A stretch of DNA of 36,992 nt from Saprospiraceae bacterium (GTDB lineage: Bacteria > Bacteroidota > Bacteroidia > Chitinophagales > Saprospiraceae): assembly GCA_020629965.1 (NCBI GenBank), contig JAHDCG010000032.1:16355-53346 (forward strand), in the 5' to 3' direction. Every line of letters starts with the position of its first letter. The stretch's first letter is position 1. The position numbers and the translations under genes were made by a program. Shown in pieces: positions 1 to 36,992 of this stretch. Under the pieces are notes generated by a model. It did not search any database, was not told the origin of the DNA, and worked only from the letters and a program-made list of their open reading frames with translations.

Positions 1-30
1 AAGCCGCAAAGATTATTAAAAAATATCGCT

Positions 31-1128
31 TTGAAAGAGAAAAACCGGAAAGAGAAAAAAACACCGCAGACCGTCAAATCCAAAATGCACGCCCGCAACC
101 CGCACCGCGAACGCTATGACCTCGCCGCGCTGACGGAAGCCTACGCACCGCTTGCCGACCACGTGCGCCCCAATAAATACGGCGACGACAGCATTGACTT
201 TGCCGATGCCGATGCCGTCAAAGCCCTCAATAAAGCGATACTTTTTAAGCATTATGACCTCGTTTATTGGGAAATTCCGGAGGATTATCTGTGTCCGCCG
301 ATACCGGGGCGGGCGGATTATTTGCACCACGTCGCGGATTTGTACGGTGAAAAAAACTTCGGGGCGGTGCCGAAAGGCGCGGATTTTAAATGCCTTGATG
401 TCGGGGTCGGCGCAAATTGCATTTACCCGATTATCGGTGTGAAAACTTTCGGGTGGTCGTTTATCGGTTCCGAAATCGACGAGGTTGCTTTAGAAAATGC
501 GAAGGAAATTGTCGAGAAAAATCCGCATCTGAAGGGGCGCGTCGATTTGCGTTTGCAGAGCAATAAGCGCGATGTTTTTCACGGGATTTTGGATAAAGAA
601 GAAAAGATCGATTTGGTGATTTGCAACCCGCCGTTCCACGCCTCGGCGGAAGATGCGCGCGAAGCTAACCTCCGCAAAGTCAAGAACTTACACGGCAAGC
701 ACAAAAATAAAACCGCGCTCAATTTCGGCGGGCAAAGCAACGAACTGTGGACGGAAGGCGGCGAAAAACGCTTTCTTAAAGACATGGTGCGCAGCAGTAA
801 AAAATTTGCGGAAAACGTGACGTGGTTTACCGCTTTGGTATCAAAGGAAAATACGGTGGCGGGCTTGGTCGAGTCACTGAAATTTTACAAAGCAAAATCC
901 GTCCGCATTATTAAGACGGGGCAGGGCAACAAGCGCAGCCGTATCGTGGCTTGGAGTTTTACGATAGAAGGCAGCATTCCGGATGTCAACGAAGAATTGC
1001 GCGGCAAAGCACCGCGTCAGCGCGAAACTGCGCCGAGGAGAGGAAAGGAGTTAAAATTCAAACCGCGCACCGGACGCGACCCGGGAAAATCGCGGTTTTA
1101 TGAAAATAAAAAAGGAAGGAAAAAGTAA
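31..1128 (+). CDS. rlmF: 23S rRNA (adenine(1618)-N6)-methyltransferase RlmF
   Basis: Probable SAM-dependent methyltransferase that N6-methylates A1618 of 23S rRNA, acting in the cytoplasm on the large subunit. Seen: an N-terminal block with LCPPIPGRADY (about residues 88-97) typical of RlmF, a SAM-binding segment LDVGVGANCIYP (122-133), and the adenine-N6 catalytic motif NPPFHAS (199-205). The protein is slightly longer than E. coli RlmF because of a very basic C-terminal tail (about 50 residues, rich in R and K). The start is uncertain: the frame is open to the left window edge, the position used is a TTG, and the first ATG is at 82, where the conserved region begins. The gene faces prmA tail to tail across a repeat-filled gap. 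Confidence 0.9.
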   Translation: MKEKNRKEKKTPQTVKSKMHARNPHRERYDLAALTEAYAPLADHVRPNKYGDDSIDFADADAVKALNKAILFKHYDLVYWEIPEDYLCPPIPGRADYLHHVADLYGEKNFGAVPKGADFKCLDVGVGANCIYPIIGVKTFGWSFIGSEIDEVALENAKEIVEKNPHLKGRVDLRLQSNKRDVFHGILDKEEKIDLVICNPPFHASAEDAREANLRKVKNLHGKHKNKTALNFGGQSNELWTEGGEKRFLKDMVRSSKKFAENVTWFTALVSKENTVAGLVESLKFYKAKSVRIIKTGQGNKRSRIVAWSFTIEGSIPDVNEELRGKAPRQRETAPRRGKELKFKPRTGRDPGKSRFYENKKGRKK

Positions 1129-1134
1129 CCAAAA

Positions 1135-1318
1135 GGTGTCGGATACTTGACCTGAGCAAAAAAACGGAAACGGCAAATTTTTTCCGTGCAGACAATAGAA
1201 TACGAGTATCCGACACCTATCTGTTGACTTTCTGCAAAGTGTCGGATATTCTTTTTGCTTAGTTTCGAAATAATTCTCAATACCATATTCCTTTATCCCG
1301 GCAAAATATCCGACACTC
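1135..1318. repeat. Four alternating copies of GTGTCGGATA between rlmF and prmA
   Basis: The gap between the two convergent genes holds GGTGTCGGATACTT (1135-1148), its inverse GAGTATCCGACACC (1204-1217), AGTGTCGGATATT (1239-1251) and the inverse AATATCCGACACT (1306-1318). The copies alternate in orientation, so they can form two consecutive long-loop hairpins. This resembles a short interspersed palindrome. A related GTGTCAGACA-type set lies at 16.0-16.2 kb. Confidence 0.75.
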
Positions 1319-1321
1319 TTG

Positions 1322-2146
1322 TTATGCGAGCCGCAACTGCCGACAAATCCAATTTCCCCGCGTCTCCGTGCGCACCGTCACAAAGCCCGCTTCTTTCGTT
1401 GCTTTTTGCATCAAATCACCGTCTTCCAAAATAAATCCCGAAATCAATAAATTACCGCCGTCCGCTAAACGATTATGTAACTCTGCGAGCGAAGGTAAAA
1501 TGACATTGCGGTTGATATTTGCCAAAATGCAGTCATACTTTCGTGCAGGCACCGTCTCTAATGTACCGTGAAAAGTTTGGATATTTTTCACGTCGTTTAT
1601 CTCCGCATTTTCCAAAGTATTTTCGTAAGAAGGCAGTTCGATATCGACGGCATCGAGGTCGTTCGCGCCGCGCATTTCTGCCAAAATCGCTAAAATTCCC
1701 GTGCCGCAGCCGTAGTCAAAAACGCTTTTATTCCGCAAATCCAAATCCCGCATTATCAACATCATCATGTAGGTCGTCTCGTGGTGACCCGTCCCGAATG
1801 CCATTTTCGGATTGATGATAATCTCGTGCGCAAAGCCCTCCGCTGCCGGGTGAAAATCCGCGCGAATACGCACAAAGTCTTCTACCTCAATGGGTTGGAA
1901 GTTCGACTCCCATACTTCATTCCAATTTTTGTAAGGAATAAAAACTTTTTCGAAAATGAAATCGAATTGCTCCGCGTACTCTTGCATCGCCCGTTCCGTC
2001 GCTTCCGAGTCGTCTTGTTCCCGAATAAAAGCGGCAAAACCGGTCTCGTTTTCTTCAAAAGAATCAAAGGGCTGCTGCGCGACGATACCGATGAGCAGAT
2101 CGGTCATATCGGCGGGGCAGGTGACGGCGTATTTGTAGTAATTCAT
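1322..2146 (-). CDS. prmA: Ribosomal protein L11 methyltransferase PrmA
   Basis: Probable SAM-dependent methyltransferase that methylates ribosomal protein L11. Seen: substrate-side N-terminal domain (1-95), FGTGHHETT (117-125), SAM motif I FDYGCGTG (143-150) and LANINRN (208-214), all characteristic of PrmA. The length of 274 residues is normal or slightly short for the family. The ATG at 2146 is preceded directly by an array of CCGTCCA-type units (2147-2185), so there is no ordinary Shine-Dalgarno sequence. The gene is convergent with rlmF. Both gene products act on the large ribosomal subunit, though opposite orientation argues against an operon. Confidence 0.92.
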   Translation of the reverse strand: MNYYKYAVTCPADMTDLLIGIVAQQPFDSFEENETGFAAFIREQDDSEATERAMQEYAEQFDFIFEKVFIPYKNWNEVWESNFQPIEVEDFVRIRADFHPAAEGFAHEIIINPKMAFGTGHHETTYMMMLIMRDLDLRNKSVFDYGCGTGILAILAEMRGANDLDAVDIELPSYENTLENAEINDVKNIQTFHGTLETVPARKYDCILANINRNVILPSLAELHNRLADGGNLLISGFILEDGDLMQKATKEAGFVTVRTETRGNWICRQLRLA

Positions 2147-2185
2147 GGTACGGTGGACGGTTTTACGGTGGACGGTGGACGGGGG
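2147..2185. repeat. GACGGTG heptamer array abutting the prmA start codon
   Basis: Plus-strand units ACGGTGG and GACGGTG repeat over about 39 bp with one irregular unit, ending directly at the prmA ATG (read on minus). It belongs to the same CGTCAAC/CGTCCAC family as the arrays at 15291, 19243, 20779, 29747 and 36941. It occupies the place where a ribosome-binding site would be. Confidence 0.7.
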
Positions 2186-2270
2186 CTTTCGCTTTGGTAC
2201 ACCGTAATTTATCTATTTAATTTAGACTTTTACAGGGTTGTTTTTGATAACGAAATCAAAATGAAAACAG

Positions 2271-2412
2271 ACGACTCAAACAATCATCAAACAACTCAAA
2301 CGCGAAGCGTTCAAATTTAAAAATCGTATTTAAGTTAACAACGCATTTAAGTTTAAAGGAGACGACTCAAACAATCATTAAACAACTCAAACGACTCTAA
2401 CGCGAAGCGTCA
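2271..2412. repeat. Direct repeat of an ACTCAAAC-rich element next to the Mur ligase stop
   Basis: Two copies (2271-2313 and 2362-2412) share ACGACTCAAACAATCAT, AACAACTCAAACG and CGCGAAGCGT, spaced 91 bp apart. Copy 2 has an extra ACTCTAACG. The end of copy 2 overlaps the TGA stop of the Mur ligase gene (2410-2412). CGCGAAGCGT can fold into a small hairpin. This fills most of the roughly 260-bp gap between prmA and the Mur ligase gene. Confidence 0.65.
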
Positions 2413-4029
2413 TTTATAAGAATCCGGCAAATCATTCTCATACAAAATCACATCGCCCGCCTGCATCCTACTGCTCAGCCACGCCGTTGCTTCCGCAAAA
2501 TCTTTGGCACGAAAAATTTGGGTTTCGGGGAAATTCTCATCCGCAAGTCCCGCAGAAATCGCGTCGGCATTGACCGCATTGACAATGACGGCGAGGTCCG
2601 CATTTTTAGCGATTTGTCGCCCGAAATTTCGGTTAATTTCCTCGGTGCGTTCCCCCAACTCCACCATGCCCGGCGTGACGATAATTTTGCGTTTGCCTTC
2701 CATTTGTCCGAGTACTTCAACCGCCATTTTCGCGCCGACCTCATTCGAGTTAAAAGCATCGTCGAGAACGGTGATACCCGACCCGATGCGACGAATAGAA
2801 AGACGGTGCTGTACGGGTTGCAATTTCTTGATACCGACCTGCATTTGCCTGACGGAAACACCCAAATAGTCAGCCACGGCAACGGCTGCGGCGAGATTGG
2901 ACAGGTTGTGTTCGCCCAGTAATTTCGTCTCGAAAGTACCGAATAACTTGCCGTTTTTGTGAATATCGAACTGCGAACCGCGTGCCGATAATTTTACGTT
3001 TTCTACCGAAAAATCGGCATTTGCGTGACGCACACCGTAGTAGGCTTTCGGTTTATCGACGGTTTGTTTTTCAATGATTTCGTAATCCGCATTCAGCACC
3101 GCAAAGCCGGTTTGCGGCAGCGAGTCAATCAATTCAAACTTCGTTTTGCGTATATTATCGACCGTCTTAAAAGTCTCTAAATGTGCCGTGCCGACGGCGG
3201 TCAAAATGCCGATTTCGGGCCGGGCAATGTCACAAATTTCTTTGATGTCGCCGTTCTGTTTCGCGCCCATTTCCGCGATAAAAATCTCATGAAAAGGCTT
3301 CAGTTGTTCGCGCACCGTGCGCACTACACCCATCGGCGTATTGAAGCTGCCCGGCGTCATCAGCACGTTAAATTTTTGTGCTAAAATACTCTGTAAAAAG
3401 TGCTTGGTACTCGTCTTTCCGTAGCTGCCCGTGATGCCGATAACGCGTAAATTCGACGCAGCGACGAGCATCTTTTTTGCGTCGTCGATGTACCAATTAT
3501 GGTTGTATTTTTCGTAGGGTTTCAGCAGGGTATTGGCGAGTAAAATGACAAGAGGGGAGAGAATTAAAAGCACAAAAAGCAGCGGTAATTTATAGTGTCG
3601 CAAAATGAGTTTTTCACCCAAAACATCGTCGGCTATCCACAGTTGTTCGGTGACGTGCGGTACGGACAGCCACAATCCCGCGAGAGCAAAAAACAGCAAC
3701 AAAGACACGCCAAAAATCCTTTTCGCACGGTCGGTAAAAACAAGTGCTTTTTTATATTTTCTATTGTAAAATCGCCAAGTCAAAAAGAAGAGAAAAAGTG
3801 CGGTCAAAGTCATGCCGACGGGCGGAAAAAGAAAAGTAACAAGCAGACCGATGACCAAAAAAATAAACTCCAAACCCCGGTCTGCCGAGCCGTAATTTTC
3901 CTTCAGCCAACGCAAAAATCGCTCGTTGCGGTAAGAGTTGAGTTGCAGCATGTGCAATTCGTAGCGAAATTTAAAGAAAGCATACACGGCAATCGCGAGT
4001 AAAAGTGCGAAAAAAAGGAAGGCGGTCAT
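2410..4029 (-). CDS. Membrane-anchored Mur ligase family protein (MurF-like)
   Basis: ATP-dependent ligase of the Mur family, nearest in look to MurF (UDP-MurNAc-tripeptide:D-Ala-D-Ala ligase). Seen: about five hydrophobic segments in residues 2-167 (roughly 2-18, 54-70, 71-86, 105-121, 148-167), then the Mur ATP loop GSYGKTS (201-207), EMGAKQNGDI, GTAHLETF, a central-domain LLGEHNLSN and a C-terminal domain ending ENDLPDSYK. Classical MurF lacks the membrane segments, so the substrate is not certain. Start chosen at the ATG at 4029, which has AGGAG about 10 bp upstream; the frame is open further upstream without such a signal. The stop codon lies in a repeat. An alternative is another amide-ligase branch of the Mur superfamily. 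Confidence 0.82.
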   Translation of the reverse strand: MTAFLFFALLLAIAVYAFFKFRYELHMLQLNSYRNERFLRWLKENYGSADRGLEFIFLVIGLLVTFLFPPVGMTLTALFLFFLTWRFYNRKYKKALVFTDRAKRIFGVSLLLFFALAGLWLSVPHVTEQLWIADDVLGEKLILRHYKLPLLFVLLILSPLVILLANTLLKPYEKYNHNWYIDDAKKMLVAASNLRVIGITGSYGKTSTKHFLQSILAQKFNVLMTPGSFNTPMGVVRTVREQLKPFHEIFIAEMGAKQNGDIKEICDIARPEIGILTAVGTAHLETFKTVDNIRKTKFELIDSLPQTGFAVLNADYEIIEKQTVDKPKAYYGVRHANADFSVENVKLSARGSQFDIHKNGKLFGTFETKLLGEHNLSNLAAAVAVADYLGVSVRQMQVGIKKLQPVQHRLSIRRIGSGITVLDDAFNSNEVGAKMAVEVLGQMEGKRKIIVTPGMVELGERTEEINRNFGRQIAKNADLAVIVNAVNADAISAGLADENFPETQIFRAKDFAEATAWLSSRMQAGDVILYENDLPDSYK

Positions 4030-4149
4030 GCAAAAAGTTTTCTCCTGAAATTGATTTTTATCGGCGGCAAAGATAGAGAAAACGGCAGGCAAAAGCATTT
4101 TTATTTTTGCTTTAAATTTTGTTGCCGATGTCTTACAAAACCTGCCGCA

Positions 4150-4233
4150 TGAGGTACGGGGTACTTCTCTCAATAACAACGCCGTAAAATATAATAATTC
4201 TTCCGGCATCAAGAATGAAAAGTACCTCGTACC
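4150..4233. repeat. Inverted GTACCTC repeats upstream of the Mur ligase and ndk
   Basis: GAGGTACGGGGTACTTC (about 4150-4166) and GAAAAGTACCTCGTACCTCG (4214-4233) are inverted relative to each other. The second contains two heptamers GTACCTC. Similar AAGTACGAGGCACTT elements occur near 10107 and 31798. Confidence 0.5.
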
Positions 4234-4264
4234 TCGACCACAACAAATTTATCAAAAAACAAGG

Positions 4265-4294
4265 TTGTCCGAAAGCAACAAAACCTTACCTTTG
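4265..4294 (+). promoter_or_regulatory. Bacteroidota-type promoter upstream of ndk
   Basis: TTG (4265-4267), 19 bp, then TACCTTTG (4287-4294) matches the known Bacteroidota promoter pattern (-33 TTG / -7 TAnnTTTG) with ideal spacing. Predicted transcription start is near 4301, giving an ndk leader of about 165 nt. Confidence 0.6.
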
Positions 4295-4464
4295 CGCCGA
4301 AATTGAAAACGCAACCGCCGAAACATTATTTCGTAAACTGCGTTTTCACATACGGCAAACCGAATTTTGTGAATTTCTAAATTTGATTTCGCCGTATTTT
4401 AATTCAAAACGCGACTGTAAAGTTGCGGCACCATTTTGACTCAAAAACAAAAAAAAATTATACA

Positions 4465-4884
4465 ATGGCAGGTAACAGAACTTTTACCATGATTAAGCCG
4501 GGCGCAGTCCGCAACGGTCACATCGGCGGCATTTTGGCGGCTATCAACGAGGGCGGTTTCAAAATCGTCGCAATGAAATACACAAAATTGTCGGCTGAAA
4601 AAGCGGGCGAATTTTACGCAGTCCACAAAGAGCGTCCTTTCTACGGCGAGTTGGTCGAGTTCATGAGCAGCGGCCCGATTGTGGCGGCGGTTTTGGAAAA
4701 AGACAACGCAGTAGAAGACTTCCGCAAACTCATCGGTGCGACCAATCCGAAAGAAGCAGCCGAAGGCACTATCCGCGCAAAATACGCGACTTCCATCGGC
4801 GAAAACGCGGTACACGGCTCTGACAGCGACGAAAACGCAGACATCGAAGCGAATTTCCACTTTGCGGGAACGGAGATGTTTTAG
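4465..4884 (+). CDS. ndk: Nucleoside diphosphate kinase
   Basis: Transfers the gamma phosphate between nucleoside tri- and diphosphates through a phosphohistidine, balancing NTP/dNTP pools in the cytoplasm. Seen: [11 protein letters not shown] near the N-terminus, [16 protein letters not shown] (56-71), [13 protein letters not shown], and the active-site block NAVHGSDS with catalytic His117. The length of 139 residues is typical. The start is the ATG at 4465, in an A-rich context without a clear Shine-Dalgarno, common in Bacteroidota. A promoter lies at 4265-4294 and a terminator at 4973-5014. The TAG stop is the first part of a heptamer-like run (4882-4913). Confidence 0.95.
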
Positions 4885-4913
4885 GTGATAGGTGGTGGGT
4901 GGTAGTTGGTGGG
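4882..4913. repeat. TAGGTGG heptamer run starting on the ndk stop codon
   Basis: From the stop TAG the sequence reads TAGGTGA, TAGGTGG, TGGGTGG, TAGTTGG, TGGGATG: four to five degenerate 7-bp units. A matching family, seen as CACCACC/TACCAAC on the other strand, follows csgE (23345-23369) and the HNH gene (about 34808-34838). Confidence 0.55.
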
Positions 4914-4972
4914 ATGCACTAGAACCGCTTTACTATCTGTTGAGACTAAATTTTAGTTCTCCGTTTCAAATA

Positions 4973-5014
4973 AAAAAGCGACAATCGAATTGAGTTTCGG
5001 TTGTCGCTTTTTTT
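4973..5014 (+). terminator. Intrinsic terminator after ndk, probably bidirectional
   Basis: Stem AAAAAGCGACAATCGAA pairs with TTCGGTTGTCGCTTTTT around a short loop, with A-tract before and T-tract after. It sits between convergent ndk and the helix-hairpin-helix gene and could serve both. Confidence 0.85.
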
Positions 5015-5104
5015 TGTTGCCGGTTGACCGTTGTTGGTTGTCCGGCGGCTCTGTCAAAACTCTGCGTCTCAGCGTGCGCTTTTTCCATAGTCGCTTTCAG
5101 CAGT

Positions 5105-5160
5105 CTAACGTCTAATATCTAACGTCTAAAATCTAACATCTAAAATCTAACATCTAAAAT
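5105..5160. repeat. CTAAAAT/CTAACAT/CTAACGT heptamer array containing a stop codon
   Basis: Eight consecutive 7-bp units starting with CTA: CTAACGT, CTAATAT, CTAACGT, CTAAAAT, CTAACAT, CTAAAAT, CTAACAT, CTAAAAT. The CTA of the last unit (5154-5156) is the TAG stop of the gene on the minus strand, and the preceding TTT codon for the terminal Phe also falls in the unit. Confidence 0.9.
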
Positions 5161-7367
5161 CTCACTTTAGCCTGCACCTTCACCTCCGTCCGCGTCCTCC
5201 CGTCAATCTCCGTTCTGCCCGAGCCGAACTGTGCAAAGTCCGTATTTGCGTTGCGACCGGCGAGCCACGTTTGCGCTATTCTGCCTTCCAAAGTCACATT
5301 TCTGATGCCTTTAAAACGTAAATTCAGATAAGCGCGCGAGCCGCGATAAAAGTAGGCGGGTACCGAAAAAGTGTACAATAAATCATTTTCGTAGGCATAA
5401 ATGCGGCTGTTAAAATCGTCGGTATCGAAGAGTGCGTAACGTGCCGTCGCCGACCACGGACTGCCGACGGGCTTCCAGATGATGTCTTGATAGAGAACAA
5501 AACCGGTCGTCTCCAAGCCCGGCACATCGGAAGTAATGCTTTCGCCGTCCAAGAAATTGACGGAGACGAGCGGCTCGTCGAAGGCCGGATTGTCGATGCG
5601 GAAACGGCTGACCTCGAAGCGATTACGCAGCTCCAAAGACTTGCTGACTTTGTTGGAGATTTGCAGCCGCAGATTGGCGCGTTGCTGATTGTAAATCAGA
5701 TTTTTATTCAGCGAGCGCACATTGCGTGCCTTGTTTTCCAAGCGACCGCGCAGATAGACCGTCAGTTTTCGTTTGATGATGTAAGTGATTTGCGCGAAAG
5801 CCTCGTTGCCGTCGGAGGGGGCGTCGATGGTCGAGCGCAGCCACGGGTGCTTCCAGGCGTCGTAGTAGGCTTGGAATTTCCAATTGCGTGACGGTCTGAC
5901 TTCCAACCCGAGGTAAAGACCGCTTTCGTTTCTGCCGCCCATTGCCGTGGTTTCGCCGAAGGGGCGGGCGTTTAGTGAGTGAAAATCGCGGGGATAATGA
6001 CGGTGCAAAATCGCCAAATCGACGCGGCGGTCGAGACCGACGAGCAGACCGTTGAGCGTGGCGACGGAGCCGTTGTCACTATATGCTGTTTCGCCGAAAA
6101 AGTGAAAATTGCGCCATATATAGGCGTAATCAACGCTGAGATTGAGGAGGTTGCTGCTGTTGAATTCAAACTGATTATAAGTTCGCAAATTACGCCGGAA
6201 GTCGCTGCCGAATTGATGTCTGACCGCATTAAAAGCGATGTGTCCCGTGCCGAAGGACTGCTTCAAGCTGCCGCCGTAGGTCTGTACGCGGATGGCATTT
6301 TCGTCTTCGATTTCGGAGGCGAAGCGGTGCAAACCCGTGATTTGAAAAGAAGAAAAACCCGCCTCGGGGTCGGGGAAATCGATATTGAGCGAGTCAATAA
6401 AATCATCCCGCAGAATATTCGCATCGCGGCGACGGGTAGAATAAAAGGCGGTAAAATCCGTGTTTTCGGTCAAGCCCAAAGTCGCCGCCCCGCCCCGAAA
6501 AAAATCGAACTCATTTGCCGAACGCTGCGGTCGCAAAGCCCGCCCCGTGCGCCGAATATCCATCACCTCGACCGACTTTCCGTAGCCGAAACCCGCCTTG
6601 GCAATCAAGCCCTGACCCATGCCGATTTGGTAGTCGCCGATTGCCAAAGATTTGAGAAAAGCGGAATATTTATTCAGAAAAATATGTGCGGAATAGAAAT
6701 CAAAACCCTGCTTATTACTGCCCGTAAAAAACTCTTCGCCCTCGTCTTTTTCCGCCGTAAATCCCATACTCAAACGGTCTTCGTAGCGTCGCTGATAGCG
6801 GGTGTACAGACGAAAAGGCGAACCCAAAAACGGGTCTTCAAACTCACCTTCCTTATAGCCGCGCTGTTCTTCCAACAGCCGCCGATAACTCACAAAAAGC
6901 TCGTTGTCGCCCTCGGTCAGCATTTGCCCGAGGGGTACGCGGTAGTCGTCTAAATTACCGCTGACCGTGATGTAAGGCAAAATCGCGCGAATGGTTTGCA
7001 GGTCGAAACCCGGCACGGCTTGCAGTTCTTCTTTTGCCACCAAATCGCCGAATTGAGCACGGTAAGCGACTAAGCCGCTGATTTGCACGTCGTTAAGCAG
7101 AAAAAATTCTTCCAAATCCGCGACGGAGGCTTTATTGAGGTTGAGCGGATTGCGTTCGTAAATGCGAAATTTTTCCGCCAAATCGTTAAAAGCAAAATTA
7201 TCACCGTCGCCGCTGCCTTCTTCGACAATCGCCTCGATGAGTTGCTGCAAGGCTTCGGGTACTTCGTATTCGTCGGGATTTCTATCTTTTTGTGCCTGTA
7301 AATCAATGCTTTGCGTGAGCAAAAGCAAAGTTAAAAAGGGTAAAAAATATCGGTAAAAAACGGGCAT
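5154..7367 (-). CDS. Helix-hairpin-helix outer-membrane-type protein
   Basis: Exported protein of unknown function that joins a ComEA-like helix-hairpin-helix region to a probable outer-membrane barrel. Seen: signal peptide (about 1-25, ending LQAQ), helix-hairpin-helix repeats around residues 73-135 (NPLNLNKASVADLEEFF, then AVPGF), then about 600 residues of alternating polar and aromatic strands ending in Phe, as barrel proteins do. The architecture matches the Bacteroidota helix-hairpin-helix/ComEA family; a role in DNA binding or uptake is inference only. The last codons (for R and F) and the TAG stop overlap a heptamer array (5105-5160). Upstream lies an octamer run (7424-7461). No operon partner is visible. 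Confidence 0.8.
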   Translation of the reverse strand: MPVFYRYFLPFLTLLLLTQSIDLQAQKDRNPDEYEVPEALQQLIEAIVEEGSGDGDNFAFNDLAEKFRIYERNPLNLNKASVADLEEFFLLNDVQISGLVAYRAQFGDLVAKEELQAVPGFDLQTIRAILPYITVSGNLDDYRVPLGQMLTEGDNELFVSYRRLLEEQRGYKEGEFEDPFLGSPFRLYTRYQRRYEDRLSMGFTAEKDEGEEFFTGSNKQGFDFYSAHIFLNKYSAFLKSLAIGDYQIGMGQGLIAKAGFGYGKSVEVMDIRRTGRALRPQRSANEFDFFRGGAATLGLTENTDFTAFYSTRRRDANILRDDFIDSLNIDFPDPEAGFSSFQITGLHRFASEIEDENAIRVQTYGGSLKQSFGTGHIAFNAVRHQFGSDFRRNLRTYNQFEFNSSNLLNLSVDYAYIWRNFHFFGETAYSDNGSVATLNGLLVGLDRRVDLAILHRHYPRDFHSLNARPFGETTAMGGRNESGLYLGLEVRPSRNWKFQAYYDAWKHPWLRSTIDAPSDGNEAFAQITYIIKRKLTVYLRGRLENKARNVRSLNKNLIYNQQRANLRLQISNKVSKSLELRNRFEVSRFRIDNPAFDEPLVSVNFLDGESITSDVPGLETTGFVLYQDIIWKPVGSPWSATARYALFDTDDFNSRIYAYENDLLYTFSVPAYFYRGSRAYLNLRFKGIRNVTLEGRIAQTWLAGRNANTDFAQFGSGRTEIDGRTRTEVKVQAKVRF

Positions 7368-7423
7368 AGATTTCTTTTTTCGGATGAGTTTGCAATATCC
7401 GAAAATTCATTGAAAGTGCTGAC

Positions 7424-7461
7424 TATTTGTTTATCTGTTTAATTGTTTAGTCGTTTATCTG
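7424..7461. repeat. GTTTATCT-type octamer run upstream of the helix-hairpin-helix gene
   Basis: TTGTTTAT, CTGTTTAA, TTGTTTAG, TCGTTTAT, CTG: an 8-bp period built on GTTTA. The same family is found after the transglutaminase-like gene (12741-12774) and between csgA and csgB (24766-24858). It lies about 57 bp upstream of the start codon at 7367. Confidence 0.6.
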
Positions 7462-7650
7462 ATTTGTCCGACGAATTATTGCAAACAAATGCCTATAAGG
7501 TGCGCCGTAGTTTTCGCCGAGATTCAATGCACTTTACCTGATTTTAATTTTACCTTTCTAAAAATTTCTTACAATGCAAATTCATTTTTGAAATCGTAAA
7601 TTAAACCAAGAACTGTTGTTAAAACTTCTTTTTCAACTCAACACAAACCC

Positions 7651-7658
7651 TATCTTTG
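7651..7658 (+). promoter_or_regulatory. Possible -7 box (TATCTTTG) in the glnII upstream region
   Basis: TATCTTTG matches TAnnTTTG. A T-rich segment (TTCTTTTTC) lies at the expected -33 distance but is not a good TTG. The region 7462-7999 is otherwise non-coding and shows a second such box at 7798. Confidence 0.35.
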
Positions 7659-7797
7659 CGCTTTCTCATCAATACCTTTCCGCTGCCAAATTATAAGTAC
7701 GAAAATCGAAGCATTAACCACGCAACTATCGACTTTCGCCAATCGGTTTATCCTTTCAGACAAACCGAGCAGTTTTCGTCACTTGCGAAAATTGTCT

Positions 7798-7805
7798 TAC
7801 TTTTG
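7798..7805 (+). promoter_or_regulatory. Possible -7 box (TACTTTTG) upstream of glnII
   Basis: TACTTTTG matches TAnnTTTG; the upstream element is weak (TTTTC, about 21 bp before). If used, the glnII leader would be about 190 nt. Two candidate boxes in 630 bp would fit a gene with more than one promoter, which is expected for nitrogen-controlled genes but not shown here. Confidence 0.4.
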
Positions 7806-7999
7806 CACTTTTTTTCGACAGCATAACACGTTTTACGACCCTTTTAACTGCCATAAAGCGTATATAACCGTCTGATTTTCAAATCATTAAATTATTTGAA
7901 TAAATCCCGGTCATTACTCCACACTAAATTTCGGTAGTCTTTGGTTTTCGACGTTAAAAACTGTCGTTCACTCTATAAAATTTTAAATTTTTATTCAAC

Positions 8000-9022
8000 A
8001 TGGCAAAGCTGAAATTTGAATACATTTGGTTAGACGGTTCCGTACCTACACAAGGTCTGCGCAGTAAAACAAAGGTTTTGGACGACGAAAAATTCGGCGG
8101 AGAACCTACCGCCGAAAAACTACCCGATTGGTCTTTTGACGGTTCATCTACCAATCAGGCATCGGGCGGCGCATCCGATTGTATCTTACGTCCCGTGGCC
8201 GTTTATCCGGACGCAGACCGTCGCAATGCTTACCTCGTGATGTGCGAAGTAATGAGCGCGGACGGTACGCCGCACCCGACCAACGCCCGTGCGACAATCG
8301 ACGATGACGATAACGATTTTTGGTTCGGTTTCGAACAGGAATACACCCTGTGGGAAAACGGCGCACCTATCGGTTTTTTCGGAAACAGCGGTGCTTACCC
8401 GCGTCCGCAAGGCCCTTACTACTGCGGAGTCGGCTCTCGAAACGCCATCGGTCGTCACATTGTCGAAGAGCATTTTGACATCTGCCTCGATGCGGGCCTG
8501 AACATGGAAGGTATCAACGCGGAAGTGATGATTGGTCAGTGGGAATACCAAATTTTTGCCAAAGGCGGTAAAGATGCGGGCGACCAAATTTGGGTGTCTC
8601 GCTACCTTTTGGAAAGAACCTGCGAGAAATACGGCATTGAAGTAAATTGGGAACCCAAGCCCGTCAACGGTGACTGGAACGGCAGCGGTATGCACGTGAA
8701 TTTCTCGAATACGCTCTTGCGTACAGCGGGCAGCCAAGATATTTACAATGAAATTTGTGAAAAATTCGGTGCATCACAAGACGTCATCGACGCGCACATC
8801 GCGGTGTACGGTGCAGATAACAATAAACGTCTGACGGGCGCACACGAAACGCAGGCCATCGACAAATTCTCTTACGGAATTTCCGACCGCGGTGCTTCGA
8901 TTCGTATTCCGATTGCGACGGTCGAGTCGGGTTGGAAAGGCTGGTTGGAAGACCGTCGTCCGGCTTCAAACGCAGACCCTTACAAAGTGGCTTCGCGCGT
9001 AATCAAAACCGTGAAATCATAG
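8000..9022 (+). CDS. glnII: Glutamine synthetase, type II (GSII, eukaryote-like)
   Basis: Makes glutamine from glutamate, ammonia and ATP in the cytoplasm. Seen: N-terminal beta-grasp domain (about 1-105) with DGSST (47-51), then the catalytic domain with FGFEQEYTL (metal and glutamate site, 109-117), GINAEVMIGQWEYQ (171-184), NGSGMHVNFS (227-236) and DRGASIRIP near the C-terminus. At 340 residues it is GSII size, much shorter than the dodecameric GSI (about 450-470), and it lacks a GSI adenylylation loop. The 630-bp upstream region is the longest gap without a gene here and contains promoter-like boxes. A strong hairpin terminator follows. No nitrogen regulator or glutamate synthase gene is adjacent. 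Confidence 0.95.
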   Translation: MAKLKFEYIWLDGSVPTQGLRSKTKVLDDEKFGGEPTAEKLPDWSFDGSSTNQASGGASDCILRPVAVYPDADRRNAYLVMCEVMSADGTPHPTNARATIDDDDNDFWFGFEQEYTLWENGAPIGFFGNSGAYPRPQGPYYCGVGSRNAIGRHIVEEHFDICLDAGLNMEGINAEVMIGQWEYQIFAKGGKDAGDQIWVSRYLLERTCEKYGIEVNWEPKPVNGDWNGSGMHVNFSNTLLRTAGSQDIYNEICEKFGASQDVIDAHIAVYGADNNKRLTGAHETQAIDKFSYGISDRGASIRIPIATVESGWKGWLEDRRPASNADPYKVASRVIKTVKS

Positions 9023-9027
9023 TATCC

Positions 9028-9190
9028 GCGACCTTCAGGTCGTCGTAAAATTAAAAAACCGTATTCGTGTCAACGAATGCGGTTTTTTAATGCGTAGCAG
9101 GTATTTTTTCAGACGACTTGAAAGTCGCAGTTACTACTTTTGTGGCAGATGTTTTTCTGACGACTTGAAAGTCGCAGTTACTATTTTTCA
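9028..9190. repeat. GCGACTTTCAAGTCGTC palindrome family, one inverted and two direct copies
   Basis: GCGACCTTCAGGTCGTC (9028-9044) is followed, in the other orientation, by GACGACTTGAAAGTCGC at 9112-9128 and 9159-9175. The last two are part of a 47-bp direct repeat that also includes AGTTACTA and a T-run. The first copy begins right after the glnII stop; the last ends just before the stop of the convergent gene. Confidence 0.75.
9053..9088 (+). terminator. Intrinsic terminator after glnII
   Basis: AAAAAACCGTATTCGT pairs with ACGAATGCGGTTTTTT around GTCA-like loop bases (one G-T pair). It is symmetric with A- and T-tracts and lies between convergent genes, so it is probably bidirectional. Confidence 0.88.
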
Positions 9191-9196
9191 ATCTTT

Positions 9197-10060
9197 TTAT
9201 CGAATCTTCAAAAACCGCCCGCGTGCCCGAATAAAAGCCGTGCGCTCCGAGACGACAATCAATTTATTTTCATTCACAAAATCAACGCTTTCGTATTGTG
9301 ACGGAAAAAGGCAGTTTTTGATTTTATATTTTTCGATTTTGCCTTTGAAATAATCGTCGGCGGGAAAGTCGGAGAGGACGAACACGGAGGTTTTGGAGAC
9401 GGGAAAAAAGCCCAGGAAAAATTTGAAATGATAGGAGAGGAGTGCGACTTTTTTACCGTCGGCGGAAACGGCGGCGGAGGTAATGACGCGTTTTTTGAAA
9501 AAATAATCGCTGTGCAGTCGGGCGGTTTGCGTGCCGGGTTTATCGCTCAAAGTGTAACGGCGCGTCGTAAAATTACCGTTGCCGAGTGCGCTTTTTGAAA
9601 ACAAATGCAGACGGTTATTTTGCCAAAAAAATGCTTCGGTATCGAAGTTCTTTTCCGCATAAGTCGGCGGAAAATCGGTTTGGTCGGGGAAGGAAAACGG
9701 TATGCTGTCGAGTAGTTTAAAGTCTGCATCGAGGATATAAATTTTCAAATCTCGGCGGCTGTTGGCGTTATTTCCGAAGTCGCCGATATAAATATTTCCG
9801 TTTTCATCACGGGTCAAATCTTCCCAATCTTTATTTCTTATAAAAGGTAAATCGTTGACCGTCAGGATATTACCTTCTGCGTCGGTTTGATAGATTTCTG
9901 CGGGATGACCGCCGTCGTTGGCGTAGAGAATATTTTCGGGCGAATGATAAATAACGCCGCTGACCTCGTTGAGTGCGTCGGGCAGTTTAAACTTTTTTTT
10001 GTTTTGGGCGAAGAGGAAAAGGGGAGAAAGTGAGAAGAGAAGAAGAAGTTTGACGGGCAT
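9197..10060 (-). CDS. Exported protein, probable beta-propeller
   Basis: Function not recognised. Seen: signal peptide MPVKLLLLFSLSPLFLFAQ, then repeated strand motifs typical of propeller folds, for example SGVIYHSPENILYANDGG, DWEDLTRDENGNIYIGDFG and SAAVSADGKKVALLSY. The pattern resembles SdiA-regulated or NHL-type propellers, so periplasmic or surface binding is plausible but not shown. Start chosen at the ATG at 10060, which opens a clean signal peptide; the longer upstream frame is low-complexity and lacks one. It is convergent with glnII and divergent from the HAD gene at 10590. Confidence 0.7.
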   Translation of the reverse strand: MPVKLLLLFSLSPLFLFAQNKKKFKLPDALNEVSGVIYHSPENILYANDGGHPAEIYQTDAEGNILTVNDLPFIRNKDWEDLTRDENGNIYIGDFGNNANSRRDLKIYILDADFKLLDSIPFSFPDQTDFPPTYAEKNFDTEAFFWQNNRLHLFSKSALGNGNFTTRRYTLSDKPGTQTARLHSDYFFKKRVITSAAVSADGKKVALLSYHFKFFLGFFPVSKTSVFVLSDFPADDYFKGKIEKYKIKNCLFPSQYESVDFVNENKLIVVSERTAFIRARGRFLKIR

Positions 10061-10248
10061 TTTAGTATCGTTTTTCGTGTGTGGTTTTTGTTCTTGGCAG
10101 TCGGTGCAAAGTACGAGGCACTTTTTGAAGTTCGCCGTACTTTTTTTTAAAAAAAATAAAAACATATAACAAAAACTCAATTTCCGGCACAGTATTCGCA
10201 ATACTCTGTCATGTAAGTTTTGGTTAAAAATTTGTAAGATTTTGAATG

Positions 10249-10279
10249 GCCTGCACGCAAGTGCGGGCTTTTTATTTTT
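10249..10279 (+). terminator. Intrinsic terminator with no gene upstream on its strand
   Basis: GCCTGCAC, loop GCAA, GTGCGGGC (one G-T pair), then TTTTTATTTTT. It lies in the 530-bp gap 10061-10589. The nearest plus-strand gene upstream (glnII) already has its own terminator more than 1.1 kb away. It may end a small RNA. The rest of the gap holds an AAGTACGAGGCACTTTTT element (about 10107-10125) and nothing else recognised. Confidence 0.6.
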
Positions 10280-10589
10280 ACATCGGTTTGTAATTTTACT
10301 CGCCGATATTCTTGGATTTTCCCCTTCGCAATAAGCCGCACGCATCGCTGCGAAAGGTTTCTCCTGTTCTACGGCAGATGAAATACTGCCGACTCACCGA
10401 CAGCTTCCATCAGGCTTTTTAAAGTGATTTTTATCTTTCCGGTTCTTCCGTAGCGTCGGTCGGAATAGATTTATTGCAGAGATTTGCCGGTCGGAGAAAG
10501 CCGCTGCGAGAATTATTATACAGCGGCGAATTTCACAAAAAAAACTTTACTTTACGCTTTTTTCGGTAAAAAAATCCAAACTTTACTTT

Positions 10590-11435
10590 ATGCGTACCCG
10601 CTCTTTCAAGTCCGTACTTAAAAAACACAAAGCCGTTTTTCTCGACTCTTACGGAGTCATTAAAAACCACGACGGTCTCATTCCCGGCGTACAGGAGGCC
10701 ATCGACCACATTCGGCTGCTCGGTATGCCGCTGCGGGTGCTGACCAACGACGCCTCGCGCAGCCCGGATATGCTCGCGGAAAAATTTGCGGATGCGGGTC
10801 TGTACGGCATTTTGGCAAAGGAAATAATCACTTCGGGCACTATGGCGCGTAAGTATTTGGAGAATAAAGGCGTGAAGGGAAAAATCGCGTATTTAGGAAC
10901 GGAAAACAGTGCGCAATATATCCGCGACGCGAAGTTCGAGCCGCTGCACATCAGCGAAGTTTCGGAGCAAAATATCGACAAAATTACCGCGCTGATTTTT
11001 TTGGACGATGAAGGATTTGACTGGAATAAAGACCTGAACAAAGCGGTTAACTTACTGCGCCGGCGCAAAATTCCGGCGATTGTCGCCAACTCGGATGCGC
11101 TTTACCCCGTCTCGGCAAACAACGTCAACGTCGCCACGGGCGGCATCGCGGCGTTGGTCGAAAACGTGCTCGGCAGAGGCTTTATTCACTACGGAAAGCC
11201 GGACTCGCAGATGTTCATGTACGGTTACGAGCGGCTGAAAAAAGTCGGTCGCTACCGTCGCCGCGATATTTTAATGGTCGGCGATACGCTGCACACGGAT
11301 ATTCTGGGCGGCAATAAATTCGGGATTTCGACGGCATTGGTTTTAACCGGAAACACCTCACCCGAGCAAGCCGATACTTTGATAAAAGCAACGGGTGTGA
11401 TACCGGATTATGTCTGTCGGTCGATTGCGGATTAG
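10590..11435 (+). CDS. HAD-IIA (NagD-like) hydrolase
   Basis: Cytoplasmic HAD-superfamily protein of the IIA type, a likely phosphatase of unknown substrate. Seen: motif I at 19-22 (LDSYGVI, nucleophile Asp19), TND (52-54) as motif II, KPD with Lys203 as motif III, and GDTLHTD with Asp232 and Asp237 as motif IV. The cap between motifs II and III is the NagD-like kind. The residue two after the nucleophile is Tyr rather than the usual acid-base Asp. A D-x-W/Y variant is known in one HAD-IIA branch, so the gene is probably intact, but the reaction may be slow or different. It is followed 87 bp later by the MscS gene. Confidence 0.83.
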   Translation: MRTRSFKSVLKKHKAVFLDSYGVIKNHDGLIPGVQEAIDHIRLLGMPLRVLTNDASRSPDMLAEKFADAGLYGILAKEIITSGTMARKYLENKGVKGKIAYLGTENSAQYIRDAKFEPLHISEVSEQNIDKITALIFLDDEGFDWNKDLNKAVNLLRRRKIPAIVANSDALYPVSANNVNVATGGIAALVENVLGRGFIHYGKPDSQMFMYGYERLKKVGRYRRRDILMVGDTLHTDILGGNKFGISTALVLTGNTSPEQADTLIKATGVIPDYVCRSIAD

Positions 11436-11522
11436 GACTTTTACGAGTGAACAAAAAAACGGTTAAGGCTTTATAGCAGGGTACAAATTTTTCAATCTAA
11501 CCGCAAGAACTTCACTCAAAAA

Positions 11523-12443
11523 ATGGATAAATTTTTTAACGACGTCGTCGAAAACCTCAATAATTATTACAATACTTTTGTCGATTTAATTCCGAAACTG
11601 CTGATGGCAGTTTTGGTTTTTGTTGTCGCTATTTTCATCGCCAATCTCATTCGTCGCGTGGTGCTCAATCGGTTGCAGCCGCGTATGGACGACCCGCTGC
11701 TCGCCCGTTTTTTGGCACGTACCGCAAAGACGATTGTTGTCATTATCGGTATTTTATTGGTCTTACAAATCATCGGTTTAGCAGGTGTCGCAAGCGGACT
11801 GTTAGCGGGTGCCGGGGTCGGTGCTTTTGTTATCGGTTTTGCCTTCAAAGATATCGGCGAGAATTTTTTGGCGGGCATTATGTTGGCTTTTAATCGTCCG
11901 TTTCGGGTGGGTGACACCGTAGAATTAGACGGTAACAAGGGCGTAGTTGTGACCTTAAATTTGCGCAATACGCAAATCAAAACCTTCGACGGCAAAGACA
12001 TTTATATCCCCAACGCTAATGTGGTGAAAAACCCCGTAGTCAACTACACCATCGACGGCTTTTTGCGCTACGACTTTTCGGTGGGCATCGACTACGGCAG
12101 CAACGTGGACGAGGCCATCGCGGTCATTGACGCGGAACTGAAAAAGGAAGACGGTATTTTGCAGGAAGGTAAAAAACCGTTTATCGGTATCGGTGACCTG
12201 AACAGCAGCAGCATGAATCTCGACGTCTATTTTTGGATCGATACCTTCGATAAGTCGATTTCAATTACTCAAATTAAAAATCGCACGATTTCTCGCGTTT
12301 TGGATGCTTTGGCGGACGCCGGTTTCTACTTACCGGGTGATGTCATCGAGTTGAAAAATTATCAGGAGAAGGAGTTGAAAACGAAGGACGAGGCGAAGTT
12401 GCAAGTGGAAGGGAAGAAGAAAAAAGAGGAAAAGGCGGCGTAG
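11523..12443 (+). CDS. Small-conductance mechanosensitive channel (MscS family)
   Basis: Inner-membrane channel that opens under tension and protects cells from hypo-osmotic shock. Seen: three hydrophobic segments (about 22-42, 66-86 and 88-115), the last being the Gly/Ala-rich pore helix with AGVASGLLAGAGVGAF, followed by FAFKDIGENFLAG, then the conserved beta domain (FRVGDTVEL, YIPNANVVKNPVVNY). A C-terminal tail of charged residues (KKKKEEK) follows. The length of 306 residues is close to E. coli MscS (286). A very strong terminator follows immediately. Confidence 0.93.
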   Translation: MDKFFNDVVENLNNYYNTFVDLIPKLLMAVLVFVVAIFIANLIRRVVLNRLQPRMDDPLLARFLARTAKTIVVIIGILLVLQIIGLAGVASGLLAGAGVGAFVIGFAFKDIGENFLAGIMLAFNRPFRVGDTVELDGNKGVVVTLNLRNTQIKTFDGKDIYIPNANVVKNPVVNYTIDGFLRYDFSVGIDYGSNVDEAIAVIDAELKKEDGILQEGKKPFIGIGDLNSSSMNLDVYFWIDTFDKSISITQIKNRTISRVLDALADAGFYLPGDVIELKNYQEKELKTKDEAKLQVEGKKKKEEKAA

Positions 12444-12466
12444 GTCAGCGGTTTGAATTTTGACAT

Positions 12467-12517
12467 ATACGAATGACGAGAATTTCTTAATTGAATTTCT
12501 CGTCATTCGTATTTTTT
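12467..12517 (+). terminator. Strong intrinsic terminator after the MscS gene, overlapping the antitoxin remnant
   Basis: ATACGAATGACGAGAA and its perfect complement TTCTCGTCATTCGTAT form a 16-bp stem, followed by TTTTTT. Read from the minus strand, the same stem contains the last codons and TGA of the small remnant ORF (12503-12676). Confidence 0.9.
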
Positions 12518-12676
12518 AAGCAAATATTGCACAATTTCGTCTTTCTCCTCAAAGCTTTCGGGAAGTTTGATGACTCCGGAAAGCCTTTTAACTAAAGACG
12601 TAAGCAGGACTTCTTTCTCGGAGGCGGAGGGTTTGTTCTGTGTTTTGGAGGTTTTACTTATTACGAAAATTTTCCT
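12503..12676 (-). pseudogene. Remnant of a small antitoxin-like gene (DUF6364-like C-terminus)
   Basis: A minus-strand frame of 57 codons without any ATG, GTG or TTG near its open end. Its C-terminal part reads VKRLSGVIKLPESFEEKD, then EIVQYLLKKYE and stop. This matches the usual tail of small DUF6364-type antitoxins found in many Bacteroidota (hydrophobic-G-x-I-x-LP...F..K, then YLxxKYE). The expected ribbon-helix-helix N-terminal half and a partner PIN toxin are absent; a TAA lies directly upstream in frame. The N-terminal half looks lost, and the former stop lies in the terminator. The family call rests on recall of the pattern. Confidence 0.45.
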
Positions 12677-12740
12677 TTAAATTTAAAATAAACTAAACAC
12701 GCTTCCCGACTGAAAGGCGGGATTTCGCGTTTCTCGATAT

Positions 12741-12782
12741 ACAAATAAACAAATAAACAGATAACCAAATAAACATTCCCTA
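12741..12782. repeat. AAATAAAC octamer run at the stop of the transglutaminase-like gene
   Basis: ACAAATAAACAAATAAACAG then ATAACCAAATAAAC gives four to five 8-bp units, ending 6 bp before the CTA (TAG on minus) at 12780. It is the same family as 7424-7461 and 24766-24858. Confidence 0.7.
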
Positions 12783-13958
12783 CTCCCGCATTATCTCAAA
12801 CGCCCGCTCCTTATATCCCCTCGGAAAAAAGCCAATCCGCGAAGAGTTAGATGGTCCTGTCGGGTCAACGATGTAATATCTGCGGTCTTGATACAGCAGC
12901 GCATCCCCCTCGACGCCGTAAGGCGGCGCGACGGCCATACTCACGTGGTCATCGAAAGTCAGCACCAACTGCGGCAGTCCCAAAAGCTCTTTGGTCAGCA
13001 CGTAAAAAAGAGCGCAGCGGTCTTCACAATCAGAATACGGATAATAAAAAACCTCTTCCGGAATCATCGGGCGCGACTTGCCGAATTGTCGCTCGTCAAT
13101 CTTATAAGCAAACGCACTGCGTGTAAAAGATGCCAACACCGACAGGGCTTCCCACTGATTTTTGTCCTTAATAATTTCGCGCAACTGCGGCAACAAAGAC
13201 GCCCGCGCAGCCTCCGAAAGCGGCACCGAAAAATATTCGGAGTCGCTCAAATACGGATAACCCTGCATGACTTCAATCGGCATTTTGTCGTACTCCATTT
13301 CGAGCGAATAAGGCGTTTCGTCGTAAACAAAGTCGATGGTTTTTTTGACAATTTGTGAAGGAAATTTCGGTAATTTTTCCGGCGAAAAACTGAAGGGACG
13401 CCCACCCGGATTGGCGGCATAATCCGCAATGTACAGCGAATTTACCTTCGCCCCCGGATATTCATTTTCCGATAAATTTGCGTACAGCCGCCCGTTTTCT
13501 TCAATCATCGGCATCTCAAAAAGCTCTTCGGTCGTGAATAAATTGAGGTAAACTTTATTGCCTTGGTAGGTCAAACGACAATCGTAGCCCGCCAAATTCA
13601 GCAAAGTCCAACGCAACAAAACCCGCTGTTTTTTCGGCTGATGCGCCGCAATTTTTTCCACCGCATCGCGCGTCAGTTGGTAAAAAAGCCAATCGTTCAA
13701 CTCGTATTCTCGCTTAACCCGGCGCAGTTCGTTCAGCAAAGTCAAATATGCCCCCGCGCCCCGTTGTCGCTCGTAGTAGCTTTGCACCTGCAACTTCCCG
13801 TTCCTGTCCGCATAACCGAAACGCACATCATAATTCGACAGCATCGCCGGACTGTATTGCAAAGCCACATCGACGGAATAAAACTTCAGATTAACAACCT
13901 CCGCCGACAAAAATTGCAGGGAAAATAACAAAAGAAAAGCAAGCAACGATGATTTCAA
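12780..13958 (-). CDS. Exported transglutaminase-like (papain-fold) protein
   Basis: Probable exported cysteine enzyme or inactive relative of the transglutaminase-like superfamily; substrate unknown. Seen, numbered from the start used: signal peptide (about 1-19), a long N-terminal region, then the core with Cys311 in YPYSDCEDRC, His338 in TFDDHVSMAV and Asp365 in YYIVDPTG, i.e. the Cys-His-Asp triad in order. The start is uncertain. The TTG at 13958 opens directly onto a signal peptide (MKSSLLAF if initiated). A longer frame opens at a GTG at 14093, but that codon is inside a repeat array and the extra 45 residues look non-coding. The neighbour upstream is the PorP/SprF gene, same strand. 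Confidence 0.75.
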   Translation of the reverse strand: MKSSLLAFLLLFSLQFLSAEVVNLKFYSVDVALQYSPAMLSNYDVRFGYADRNGKLQVQSYYERQRGAGAYLTLLNELRRVKREYELNDWLFYQLTRDAVEKIAAHQPKKQRVLLRWTLLNLAGYDCRLTYQGNKVYLNLFTTEELFEMPMIEENGRLYANLSENEYPGAKVNSLYIADYAANPGGRPFSFSPEKLPKFPSQIVKKTIDFVYDETPYSLEMEYDKMPIEVMQGYPYLSDSEYFSVPLSEAARASLLPQLREIIKDKNQWEALSVLASFTRSAFAYKIDERQFGKSRPMIPEEVFYYPYSDCEDRCALFYVLTKELLGLPQLVLTFDDHVSMAVAPPYGVEGDALLYQDRRYYIVDPTGPSNSSRIGFFPRGYKERAFEIMRE

Positions 13959-14053
13959 ATTCGGAAAATTTTGGTGAAAATATACGGCAATTAACGCCGG
14001 CGGCTGCGGCTTGGATTGTGTACGGGCGGGAATTAACTTTATTTTTTGAAGCG

Positions 14054-14109
14054 GAGAGTAGAGAGTAAGGAGTAAAAAGTCGCTGCTCTTCACTCTCTAC
14101 TCTCTACTA
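14054..14109. repeat. Palindromic GAGAGTA / TCTACTC heptamer array at the PorP stop
   Basis: Eight units in register: GAGAGTA, GAGAGTA, AGGAGTA, AAAAGTC, GCTGCTC, TTCACTC, TCTACTC, TCTACTA. The two halves are reverse complements, so the array can fold into a hairpin. The final CTA (14107-14109) is the TAG stop of the PorP/SprF gene. Confidence 0.88.
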
Positions 14110-15138
14110 AAAAACAGGACAAGCCTTAAACTCCGGCGGCGGCGCAACCTTCGTAAAAATATAAATCAAAGCAAACTCCGGACCGCCGCGACGGTTGGTA
14201 GCCACGTTAAAAGGTGAGGTATTAAAATCGTAAGAAAAAGCCGCCGTAATCATGCGCCAACCGATTTCCACACTCGGAATCAGCGCGTCGCCGAGCCGGT
14301 AAGAAGTCAGAAACGCAACGGATTTTTCGCGGTCACGGTCGAGACTTAAGTGGTAGCGAATGCCCGAACCGAGGACCGCCTCGGTATAAGTGCCGCTGCC
14401 GAAATCGCCCTGTACGTGCCACAATCCGTGCCCTTTGATGTCGATATTTTTGTGAAGTTGTACCCACGCATCCGCGTAAAAAGCCAAGCGGGCAGGGCGG
14501 TTGACGTCGTTATTTTGGTCTTTAAAAGCGGCATTCGGGTAGTTTAGATTGTAGAGGGAAAAACCCGTATTTCCTGTTGTGCGGCTGTTTTTGTCTAAGC
14601 GAAAATGAGCGTTCAGTCCCGCCGCGAGTCGCAGAGTATTAAAGCCCGTTTGCCCGATATTTTCCTGTATGCCGAGATTTTCGTTAAATTGGTCGCCGTT
14701 AAATTGTGCTGCCGTCGTGATGGCGGTCGGGTCGAAATCTCGGTTAGCAAAAGCAAATTGCAGACCCGCGCTCGCCGTAATTTGGTCGCTCAACGGATAC
14801 GCCAAAGACGCACCTAAACCCAACTCCGTCAACCGCATCGCCAAGTCGCCCGCTTGGTCGTAATTAAATTGAAAACCACCGCTCAACAGTCCCGCACCCA
14901 ACACATTTTTCAGCAACTTCCCGTCACCGCCGCCCCCGAAAGTGCGATACGGCACGGGCACGGCAGACCACTGACTGCGCAAATTTGCCGTCGCCCGATA
15001 GTCCCCCCGAAAAGCCCCGATGAGCGCAGGATTCAAATTTTGCGGGCTGTGATAAAACTGCGAAAAGTGAATGTCCTGCGCCGACAATCCGCCGACCCAA
15101 AGACCCCAAAAAAGCAAAAGTAGAATTCCGTTTTTCAT
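14107..15138 (-). CDS. PorP/SprF family type IX secretion-associated outer-membrane protein
   Basis: Outer-membrane protein of the family that attaches or displays T9SS type B substrates such as SprB. Seen: signal peptide ending LSAQ (about 1-20), the hallmark start DIHFSQFYHSPQNLNPALIG (21-41), then barrel-like strands. The length of 343 residues is typical. Such genes often lie beside their large gliding-CTD substrate; here that substrate is at 16211-18895 on the same strand, separated by a plus-strand nucleotidase gene. The stop codon belongs to the palindromic heptamer array. Confidence 0.92.
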   Translation of the reverse strand: MKNGILLLLFWGLWVGGLSAQDIHFSQFYHSPQNLNPALIGAFRGDYRATANLRSQWSAVPVPYRTFGGGGDGKLLKNVLGAGLLSGGFQFNYDQAGDLAMRLTELGLGASLAYPLSDQITASAGLQFAFANRDFDPTAITTAAQFNGDQFNENLGIQENIGQTGFNTLRLAAGLNAHFRLDKNSRTTGNTGFSLYNLNYPNAAFKDQNNDVNRPARLAFYADAWVQLHKNIDIKGHGLWHVQGDFGSGTYTEAVLGSGIRYHLSLDRDREKSVAFLTSYRLGDALIPSVEIGWRMITAAFSYDFNTSPFNVATNRRGGPEFALIYIFTKVAPPPEFKACPVF

Positions 15139-15182
15139 CCGCGCAGATTTAAAAAATTCGGCATCCGTCCGCCGTATTTATG

Positions 15183-15190
15183 TACATTTG
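15183..15190 (+). promoter_or_regulatory. Possible -7 box (TACATTTG) for the YjjG gene
   Basis: TACATTTG fits TAnnTTTG on the plus strand, about 133 bp before the yjjG ATG, within the divergent PorP/yjjG intergenic region. The -33 element is weak (TTCG, spacing about 23). Confidence 0.4.
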
Positions 15191-15290
15191 CTGCAAGATA
15201 AAAGATAATCCGGAACGCGGCAACCTGCACGGTTTTTAAGCGATGCAAAAGTCATAAATCAAACAAACAGAGCAGTGAACTCGCCGCGCC

Positions 15291-15321
15291 CGTCAACCGT
15301 CCACCATCTACCGTCCACCGT
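15291..15321. repeat. CGTCAAC/CGTCCAC heptamer array directly before the yjjG ATG
   Basis: CGTCAAC, CGTCCAC, CATCTAC, CGTCCAC, CGT: 4.4 units in perfect 7-bp register, ending two bases before the ATG at 15324. It takes the whole ribosome-binding region. Confidence 0.88.
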
Positions 15322-15323
15322 AT

Positions 15324-16025
15324 ATGTACAAATACCTACTCTTCGATGCCGACAACACTCTTTTCGACTTTACCCGCGCTTCCAAAGTCGCCTTCGCGGA
15401 GACCATGCTGCATTTTGGTATCGAACAAACGGAGGAAACCTATCCGATTTATTTGGAAATAAATAAAGGCTGTTGGCAACGACTGGAAAGGGGAGAAATC
15501 ACGCCCCGGGAAATAAAATCTTTGCGCTTTAAATTATTCTTGGATGCGATAACCGCAACGGGCAATCCTTTGGAAATCAATGACTTTTACTTGCAGATGC
15601 TCGCCGAAAAAAATTACCTGCTCGACGGCGCGGAGGAAATGCTGCGCGAACTGAAAAGCGAAGGTTATTCGTTAAGCATCATCACCAACGGACTGAAAAT
15701 CGTACAAAGACCGCGCATCGAAAGAGCCGGCTTGACACATATTTTTGATGCGATAACGGTCAGTGAAGAAATCGGCATCGCCAAACCCGACCCGCGCTTT
15801 TTTGCGGATACTTTCGGTCAATTAGACAATCCGCAGGCGGAAGATGTGCTGATAATCGGCGATAATTTGCTGTCCGATATTCAAGGCGGCATTAACATCG
15901 GGGCGGACACGGTTTGGTATAATCCGCACGGAAAGAACGGCTCGACGAATATTTCGCCGACTTATGAAGTACGTGATTTTGCGGAATTACGAAAAGTTAT
16001 TTATGAAAAATCAGCAGGCGTCTGA
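15324..16025 (+). CDS. yjjG: YjjG-type noncanonical pyrimidine nucleotidase (HAD family)
   Basis: Probable 5'-nucleotidase that removes phosphate from noncanonical pyrimidine nucleotides (house-cleaning role known for E. coli YjjG). Seen: motif I FDADNTLFDF with Asp8 and Asp10, TNG (121-123), Lys154 in AKPDPRFF, and GDNLLSD (179-185). The length of 233 residues is normal. The start is the ATG at 15324, directly after a heptamer array, with no Shine-Dalgarno. The TGA stop lies at the centre of the palindrome GGCGTCTGACGCT, so the last residues (SAGV) are partly repeat-encoded. It sits between two T9SS-related genes but has no evident functional link to them. Confidence 0.88.
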   Translation: MYKYLLFDADNTLFDFTRASKVAFAETMLHFGIEQTEETYPIYLEINKGCWQRLERGEITPREIKSLRFKLFLDAITATGNPLEINDFYLQMLAEKNYLLDGAEEMLRELKSEGYSLSIITNGLKIVQRPRIERAGLTHIFDAITVSEEIGIAKPDPRFFADTFGQLDNPQAEDVLIIGDNLLSDIQGGINIGADTVWYNPHGKNGSTNISPTYEVRDFAELRKVIYEKSAGV

Positions 16026-16204
16026 CGCTGAACTCAAGAAAAAAAATACAAATTTAGATTTTAATTGATTTTAAGAAAAAAAAAGCGTCTGACGCCGGTC
16101 TCAAATGTAGAAATCTAAAACGGTGTCAGACAATTTACTCGCTTTAATCCGTCAAAGTTCTTCAAGTCTTCACTCCCTTTCTGAAAATGTTATCAGACAC
16201 CTCG
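16017..16204. repeat. GCGTCTGACGC and GTGTCAGACA palindromes between yjjG and the Ig-like gene
   Basis: GGCGTCTGACGCTG (16017-16030, containing the yjjG stop), AAAGCGTCTGACGCCGG (16082-16098), GGTGTCAGACA (16122-16132) and TATCAGACACC (16191-16201). The gap between the convergent genes is almost filled by these elements. They resemble the GTGTCGGATA set at 1135-1318. Confidence 0.7.
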
Positions 16205-16210
16205 GAGTCG

Positions 16211-18895
16211 TTACCGAAACAAATAAACCCGCCCTTTCACCGTTTCTTTGCTGCTTACATCCGTTTGCAAGACAAAATAATACGCGCCTTCGGGCAATTT
16301 TTTACCCTGAAATTGACCTTGCCAATCGTTCGTGTACGGACGCGCCCGATAGACTACTTGCCCGCTTTGACTCACAATCGTTAAGTCGTTATTCGGATAT
16401 TTTTCTATGCCTTCCATCACCCAAAAATCGTTCAGTCCGTCGTCGTTTGCCGTGATGCCGTCGGGAATGTGCAGGTAAGCGCGACCGGGCGCAGACTCGA
16501 CATTTAAGACGATTTCGGCGGTGTCGCACAGCAGCGGGCAAACTTCCGTGACCGTGCAGGCAGCGTAATTAAAACGCATTTCTCCCATAAAACACAGCGG
16601 TCTTTTGACTTCGTAAATGTCTTCGTTTAACTTTTCAATCCGTAAATTTTCCGGCAAATCCGTAAATGAAATCGTACGCGTGCCGTCGATTGCCTCGGGG
16701 TCGTTTTCGGTCGGATTTATTTCAAGGAAAAGTGCGTCTTCGGGCAGCGTAAAACGGTCGTCGGCGGCAGCGGCGGCGTACACCGTTTTTACCGTCAGGC
16801 TGTCGGTCGAGTAGGCGGGGCAGGCGTCGGTTGACAGCGTCCAAAATAAGGTCGTTTCGCCCTCGGGCAGGTTGAAAACGGCGGTTTGATTTTGGTTGGA
16901 ATTAAGGAAGTTTACCGCTCGATTACTCGTCCAAATCCCTGTTGTTTGCGGAGGGAGATTTGCGCGAATATTTCCGCTGCCGCTGCCGCAAAGAGTTGTA
17001 TCGGCTTGAGTGACGGCAGCATCTTCGGGCGAAATTATTGCAATGTCAAATGTCGGAGAAGTTTCTGATAAACAGCCGTTTACGTCGATTTGGACGCGGT
17101 AATCTCCCGCATTTTCCGCCCCGACGGACTCGATAAAAAGCGTCGGATTGACCGTCGTAAAAACGCTGTTAGGCGTCGTCCATCGGTAGCTGATATTTCC
17201 GTTTGCGGTATGGCTTTCGGTGGTGATTTCCAAAAACTCTCCCGGACACAAAACCGGTGCGCCGCTGATAATCGGGGTCGGTGCCTGCTCGGAAAAAAGG
17301 ACGGAAACCGTACCCGATAAATCGGCGCAGAGGTCGGAAAAATCTACCTTTCCGCTGCCGTCATTCGTGCCGGCGACGGCGGTGAGATAGTAGGTTTGTC
17401 CGACATTTAAATTGCTCGTAAAGTCGAAAAAAGGCGCGGGGGACTCTGCTATAATTTCCGACGCAAAAAAATCCGAATTGTCGTGCAAAACGTAGTAAAA
17501 CACGTCGTCGGCATCTAAAGTCGGCGCGATTTCTTGGCTGACAACCGCCGTTTCATTGGTACAAAAACGCAGCGGTGTGAGGTCGATAGCTCCGGCTGAA
17601 GTTTCGCAGTTGCAGTTATTCAGACCCGTAAAAACGTCGGTTTGGCAGCCGTTGGCATCGGTTACTTGTACCTCGTAGCCGGTACCCGTCGGGATGTTCG
17701 CGCTGATGAATTGCGTGCCGTTGAGAATGCCCTCCAAGCCCGCCGCCGTGTAGGGTTCCGTGCCGTTTTCCACCGAAAATTGGACGACATAAGCCGAGTT
17801 TGTGCCGTTGCACAACTCATCCTGAAAGTTTGAAAAAGCGGGATTTTCGTGCACCGTGACCGGCAAAATTTCTTCGCCTTCCCACACACAATCATTGGCG
17901 TCGATGACCTGTCGTAAGATGTACTCCGTGCTGCCGGTCGGAAAAATCGTGACGCTGCCGGCGTTGCTTTCCGCCGCCTCGGCAATCGAGCCGTTTTCAC
18001 CGTCACTGAAAAAAATCTCGAAGGGTGCGCTGCCCGTGAGCTGAAAAGCCGCCTCGCCCGGCTGACCTTCACAGACCGATATGTCTTCCGTCCACATACC
18101 CGAAACTTCGTTCTGTACCGCGATTTCGATGCTGCCGGCGGGGGTCTCACAGCCGTTTGCCGTGATGACGAGGGTGTAAATGCCGGCGTCGTCGGCAGAT
18201 GTATTTTCGATGATAATTTGTCCGCTTTCCGTACTTGTAAAGCCGTTTGCGGCTTCCCAAAAATAATCGGCATCGGCAAAAACGGGCGCGGAAATCTGCA
18301 AAGCCGCACCGGGACATACTACGGTGTCGGCGGTCAAAACGGGCGCATTTTCTTCGGAAATAACCCCGATGTCCGCGAAATTTTGCGGACTCGTGCAGCC
18401 GTATTGCGTGACTTCCAAAGTATAAATGCCCGCTTGCTCGACGATAATATTTTCGACTTCCGCATTTTGGGTCGTCGCCAATACGCCGCCGAAAGGGTCG
18501 AGCCAACGATAAGTCGCATCGGGCAATGCCTCGCCGAAAAGCTGCAACGTATTGCCCGCGCAGACGGGACCGTTGTGACTGATTTCGGGAGCGGCGGGCG
18601 GCGGTACGACTAAAATTTCGGTTTCGGTAGTCGGGTCGGGGTAGCTCGGGTGATTGACTTCTAAGGCATAAAATCCGGCTTGGTCGAAGTTAAAATCCGG
18701 CAGGTTGAGGGTGTGGACAGTAGAGAGGATTGCGCCGGTTTCGTCGGTCCAGGTGTAGGCAGCGTCGAGTAGAAATTGAGTTTCTAAACTGAGGGTATTG
18801 CCTTGGCAAATGATGGTGTCACCGAGGATGGCGGGGGACTGAGCGCGGAGGAGGAGAGTGGTGAGGAGGAGGGCGATGGTGACGGTGATTTTCAT
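16211..18895 (-). CDS. Large Ig-like surface protein with T9SS type B (gliding-motility) C-terminal domain
   Basis: Probable secreted adhesin-like protein exported by the type IX system. Seen: signal peptide MKITVTIALLLTTLLLRAQ, then a series of Ig/PKD-like domains, each with a VCPG/CEGQ-like start and an AGIYTLxV or AGDYRVQ end (repeats near 20-105, 106-190, 191-265 and again near 555-640), a middle region with more divergent domains, and a C-terminal gliding-CTD domain (about 805-894) with IPDGITANDDGLNDFW, DWQGQFQGKKLPEGAYYFVL and GRVYLFR. Paired Cys in the domains suggest disulfides. The partner PorP/SprF gene lies 1.1 kb downstream. The 380-bp region upstream is repeat-rich. Confidence 0.9.
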   Translation of the reverse strand: MKITVTIALLLTTLLLRAQSPAILGDTIICQGNTLSLETQFLLDAAYTWTDETGAILSTVHTLNLPDFNFDQAGFYALEVNHPSYPDPTTETEILVVPPPAAPEISHNGPVCAGNTLQLFGEALPDATYRWLDPFGGVLATTQNAEVENIIVEQAGIYTLEVTQYGCTSPQNFADIGVISEENAPVLTADTVVCPGAALQISAPVFADADYFWEAANGFTSTESGQIIIENTSADDAGIYTLVITANGCETPAGSIEIAVQNEVSGMWTEDISVCEGQPGEAAFQLTGSAPFEIFFSDGENGSIAEAAESNAGSVTIFPTGSTEYILRQVIDANDCVWEGEEILPVTVHENPAFSNFQDELCNGTNSAYVVQFSVENGTEPYTAAGLEGILNGTQFISANIPTGTGYEVQVTDANGCQTDVFTGLNNCNCETSAGAIDLTPLRFCTNETAVVSQEIAPTLDADDVFYYVLHDNSDFFASEIIAESPAPFFDFTSNLNVGQTYYLTAVAGTNDGSGKVDFSDLCADLSGTVSVLFSEQAPTPIISGAPVLCPGEFLEITTESHTANGNISYRWTTPNSVFTTVNPTLFIESVGAENAGDYRVQIDVNGCLSETSPTFDIAIISPEDAAVTQADTTLCGSGSGNIRANLPPQTTGIWTSNRAVNFLNSNQNQTAVFNLPEGETTLFWTLSTDACPAYSTDSLTVKTVYAAAAADDRFTLPEDALFLEINPTENDPEAIDGTRTISFTDLPENLRIEKLNEDIYEVKRPLCFMGEMRFNYAACTVTEVCPLLCDTAEIVLNVESAPGRAYLHIPDGITANDDGLNDFWVMEGIEKYPNNDLTIVSQSGQVVYRARPYTNDWQGQFQGKKLPEGAYYFVLQTDVSSKETVKGRVYLFR

Positions 18896-18902
18896 GCGAA
18901 TT

Positions 18903-19160
18903 TTTTTACGCTGATTGGTTAAGATTTTTAAGATTTTACGCTGATTTGCTTGTGTGATTATGATTTTTTTGAACCTGATTATTATGAATTCTATGATGAG
19001 TTATGACTGATGATTTTACTTCGTAAAATTATGTGACAATGATTTTTTGAACCTGATTATTATGATAATTGTGATTTGTTATGACTGTGATTTTACTTCG
19101 TAAAATTTTGTGACTATGATTCTTTTACGCTGATTGGTTAAGATTTTACGCTGACAAAAT
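18903..19160. repeat. Tandem TGATT/ACGCTGATTGG repeats upstream of the Ig-like gene
   Basis: Roughly 80-bp units repeat: TTTTTTGAACCTGATTATTATGA-like segments at about 18963 and 19041, ATTTTACTTCGTAAAATT segments at about 19011 and 19090, and TTTACGCTGATTGGTTAAGA flanking at 18907 and 19126. ATTTTACTTCGTAAAAT is a short palindrome. No gene is seen in this 380-bp stretch. Confidence 0.65.
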
Positions 19161-19242
19161 GTTGGCGTTGTTCCGTTTATTTTTCTAAAAAAAAACAAGA
19201 CTCAATGACAACCACGATGCTCGGCAAAAAAAGGAAGCCCCC

Positions 19243-19278
19243 CGTCAACCGTCAACCGACAACCGTCAACCGCCCCTA
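19243..19278. repeat. CGTCAAC heptamer array at the lipoprotein stop
   Basis: CGTCAAC, CGTCAAC, CGACAAC, CGTCAAC then CGCCCCTA: four units in 7-bp register running into the CTA (TAG on minus) at 19276. Confidence 0.85.
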
Positions 19279-20763
19279 AAACCATTCAGGCATCACCGCA
19301 CCACCGAACAGCAATTCGCGGTCATCGCCGGCGGCTTCCATGCGGAGGATATTCTTTTGAGAAATGCCGTCGTTGTTGGTGTTGACAAAGATGAGGAAGG
19401 CACCGTCGGGGGAGTAGTCAGCGTCGAGGTCGTTGGTGCCGGCGAGGATGTCGCTTTCTTCCGAGAGGTCGATTGCGACGTTGGTGGTCAGGCTTTTTTC
19501 GAAAATATGGGCGGCGAGTTGTCTGCCGTCGGGGGCTTCGTAGCCGGTGATGTCGTGGGTATAGAGGATGCGATTGCCGTCGAGGGAGAAGCGCGGACCC
19601 GTTTCGCGACCCGGGATGTCGGCATAGACCTGCTGGAGGTAATTGCCGGCGGCATCGAGGATGAAAATGTCGGACTCATAGATGTTGTTGCCGGTGGTAC
19701 GGACGGCGATTTTGTTGCCGATTTGTGTCCAATCGACTTCCGCAAACATCTGACCCTCAGGGGCATCGGCTACTTTGCTTAGACCGATACCGGAAATGCC
19801 GATACGGTACAGTTCGTTGCCGGCGGGGTAAAGAATTTCCGCGCCGTTGGGTGACCAGGTAAAGTCTAATTCCAAAGGCGACAGACCGCTGACGGGTACG
19901 CCTTGAGTGACCTGCGTTTTCTCCGAACCGTCCAAATTCATCACGTAGAGGTGTGTTTCGATACCCAAATTCGAGAGGTAAGCAATTTTCGTGCGTTGCG
20001 GATTGACGCGCGGTCGCCAACTGTCACCGGCGGAATTGGTGAGTTTAATGTTGCTTGTGTTTTCGGCATCGGAAGAGTAAATATCGTACTTGCCGTTGAC
20101 TTTGCGCGCGCACAAAAAACGGTTGTCGGGGAAGGCGGGGGTTTCAAAACTCCACAGGTCGCCGTTGGTATCGGTAAAGCCGTCTTTGGCGCGGACTTGC
20201 CAAAAATAGACGGTGGAATGCTGTAATTCGGGCGCGTCGAACTCGGTTTCCGTGAGGTCGCGGGCGATGGTATCGCAGGTAAATTCATCGGAAGTGCAAA
20301 GAATAACGTCGTAAGTCAGGTCGTCGTTATTGCCGTCGCTGCCCGTCCAGGAAAAGCTGATGTCGGTGCTTGCGGCGACGCTGCCCGTCGCGGGTTGCGG
20401 ATTTTGCGGCTTGTCGGGTGCGCTGTTGACGGTGCTTTCTCGGATGAGGCGGAGGATAACATTCGCGTCTTGATTGGCGAAAACCGTTACGTTTTCAATT
20501 TCGGTGACAAAGCCTTCTTTTTCCGCGCGAATGGTGTAAGTGCCCGCCTCGATTTGCTCGACGGTGAAACGACCGAGTTCGTCCGTTTGCAGGCTGCTCG
20601 TCGGCGGATTGGTGCTGACAGTGGCTTGGGCAATGGCGATATTGTCCTCGGTGGAAAGGACGGTGCCGACTAAGGAACCGAAGACCTGCGGGGTGATTTT
20701 TTCTTCTTGACAGCTTGCGAAGAGCAGGGTCAAGAAGAGAAATAAAAGGTGTGTGTTTTTCAT
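19276..20763 (-). CDS. Lipoprotein with carboxypeptidase-regulatory-like, FnIII-like and PD40 propeller domains
   Basis: Exported lipoprotein of unknown function, directly downstream of csgG on the same strand. Seen: signal peptide with lipobox LLFASC (Cys18), a carboxypeptidase-regulatory-like beta-sandwich (about 28-112: GSLVGTVLSTEDN...GTYTIRAEKEGF), a fibronectin-III-like domain (about 113-210, with DLTYDVIL and STVYFWQVRAKDG), then a TolB/PD40-like propeller (about 215-495) with repeats such as SWRPRVNPQRTKIAYLS, DFTWSPNGAEILY and DADYSPDGAFLIFV. Tandem location suggests a role with curli at the cell surface, but this is inference. Gap to csgG is about 105 bp and contains a heptamer array upstream of the start, so co-transcription is uncertain. 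Confidence 0.8.
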   Translation of the reverse strand: MKNTHLLFLFLTLLFASCQEEKITPQVFGSLVGTVLSTEDNIAIAQATVSTNPPTSSLQTDELGRFTVEQIEAGTYTIRAEKEGFVTEIENVTVFANQDANVILRLIRESTVNSAPDKPQNPQPATGSVAASTDISFSWTGSDGNNDDLTYDVILCTSDEFTCDTIARDLTETEFDAPELQHSTVYFWQVRAKDGFTDTNGDLWSFETPAFPDNRFLCARKVNGKYDIYSSDAENTSNIKLTNSAGDSWRPRVNPQRTKIAYLSNLGIETHLYVMNLDGSEKTQVTQGVPVSGLSPLELDFTWSPNGAEILYPAGNELYRIGISGIGLSKVADAPEGQMFAEVDWTQIGNKIAVRTTGNNIYESDIFILDAAGNYLQQVYADIPGRETGPRFSLDGNRILYTHDITGYEAPDGRQLAAHIFEKSLTTNVAIDLSEESDILAGTNDLDADYSPDGAFLIFVNTNNDGISQKNILRMEAAGDDRELLFGGAVMPEWF

Positions 20764-20778
20764 TATTTTGTGGATATG

Positions 20779-20817
20779 GTTGACGGTGGACGGTTGACGG
20801 TTGACGGGTGTCGGTTC
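20779..20817. repeat. GGTTGAC heptamer array upstream of the lipoprotein start
   Basis: GGTTGAC, GGTGGAC, GGTTGAC, GGTTGAC, GGGTGTC, GGTT: 5.5 units in register, ending 15 bp upstream of the ATG (read on minus). The same gene has the same repeat family at its stop, in opposite orientation. Confidence 0.85.
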
Positions 20818-20867
20818 CTGATTTTTAGGTCGATTTTTAAATATTGTAGTTTTATTTTTGAGTGGTT

Positions 20868-22247
20868 TTAATAAGCAAACCGCCGTTCCCCCCGTACCTT
20901 TTCTCCGAAGTAAATCGTCACGCCGGCATTGCCGCGCCAGTAGGCATCGTTGTATTTTCCTTGTTTGGCGTTGTCTAAATTATCGCCTAAAATGTAATGG
21001 TAATCCAAACCGAGGTGCAGCCCGACTTTTTGATTGAGCAGGTATTCCAAGCCTCCGCCGATGCTCGCTTTAGGCAGTATTTTGGTGATGTTGAAAAAGC
21101 CGCCTTTCTCCGCGATACCGCCGAAGCCGCCCGTCATGTAAGGCGTGAAAACGTCGTAGGGCAGCAGTCGATAGGTGCCGACCATTTCTAAATAATTGAC
21201 TTTTTCGTCGTAAAATTCGGCGGCGGTCATGCGGTTAGAGCCGAAGTTAAAACCGTATGCGAAAGCGGGTTTCGGAGTGATATGAACGCCGAACTCAAAA
21301 CCGTTGCGGACTTGTGCGCCGGGAAAATCACCGTTGTACAGCACGGACGAAGAAGCGGCTTTCAAGCCGATTTTACTGCGTCTATTTTCTACCGTTTTGC
21401 CGAGCAAATCGGTTTTTGCCGTGGCGGTCAGTTCTTCTTGGTAATTTTTAATCGCTTCTCCTTCTTTTTCGTCGGGGTCGAAGGGGTTCCAAAGTCCGTC
21501 GATAATGCCTTCGAGGACGAGGGTTTGCACGGCTTTTTCGATGGCTTCGCGCACGGCGAGTTCGCCCGGCTCGTTGTAAGTAAAGCCCGTTTCGACTTCC
21601 AACAGGCGTTTGAAACTGACGTACTGAAACAAGCCGCCGTCCACCGATTGCGACAGCACTTTTTTGGAAGTATAAACGACTTTCAGCACCTCGCCCGTTT
21701 TGACGCTGACCACGCGCAGGTAAACCGTCACTCGGTCTTGCCGATATTGCTCGCTGCCGCCGATACCGAAATAACGCACGCCCGCGCCGCCCGTCAGAAT
21801 GTTGGTGTCGTAAGAAACGATGCCGCCTTCCAAAATTATCGACGCATAAAGTAACGGATTGAGCGGTTCATTGAGACCCAACTGCTGCCGCGTCGAGCGA
21901 ATAATTTTACGCTCCTGCAACAGATTATTGACGTTTTCTCGCTCTATCGGGACAAACCAGCGACTGTCTTTCATCGCTTTCAGCAAGATATTCGTTCCGC
22001 CCTGCGTGACTGCCGTCGAGAAGCCGCCGTTGGCTTTGTATTGTCCCGTTTGGTCACGGAATTGGAAGACTGCCGCGACAACGGGCTGCGCGGGGTCGGG
22101 CAGGTTTTTTAACTCCAAACTCGTCTGCGTTTCTTCGCCGATACGAGCATCGGAAACGGCGAGCGGCGGCTGCAAGAGCGTACCGCAGCCGGTCAGCAGC
22201 ACGGAGCAAACAATGATTATTTGTATTTGTAAACCTTTGATTTTCAT
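20868..22247 (-). CDS. csgG: CsgG-family curli secretion pore with an extra C-terminal barrel-like domain
   Basis: Outer-membrane lipoprotein that in E. coli forms the nonameric pore for curli subunits. Seen: lipobox LLTGC (Cys21), then the CsgG core (about 30-275): PVVAAVFQFRDQTGQYK, FVPIERENVNNLLQERKIIRS, ILEGGIVSYDTNILTGGAGVRYFGIG, DRVTVYLRVVSVKTGEVL. E. coli CsgG has 277 residues; here about 180 more follow. That extra part (about 295-459) looks like a small outer-membrane barrel (FEFGVHITPKPAFAYGF, LLPYDVFTPYMTGGFG, LNQKVGLHLGLDYHY, AGVTIYFGEK). So this looks like a pore-barrel fusion. An intrinsic terminator lies between csgF and csgG (22372-22423), so csgG may have its own control. Confidence 0.92.
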   Translation of the reverse strand: MKIKGLQIQIIIVCSVLLTGCGTLLQPPLAVSDARIGEETQTSLELKNLPDPAQPVVAAVFQFRDQTGQYKANGGFSTAVTQGGTNILLKAMKDSRWFVPIERENVNNLLQERKIIRSTRQQLGLNEPLNPLLYASIILEGGIVSYDTNILTGGAGVRYFGIGGSEQYRQDRVTVYLRVVSVKTGEVLKVVYTSKKVLSQSVDGGLFQYVSFKRLLEVETGFTYNEPGELAVREAIEKAVQTLVLEGIIDGLWNPFDPDEKEGEAIKNYQEELTATAKTDLLGKTVENRRSKIGLKAASSSVLYNGDFPGAQVRNGFEFGVHITPKPAFAYGFNFGSNRMTAAEFYDEKVNYLEMVGTYRLLPYDVFTPYMTGGFGGIAEKGGFFNITKILPKASIGGGLEYLLNQKVGLHLGLDYHYILGDNLDNAKQGKYNDAYWRGNAGVTIYFGEKVRGERRFAY

Positions 22248-22371
22248 TTGTTTAGTTGTGTAGTTGCAAGTCCGTTGGAAATAAACAATCTTTTTGAAAG
22301 TCCGCCGGAGGCGGGTAAATGTGCAACACGAGGTGCAACCTCGCGCTAACTAAGCGATGTTTGAGAAAATG

Positions 22372-22423
22372 AAAAAACAGCAAGCCCCGTTCTCGCGTGT
22401 GTGGGCGAAAACGGACTTGCTGT
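22372..22423 (-). terminator. Intrinsic terminator between csgF and csgG
   Basis: On the minus strand, ACAGCAAG and the following CCGTTTTCGC pair with GCGAGAACGG and CTTGCTGT over a 7-8 base loop, followed by TTTTTT (22372-22377). Stem of about 18 bp with minor bulges. It stands about 125 bp before the csgG ATG, inside the curli cluster. Confidence 0.8.
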
Positions 22424-22666
22424 AATAGTTCGGTTAACATTTTAGAATAGAGTAAGGGGGGAAATGTCATTTTTCGGATTGAAAAAACGACGTATAACAG
22501 GTGTTCAAAAAAGGGAAAATAAAGCGAGGGGTGTTTAAAAGTTTAGGAGGTTTAAGGGTTTAGGTGTCGAAAACCGGCGGTGACTCCGGTTTCTTTAATT
22601 AGTCATCAAGTCACCTGCATTCTAACATTTATAGCCAAATTTTCGATTTAAAAAGGGTTGTGTAGG

Positions 22667-23086
22667 CTAAAAAAACGGGATAATCAACTGCGTTTGTTCG
22701 CCGCCGTTGGTATCTAAAATCGTGACGACGACGCCGTCTAAAGTATTGGCGATGTCGATTTGGAAATTGCCGGCGGCATAACTTCCGTCCTCGATTTCGC
22801 CCTCGCCGAATTGCAAATCGACCAAAGAGCGGCTGAGTTGATTGAGGATTTGATTGTTCAGCGTTTCCGTAAAGTTGTCCAAATCCGAACCGCGATTAAA
22901 ACCGAAACGATCGACCTGATTCGGGTCTTCGATGGTGTTTTGGGCGTTCGCGGTATTCAGCAGGTGCGCGGTGTTGTTCGGGTTGCCGCCGAATGCCGGA
23001 TTTTTGGGCTGATAAATAAGTTGTTGGGCTTGTACGCCGAGAGCTAAGCCGCTGATTATGAGTAGGGTGAGTATGTGTTTTTTCAT
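22667..23086 (-). CDS. csgF: Curli assembly factor CsgF
   Basis: Surface accessory protein that in E. coli binds the CsgG pore and couples nucleation to secretion. Seen: signal peptide (about 1-20, ending VQAQ), then the conserved N-terminal segment NPAFGGNPNNTAHLLNTANA with QN, which is the part known to plug into CsgG, followed by LDNFTETLNNQILNQLSRSL and FQIDIANTLDGVVVTILD. The length of 139 residues is the same as E. coli CsgF (138). About 280 bp separate it from csgE and about 420 bp from csgG, both filled with repeats and hairpins, unlike a compact operon. Confidence 0.95.
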   Translation of the reverse strand: MKKHILTLLIISGLALGVQAQQLIYQPKNPAFGGNPNNTAHLLNTANAQNTIEDPNQVDRFGFNRGSDLDNFTETLNNQILNQLSRSLVDLQFGEGEIEDGSYAAGNFQIDIANTLDGVVVTILDTNGGEQTQLIIPFF

Positions 23087-23113
23087 GAGTTTTGTTGTTT
23101 TGGTTTGTGTCTT

Positions 23114-23272
23114 CAGCCCCCTAACCCCCGATTCGGGGGAACTTTCTCCGGGCTTGGGTTCACGGTAAATCTTGAGGCTTTTGGTGCTTTTTTCAAAGAG
23201 AATTCAAGTTTAAAACGGACTCAAATTAAATAACGACTTAACTCCCCCGCTCCGGGGGTCGGGGGGGCTTCC
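23114..23272. repeat. GC-rich inverted repeats between csgE and csgF
   Basis: CAGCCCCCTAACCCCCGATT (23116-23135) followed by CGGGGGAAC, and in opposite orientation CTCCCCCGCTCCGGGGGTCG (about 23241-23260) with GGGGGGCTT. Each contains its own stem of CCCCC and GGGGG, and the pair can also form one large hairpin around about 95 bp. This CCCCCTAACCCCC type is seen in other Bacteroidota (recall). The remaining bases in the 280-bp gap hold a CGACTGAAGTCGGGATTTCG element (23316-23335). Confidence 0.65.
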
Positions 23273-23344
23273 GTCAGCCGTGTTTAAATTCATAACGTCT
23301 CCGCCGTCACCTATCCACGACTGAAGTCGGGATTTCGCTATCGC

Positions 23345-23369
23345 TCAACCAATCACCACCTACCAACTA
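23345..23369. repeat. CACCACC/TACCAAC heptamer run at the csgE stop
   Basis: CAACCAAT, CACCACC, TACCAAC, TA: degenerate 7-bp units ending in the CTA (TAG on minus) at 23367-23369. On the coding strand this reads TAG, TTGGTAG, GTGGTGA, TTGGTTG, like the run after ndk. Confidence 0.5.
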
Positions 23370-23888
23370 ATAATATTTTCCCTCCAAGTACTCCGGCGCA
23401 TCTTCCTCCGCCAAAACATGTTTTCCGCTCGTCACATAGCCGTAAATATAATCCGCTAATGCCTTCGCTAAGTTCTCCAAACCTTCCGCGCTCGGCTGCA
23501 TCACGCGGGTAAAAACCTGCTTTTCATTCACCATAATGCCGATTTTGATATTGCGTCCGCGCCCTTCAAATTCATTGATGACGATGTTGTAATTCGGTAC
23601 GTTTTCCGGCTCCGCCCAATGCCGGGTGAAATACAGATAAAAGTCATATCCGCCGCGTGTGCGCGTGTCATGGACGACTAAACCGTTAATTTCAATCAAT
23701 TCGGTGGCAATGGGAACGCGCGGTTTGCTTACGTCTAAAAGCGGAAAAAGGGGGAGAGGTTTCTTCGTTTTTTCGGGTAGTTCTTTTTCTTCGTTTTGAG
23801 ATTTTTCGTAATGGATAATGTCTTGTTGTTGAGCAGATAGATTGGTTATGAGGATGAAAAATGCAAATAGGTTTAGTGTTTTTTTCAT
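23367..23888 (-). CDS. csgE: Curli assembly factor CsgE
   Basis: Periplasmic specificity factor that in E. coli caps CsgG and guides subunits to it. Seen: signal peptide (about 1-19), a linker rich in E, K and P (about 28-60), then the CsgE core (about 63-150): IEINGLVVHDTRTRGGYDFY, FTRHWAEPENVPNYNIVINE, FEGRGRNIKIGIMVNEKQVF and ENLAKALADYIYGYVTSGK. At 173 residues it is longer than E. coli CsgE (129), mainly because of the linker and a short acidic tail. A GATTTAC heptamer array is about 9 bp upstream of the ATG. Confidence 0.92.
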   Translation of the reverse strand: MKKTLNLFAFFILITNLSAQQQDIIHYEKSQNEEKELPEKTKKPLPLFPLLDVSKPRVPIATELIEINGLVVHDTRTRGGYDFYLYFTRHWAEPENVPNYNIVINEFEGRGRNIKIGIMVNEKQVFTRVMQPSAEGLENLAKALADYIYGYVTSGKHVLAEEDAPEYLEGKYY

Positions 23889-23897
23889 AGCGGAGTG

Positions 23898-23925
23898 ATT
23901 TACGATTTACGATGTACGATTTACG
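23898..23925. repeat. GATTTAC heptamer array upstream of the csgE start
   Basis: GATTTAC, GATTTAC, GATGTAC, GATTTAC in perfect 7-bp register (plus strand). It is inverted relative to the TCGTAAA-type array at 24087-24121, which follows the upstream csgB gene, so the two can pair across the csgB-csgE junction. Confidence 0.85.
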
Positions 23926-24086
23926 AGGGCGATAGTTGATTTTGCTTTAAATTGTACTTTTCAAAAATCAATTTTTTATGCTCTCATAAATCGTACTTCC
24001 TTATCGTAAATTCACGGTACAAACTAAGAAATTCAAAACAAAAAAACTCAAACCCAAAGAAATTAACATCCTCCGAGCAAGTGCTT

Positions 24087-24121
24087 TCGTACATCGTAAA
24101 TCGTAATTTGTACATCGTCAA
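24087..24121. repeat. TCGTACA/TCGTAAA heptamer array overlapping the csgB stop
   Basis: TCGTACA, TCGTAAA, TCGTAAT, TTGTACA, TCGTCAA: five units in register. The TCA of the last unit (24118-24120) is the TGA stop of the csgB-like gene. Confidence 0.85.
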
Positions 24122-24669
24122 TAGCTTTGTCTAATCATTATACTTTGCCCGTTGCCCTCCTGAATAATCTGAAACGATTGATTAACCGCGCCGTCGATGA
24201 CGTGGATAATTTCGTTGTCGTTACCGATTTGGATTAACTCGGTGTGCGAGTTTACCGACTCGGTCAGGCTTTGGGTGACGGTGTTTCTGTTACCTTCTTG
24301 TATGACCAAAGTCGTCAGACCCGTTCCGGAAATATCACCCGTGTAGGCGTTGCGATTTCCGTGCTGAATAACAAGACTTTGATTGTCGCCGCCCTCTTGC
24401 GTGAGCGAGATTTGGTTGCGACGACCGATTTGTTTTGCCAGAGCTGCATTGTTGCCCGGCCCGGTTTGAAATTGCATAACGTCCGCCTCGTTTTTATTGC
24501 CGTATTGTATCACCGCCGCCGCGTTTCTGCCTGCGTTCAGTTCCTGTTGTAACAGGCTGCTCGGGGCTAAAAGAGCGTCTTCGGGATGCTGTTGTGCAAA
24601 AATCGAGGAAGAAAAGAAGAAAACAAAGTAAGTCAACAGGCAAATGACAAAGGAATAATTTATTTTCAT
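24118..24669 (-). CDS. csgB: CsgB-like minor curlin (nucleator candidate)
   Basis: Secreted curlin-type protein, probably the minor subunit that nucleates fibres. Seen: signal peptide (about 1-25, MKINYSF...SSIFAQQ), then curlin-type units with the pattern xVIQxGNxN: AAAVIQYGNKN, NAALAKQIGRRN, NQSLVIQHGNRN, TTLVIQEGNRN, TELIQIGNDN and FQIIQEGNGQ. The units are fewer and less regular than in CsgA, and the C-terminal end (SIMIRQSY) is strand-like. Start chosen at the ATG at 24669, which opens onto the signal peptide; an upstream frame to 24723 adds 18 unlikely residues. The name rests on size, position and lower regularity; it could also be a second CsgA-like subunit. Confidence 0.8.
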   Translation of the reverse strand: MKINYSFVICLLTYFVFFFSSSIFAQQHPEDALLAPSSLLQQELNAGRNAAAVIQYGNKNEADVMQFQTGPGNNAALAKQIGRRNQISLTQEGGDNQSLVIQHGNRNAYTGDISGTGLTTLVIQEGNRNTVTQSLTESVNSHTELIQIGNDNEIIHVIDGAVNQSFQIIQEGNGQSIMIRQSY

Positions 24670-24737
24670 ATCCTTGCATTTAGCTGCCTGTAACCTCTGC
24701 GCCCGAACTTTTTCGGGTATCAATCACAAGCTGTATT

Positions 24738-24875
24738 AAAAGAAAAATCGGTTCCGATTTTTCTTTTGTTTATTCGTTTATCTGTTTATTTGTTTAGTAC
24801 ACAGTTGCAATCTAAACGCATAAACAAATAAACGCATAAATATATAAACATATAAACAAAAATCGGAACGATTTT
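24738..24875. repeat. Hairpins and paired octamer arrays in the csgA-csgB gap
   Basis: Two short palindromes, AAAAGAAAAATCGG/CCGATTTTTCTTTT (24738-24767) and AAAATCG GAA CGATTTT (24859-24875, directly after the csgA stop), bracket a GTTTA octamer run (24766-24797) and its inverse TAAAC run (24812-24858). The two runs can pair into one imperfect long stem around a 14-base loop. The csgA-proximal palindrome is followed on the minus strand by T-rich sequence, so it may be a weak terminator or stability element. Confidence 0.75.
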
Positions 24876-24877
24876 AC

Positions 24878-25723
24878 CTACTGATTAGATTGTTCGATAG
24901 AGGCGTTGTTACGATTTCCCGTTTGGAAAATCAAACCTTCGTTGCCGTTCGATACTTGGTTAATCGAGCCGTTGTTTTGGTCGCCCGTCTGGAATGAAGT
25001 ACCGAAGTTGTTGTCACCTTCCTGGCGCACGCCGAAAGTGTTGTCGTCACCGATTTGGTCGATGCCGCCGCCTTCTGCGTCGATGCCCGCCGTGTTGTTG
25101 TTACCTTGCTGGAAAGAGTTAATCGTGTTATTATTACCTTCCTGTAATTGAGAGGTCGTGTTCACGTCGCCTTCCTGCAGGTTAATCGAGGTGTTACCGT
25201 TACCGGATTGGTTGAGCATTACGCGGCTGTTATCACCCGTTTGCTCGCTCGTACCGCGGTTTTCGTCACCCGTAGAGGTCATCTCCGAGAGGTTTTCGTC
25301 ACCGATTTGCGATTGTAAAGACACGTTACCGCTGCCCGTTTGAGCAGAAATAATTGTGTTTTTATCGCCTTCGATTGCTGCATTCGCTACGTTTGCGTCG
25401 CCTGCGGAAAGCAGTAAAACCTGTGCTTCGTCGCCCGTGATGAGCTGCTGCGATGCGTTACCGTTACCGATTTGGTCAATGACCGTCTCGTTCAGGCTAC
25501 CGATGGTGGTATTTTCGCTGCTGTTGAGGTTACCCTCTTGAGTAGCGCGCTTTTCGTTTTCGTTTCCTGTTACCGAAACGGTACTGAAGTTTTCTTGCCC
25601 CGTTTGGATAATCTGGGTGTTGTTGTCAGACCCCTCCTGAATGGAAGAACCGTAATTTTGTTGGGCAAATGCACTGCCTGCGCAGAATACCGCAAATGCT
25701 GCAGCCAAAGTAATTTTTTTCAT
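24878..25723 (-). CDS. csgA: Major curlin subunit CsgA-like, with a strict 11-residue repeat
   Basis: Secreted amyloid subunit that builds the curli fibre. Seen: signal peptide MKKITLAAAFAVFCAGSAFAQ, then about 22 units of exactly 11 residues with the pattern (Q/S)xG(D/N)xN, for example IQTGQENFSTVSVTG, IGNGNASQQLITG, LQEGDVNTTSQLQEG, EGNNNTINSFQQG. Two such units equal one classical 22-residue curlin repeat, so the fibre core would have about 11 rungs, more than the five of E. coli CsgA. One unit near EGGGIDQIG is four residues short. The protein has 281 residues and is Asn/Gln/Gly-rich. It is first in the cluster (csgA, csgB, csgE, csgF, csgG). A TAGTTTTC box near 25780 on the minus strand, 22 bp after a TTG, is a possible weak promoter. 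Confidence 0.93.
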   Translation of the reverse strand: MKKITLAAAFAVFCAGSAFAQQNYGSSIQEGSDNNTQIIQTGQENFSTVSVTGNENEKRATQEGNLNSSENTTIGSLNETVIDQIGNGNASQQLITGDEAQVLLLSAGDANVANAAIEGDKNTIISAQTGSGNVSLQSQIGDENLSEMTSTGDENRGTSEQTGDNSRVMLNQSGNGNTSINLQEGDVNTTSQLQEGNNNTINSFQQGNNNTAGIDAEGGGIDQIGDDNTFGVRQEGDNNFGTSFQTGDQNNGSINQVSNGNEGLIFQTGNRNNASIEQSNQ

Positions 25724-25873
25724 AATGGTTGAACTTTTGTAAGAATTTGAATGTGAAAAAAAAACAGATATTCGGCACGAAAACTAATTCTTATCGACGC
25801 CGAGTGAGCAAGATGCGGGGGAGTCATCTTATTTATTTAAGGGAAAAAATCATGGAAATATGCACAGCATTTG

Positions 25874-25901
25874 TCAGCAAAAAAGAATCATTTTTTGCTG
25901 A
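25874..25901. other. A/T-rich hairpin in the 600-bp region upstream of csgA
   Basis: TCAGCAAAAAA and TTTTTTGCTGA form an 11-bp stem around a 6-base loop. The region 25724-26326 between csgA and the HupE-like gene has no convincing gene. It also holds GCGGAAT AA ATTCCGC (26175-26190), another small palindrome. No CsgD-like regulator gene is seen here or elsewhere in the window. Confidence 0.5.
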
Positions 25902-26326
25902 TAACAGAAACTGCATTTGTAAAAATAAGGAAGTGAAATATTGAAGTTATCGAGTTTCAATCCCGGTAGCTGTGAAGAAAAAGGGGGGGAATAAATACCG
26001 ATGTTTTTGCGAAAGGGGGGAAGAGAGCAAAATTCGGTACGAAAGAGAAACGGCTTCGTACTCGATTTCTGCTTTCGGTCGTAAAGGTACGGTCTTAGTC
26101 GATAAACGAAAACTTTTAGTGCTTGCGGCAACAACTGCAAAAAAATCTCTTTCCGTGATTATTTAATTTTTTCTGCGGAATAAATTCCGCGCAAAAGTTT
26201 GATAATCAGTAGTTTGTCAAATAGTCAGCCTAAACGACTAAAAAACGCATTATGTTTTTTTAAGTATTAAAATGGCTAAAAGCGGGTATGATTCAAAAAT
26301 GCCGATATGCACCCGATGAGCGATAT

Positions 26327-26917
26327 TCAACCCGATTTTAAAAGCAACCATACTCCGCACAGCAGAGCTGAAACCGACACCGTGACGGAAAATACTCGCG
26401 GCGTTATTTTAGTAAAACGATATAAGACCGCCGCCGCCAAAGTGACGATAAAAACGATAATCAACTGACCGATTTCCACGCCGATATTGAAGGCTAAAAG
26501 TTGTCGGAAAAGCGAGGCCGTATCGCCGGGCATCAGACTGCTGCGAAAGAAAGTCGAAAAGCCCAAACCGTGTATTAAACCAAAAAATGCGGCCAGCCCG
26601 TAGGTGTACCAAAATGCTTTGCCGGCTTTGTTTTTTTGTAAAATATTTAGCAGTGCCGTTGCGATTATCGTCAGCGGTATCAGCGTTTCTACCGTGCTTT
26701 TTTGTTGCGTTGTCAGTTGAAAAATATCCAAACCCGCACAAGCCAAAGTCAGCGAATGACCGACGGTAAAAGCTGTCACGAGCAGCGCCGTTTTTCGCCA
26801 ATCACGCGGGCGAAAAACGGCGCAGAGTGCCACCACGTATGCAATGTGGTCGTAGCCGTCCCGGTCCAAAATGTGTTCGAGACCGAGTTGCAGATAGAAG
26901 GTGAAGAGTGATTGCAA
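26327..26917 (-). CDS. HupE/UreJ-like membrane protein
   Basis: Probable inner-membrane protein of the HupE/UreJ_2 group, which includes candidate nickel/cobalt permeases; substrate unproven. Seen: N-terminal LQLGLEHILDRDGYDHIAYV with conserved His and Asp residues, VTAFTVGHSLTLA (central His), GLIHGLGFSTFF, and about six hydrophobic segments over 196 residues. No signal peptide is evident beyond the first membrane segment. No hydrogenase or urease gene is near. It is on the minus strand and its 3' end faces csgA. Confidence 0.82.
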   Translation of the reverse strand: MQSLFTFYLQLGLEHILDRDGYDHIAYVVALCAVFRPRDWRKTALLVTAFTVGHSLTLACAGLDIFQLTTQQKSTVETLIPLTIIATALLNILQKNKAGKAFWYTYGLAAFFGLIHGLGFSTFFRSSLMPGDTASLFRQLLAFNIGVEIGQLIIVFIVTLAAAVLYRFTKITPRVFSVTVSVSALLCGVWLLLKSG

Positions 26918-27017
26918 TAAATTGATTTTTGTGTTTAAGGGTTTAGCAGGTTCAGACGTTTAAGACGCATATCCGTGCTAAACGATTAAATGCTCAAACT
27001 TCTCAATCGGATTTGCT

Positions 27018-27599
27018 TTATTCAGATTTTGCCTTAAACAAATTATACCCGACCCAAATCGTGCGCGGCGCGGAGAAAGAAGAATTCAAAGAAATAACCG
27101 TATTTCCCTCCGTTGACTGCACCGAAAGTTGTATCGGATAAGACAGCTCGGTGTACAGCACGAGGCGGTCGTTTATTTTGTAGCGCAGACCCGCAATCGG
27201 TGCAAATCCGCCCCGGACGGTGACTACGCTGCGCTCCAAAACGGTTTGGAATTGCAGCCCCGAAATGAAGTCGCCGCCGTAGAAAAATCGCCATTGACTT
27301 TTCTTTCCGAAGTCATCAAAACGTTCTTTTCCTATCCGAAAATTTCCCGCCAAGCCGCCGTCAAAATCGTCGTTACTCGTGGTAAATCGCCCGTTTAAAT
27401 TGACACCGAAACCCAAGCGTTTGTTGGTCTTCTCTCCCAATTTTCTGATAGCGAGTTGGTAGGGCGAGCCGCCGAGGTCTAACAGACCGTTGAGCATCGC
27501 GCCCGCATTAACGCTGTATTCGCGGTTAAAATCGGTTCCGTTTTGGGCAAAAATAAGGGTATTGCAGAACAAAAATAAAATTACCGAAAATTGTTTCAT
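27018..27599 (-). CDS. Small exported barrel-like outer-membrane protein
   Basis: Function not recognised. Seen: signal peptide (about 1-18, MKQFSVILFLFCNTLIFAQ), then 175 residues with alternating strand pattern, for example KRLGFGVNLNGRF, FDGGLAGNFRIG, QWRFFYGGDFISGLQF, FAPIAGLRYKINDRLVLYTEL and TIWVGYNLFKAKSE. The length fits an 8-stranded barrel. It lacks a terminal aromatic residue. Its nearest same-strand neighbour downstream is the HupE-like gene, 100 bp away. Confidence 0.65.
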   Translation of the reverse strand: MKQFSVILFLFCNTLIFAQNGTDFNREYSVNAGAMLNGLLDLGGSPYQLAIRKLGEKTNKRLGFGVNLNGRFTTSNDDFDGGLAGNFRIGKERFDDFGKKSQWRFFYGGDFISGLQFQTVLERSVVTVRGGFAPIAGLRYKINDRLVLYTELSYPIQLSVQSTEGNTVISLNSSFSAPRTIWVGYNLFKAKSE

Positions 27600-27784
27600 C
27601 GTTATTGATTTGGTGAAAAGATTGGCAATAATAGGAACTAAATTTGAAACGTCACCGGCCTTTAGCTTTTCTCGTTTTGATTTCGTATTTCGTTAACCGA
27701 AATAGGCGAAAATGAGGAACTTTCGGGGTTTCAATCGGTTATCATCCGGCACTCACGTACCGGGCTGAAGTGCCTCATGCCGTT

Positions 27785-28001
27785 GGCATTTACCGGGAGG
27801 GCGACATAAAACTTTTGGTAATTCAAAAAAGTCAATGCGCCTACGCCGGCACCCTCGTACATCGTACTTCGTACATCGTACTTCGTACATCGTAACGGCA
27901 TTTCCGGGGAGGGCGACAAAAAATTTTCGGTAAATCACAAAAGTCAACGCACCTACGCCGGCGCCCTCGTAAATCGTAAATCGTAAATCGTACATCGCCA
28001 C
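27785..28001. repeat. 112-bp tandem duplication with heptamer arrays, running to the transporter ATG
   Basis: Copy 1 (27785-27896) and copy 2 (27897-28001) share GGCATTT, CCGGG, AGGGCGACA, AAAGTCAA and CCTACGCCGGC followed by CCCTCG. Copy 1 ends in six units TCGTACA/TCGTACT (27855-27896), copy 2 in TCGTAAA x3, TCGTACA, TCGCCAC (27967-28001), whose last unit ends on the base before the ATG at 28002. The spacer has diverged by only a few bases, but the array spelling differs between copies. Confidence 0.88.
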
Positions 28002-29633
28002 ATGATTGAATCTTTTCAACAAAATCCTTTACTCCTTCTTTTTGTCGTCATCGCCCTCGGCTATTGGGTCGGCAGCATCCGGATTCGCGGAAGCAAGCTC
28101 GGCGTGGCAGCGGTACTATTTGTGGGTTTGGGTTTCGGTGCACTCAGTCCCGACCTCAAGGTGCCGGAGATTATTATCTTTCTCGGCTTGTCAATTTTTG
28201 TTTACACGGTGGGTCTCAGCAGCGGGCCGGCATTTTTCGATACGTTTAAAAAGCGCGGATTTAAAGATGCGGGTTTTATTGCGGCGATGTTGGTGGTGTC
28301 GAGTTTGATTGCGGTGGGTATGCACTACCTTTTCGACTTTGAAGCGGCGACTACGGCGGGGCTTTTTGCCGGCTCTTCGACGAATACGCCCGCACTTGCC
28401 GCCCTGCTCGACGTCATTCAAAAAACGGCTTCTTCACAGGAACTGACCGAGATGTCGCAGCGAGCGGTGGTCGGTTATTCTTTGTCTTATCCGATGGGAG
28501 TTTTGGGGGTAATGGGCGGTATATTTTTGATGCAAAAACTTCTGAAAATCGACTATCGGGCGGAGGAAGCGGAACTCGCCGGTACTTACTCTATCGGCGA
28601 AAAATTAGGCAGTCGCACAGTGCGGATTACCAACCCGAAAATTATCGGTAAGACGCTGCGCGAAATCAAAAAAGAGTACAATCCCAACCTCGTTTTCGGG
28701 CGCATTCGGCACGATGACGCGACGACGCTTTGCACCTACGACACGGTTTTTCGGGAAGGCGACGAAGTGGTACTAATCGGCAATAAATTAGCCCTCGACA
28801 AGGGCACGGAATTGGTCGGACAGGCTGCCGCCAAACAAATAACTTACGACCGCTCGGTCTTCGATGTGCGGCGTATTTTTGTTTCTAATCCCAACCTTGC
28901 GGGCGAGACGATTGCTTCGCTGAATTTGCCCGAAAAATTTGAAATCCTCATCACCCGCGTACAGCGCGGCGATATGGATATTTTGGCGGACGGCGACACG
29001 GTTTTGGAGTTGGGCGACCGCGTTTTAATTGTCGCCAAGCGGGAGGATTTGAAGGGTTTGTACAAGATATTCGGCAACAGTCTGGAGTCTTTGAGTCAAA
29101 TAAATCTGCTGTCTTTCGGTCTCGGAATGGCGTTGGGTTTGCTGCTCGGCATGGTGACATTCGAGCTGCCCGGCGGCTTTGATTTTAACCTCGGTTTTGC
29201 CGGCGGGCCGCTGATTGTGGCTTTGATTTTAGGAAAATTGCGACGTACCGGCCCGATAGTCTGGACGCCCGCTTTCACCGCTAATCTGACACTGCGCCAA
29301 ATCGGCTTAACCTTCCTGCTCGCGGGCATCGGCATTCGCTCGGGGCGCACTTTTTTGGAAACCGTACAGCAGGGGGAGGGCGGCTACGTCTTCATCGCGG
29401 CGGCGATTATTGCCGTTTCGACCACGGTAATTACGCTGCTGACGGGTCTGAAACTAATGCGCATTCCGTTCAGTTTTTTGACGGGAATGGTCGGTAGTCA
29501 GCCCGCTGTTTTGGACTACGCTTTGGAGCAGGCGAAAAATAAATTTCCGATGATTGGTTATACGATGATGCTGCCGCTGATTTTAATCGGGAAAATACTG
29601 GTGACGCAGGTTTTGTTTGCGTTACTTTTGTGA
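28002..29633 (+). CDS. AspT/YidE-type transporter with two TrkA-C domains
   Basis: Inner-membrane exchanger of the aspartate-alanine antiporter-like family (YidE/YbjL duplication domain); substrate unknown. Seen: about five membrane segments in residues 5-170, including LFAGSSTNTPALAALLD, then two cytoplasmic RCK-C (TrkA-C) domains (about 200-275 and 285-365: SRTVRITNPKIIGKTLREIK, EGDEVVLIGNK and SVFDVRRIFVSN, LGDRVLIVAKRE), then about five more membrane segments including ILGKLRRTGPIVWTP and SFLTGMVGSQPAVLDYALEQ. The length of 543 residues is typical. Start at the ATG at 28002, which follows directly on a heptamer array with no other ribosome-binding signal. Confidence 0.9.
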   Translation: MIESFQQNPLLLLFVVIALGYWVGSIRIRGSKLGVAAVLFVGLGFGALSPDLKVPEIIIFLGLSIFVYTVGLSSGPAFFDTFKKRGFKDAGFIAAMLVVSSLIAVGMHYLFDFEAATTAGLFAGSSTNTPALAALLDVIQKTASSQELTEMSQRAVVGYSLSYPMGVLGVMGGIFLMQKLLKIDYRAEEAELAGTYSIGEKLGSRTVRITNPKIIGKTLREIKKEYNPNLVFGRIRHDDATTLCTYDTVFREGDEVVLIGNKLALDKGTELVGQAAAKQITYDRSVFDVRRIFVSNPNLAGETIASLNLPEKFEILITRVQRGDMDILADGDTVLELGDRVLIVAKREDLKGLYKIFGNSLESLSQINLLSFGLGMALGLLLGMVTFELPGGFDFNLGFAGGPLIVALILGKLRRTGPIVWTPAFTANLTLRQIGLTFLLAGIGIRSGRTFLETVQQGEGGYVFIAAAIIAVSTTVITLLTGLKLMRIPFSFLTGMVGSQPAVLDYALEQAKNKFPMIGYTMMLPLILIGKILVTQVLFALLL

Positions 29634-29696
29634 CCGGGAAGAAAAATTTGCTTTTGTAAATTTCGATGGATTTTGATATATGCTCCGCAAAAAATA

Positions 29697-29735
29697 AAAA
29701 AAGCCCCGCAAGACCAAAATCTCACGAGGCTTTTG
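29697..29735 (-). terminator. Terminator-like hairpin between the transporter and thrS
   Basis: AAAAGCCTCGTGAGA and TCTTGCGGGGCTTTTTTT (minus strand) pair with a few mismatches, followed by ATTTTTT. It lies between convergent genes and may serve both. Confidence 0.6.
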
Positions 29736-29746
29736 AGCGTTGGCTC

Positions 29747-29812
29747 ACCGTCAACCGTCAACCGTCAACCGTCAACCGTCACTGGCAACCGTCAACCGGC
29801 AACCGTCAACTA
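29747..29812. repeat. ACCGTCA heptamer array at the thrS stop
   Basis: Nine units from 29747: ACCGTCA x4, ACCGTC (one base short), ACTGGCA, ACCGTCA, ACCGGCA, ACCGTCA, then ACTAACT, which includes the CTA (TAG on minus) at 29810-29812. Mostly exact 7-bp register. Confidence 0.92.
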
Positions 29813-31738
29813 ACTTTCCGCCGCCGCCTCAAACCATTCGGTAAACTCCGTCAAGCTCATACTTCCTTGATCGCCCTCACCCTGACGGCGCACGGAGACC
29901 TTGCCTTCCTCCGCTTCACTTTCACCGATAATTAACATCACCGGTACTTTTTGCAATTCCGCGTCGCGGATTTTACGCCCGATTTTCTCGTTGCGCTCAT
30001 CCACAAAACCACTGATATCGTGCGGGGCGAGTTTATTTAAAACCTCGTGCGCGTAGTCGTTAAAACGGTCGCTGATGGTCAAAATCGCCACTTGGTCTGG
30101 CGCGAGCCACAGCGGAAATTTACCCGCCGTATTTTCAATCAAAATCGAAATAAAACGCTCCATCGAACCGAAAGGCGCGCGGTGAATCATCACCGGACGG
30201 TGTGCCTGATTATCGCTGCCGATGTACTCCAATTCAAAGCGTTCGGGCAGGTTGTAATCGACCTGTATCGTACCCAACTGCCACTGCCGACCGATGGCAT
30301 CTTTAATCATAAAATCCAACTTCGGCCCGTAAAAAGCCGCCTCGCCGAGTTCGGTCACGGTAGTCAGACCCGCCTCCGCAGCGGCTTCGATAATGGCAGC
30401 CTCGGCGGCATCCCAATTCTCGTCGCTGCCGATGTATTTGTCCGGATTGTCGGGGTCGCGCAGACTGATTTGCGCGGTAAATTCCGAAAAACCCATCTTC
30501 GTCAACACCATACGCGTCAAGTCCAAAACACTCAAAAATTCCTGCTTGAGTTGGTCGGGCATACAGAAAATGTGCGCATCGTCCTGCGTAAATCCGCGGA
30601 CGCGCGACAGTCCGTGCAGCTCACCCGATTGCTCGTAACGATAGACCGTACCGAACTCTCCGAGGCGCAACGGCAACTCGCGATAAGAGCGCGGGCGATG
30701 ACCGAAAATCTCGCAGTGGTGCGGGCAGTTCATCGGTTTCAGCAGAAACTCTTCGCCCTCTTTCGGCGTGTGTATCGGCTGAAAAGAGTCCTCACCGTAT
30801 TTCGCATAGTGACCCGAAGTAACGTACAATTCCTTATTACCGATGTGCGGCGTGATGACCATTTGGTAGCCCTGCTTCTCTTGCTCGCGGCGCAAAAAGT
30901 TTTGCAGACGCTCACGCAGCCGCGTACCTTTCGGCAACCAAATCGGCAGACCCTGACCTACTTTTTCCGAAAACATAAACAGTTCGAGTTCCTGCCCGAG
31001 CTTGCGGTGGTCGCGTTTTTTGGCTTCCTCCAGTCGCTCTAAATATTCGGTCAGTTCCTTCGCTTTCGGAAAAGCAATACCGTAGATGCGCGTCAGTTGC
31101 GCATTATTTTCGTCGCCGCGCCAGTAGGCACCGGCGAGTTTCATCAGCTTGACCGCTTTGATTTTTCCGGTATCGGGAATGTGCGGCCCGCGACACAAAT
31201 CCGTAAAATTTCCTTGGGTATAAAAGGTGATTTGACCGTCTTCAAGTCCTTCGAGCAGTTCGAGTTTGTACTCGTCGCCCTTTTCTTCAAAATATTTAAT
31301 CGCGTCGGCTTTACTGATTTCCTCGCGTTTGTATTCGTTTTTTTGCCGCGCCAATTCCTTCATTTTATCCTCGATTTTTTTGAAATCGGTAGAAGAAAGT
31401 GTGCGGTCGCCCGCGTCGATGTCGTAGTAAAAACCGCCGTCTTTAAGGGCAGGGCCGATGGCGAATTTCATACCCGGATACAGGGCTTCGAGGGCTTCGG
31501 CCATGAGGTGTGCCGAGCTGTGCCAAAAGGTCATTTTGCCGTCGTCGTCGTTCCAGGTCAGCAACGCGACGGAAGAATCTTCGTTGATGGGGCGCGAGGC
31601 GTCACGGACTTCGCCGTTGACTTTGGCGGCGAGCACATTACGCGCCAGACCTTCGCTGATACTGCGAGCCACGTCCATACTCGAGACGCCGGCTTCGTAC
31701 TGACGCACGGAGCCGTCAGGTAGTGTGATATTTATCAT
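29810..31738 (-). CDS. thrS: Threonyl-tRNA synthetase
   Basis: Charges tRNA-Thr in the cytoplasm. Seen: TGS domain (about 1-63), the editing-type second domain with HSSAH (about 73-77), then the class II catalytic core with [10 protein letters not shown] (zinc site), [20 protein letters not shown] (motif 2), [11 protein letters not shown] (motif 3), and a C-terminal anticodon-binding domain (about 545-642). The length of 642 residues matches E. coli ThrS. Start at the ATG at 31738, with a structured leader of about 250 nt before it. The TAG stop is joined to a heptamer array. Confidence 0.97.
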
Positions 31739-31751
31739 GCTTTAATGTTTG

Positions 31752-32003
31752 GTTCGTCGAAATTATGCTGCGTCGCTATATTCGGAACGGTCATCAAGTA
31801 CGGGGCACTTTCAAATTGCCTTGTACTTACTCGCATTTTAAAGACCGGAATGTTGCCCGCGCACAAATTCGACGAACGAATAGTTTTGAAAACAAAGCAA
31901 CTTGACGCGCTTAGAGTTCCTTACAACAGAACCTTTTTTACGCGGATTGCAGCGTTTTCGTTGTCGATTGTACGAACAATTTTTTTGTTCGGGCGCAAAA
32001 GTA
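31752..32003 (-). promoter_or_regulatory. thrS leader with possible promoter and hairpin
   Basis: On the minus strand TACTTTTG (31996-32003) fits a -7 box; the -33 element is weak. The leader contains AAGTACGGGGCA pairing with TGCCTTGTACTT (31798-31828) and a 10-bp inverted repeat GTTCGTCGAA / TTCGACGAAC (31752-31761 and 31868-31877). Regulation of translation through the leader is possible but not shown. The gap 31739-32210 has no gene. Confidence 0.4.
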
Positions 32004-32210
32004 GGGAAAATGGGGGAGAAGAGAAGAAATTCGGAGGGCGTATCAACCGAAGGGAATGCACGCTTGCCGAGTCGGACGAACGGGCGAAAAATTATAATTT
32101 TGTAAGATAAAAACAAGCACCGGCGGAGAAACTCCCACACCGGCACTTGAAAAATCAGCCGAGTTAAATACTCGTTATTTTTTGTTTGCGAATATTTGTA
32201 AAAACGTTAA

Positions 32211-32846
32211 TCAATAACTTACGAACGGCATTTGCCGAACAAAGGTATCGTCTTCGATTTGTGTTAAAATAAAATCGGCTAAGTCGGCGCGGCTGATTTT
32301 GGTACTCGCATTTACCCCGACCCAACCCACGCGATACGTCCCTTTTCTCGGGTCGTTGGTGAGACGCGGCGCACGTACGATTATCCAGTCCAAACCGCTT
32401 TCTTTCAAGACTTTATGATGATTTATCGCATCGTTTAAAATTTTCGGAACGGCAATTTTCATGATAAAACGAATGGCTTTATCAGCAAATTTCGGTTCGT
32501 CTTTTTCGGGGTAAGGCAGACCGCCGCCCGAGAGTGAGATAATTTTATTGATATTTTCCTGCTGCATAGCACTTACGATATTGCGCGTGCCGTCCGTTTG
32601 TAATCCGGCGGGCGAGCCTTTCACATGGCCGAAAAGACTGACTACGACATCGGTGTTTTCCGTTAAGACGCGGACATCGGCGGCGTTGAGCACATCGCCC
32701 TGCATGACTTCCAAATTTTCGTGTTGTATTTTCAGTTTGGCGGGTGTTCTCACCAATGCTTTGACGCGGTATCCTGCGGCGAGGGCGACCCGCAAAAATT
32801 CCTTGCCCGTTTGTCCCGTTGCGCCTAATAATGCTATTCTTTTCAT
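32211..32846 (-). CDS. NAD(P)H-binding atypical SDR
   Basis: Rossmann-fold protein of the NmrA-like/atypical SDR group, perhaps a quinone or flavin reductase; substrate unknown. Seen: GATGQTG (8-14) nucleotide-binding loop, RTPAKLK after the second strand, GDVLNAADV, VVVSLFGHVKG, and a central ISLSGGG where active short-chain enzymes have a Ser. The usual YxxxK catalytic pair is not clear, as is common in this group. It is divergent from the HxlR regulator 82 bp away, a layout typical for HxlR-controlled oxidoreductases. TATTTTTG at 32870-32877 (minus) is a possible -7 box. Confidence 0.85.
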   Translation of the reverse strand: MKRIALLGATGQTGKEFLRVALAAGYRVKALVRTPAKLKIQHENLEVMQGDVLNAADVRVLTENTDVVVSLFGHVKGSPAGLQTDGTRNIVSAMQQENINKIISLSGGGLPYPEKDEPKFADKAIRFIMKIAVPKILNDAINHHKVLKESGLDWIIVRAPRLTNDPRKGTYRVGWVGVNASTKISRADLADFILTQIEDDTFVRQMPFVSY

Positions 32847-32928
32847 GTTATTTAATTTTGGTTAAAAAGCAAAAATATGTATCATTGCCTTCACTTACTT
32901 TTTTTAGGGTACTAACCTTTTTGTGGGT

Positions 32929-33270
32929 ATGGAAAATAAAAAGATTTACATAACGGCACGCTGTCCGATTCGAACTACCTTAGAGTTGGTCGGCGGCAAA
33001 TGGAAATTGTTGATTATGCACCAATTGTACGGTCAAACGTTGCGCTTGAACAAACTGAAAGCAGCCATACCGGACATCAGCGAAAAAATGCTGATACAGG
33101 AGTTGAAGGTATTGGTGCAAAGCGGTCTGGTGCATCGAAAAAGCTACGGAGAGGTGCCGCCGCGTGTGGAATATTCGCTGACCGGAAAGGGAGAAAACGT
33201 CAAGCCGCTTATCAAAGAAATGGTGAATTTTTCGCGGAAATATGAAGAAAAGAGCCGCGTCGGAGGTTGA
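32929..33270 (+). CDS. HxlR-family transcriptional regulator
   Basis: Winged-helix DNA-binding protein, likely controlling itself and the divergent SDR gene. Seen: CPIRTTLELVGGKWKLLIMH (12-31) with the conserved Cys12 near the N-terminus (a redox-sensing site in some relatives), DISEKMLIQELKVLVQSGLV and PPRVEYSLTGKGE, all typical of HxlR. The length of 113 residues is normal. The ATG at 32929 is used; a GTG two codons upstream is possible. It is the only obvious transcription factor other than the response regulator at 35376. Confidence 0.92.
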   Translation: MENKKIYITARCPIRTTLELVGGKWKLLIMHQLYGQTLRLNKLKAAIPDISEKMLIQELKVLVQSGLVHRKSYGEVPPRVEYSLTGKGENVKPLIKEMVNFSRKYEEKSRVGG

Positions 33271-33355
33271 ATAACGAGATGTAAAAGAAGTCTTGTGCGG
33301 GGTTTGAATTTGTCAGTCTGTCGGGCGGTAAAATTACTTTCGACTCTCCTCGTTC

Positions 33356-33871
33356 TCAAAATTGTTTTACATCACCGTAAATCACCGTCTGCATTCCCGC
33401 TATCCGCCACTCTCCGCTGCTTTTTTCCATCAACCGCATCTCCCGTTTGCGCCCGCGTTCCGGGTCGATTTGCTCGTAAGTCACCGCCGCGCCCGTTCCG
33501 TAGAGGCGCACGTCGATGTCCGTCAGCGGGTCGGGGAGGGGAGCGGGCTGCGGGTGCTCGACGATGTAGGTGCGCACAAAATCATCGACCTGCTGCCAAC
33601 CTAAAGTCTCGGTCATGGTGCTGTCCGCGAAATTCAGGTAGGTCTTGGAGACGTAGGACTCGTATACCCAATACGTTTTCCACAGCTCGTAATCGCGCTC
33701 AAAGGCAGCTTTGGTTTCGTTATTGAGTACGGCGAGGATGGCGGCTTTTTCTTGTGCTTCGGTGGTCTCGTTTGTCATCATCGGCGGCTCGGAGACGGAT
33801 TTATTTTGTCCGCAGGCAGTACCGAAGAGGGCAAAGGCAGCGAGGAGAAAAAAGATATTTTGCTTGTTCAT
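33356..33871 (-). CDS. SnoaL/DUF4440-like lipoprotein
   Basis: Small exported lipoprotein. Seen: signal peptide with lipobox LFGTAC (Cys20), then a nuclear transport factor 2-like fold signature (about 40-165): AAILAVLNNETKAAFERDYE, FVRTYIVEHPQP and GEWRIAGMQTVIYGD. This is close to SnoaL/DUF4440-type domains; no catalytic role is clear. Its start codon overlaps the stop of the upstream GNAT gene by ATGA, indicating translational coupling. It is convergent with the HxlR gene. Confidence 0.72.
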   Translation of the reverse strand: MNKQNIFFLLAAFALFGTACGQNKSVSEPPMMTNETTEAQEKAAILAVLNNETKAAFERDYELWKTYWVYESYVSKTYLNFADSTMTETLGWQQVDDFVRTYIVEHPQPAPLPDPLTDIDVRLYGTGAAVTYEQIDPERGRKREMRLMEKSSGEWRIAGMQTVIYGDVKQF

Positions 33872-34416
33872 TTTTTATAATTCAGCGCGGCATAAATGTC
33901 CACATCGATGAATCTTCCGTTTTTTATTTCCGATTCCCACATCGTACCTTCAAAAACGAAATCAAGTTTAGACATCGCATTTTTGCAGTTTTGATTGTCT
34001 CTTTCCACAAAGCCTTCGATGCGGTGCAAATTTAAGCCCGTAAACGCATAATCGACAATCACGGGCATCACTTCCGTCATGTAGCCCTTACCCCAATGTT
34101 CGCGCAGCAACCAAAATCCGATTTCCGCCTTGCGGTGTTCTTTGTTGATGTCATTCAGTCCGCCCGCGCCGAGGAAGGTGCCGGTTTCTTTTTCACAAAT
34201 TGCCCACCACAGCCCGGTTTGGTTCTTTTCGTGGTCGGCAAACCAGGTCATTTGCTCCTTAGTCGCTTCCAAAGTATCGAAACTGATACCGTAATATTTG
34301 ATGACTTCCGGGTGACTGAGTCCCTTGAAAACATCGGGTAAATCCGCGTCGGTGAATTGCCGCAGGCGCGTGCGGGAGGTGTGGAGGGCGGGGAAAGTTT
34401 GTTGAGTGTTATCCAT
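33868..34416 (-). CDS. GNAT-family N-acetyltransferase (RimJ/RimL-like)
   Basis: Acetyl-CoA-dependent N-acetyltransferase; substrate unknown. Seen: RLRQFTDADLPDVFKGLSHP (start of the fold), ETGTFLGAGGLNDINKEH, AEIGFWLLREHWGKGYMTEV (acetyl-CoA loop with R/Q-x-x-G-x-G/A variant HWGKGYM), LNLHRIEGFVERDNQNCKNA (RimJ/L pattern), and a C-terminal strand. The length of 182 residues is normal for the group. It overlaps the lipoprotein gene by 4 bp, so they probably form one transcription unit. Confidence 0.88.
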   Translation of the reverse strand: MDNTQQTFPALHTSRTRLRQFTDADLPDVFKGLSHPEVIKYYGISFDTLEATKEQMTWFADHEKNQTGLWWAICEKETGTFLGAGGLNDINKEHRKAEIGFWLLREHWGKGYMTEVMPVIVDYAFTGLNLHRIEGFVERDNQNCKNAMSKLDFVFEGTMWESEIKNGRFIDVDIYAALNYKK

Positions 34417-34432
34417 GTTGTTTCTTGTTTTC

Positions 34433-34693
34433 TTATATCCAAATAACTAAGCAGATTATCCCGATAACAGTTCCGAAGCCAAAGAAATAAGGAACGGGTT
34501 CTCCTCTGTATTTCTCTCGCAACTCTGTAAAGGACTTACCTCCGAAGGCAAAAAGCAGCAGCCAAAGCAAACCGATGGTTCGAATGACCCACAGGATACC
34601 GCCGAAAAAATATTGCCCGATGACTTCCGCGAAAAAACGTGCGATGAATTCAAAAATGATGTCCGATTTCTTAGATTTTTGTGTGGGAATCAA
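34433..34693 (-). CDS. Small membrane protein of unknown function
   Basis: A frame of 86 codons with two hydrophobic segments (about 25-48, with FGGILWVIRTIGLLWLLLFA, and 67-86, with YFFGFGTVIGIICLVIWI) separated by a charged loop KSFTELREKYRGEP. It looks like a real small inner-membrane protein, but no family is recognised. The only start in range is a TTG at 34693. It lies 17 bp upstream of the GNAT gene and may share its transcript. Confidence 0.55.
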   Translation of the reverse strand: MIPTQKSKKSDIIFEFIARFFAEVIGQYFFGGILWVIRTIGLLWLLLFAFGGKSFTELREKYRGEPVPYFFGFGTVIGIICLVIWI

Positions 34694-34807
34694 GGTGATT
34701 TATGGTTTGTTAAATAACCCGTTGGTAAACCGAAACCACATTAATTCAGAAAGAACCGCGCCTGATGACTGACCCACAAAAGTAAAGAGAATTTCACTAA
34801 CCCGCCC

Positions 34808-34838
34808 TCACCTGCCGTCCGCCACCCGTCACCTACCG
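34808..34838. repeat. Degenerate GTCACCT heptamer run at the HNH stop
   Basis: CTCACCT, GCCGTCC, GCCACCC, GTCACCT, ACCGC: degenerate 7-bp units that include the CTA (TAG on minus) of the HNH gene at 34833-34835. Weak, but in register and in the same position as other arrays. Confidence 0.4.
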
Positions 34839-35123
34839 CTTCATCCTCCGATTCAGCACAAAATAACTCGGTCGCTTCTTCGCCACCCATTTGATAAACT
34901 TCTGCATTTCGGGGTGCTCGCGCAGTTTTTCCGCCGTGTAGTATTCCTCTTTCAGTTCTTTTTCCGTGAACAAACTGTGTATTTTTTGGTGACAAATATT
35001 GTGAAGCAAAATCGTCGGCGTGTGCTTGCCGCCCTTTGATTTCGGTATTAAATGATGCTTCGATACTTTTTTATCGCCCAATATACGCCCGCAAATCAGG
35101 CAGATTTTTTCCTCGTTTTGCAT
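34833..35123 (-). CDS. HNH endonuclease-like protein
   Basis: Small protein with an HNH nuclease fold; substrate unknown. Seen: zinc ligands CLICG (8-12), the catalytic SKHHLIPKSKGGKHTP (21-36), and NICHQKIHSLF (42-52), i.e. the His-Asn-His core in order. The length of 96 residues is short, with a C-terminal positively charged tail. No restriction, phage or intron gene is beside it, so a free-standing housekeeping or unknown role is possible. It is divergent from the response regulator. Confidence 0.85.
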   Translation of the reverse strand: MQNEEKICLICGRILGDKKVSKHHLIPKSKGGKHTPTILLHNICHQKIHSLFTEKELKEEYYTAEKLREHPEMQKFIKWVAKKRPSYFVLNRRMKR

Positions 35124-35251
35124 GATGCTGAATTTTTACTTTAAATGATGCTGCTTTTGTAACCCTGAAACACGGCATCGGTTCCCTCATATTTTTTGGA
35201 AGTTTACAAATAATTAAAACGCTATTCTCCGTGTCTTAACCTACGTTCGCC

Positions 35252-35259
35252 TACTTTTG
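35252..35259 (+). promoter_or_regulatory. Possible -7 box upstream of the response regulator
   Basis: TACTTTTG fits TAnnTTTG; TGTCTT lies near the -33 position. It would give a leader of about 110 nt. Confidence 0.4.
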
Positions 35260-35375
35260 CGGTCGAATGTATAAACATCTTTTTTTAAACGGTGTTAACT
35301 TTTCTTTCTGAAAAACTCACGGGCGGTCTCAACGTTTTTTCGCGTTAAAACTTTGCCCGACTAACCTTTCCCGCA

Positions 35376-36062
35376 ATGAGCAAGGAAAAAATTCTTATCG
35401 TCGATGACGAACCGGATATTTTAGAATTTCTGACCTACAACCTCGAAAAAGAAGGTTTCGAGGTCGTGCAGGCCGGCAACGGTGCCGAGGGTCTTGCACA
35501 AGCAAAAGCCGAAAATCCCGACCTCATTGTGCTCGACATTATGATGCCCGAAATGGACGGCGTCGAACTTTGCCGTCAGCTCCGTGCCACGCCGGGTTTT
35601 GAAAGCACTCTCATCGCATTTCTCACCGCCCGCGAAGAGGATTACTCCCAAATTGCCGCCCTCGATGTCGGCGGCGACGATTACATCACCAAGCCCATTC
35701 GCCCGCGCGTTTTCCTCAGCCGTATCAAAGCATTGTTGCGCCGACAAGCCCGCAACGGAGACAAAGAAAGCGACGAAAGCCGCACCGTAGTCGGCGATTT
35801 AATTATCGACAACGAGCAGTTTTTGGTCTTTCGCGGCGAAGAGGTCATCGAATTGGCCAAAAAAGAATTTGAACTGCTCAACCTCCTCGTCAGCAAACCC
35901 GGTAAGGTCTTCGGGCGCGAAGAAATTTTCAACAAAGTGTGGGGTACCGATGTTATTGTCGGCAACCGCACCATCGACGTCCACATTCGCAAAGTGCGCG
36001 AAAAAATCGGCGACTCGTACATCAAAACGATAAAAGGTATCGGCTACAAATTTGAGTTTTAA
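35376..36062 (+). CDS. OmpR/PhoB-family response regulator
   Basis: Two-component DNA-binding regulator. Seen: receiver domain with Asp10 and Asp11, phosphoacceptor Asp54 (LIVLDIMMPEMDG), Thr84 and Lys106 (DDYITKPIRP), then a linker and a winged-helix domain (about 130-228: LAKKEFELLNLLVSKPGKVF, RTIDVHIRKVREKIGD, IKGIGYKFEF). The length of 228 residues is typical of PhoB-like regulators. No sensor kinase gene follows in the window; the next gene is a thioesterase, so it is an orphan here. Confidence 0.93.
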   Translation: MSKEKILIVDDEPDILEFLTYNLEKEGFEVVQAGNGAEGLAQAKAENPDLIVLDIMMPEMDGVELCRQLRATPGFESTLIAFLTAREEDYSQIAALDVGGDDYITKPIRPRVFLSRIKALLRRQARNGDKESDESRTVVGDLIIDNEQFLVFRGEEVIELAKKEFELLNLLVSKPGKVFGREEIFNKVWGTDVIVGNRTIDVHIRKVREKIGDSYIKTIKGIGYKFEF

Positions 36063-36109
36063 AAAAGAAATTTTTTTCCTCCGATATACCCGGTTTTCTC
36101 TGCGGAGTA

Positions 36110-36193
36110 AGTCTAAAGTTTGGAGTCAAACGTTCAAAGTCTAAAATCTAAAGTCTAATATTTTAATCTCACATCAAAATCCAACATCTAAAA
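36110..36193. repeat. AGTCTAA-type heptamer array upstream of the thioesterase ATG
   Basis: Twelve degenerate units in 7-bp register: AGTCTAA, AGTTTGG, AGTCAAA, CGTTCAA, AGTCTAA, AATCTAA, AGTCTAA, TATTTTA, ATCTCAC, ATCAAAA, TCCAACA, TCTAAAA, ending 4 bp before the ATG at 36198. The middle is clear, the ends decay. Same family as the array at 5105-5160. Confidence 0.65.
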
Positions 36194-36197
36194 ACCC

Positions 36198-36773
36198 ATG
36201 AGCAACATACAAAAACTCCAACAACGATACAGCGAAAAGAACAACGACGAAGGTCTGCGCGGCAAAAAAACGAGTGAGTCCAAGACCGTGATGACAGAAA
36301 TGATAATGCCCAACGACACCAACCCGCTCAACAATCTGATGGGCGGAAACTTGTTGCGTTGGATGGACATCGTCGGCGGTATTTGCGCCGGCAAGCACTG
36401 CGAAAAACACGTTGTCACCGCCTCCGTCGATCATGTTTCTTTCCAAAAACACATCAACCTTGGCGACGTCGTGACCATCGAAGCCACCGTCACCCGCGCT
36501 TTCAATACTTCCGTAGAAATCTACGTGGAAGTCTTTGCCGCCGACGTCAAAGGGCACAACAACCGCCGCTGCAATCACGCCTATTTTACTTTCGTCGCCC
36601 TCGACGACGAGACGATGAAACCCACCCAAGTCCATCCTTTAATTGCCCTCACCGCCGAAGAGCAAGACCGCTACGAAAGCGCCGCCCGCCGCCGCGAAAT
36701 GCGTCTGATATTGGCGGGCAGAATGAAACCGGAAGAAGCGGGGGAGTTGAAGGCGTTGTTTACGAGAAGGTAG
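36198..36773 (+). CDS. Acyl-CoA thioesterase (hotdog fold)
   Basis: Hydrolyses acyl-CoA thioesters in the cytoplasm; chain-length preference unknown. Seen: N-terminal basic stretch (1-28), then the hotdog domain with MIMPNDTNPLNNLMGGNLLR (36-55), WMDIVGGICAGKHC, VVTASVDHVSFQKHINLGDV (typical Asp in the central helix region), VTIEATVTRAFNTSVEIYVE and CNHAYFTFVALDD. It belongs to the cytosolic thioesterase/YciA-like group. The length of 191 residues is normal. Start at the ATG at 36198, directly after the heptamer array. A terminator follows at 36836. Confidence 0.9.
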   Translation: MSNIQKLQQRYSEKNNDEGLRGKKTSESKTVMTEMIMPNDTNPLNNLMGGNLLRWMDIVGGICAGKHCEKHVVTASVDHVSFQKHINLGDVVTIEATVTRAFNTSVEIYVEVFAADVKGHNNRRCNHAYFTFVALDDETMKPTQVHPLIALTAEEQDRYESAARRREMRLILAGRMKPEEAGELKALFTRR

Positions 36774-36835
36774 GGAAGGGTTTTAAAAGGTTTTAAGGGT
36801 TGTATAGGTTGAAACCGCTTAGGATACCGAATACG

Positions 36836-36878
36836 AAAAAAGCCTACATTGAAAATCAATTCAATGAAGGCTTTTTTT
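36836..36878 (+). terminator. Intrinsic terminator after the thioesterase gene
   Basis: AAAAAAGCCTACATTGAA pairs with TTCAATGAAGGCTTTTTT (one A-A mismatch), followed by more T. Loop of about six bases. Confidence 0.85.
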
Positions 36879-36938
36879 ATAGATACAATCGAAAAAAGAC
36901 GGTATATATTGCAACACAGAATGGCAACAGCAGGTATC

Positions 36939-36992
36939 ACCGTCAACCGTCAACCGTCAACCGTCAACCGTCAACCGTCAACCGTCAACCGT
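36939..36992. repeat. Perfect CGTCAAC heptamer array running off the window end
   Basis: From 36941 seven exact CGTCAAC units plus CGT, preceded by AC, reaching the last base. It is the longest error-free array in the window and probably continues beyond it. Confidence 0.95.

Follow-up and report, generated by a model that had tools for sequence, protein, structure and literature searches.

A tandemly duplicated leader and heptamer array before a transporter gene, and outward-facing heptamer arrays at gene edges, in a Saprospiraceae genome

Tandem duplication in front of a transporter gene

We analysed 36,992 bp from a Saprospiraceae bacterium (GCA_020629965.1, contig JAHDCG010000032.1, positions 16,355 to 53,346), and this whole stretch is referred to as the window. 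Its source genome, G000, comprises 6.52 Mb in 291 contigs; G001 is the only relative of the same genus among the genomes searched. In the window, a transporter gene is preceded by two copies of a spacer and a heptamer array, and by a dispersed repeat. Rfam returned no match within the window at gathering thresholds.

27746..27791, plus strand: dispersed 46-bp REP-like repeat, just upstream of copy 1 and extending at its 3' end into the beginning of that copy
27785..27854, plus strand: copy 1 spacer (leader), a leader-family copy in the profile search
27855..27894, plus strand: copy 1 heptamer array, TCGTA six times, tails CA CT CA CT CA
27897..27966, plus strand: copy 2 spacer (leader), matching copy 1 at 60/70 positions
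27967..27997, plus strand: copy 2 heptamer array, TCGTA four times, ending 4 bp before the ATG
28002..29633, plus strand: transporter gene, 543 aa, Asp-Al_Ex permease regions with TrkA_C domains

TRF detects a period of 112 over 27785-27997 (85% matches, score 321), and the match of the two 70-bp spacers at 60 of 70 positions far exceeds the maximum of 35 reached in 20,000 shuffles, which rejects a chance repeat. The 112-bp tandem duplication named in a preliminary description of this DNA is therefore real, and an assembly artefact is unlikely as its source because the two spacers differ by 14%. That description carried the exact register up to the base before the ATG; the register stops at 27997, and the last four bases before the ATG at 28002 (27998-28001) do not match copy 1 and lie outside it.

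The two arrays share the core TCGTA, with tails CA, CT, CA, CT, CA in array 1 and AA, AA, AA, CA in array 2. Across four aligned units there are no differences at 20 core positions and five at the eight tail positions (p=0.0006); the spellings described earlier, TCGTACA/TCGTACT in copy 1 and mainly TCGTAAA in copy 2, are thus correct and amount to five substitutions. Visible array change is confined to the two free letters of TCGTANN. The proposal that the arrays turn over faster than their flanks is not borne out at this duplication, where mismatches between copies number 5/28 in the array and 10/70 in the spacer (Fisher p=0.76), and the core does not differ significantly from the spacer in divergence (p=0.11). 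The transporter ortholog in G001, 84% identical over residues 1-543, has a TTTACAACTTTAAAACTTTACAACTT-type sequence at its start in place of the TCGTA module.

A leader family joined to TCGTA arrays

BLAST searches with the spacer matched only the two window copies well (next match E=0.005), and the spacer as a high-copy repeat detectable by BLAST was rejected; a family emerged only with a profile search. Alignment of 12 sequences preceding TCGTA arrays revealed a conserved leader with a consensus close to GGTAAnTCACAAAAGTCAATGCACnTACCACCnnCGCCC. A profile of the leader sequence alone, with 150 of 6097 candidates scored in G000, found at least 13 copies at E<=3.9e-6, the next lying at 0.064; 12 of the 13 are the training set of the profile and one, on C104, is the sole new copy. 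Among 150 of 5046 candidates scored in G001 there was nothing comparable (best E 0.44). All 13 matches are directly joined to a TCGTA array, mostly at a junction of the form ..CGCCC/TCGTA, which argues against the suggestion that arrays were inserted separately, with the qualification that 12 of these copies trained the profile. The contrary picture of a fixed mobile spacer with the same arrays everywhere holds in part: the leader is dispersed and carries TCGTA at every copy, but array tails and lengths vary between copies.

By eye, about 8 of the 13 leaders are preceded by the whole or part of the 46-bp REP-like repeat. This repeat has at least 25 or so matches, at approximately query positions 47-92 and with 82-100% identity (40 of 271 candidates scored). 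The predicted DNA fold of 27743-27800 around it is no better than shuffles (z -0.78).

We examined 16 same-strand neighbouring TCGTA array pairs and compared their flanks with 200 shuffles each. Flank similarity was above all 200 shuffles in 8 of the 16: the window pair (identity 0.86), three pairs on C65 (0.86-0.96, period 113-114, where a leader differing from that of the window is repeated four times), and the pairs on C223 (0.84, period 153), C90 (0.87, period 105), C70 (0.89, period 40) and, barely above its shuffles, G001 L115 (0.61 vs 0.58). Among the loci of the 13-copy leader family, tandem copies occur on C77 (112 bp), C90 (105 bp) and C223 (153 bp). The flanks of the other eight pairs (L066, L067, L070 and L171; L119, L121, L134 and L136 in G001) are no more alike than shuffles, and some neighbouring arrays are therefore not module duplications; in L066, L067 and L070 the array copies are identical and separated by a linker of 13-14 bp, and their flanks are unlike. 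Leader-plus-array modules are thus duplicated at the window and at a few other loci.

Two further leader-like sequences were seen. The leader before TCGTA arrays in G001 (L114, L115, L130, L135 and others) is different and close to AAGTYARARCRG, and in L130 the AAGTYARARCRG-like leader forms hairpin arms. A CGACTGAAGTCGGGATTTCGCTACGCTCAA-like element lies by array-like sequence at window 23087-23366, L166 ~2520 and L172 ~1255-1300, possibly another leader family.

Placement and orientation of arrays at gene edges

Heptamer arrays with at least five spellings occur within this one genome, and the window itself holds the following besides those at the duplication.

5104..5162, plus strand: TCTAACA/TCTAAAA array; it overlaps the stop of gene 5154-7367 on the minus strand
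15290..15321, plus strand: CCGTCCA array, 2 bp before an ATG
19242..19272, plus strand: CCGTCAA array, with a stop codon 3 bp away
23901..23926, minus strand: TCGTA array preceding the ATG of gene 23367-23888 (minus strand); it forms the left arm of a pair facing outward
24087..24122, plus strand: TCGTA array, right arm of that pair, running into a minus-strand gene stop at 24118
24765..24860, no strand assigned: two ATAAACAA-type arrays in inverted arrangement; in G001 this intergenic region has an inverted TCTAACA-type pair
29747..29810, plus strand: ACCGTCA array directly abutting the stop codon (29810) of a minus-strand gene for a class II aminoacyl-tRNA synthetase with TGS, tRNA_SAD and anticodon domains

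Counting positions with three successive TCGTANN units gives 240+280 for G000 and 67+88 for G001, against none for the reversed pattern in both. In some relatives the reversed control equals TCGTANN in frequency (5+9 vs 19+6 in G013), so that the enrichment is special to this genus among the 40 genomes searched, 11 of which had any match. Contigs C1, C18, C48, C62, C64, C66, C104, C204 and C223 begin or end inside TCGTA arrays; the arrays therefore probably break the assembly and are undercounted.

We defined an array as outward when its G-poor, C-rich strand reads into the nearer ORF, with C/G ties oriented by A>T; genes are ORF calls of at least 90-100 codons, so that start positions are approximate. 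In regions selected because searches had shown repeats in them, and after dropping arrays inside predicted ORFs (4 in G000, 2 in G001), the outward end lies at a stop for 32/50 arrays in G000 and 32/48 in G001 (median distances 5 and 7 bp) and at a start for 18 and 16 (medians 20.5 and 10 bp). Stops lie within 18 bp in 26/32 and 29/32 cases and starts within 30 bp in 11/18 and 14/16, in G000 and G001 respectively; 4 further arrays in G000 and 2 in G001 have no outward neighbour in the stretch. TCGTA arrays at most 600 bp apart form 20 outward pairs, 4 same-strand pairs and no inward pair.

The same rule appears in samples of both genomes. The G000 sample (the window and 20 stretches, 220,699 bp) has 7 as its commonest TRF period (63/176 rows), and its merged heptamer arrays, of several families, number 63 between genes and 5 in ORFs; in the G001 sample (20 stretches, 183,159 bp) period 7 accounts for 17/84 rows, with 22 arrays intergenic and 5 in ORFs, and the ORF-internal arrays were dropped from both. 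Among G000 arrays with both neighbours known, 37 of 49 lie within 25 bp of a coding edge where 14.0 are expected, and 36 of these 37 face outward (stops 21/22, starts 15/15); in G001 12 of 19 lie near an edge where 6.0 are expected, and all 12 face outward, giving 48/49 overall. The window was itself chosen by the finding and the G001 stretches L206-L208 overlie listed matches to a TCTAAC array; without them, 25/26 near-edge arrays in G000 and 4/4 in G001 (29/30 together) remain outward, and the near-edge counts are 26 against 10.1 expected and 4 against 2.5, so that the excess in G001 alone is weak. Arrays occupy a minority of edges, 37 near-edge arrays per 277 edges in G000 and 12 per 249 in G001.

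The outward rule could reflect base composition, as array-free edges have C in excess over G (G000 starts 68:27 and stops 60:32; G001 starts 76:26 and stops 61:33); array-bearing stop edges in G001, in 40-nt windows, stand at 7:2. Against a baseline of 0.745, the outward counts have p=1e-5 (48/49) and p=0.0016 (29/30), and this mild C-richness does not account for the rule. In two other genera of the family 7/7 near-edge arrays face outward, the near-edge counts being 3 against 1.4 expected in one and 4 against 3.3 in the other; the latter genome, G018, thus has hardly any excess, and its stretch C37, which holds a listed TCGTA match, yields no near-edge array. At 24 transporter loci of other relatives we found 6 intergenic heptamer arrays and nothing that supports the edge rule: among the 4 with both neighbours known, none lies within 25 bp of an edge and one reads to the nearer edge.

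Orthologous edges in G000 and G001

We compared 32 reciprocal pairs of at least 55% identity between the two genomes, judging array families by eye. Three stop edges bear arrays of different families: ACCACCA-type in one and TCGTA in the other at L171/L140, ACCACCA-type and a CCGTCCA-like run at window 4465-4884/L200, and a further difference at L154/L197. The inverted ATAAACAA-type pair in the intergenic region 24670-24877 likewise has an inverted TCTAACA-type pair as its counterpart in G001. TCGTA is present on both sides at L152/L132 and L165/L134, both from regions chosen for TCGTA arrays, and an array is present in G000 only at the stops at 29810, 19276 and 5154 and at the start of L163. 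Beside these arrays both C-termini align within one residue at L152/L132, L165/L134, L171/L140, L163/L208 and window 4465/L200; the exception is L154/L197, with 6 and 9 C-terminal residues unaligned.

In about ten genes the array sits after the stop and before a terminator-like hairpin, the order that an insertion would leave, and the hairpin starts at a median of 75.5 nt with an array against 43 nt without (14 and 59 genes, p=0.02). By eye, in some genes (L114, L116, L162) the hairpin lies between stop and array. Replacement of terminators by arrays was rejected as an explanation, with terminator-like sites at 6/27 array edges and 25/163 others in the samples, no clear difference; nor was there one at TCGTA-chosen loci (8/51 vs 25/103).

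Origin of the modules

The reading that we favour, with a probability of roughly 0.7, is that the feature is a tandem duplication of one leader-plus-array module and that such modules spread by joint copying, with no function needed. The module is a leader of 45-70 bp and a short heptamer array at a fixed junction, here placed a few bases from the transporter start. We infer that leader and array are copied together, perhaps by REP/MITE-like transposition or by array-primed template switching, and that modules persist only where coding sequence is unharmed. Local duplication would have placed one more module beside the gene, on the array side; thereafter both copies may have drifted at one pace, the changes seen falling in the two free letters. 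The arrays are probably carried along and may incidentally affect the 5' leader of the mRNA. Insertion and selection alone do not explain the distance of 2-7 bp from stops or the strict orientation. A Y1 transposase is a doubtful candidate for the mover: one Y1_Tnp gene was found in G000 (C153:5917), with no link to the repeats seen, and by eye the surrounding 2 kb holds no clear array-bounded element and one partial ..CGCCCTCGTAAATCG, upstream of the neighbouring gene.

An unlikely alternative, which the preliminary description raised, is concerted turnover, in which each array is kept uniform by slippage or unequal exchange, its spelling thereby changing jointly and faster than its flanks. 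Consistent with this, tail identity within arrays in G000 is 0.462 against 0.345 shuffled, above the highest of 1000 shuffles (0.431); the L071 array contains a 14-bp higher-order repeat; and the duplicated flanks on C90 and C223 (0.87 and 0.84) carry arrays of unlike tail and length. Homogenisation is nevertheless modest in G000 and absent in G001 (0.254 vs 0.278 shuffled), array and spacer are equally diverged at the window duplication, and two equal-length comparisons on C65 give array identities of 0.95 against 0.86-0.93 for flanks. The general idea of spelling turnover survives, as tails differ sharply between the genomes (CA makes up 121/272 tails in G000 and 8/198 in G001) and some orthologous edges change family, but the faster-than-flank pace does not. 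Both edges of one intergenic region bear the same spelling in 6/11 cases against 0.32 in G000 and 2/3 against 0.21 in G001, which is suggestive only. Dispersal of blocks of fixed unit order gains no evidence from the word CT-AA-CC, which occurs in 8 arrays of G001: when unit order is shuffled inside each array the mean maximum is 7.7.

About equally improbable is that the arrays are functional UTR elements, acting in translation initiation or on transcript ends or stability, whose position is kept by selection. Their precise positions at starts and stops would fit, and MacGregor 2015 (PMC4679880) raises control of translation as a role for TAACTGA arrays ahead of start codons. Viewed from the intergenic region, however, starts and stops have arrays of one orientation, and the transcript therefore sees opposite strands at the two; moreover, several orthologous edges have no array or another spelling, and only the minority of edges given above (37/277 and 12/249) bear arrays.

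Placement related to G-quadruplexes, an idea discussed for GGGAATC and GGGGA(C/T)T arrays, is highly improbable: the edge rule published for them (PMC4692102) is the same in three genomes and 19/49 near-edge arrays here have at least four GG runs, but the 30/49 without four GG runs obey the rule in 29/30 cases, none of the 49 has four GGG runs and the TCGTANN core unit contains no GG, which largely refutes quadruplexes as a general cause. Equally far-fetched is telomerase-like healing, in which broken ends at gene edges would receive heptamers. Strand polarity at starts and stops would suit it, since the G-richer strand runs 5' to 3' outward from the gene like that of a telomere, as would the adjacency of the free letters within the unit; but conserved leaders lie behind the arrays, and a search for PF00078 reverse transcriptases found three in G001 and none in G000, by which an enzyme of this family was rejected as the source.

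We offer tentatively, as a possibility that we think somewhat doubtful, that arrays of interchangeable spelling are laid down by a direction-specific process that halts precisely where selected sequence begins; place and orientation would be set by the gene edge rather than by the sequence of the repeat, spelling would be exchanged over time while the architecture is kept, and the arrays would then seed leader copying and module duplications. If true, a single undescribed DNA process, unrelated to quadruplexes, would lie behind the edge rule in Bacteroidota, Xanthomonas and cyanobacteria alike.

Relation to known repeats

The duplication by itself is ordinary repeat biology, and the surrounding pattern matters more. 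The nearest parallels are the intergenic heptamer arrays of Xanthomonas (GGGAATC) and Nostoc/Anabaena (GGGGA(C/T)T) in Rehm et al. 2015 (PMC4692102), for which the edge-and-strand rule was published, in Xanthomonas and Nostoc, with quadruplexes in mind. Like the arrays described here, these are heptamers, mostly intergenic, with the G-rich strand pointing away from the ORF at starts and stops; they are reported within 0-50 bp of the ORF, some overlapping the stop, and vary strongly in length and sequence between relatives, as in G000 and G001. Unlike those G-rich, quadruplex-forming units, the present arrays have at least five spellings, a conserved leader and tandem leader-plus-array duplication. 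They thus share the seven-base intergenic tandem unit and outward orientation of the broad type and lack its G-quadruplex capacity. Here the position-and-orientation rule also holds for arrays without G-runs, with several spellings within one genome, and at some differently spelled orthologous edges; since it holds across spellings, the rule is separated from the unit sequence and its cause becomes testable. A literature search whose coverage excluded most subscription journals found no paper on the edge-array pattern in Saprospiraceae.

The TAACTGA direct repeats that MacGregor 2015 (PMC4679880) describes from Beggiatoaceae, Cyanobacteria and some Bacteroidetes are likewise arrays of heptamers, lying a few bases ahead of start codons, and one set in Flexibacter litoralis directly follows a stop in reverse orientation. 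They are described there as having a single spelling and lying mainly before starts, whereas the host arrays have several spellings and occur at starts and stops; the same text cites an earlier survey in which heptanucleotides are the most abundant class in most genomes. The unit TAACTGA itself was not found among the host arrays, whose units are TCGTANN, CCGTCMA, TCTAAMA and others.

The STRR sequences of filamentous cyanobacteria were reportedly described by Jackman and Mulligan in 1995. STRR are also seven-base tandem units between genes, able to form hairpins, but they belong to another phylum, and the edge-and-orientation rule is absent from the available part of their description (PMC2670836). 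The 46-bp element resembles REP/RAYT and REPIN sequences (PMC3733652) in being a short dispersed extragenic repeat of similar length and copy number; no hairpin with a GTAG/CGTC tag and no tie to the single Y1_Tnp gene were seen for it.

The window holds further repeats. A 77-78 bp tandem repeat, TGTGACTATGATTTTTT...GAACCTGATTATTATG, lies at 18953-19135, with similar sequences in L179 ~4185 and L065 ~5030. At 9023-9196, between converging genes, are direct copies of CGACTTGAAAGTCGCAGTTACTA, a second REP-like family by a stop codon, and short palindromic sequences (TATCCGACAC..., GCGTCTGACGC...) adjoin stop codons at 1129-1321 and 16026-16210.
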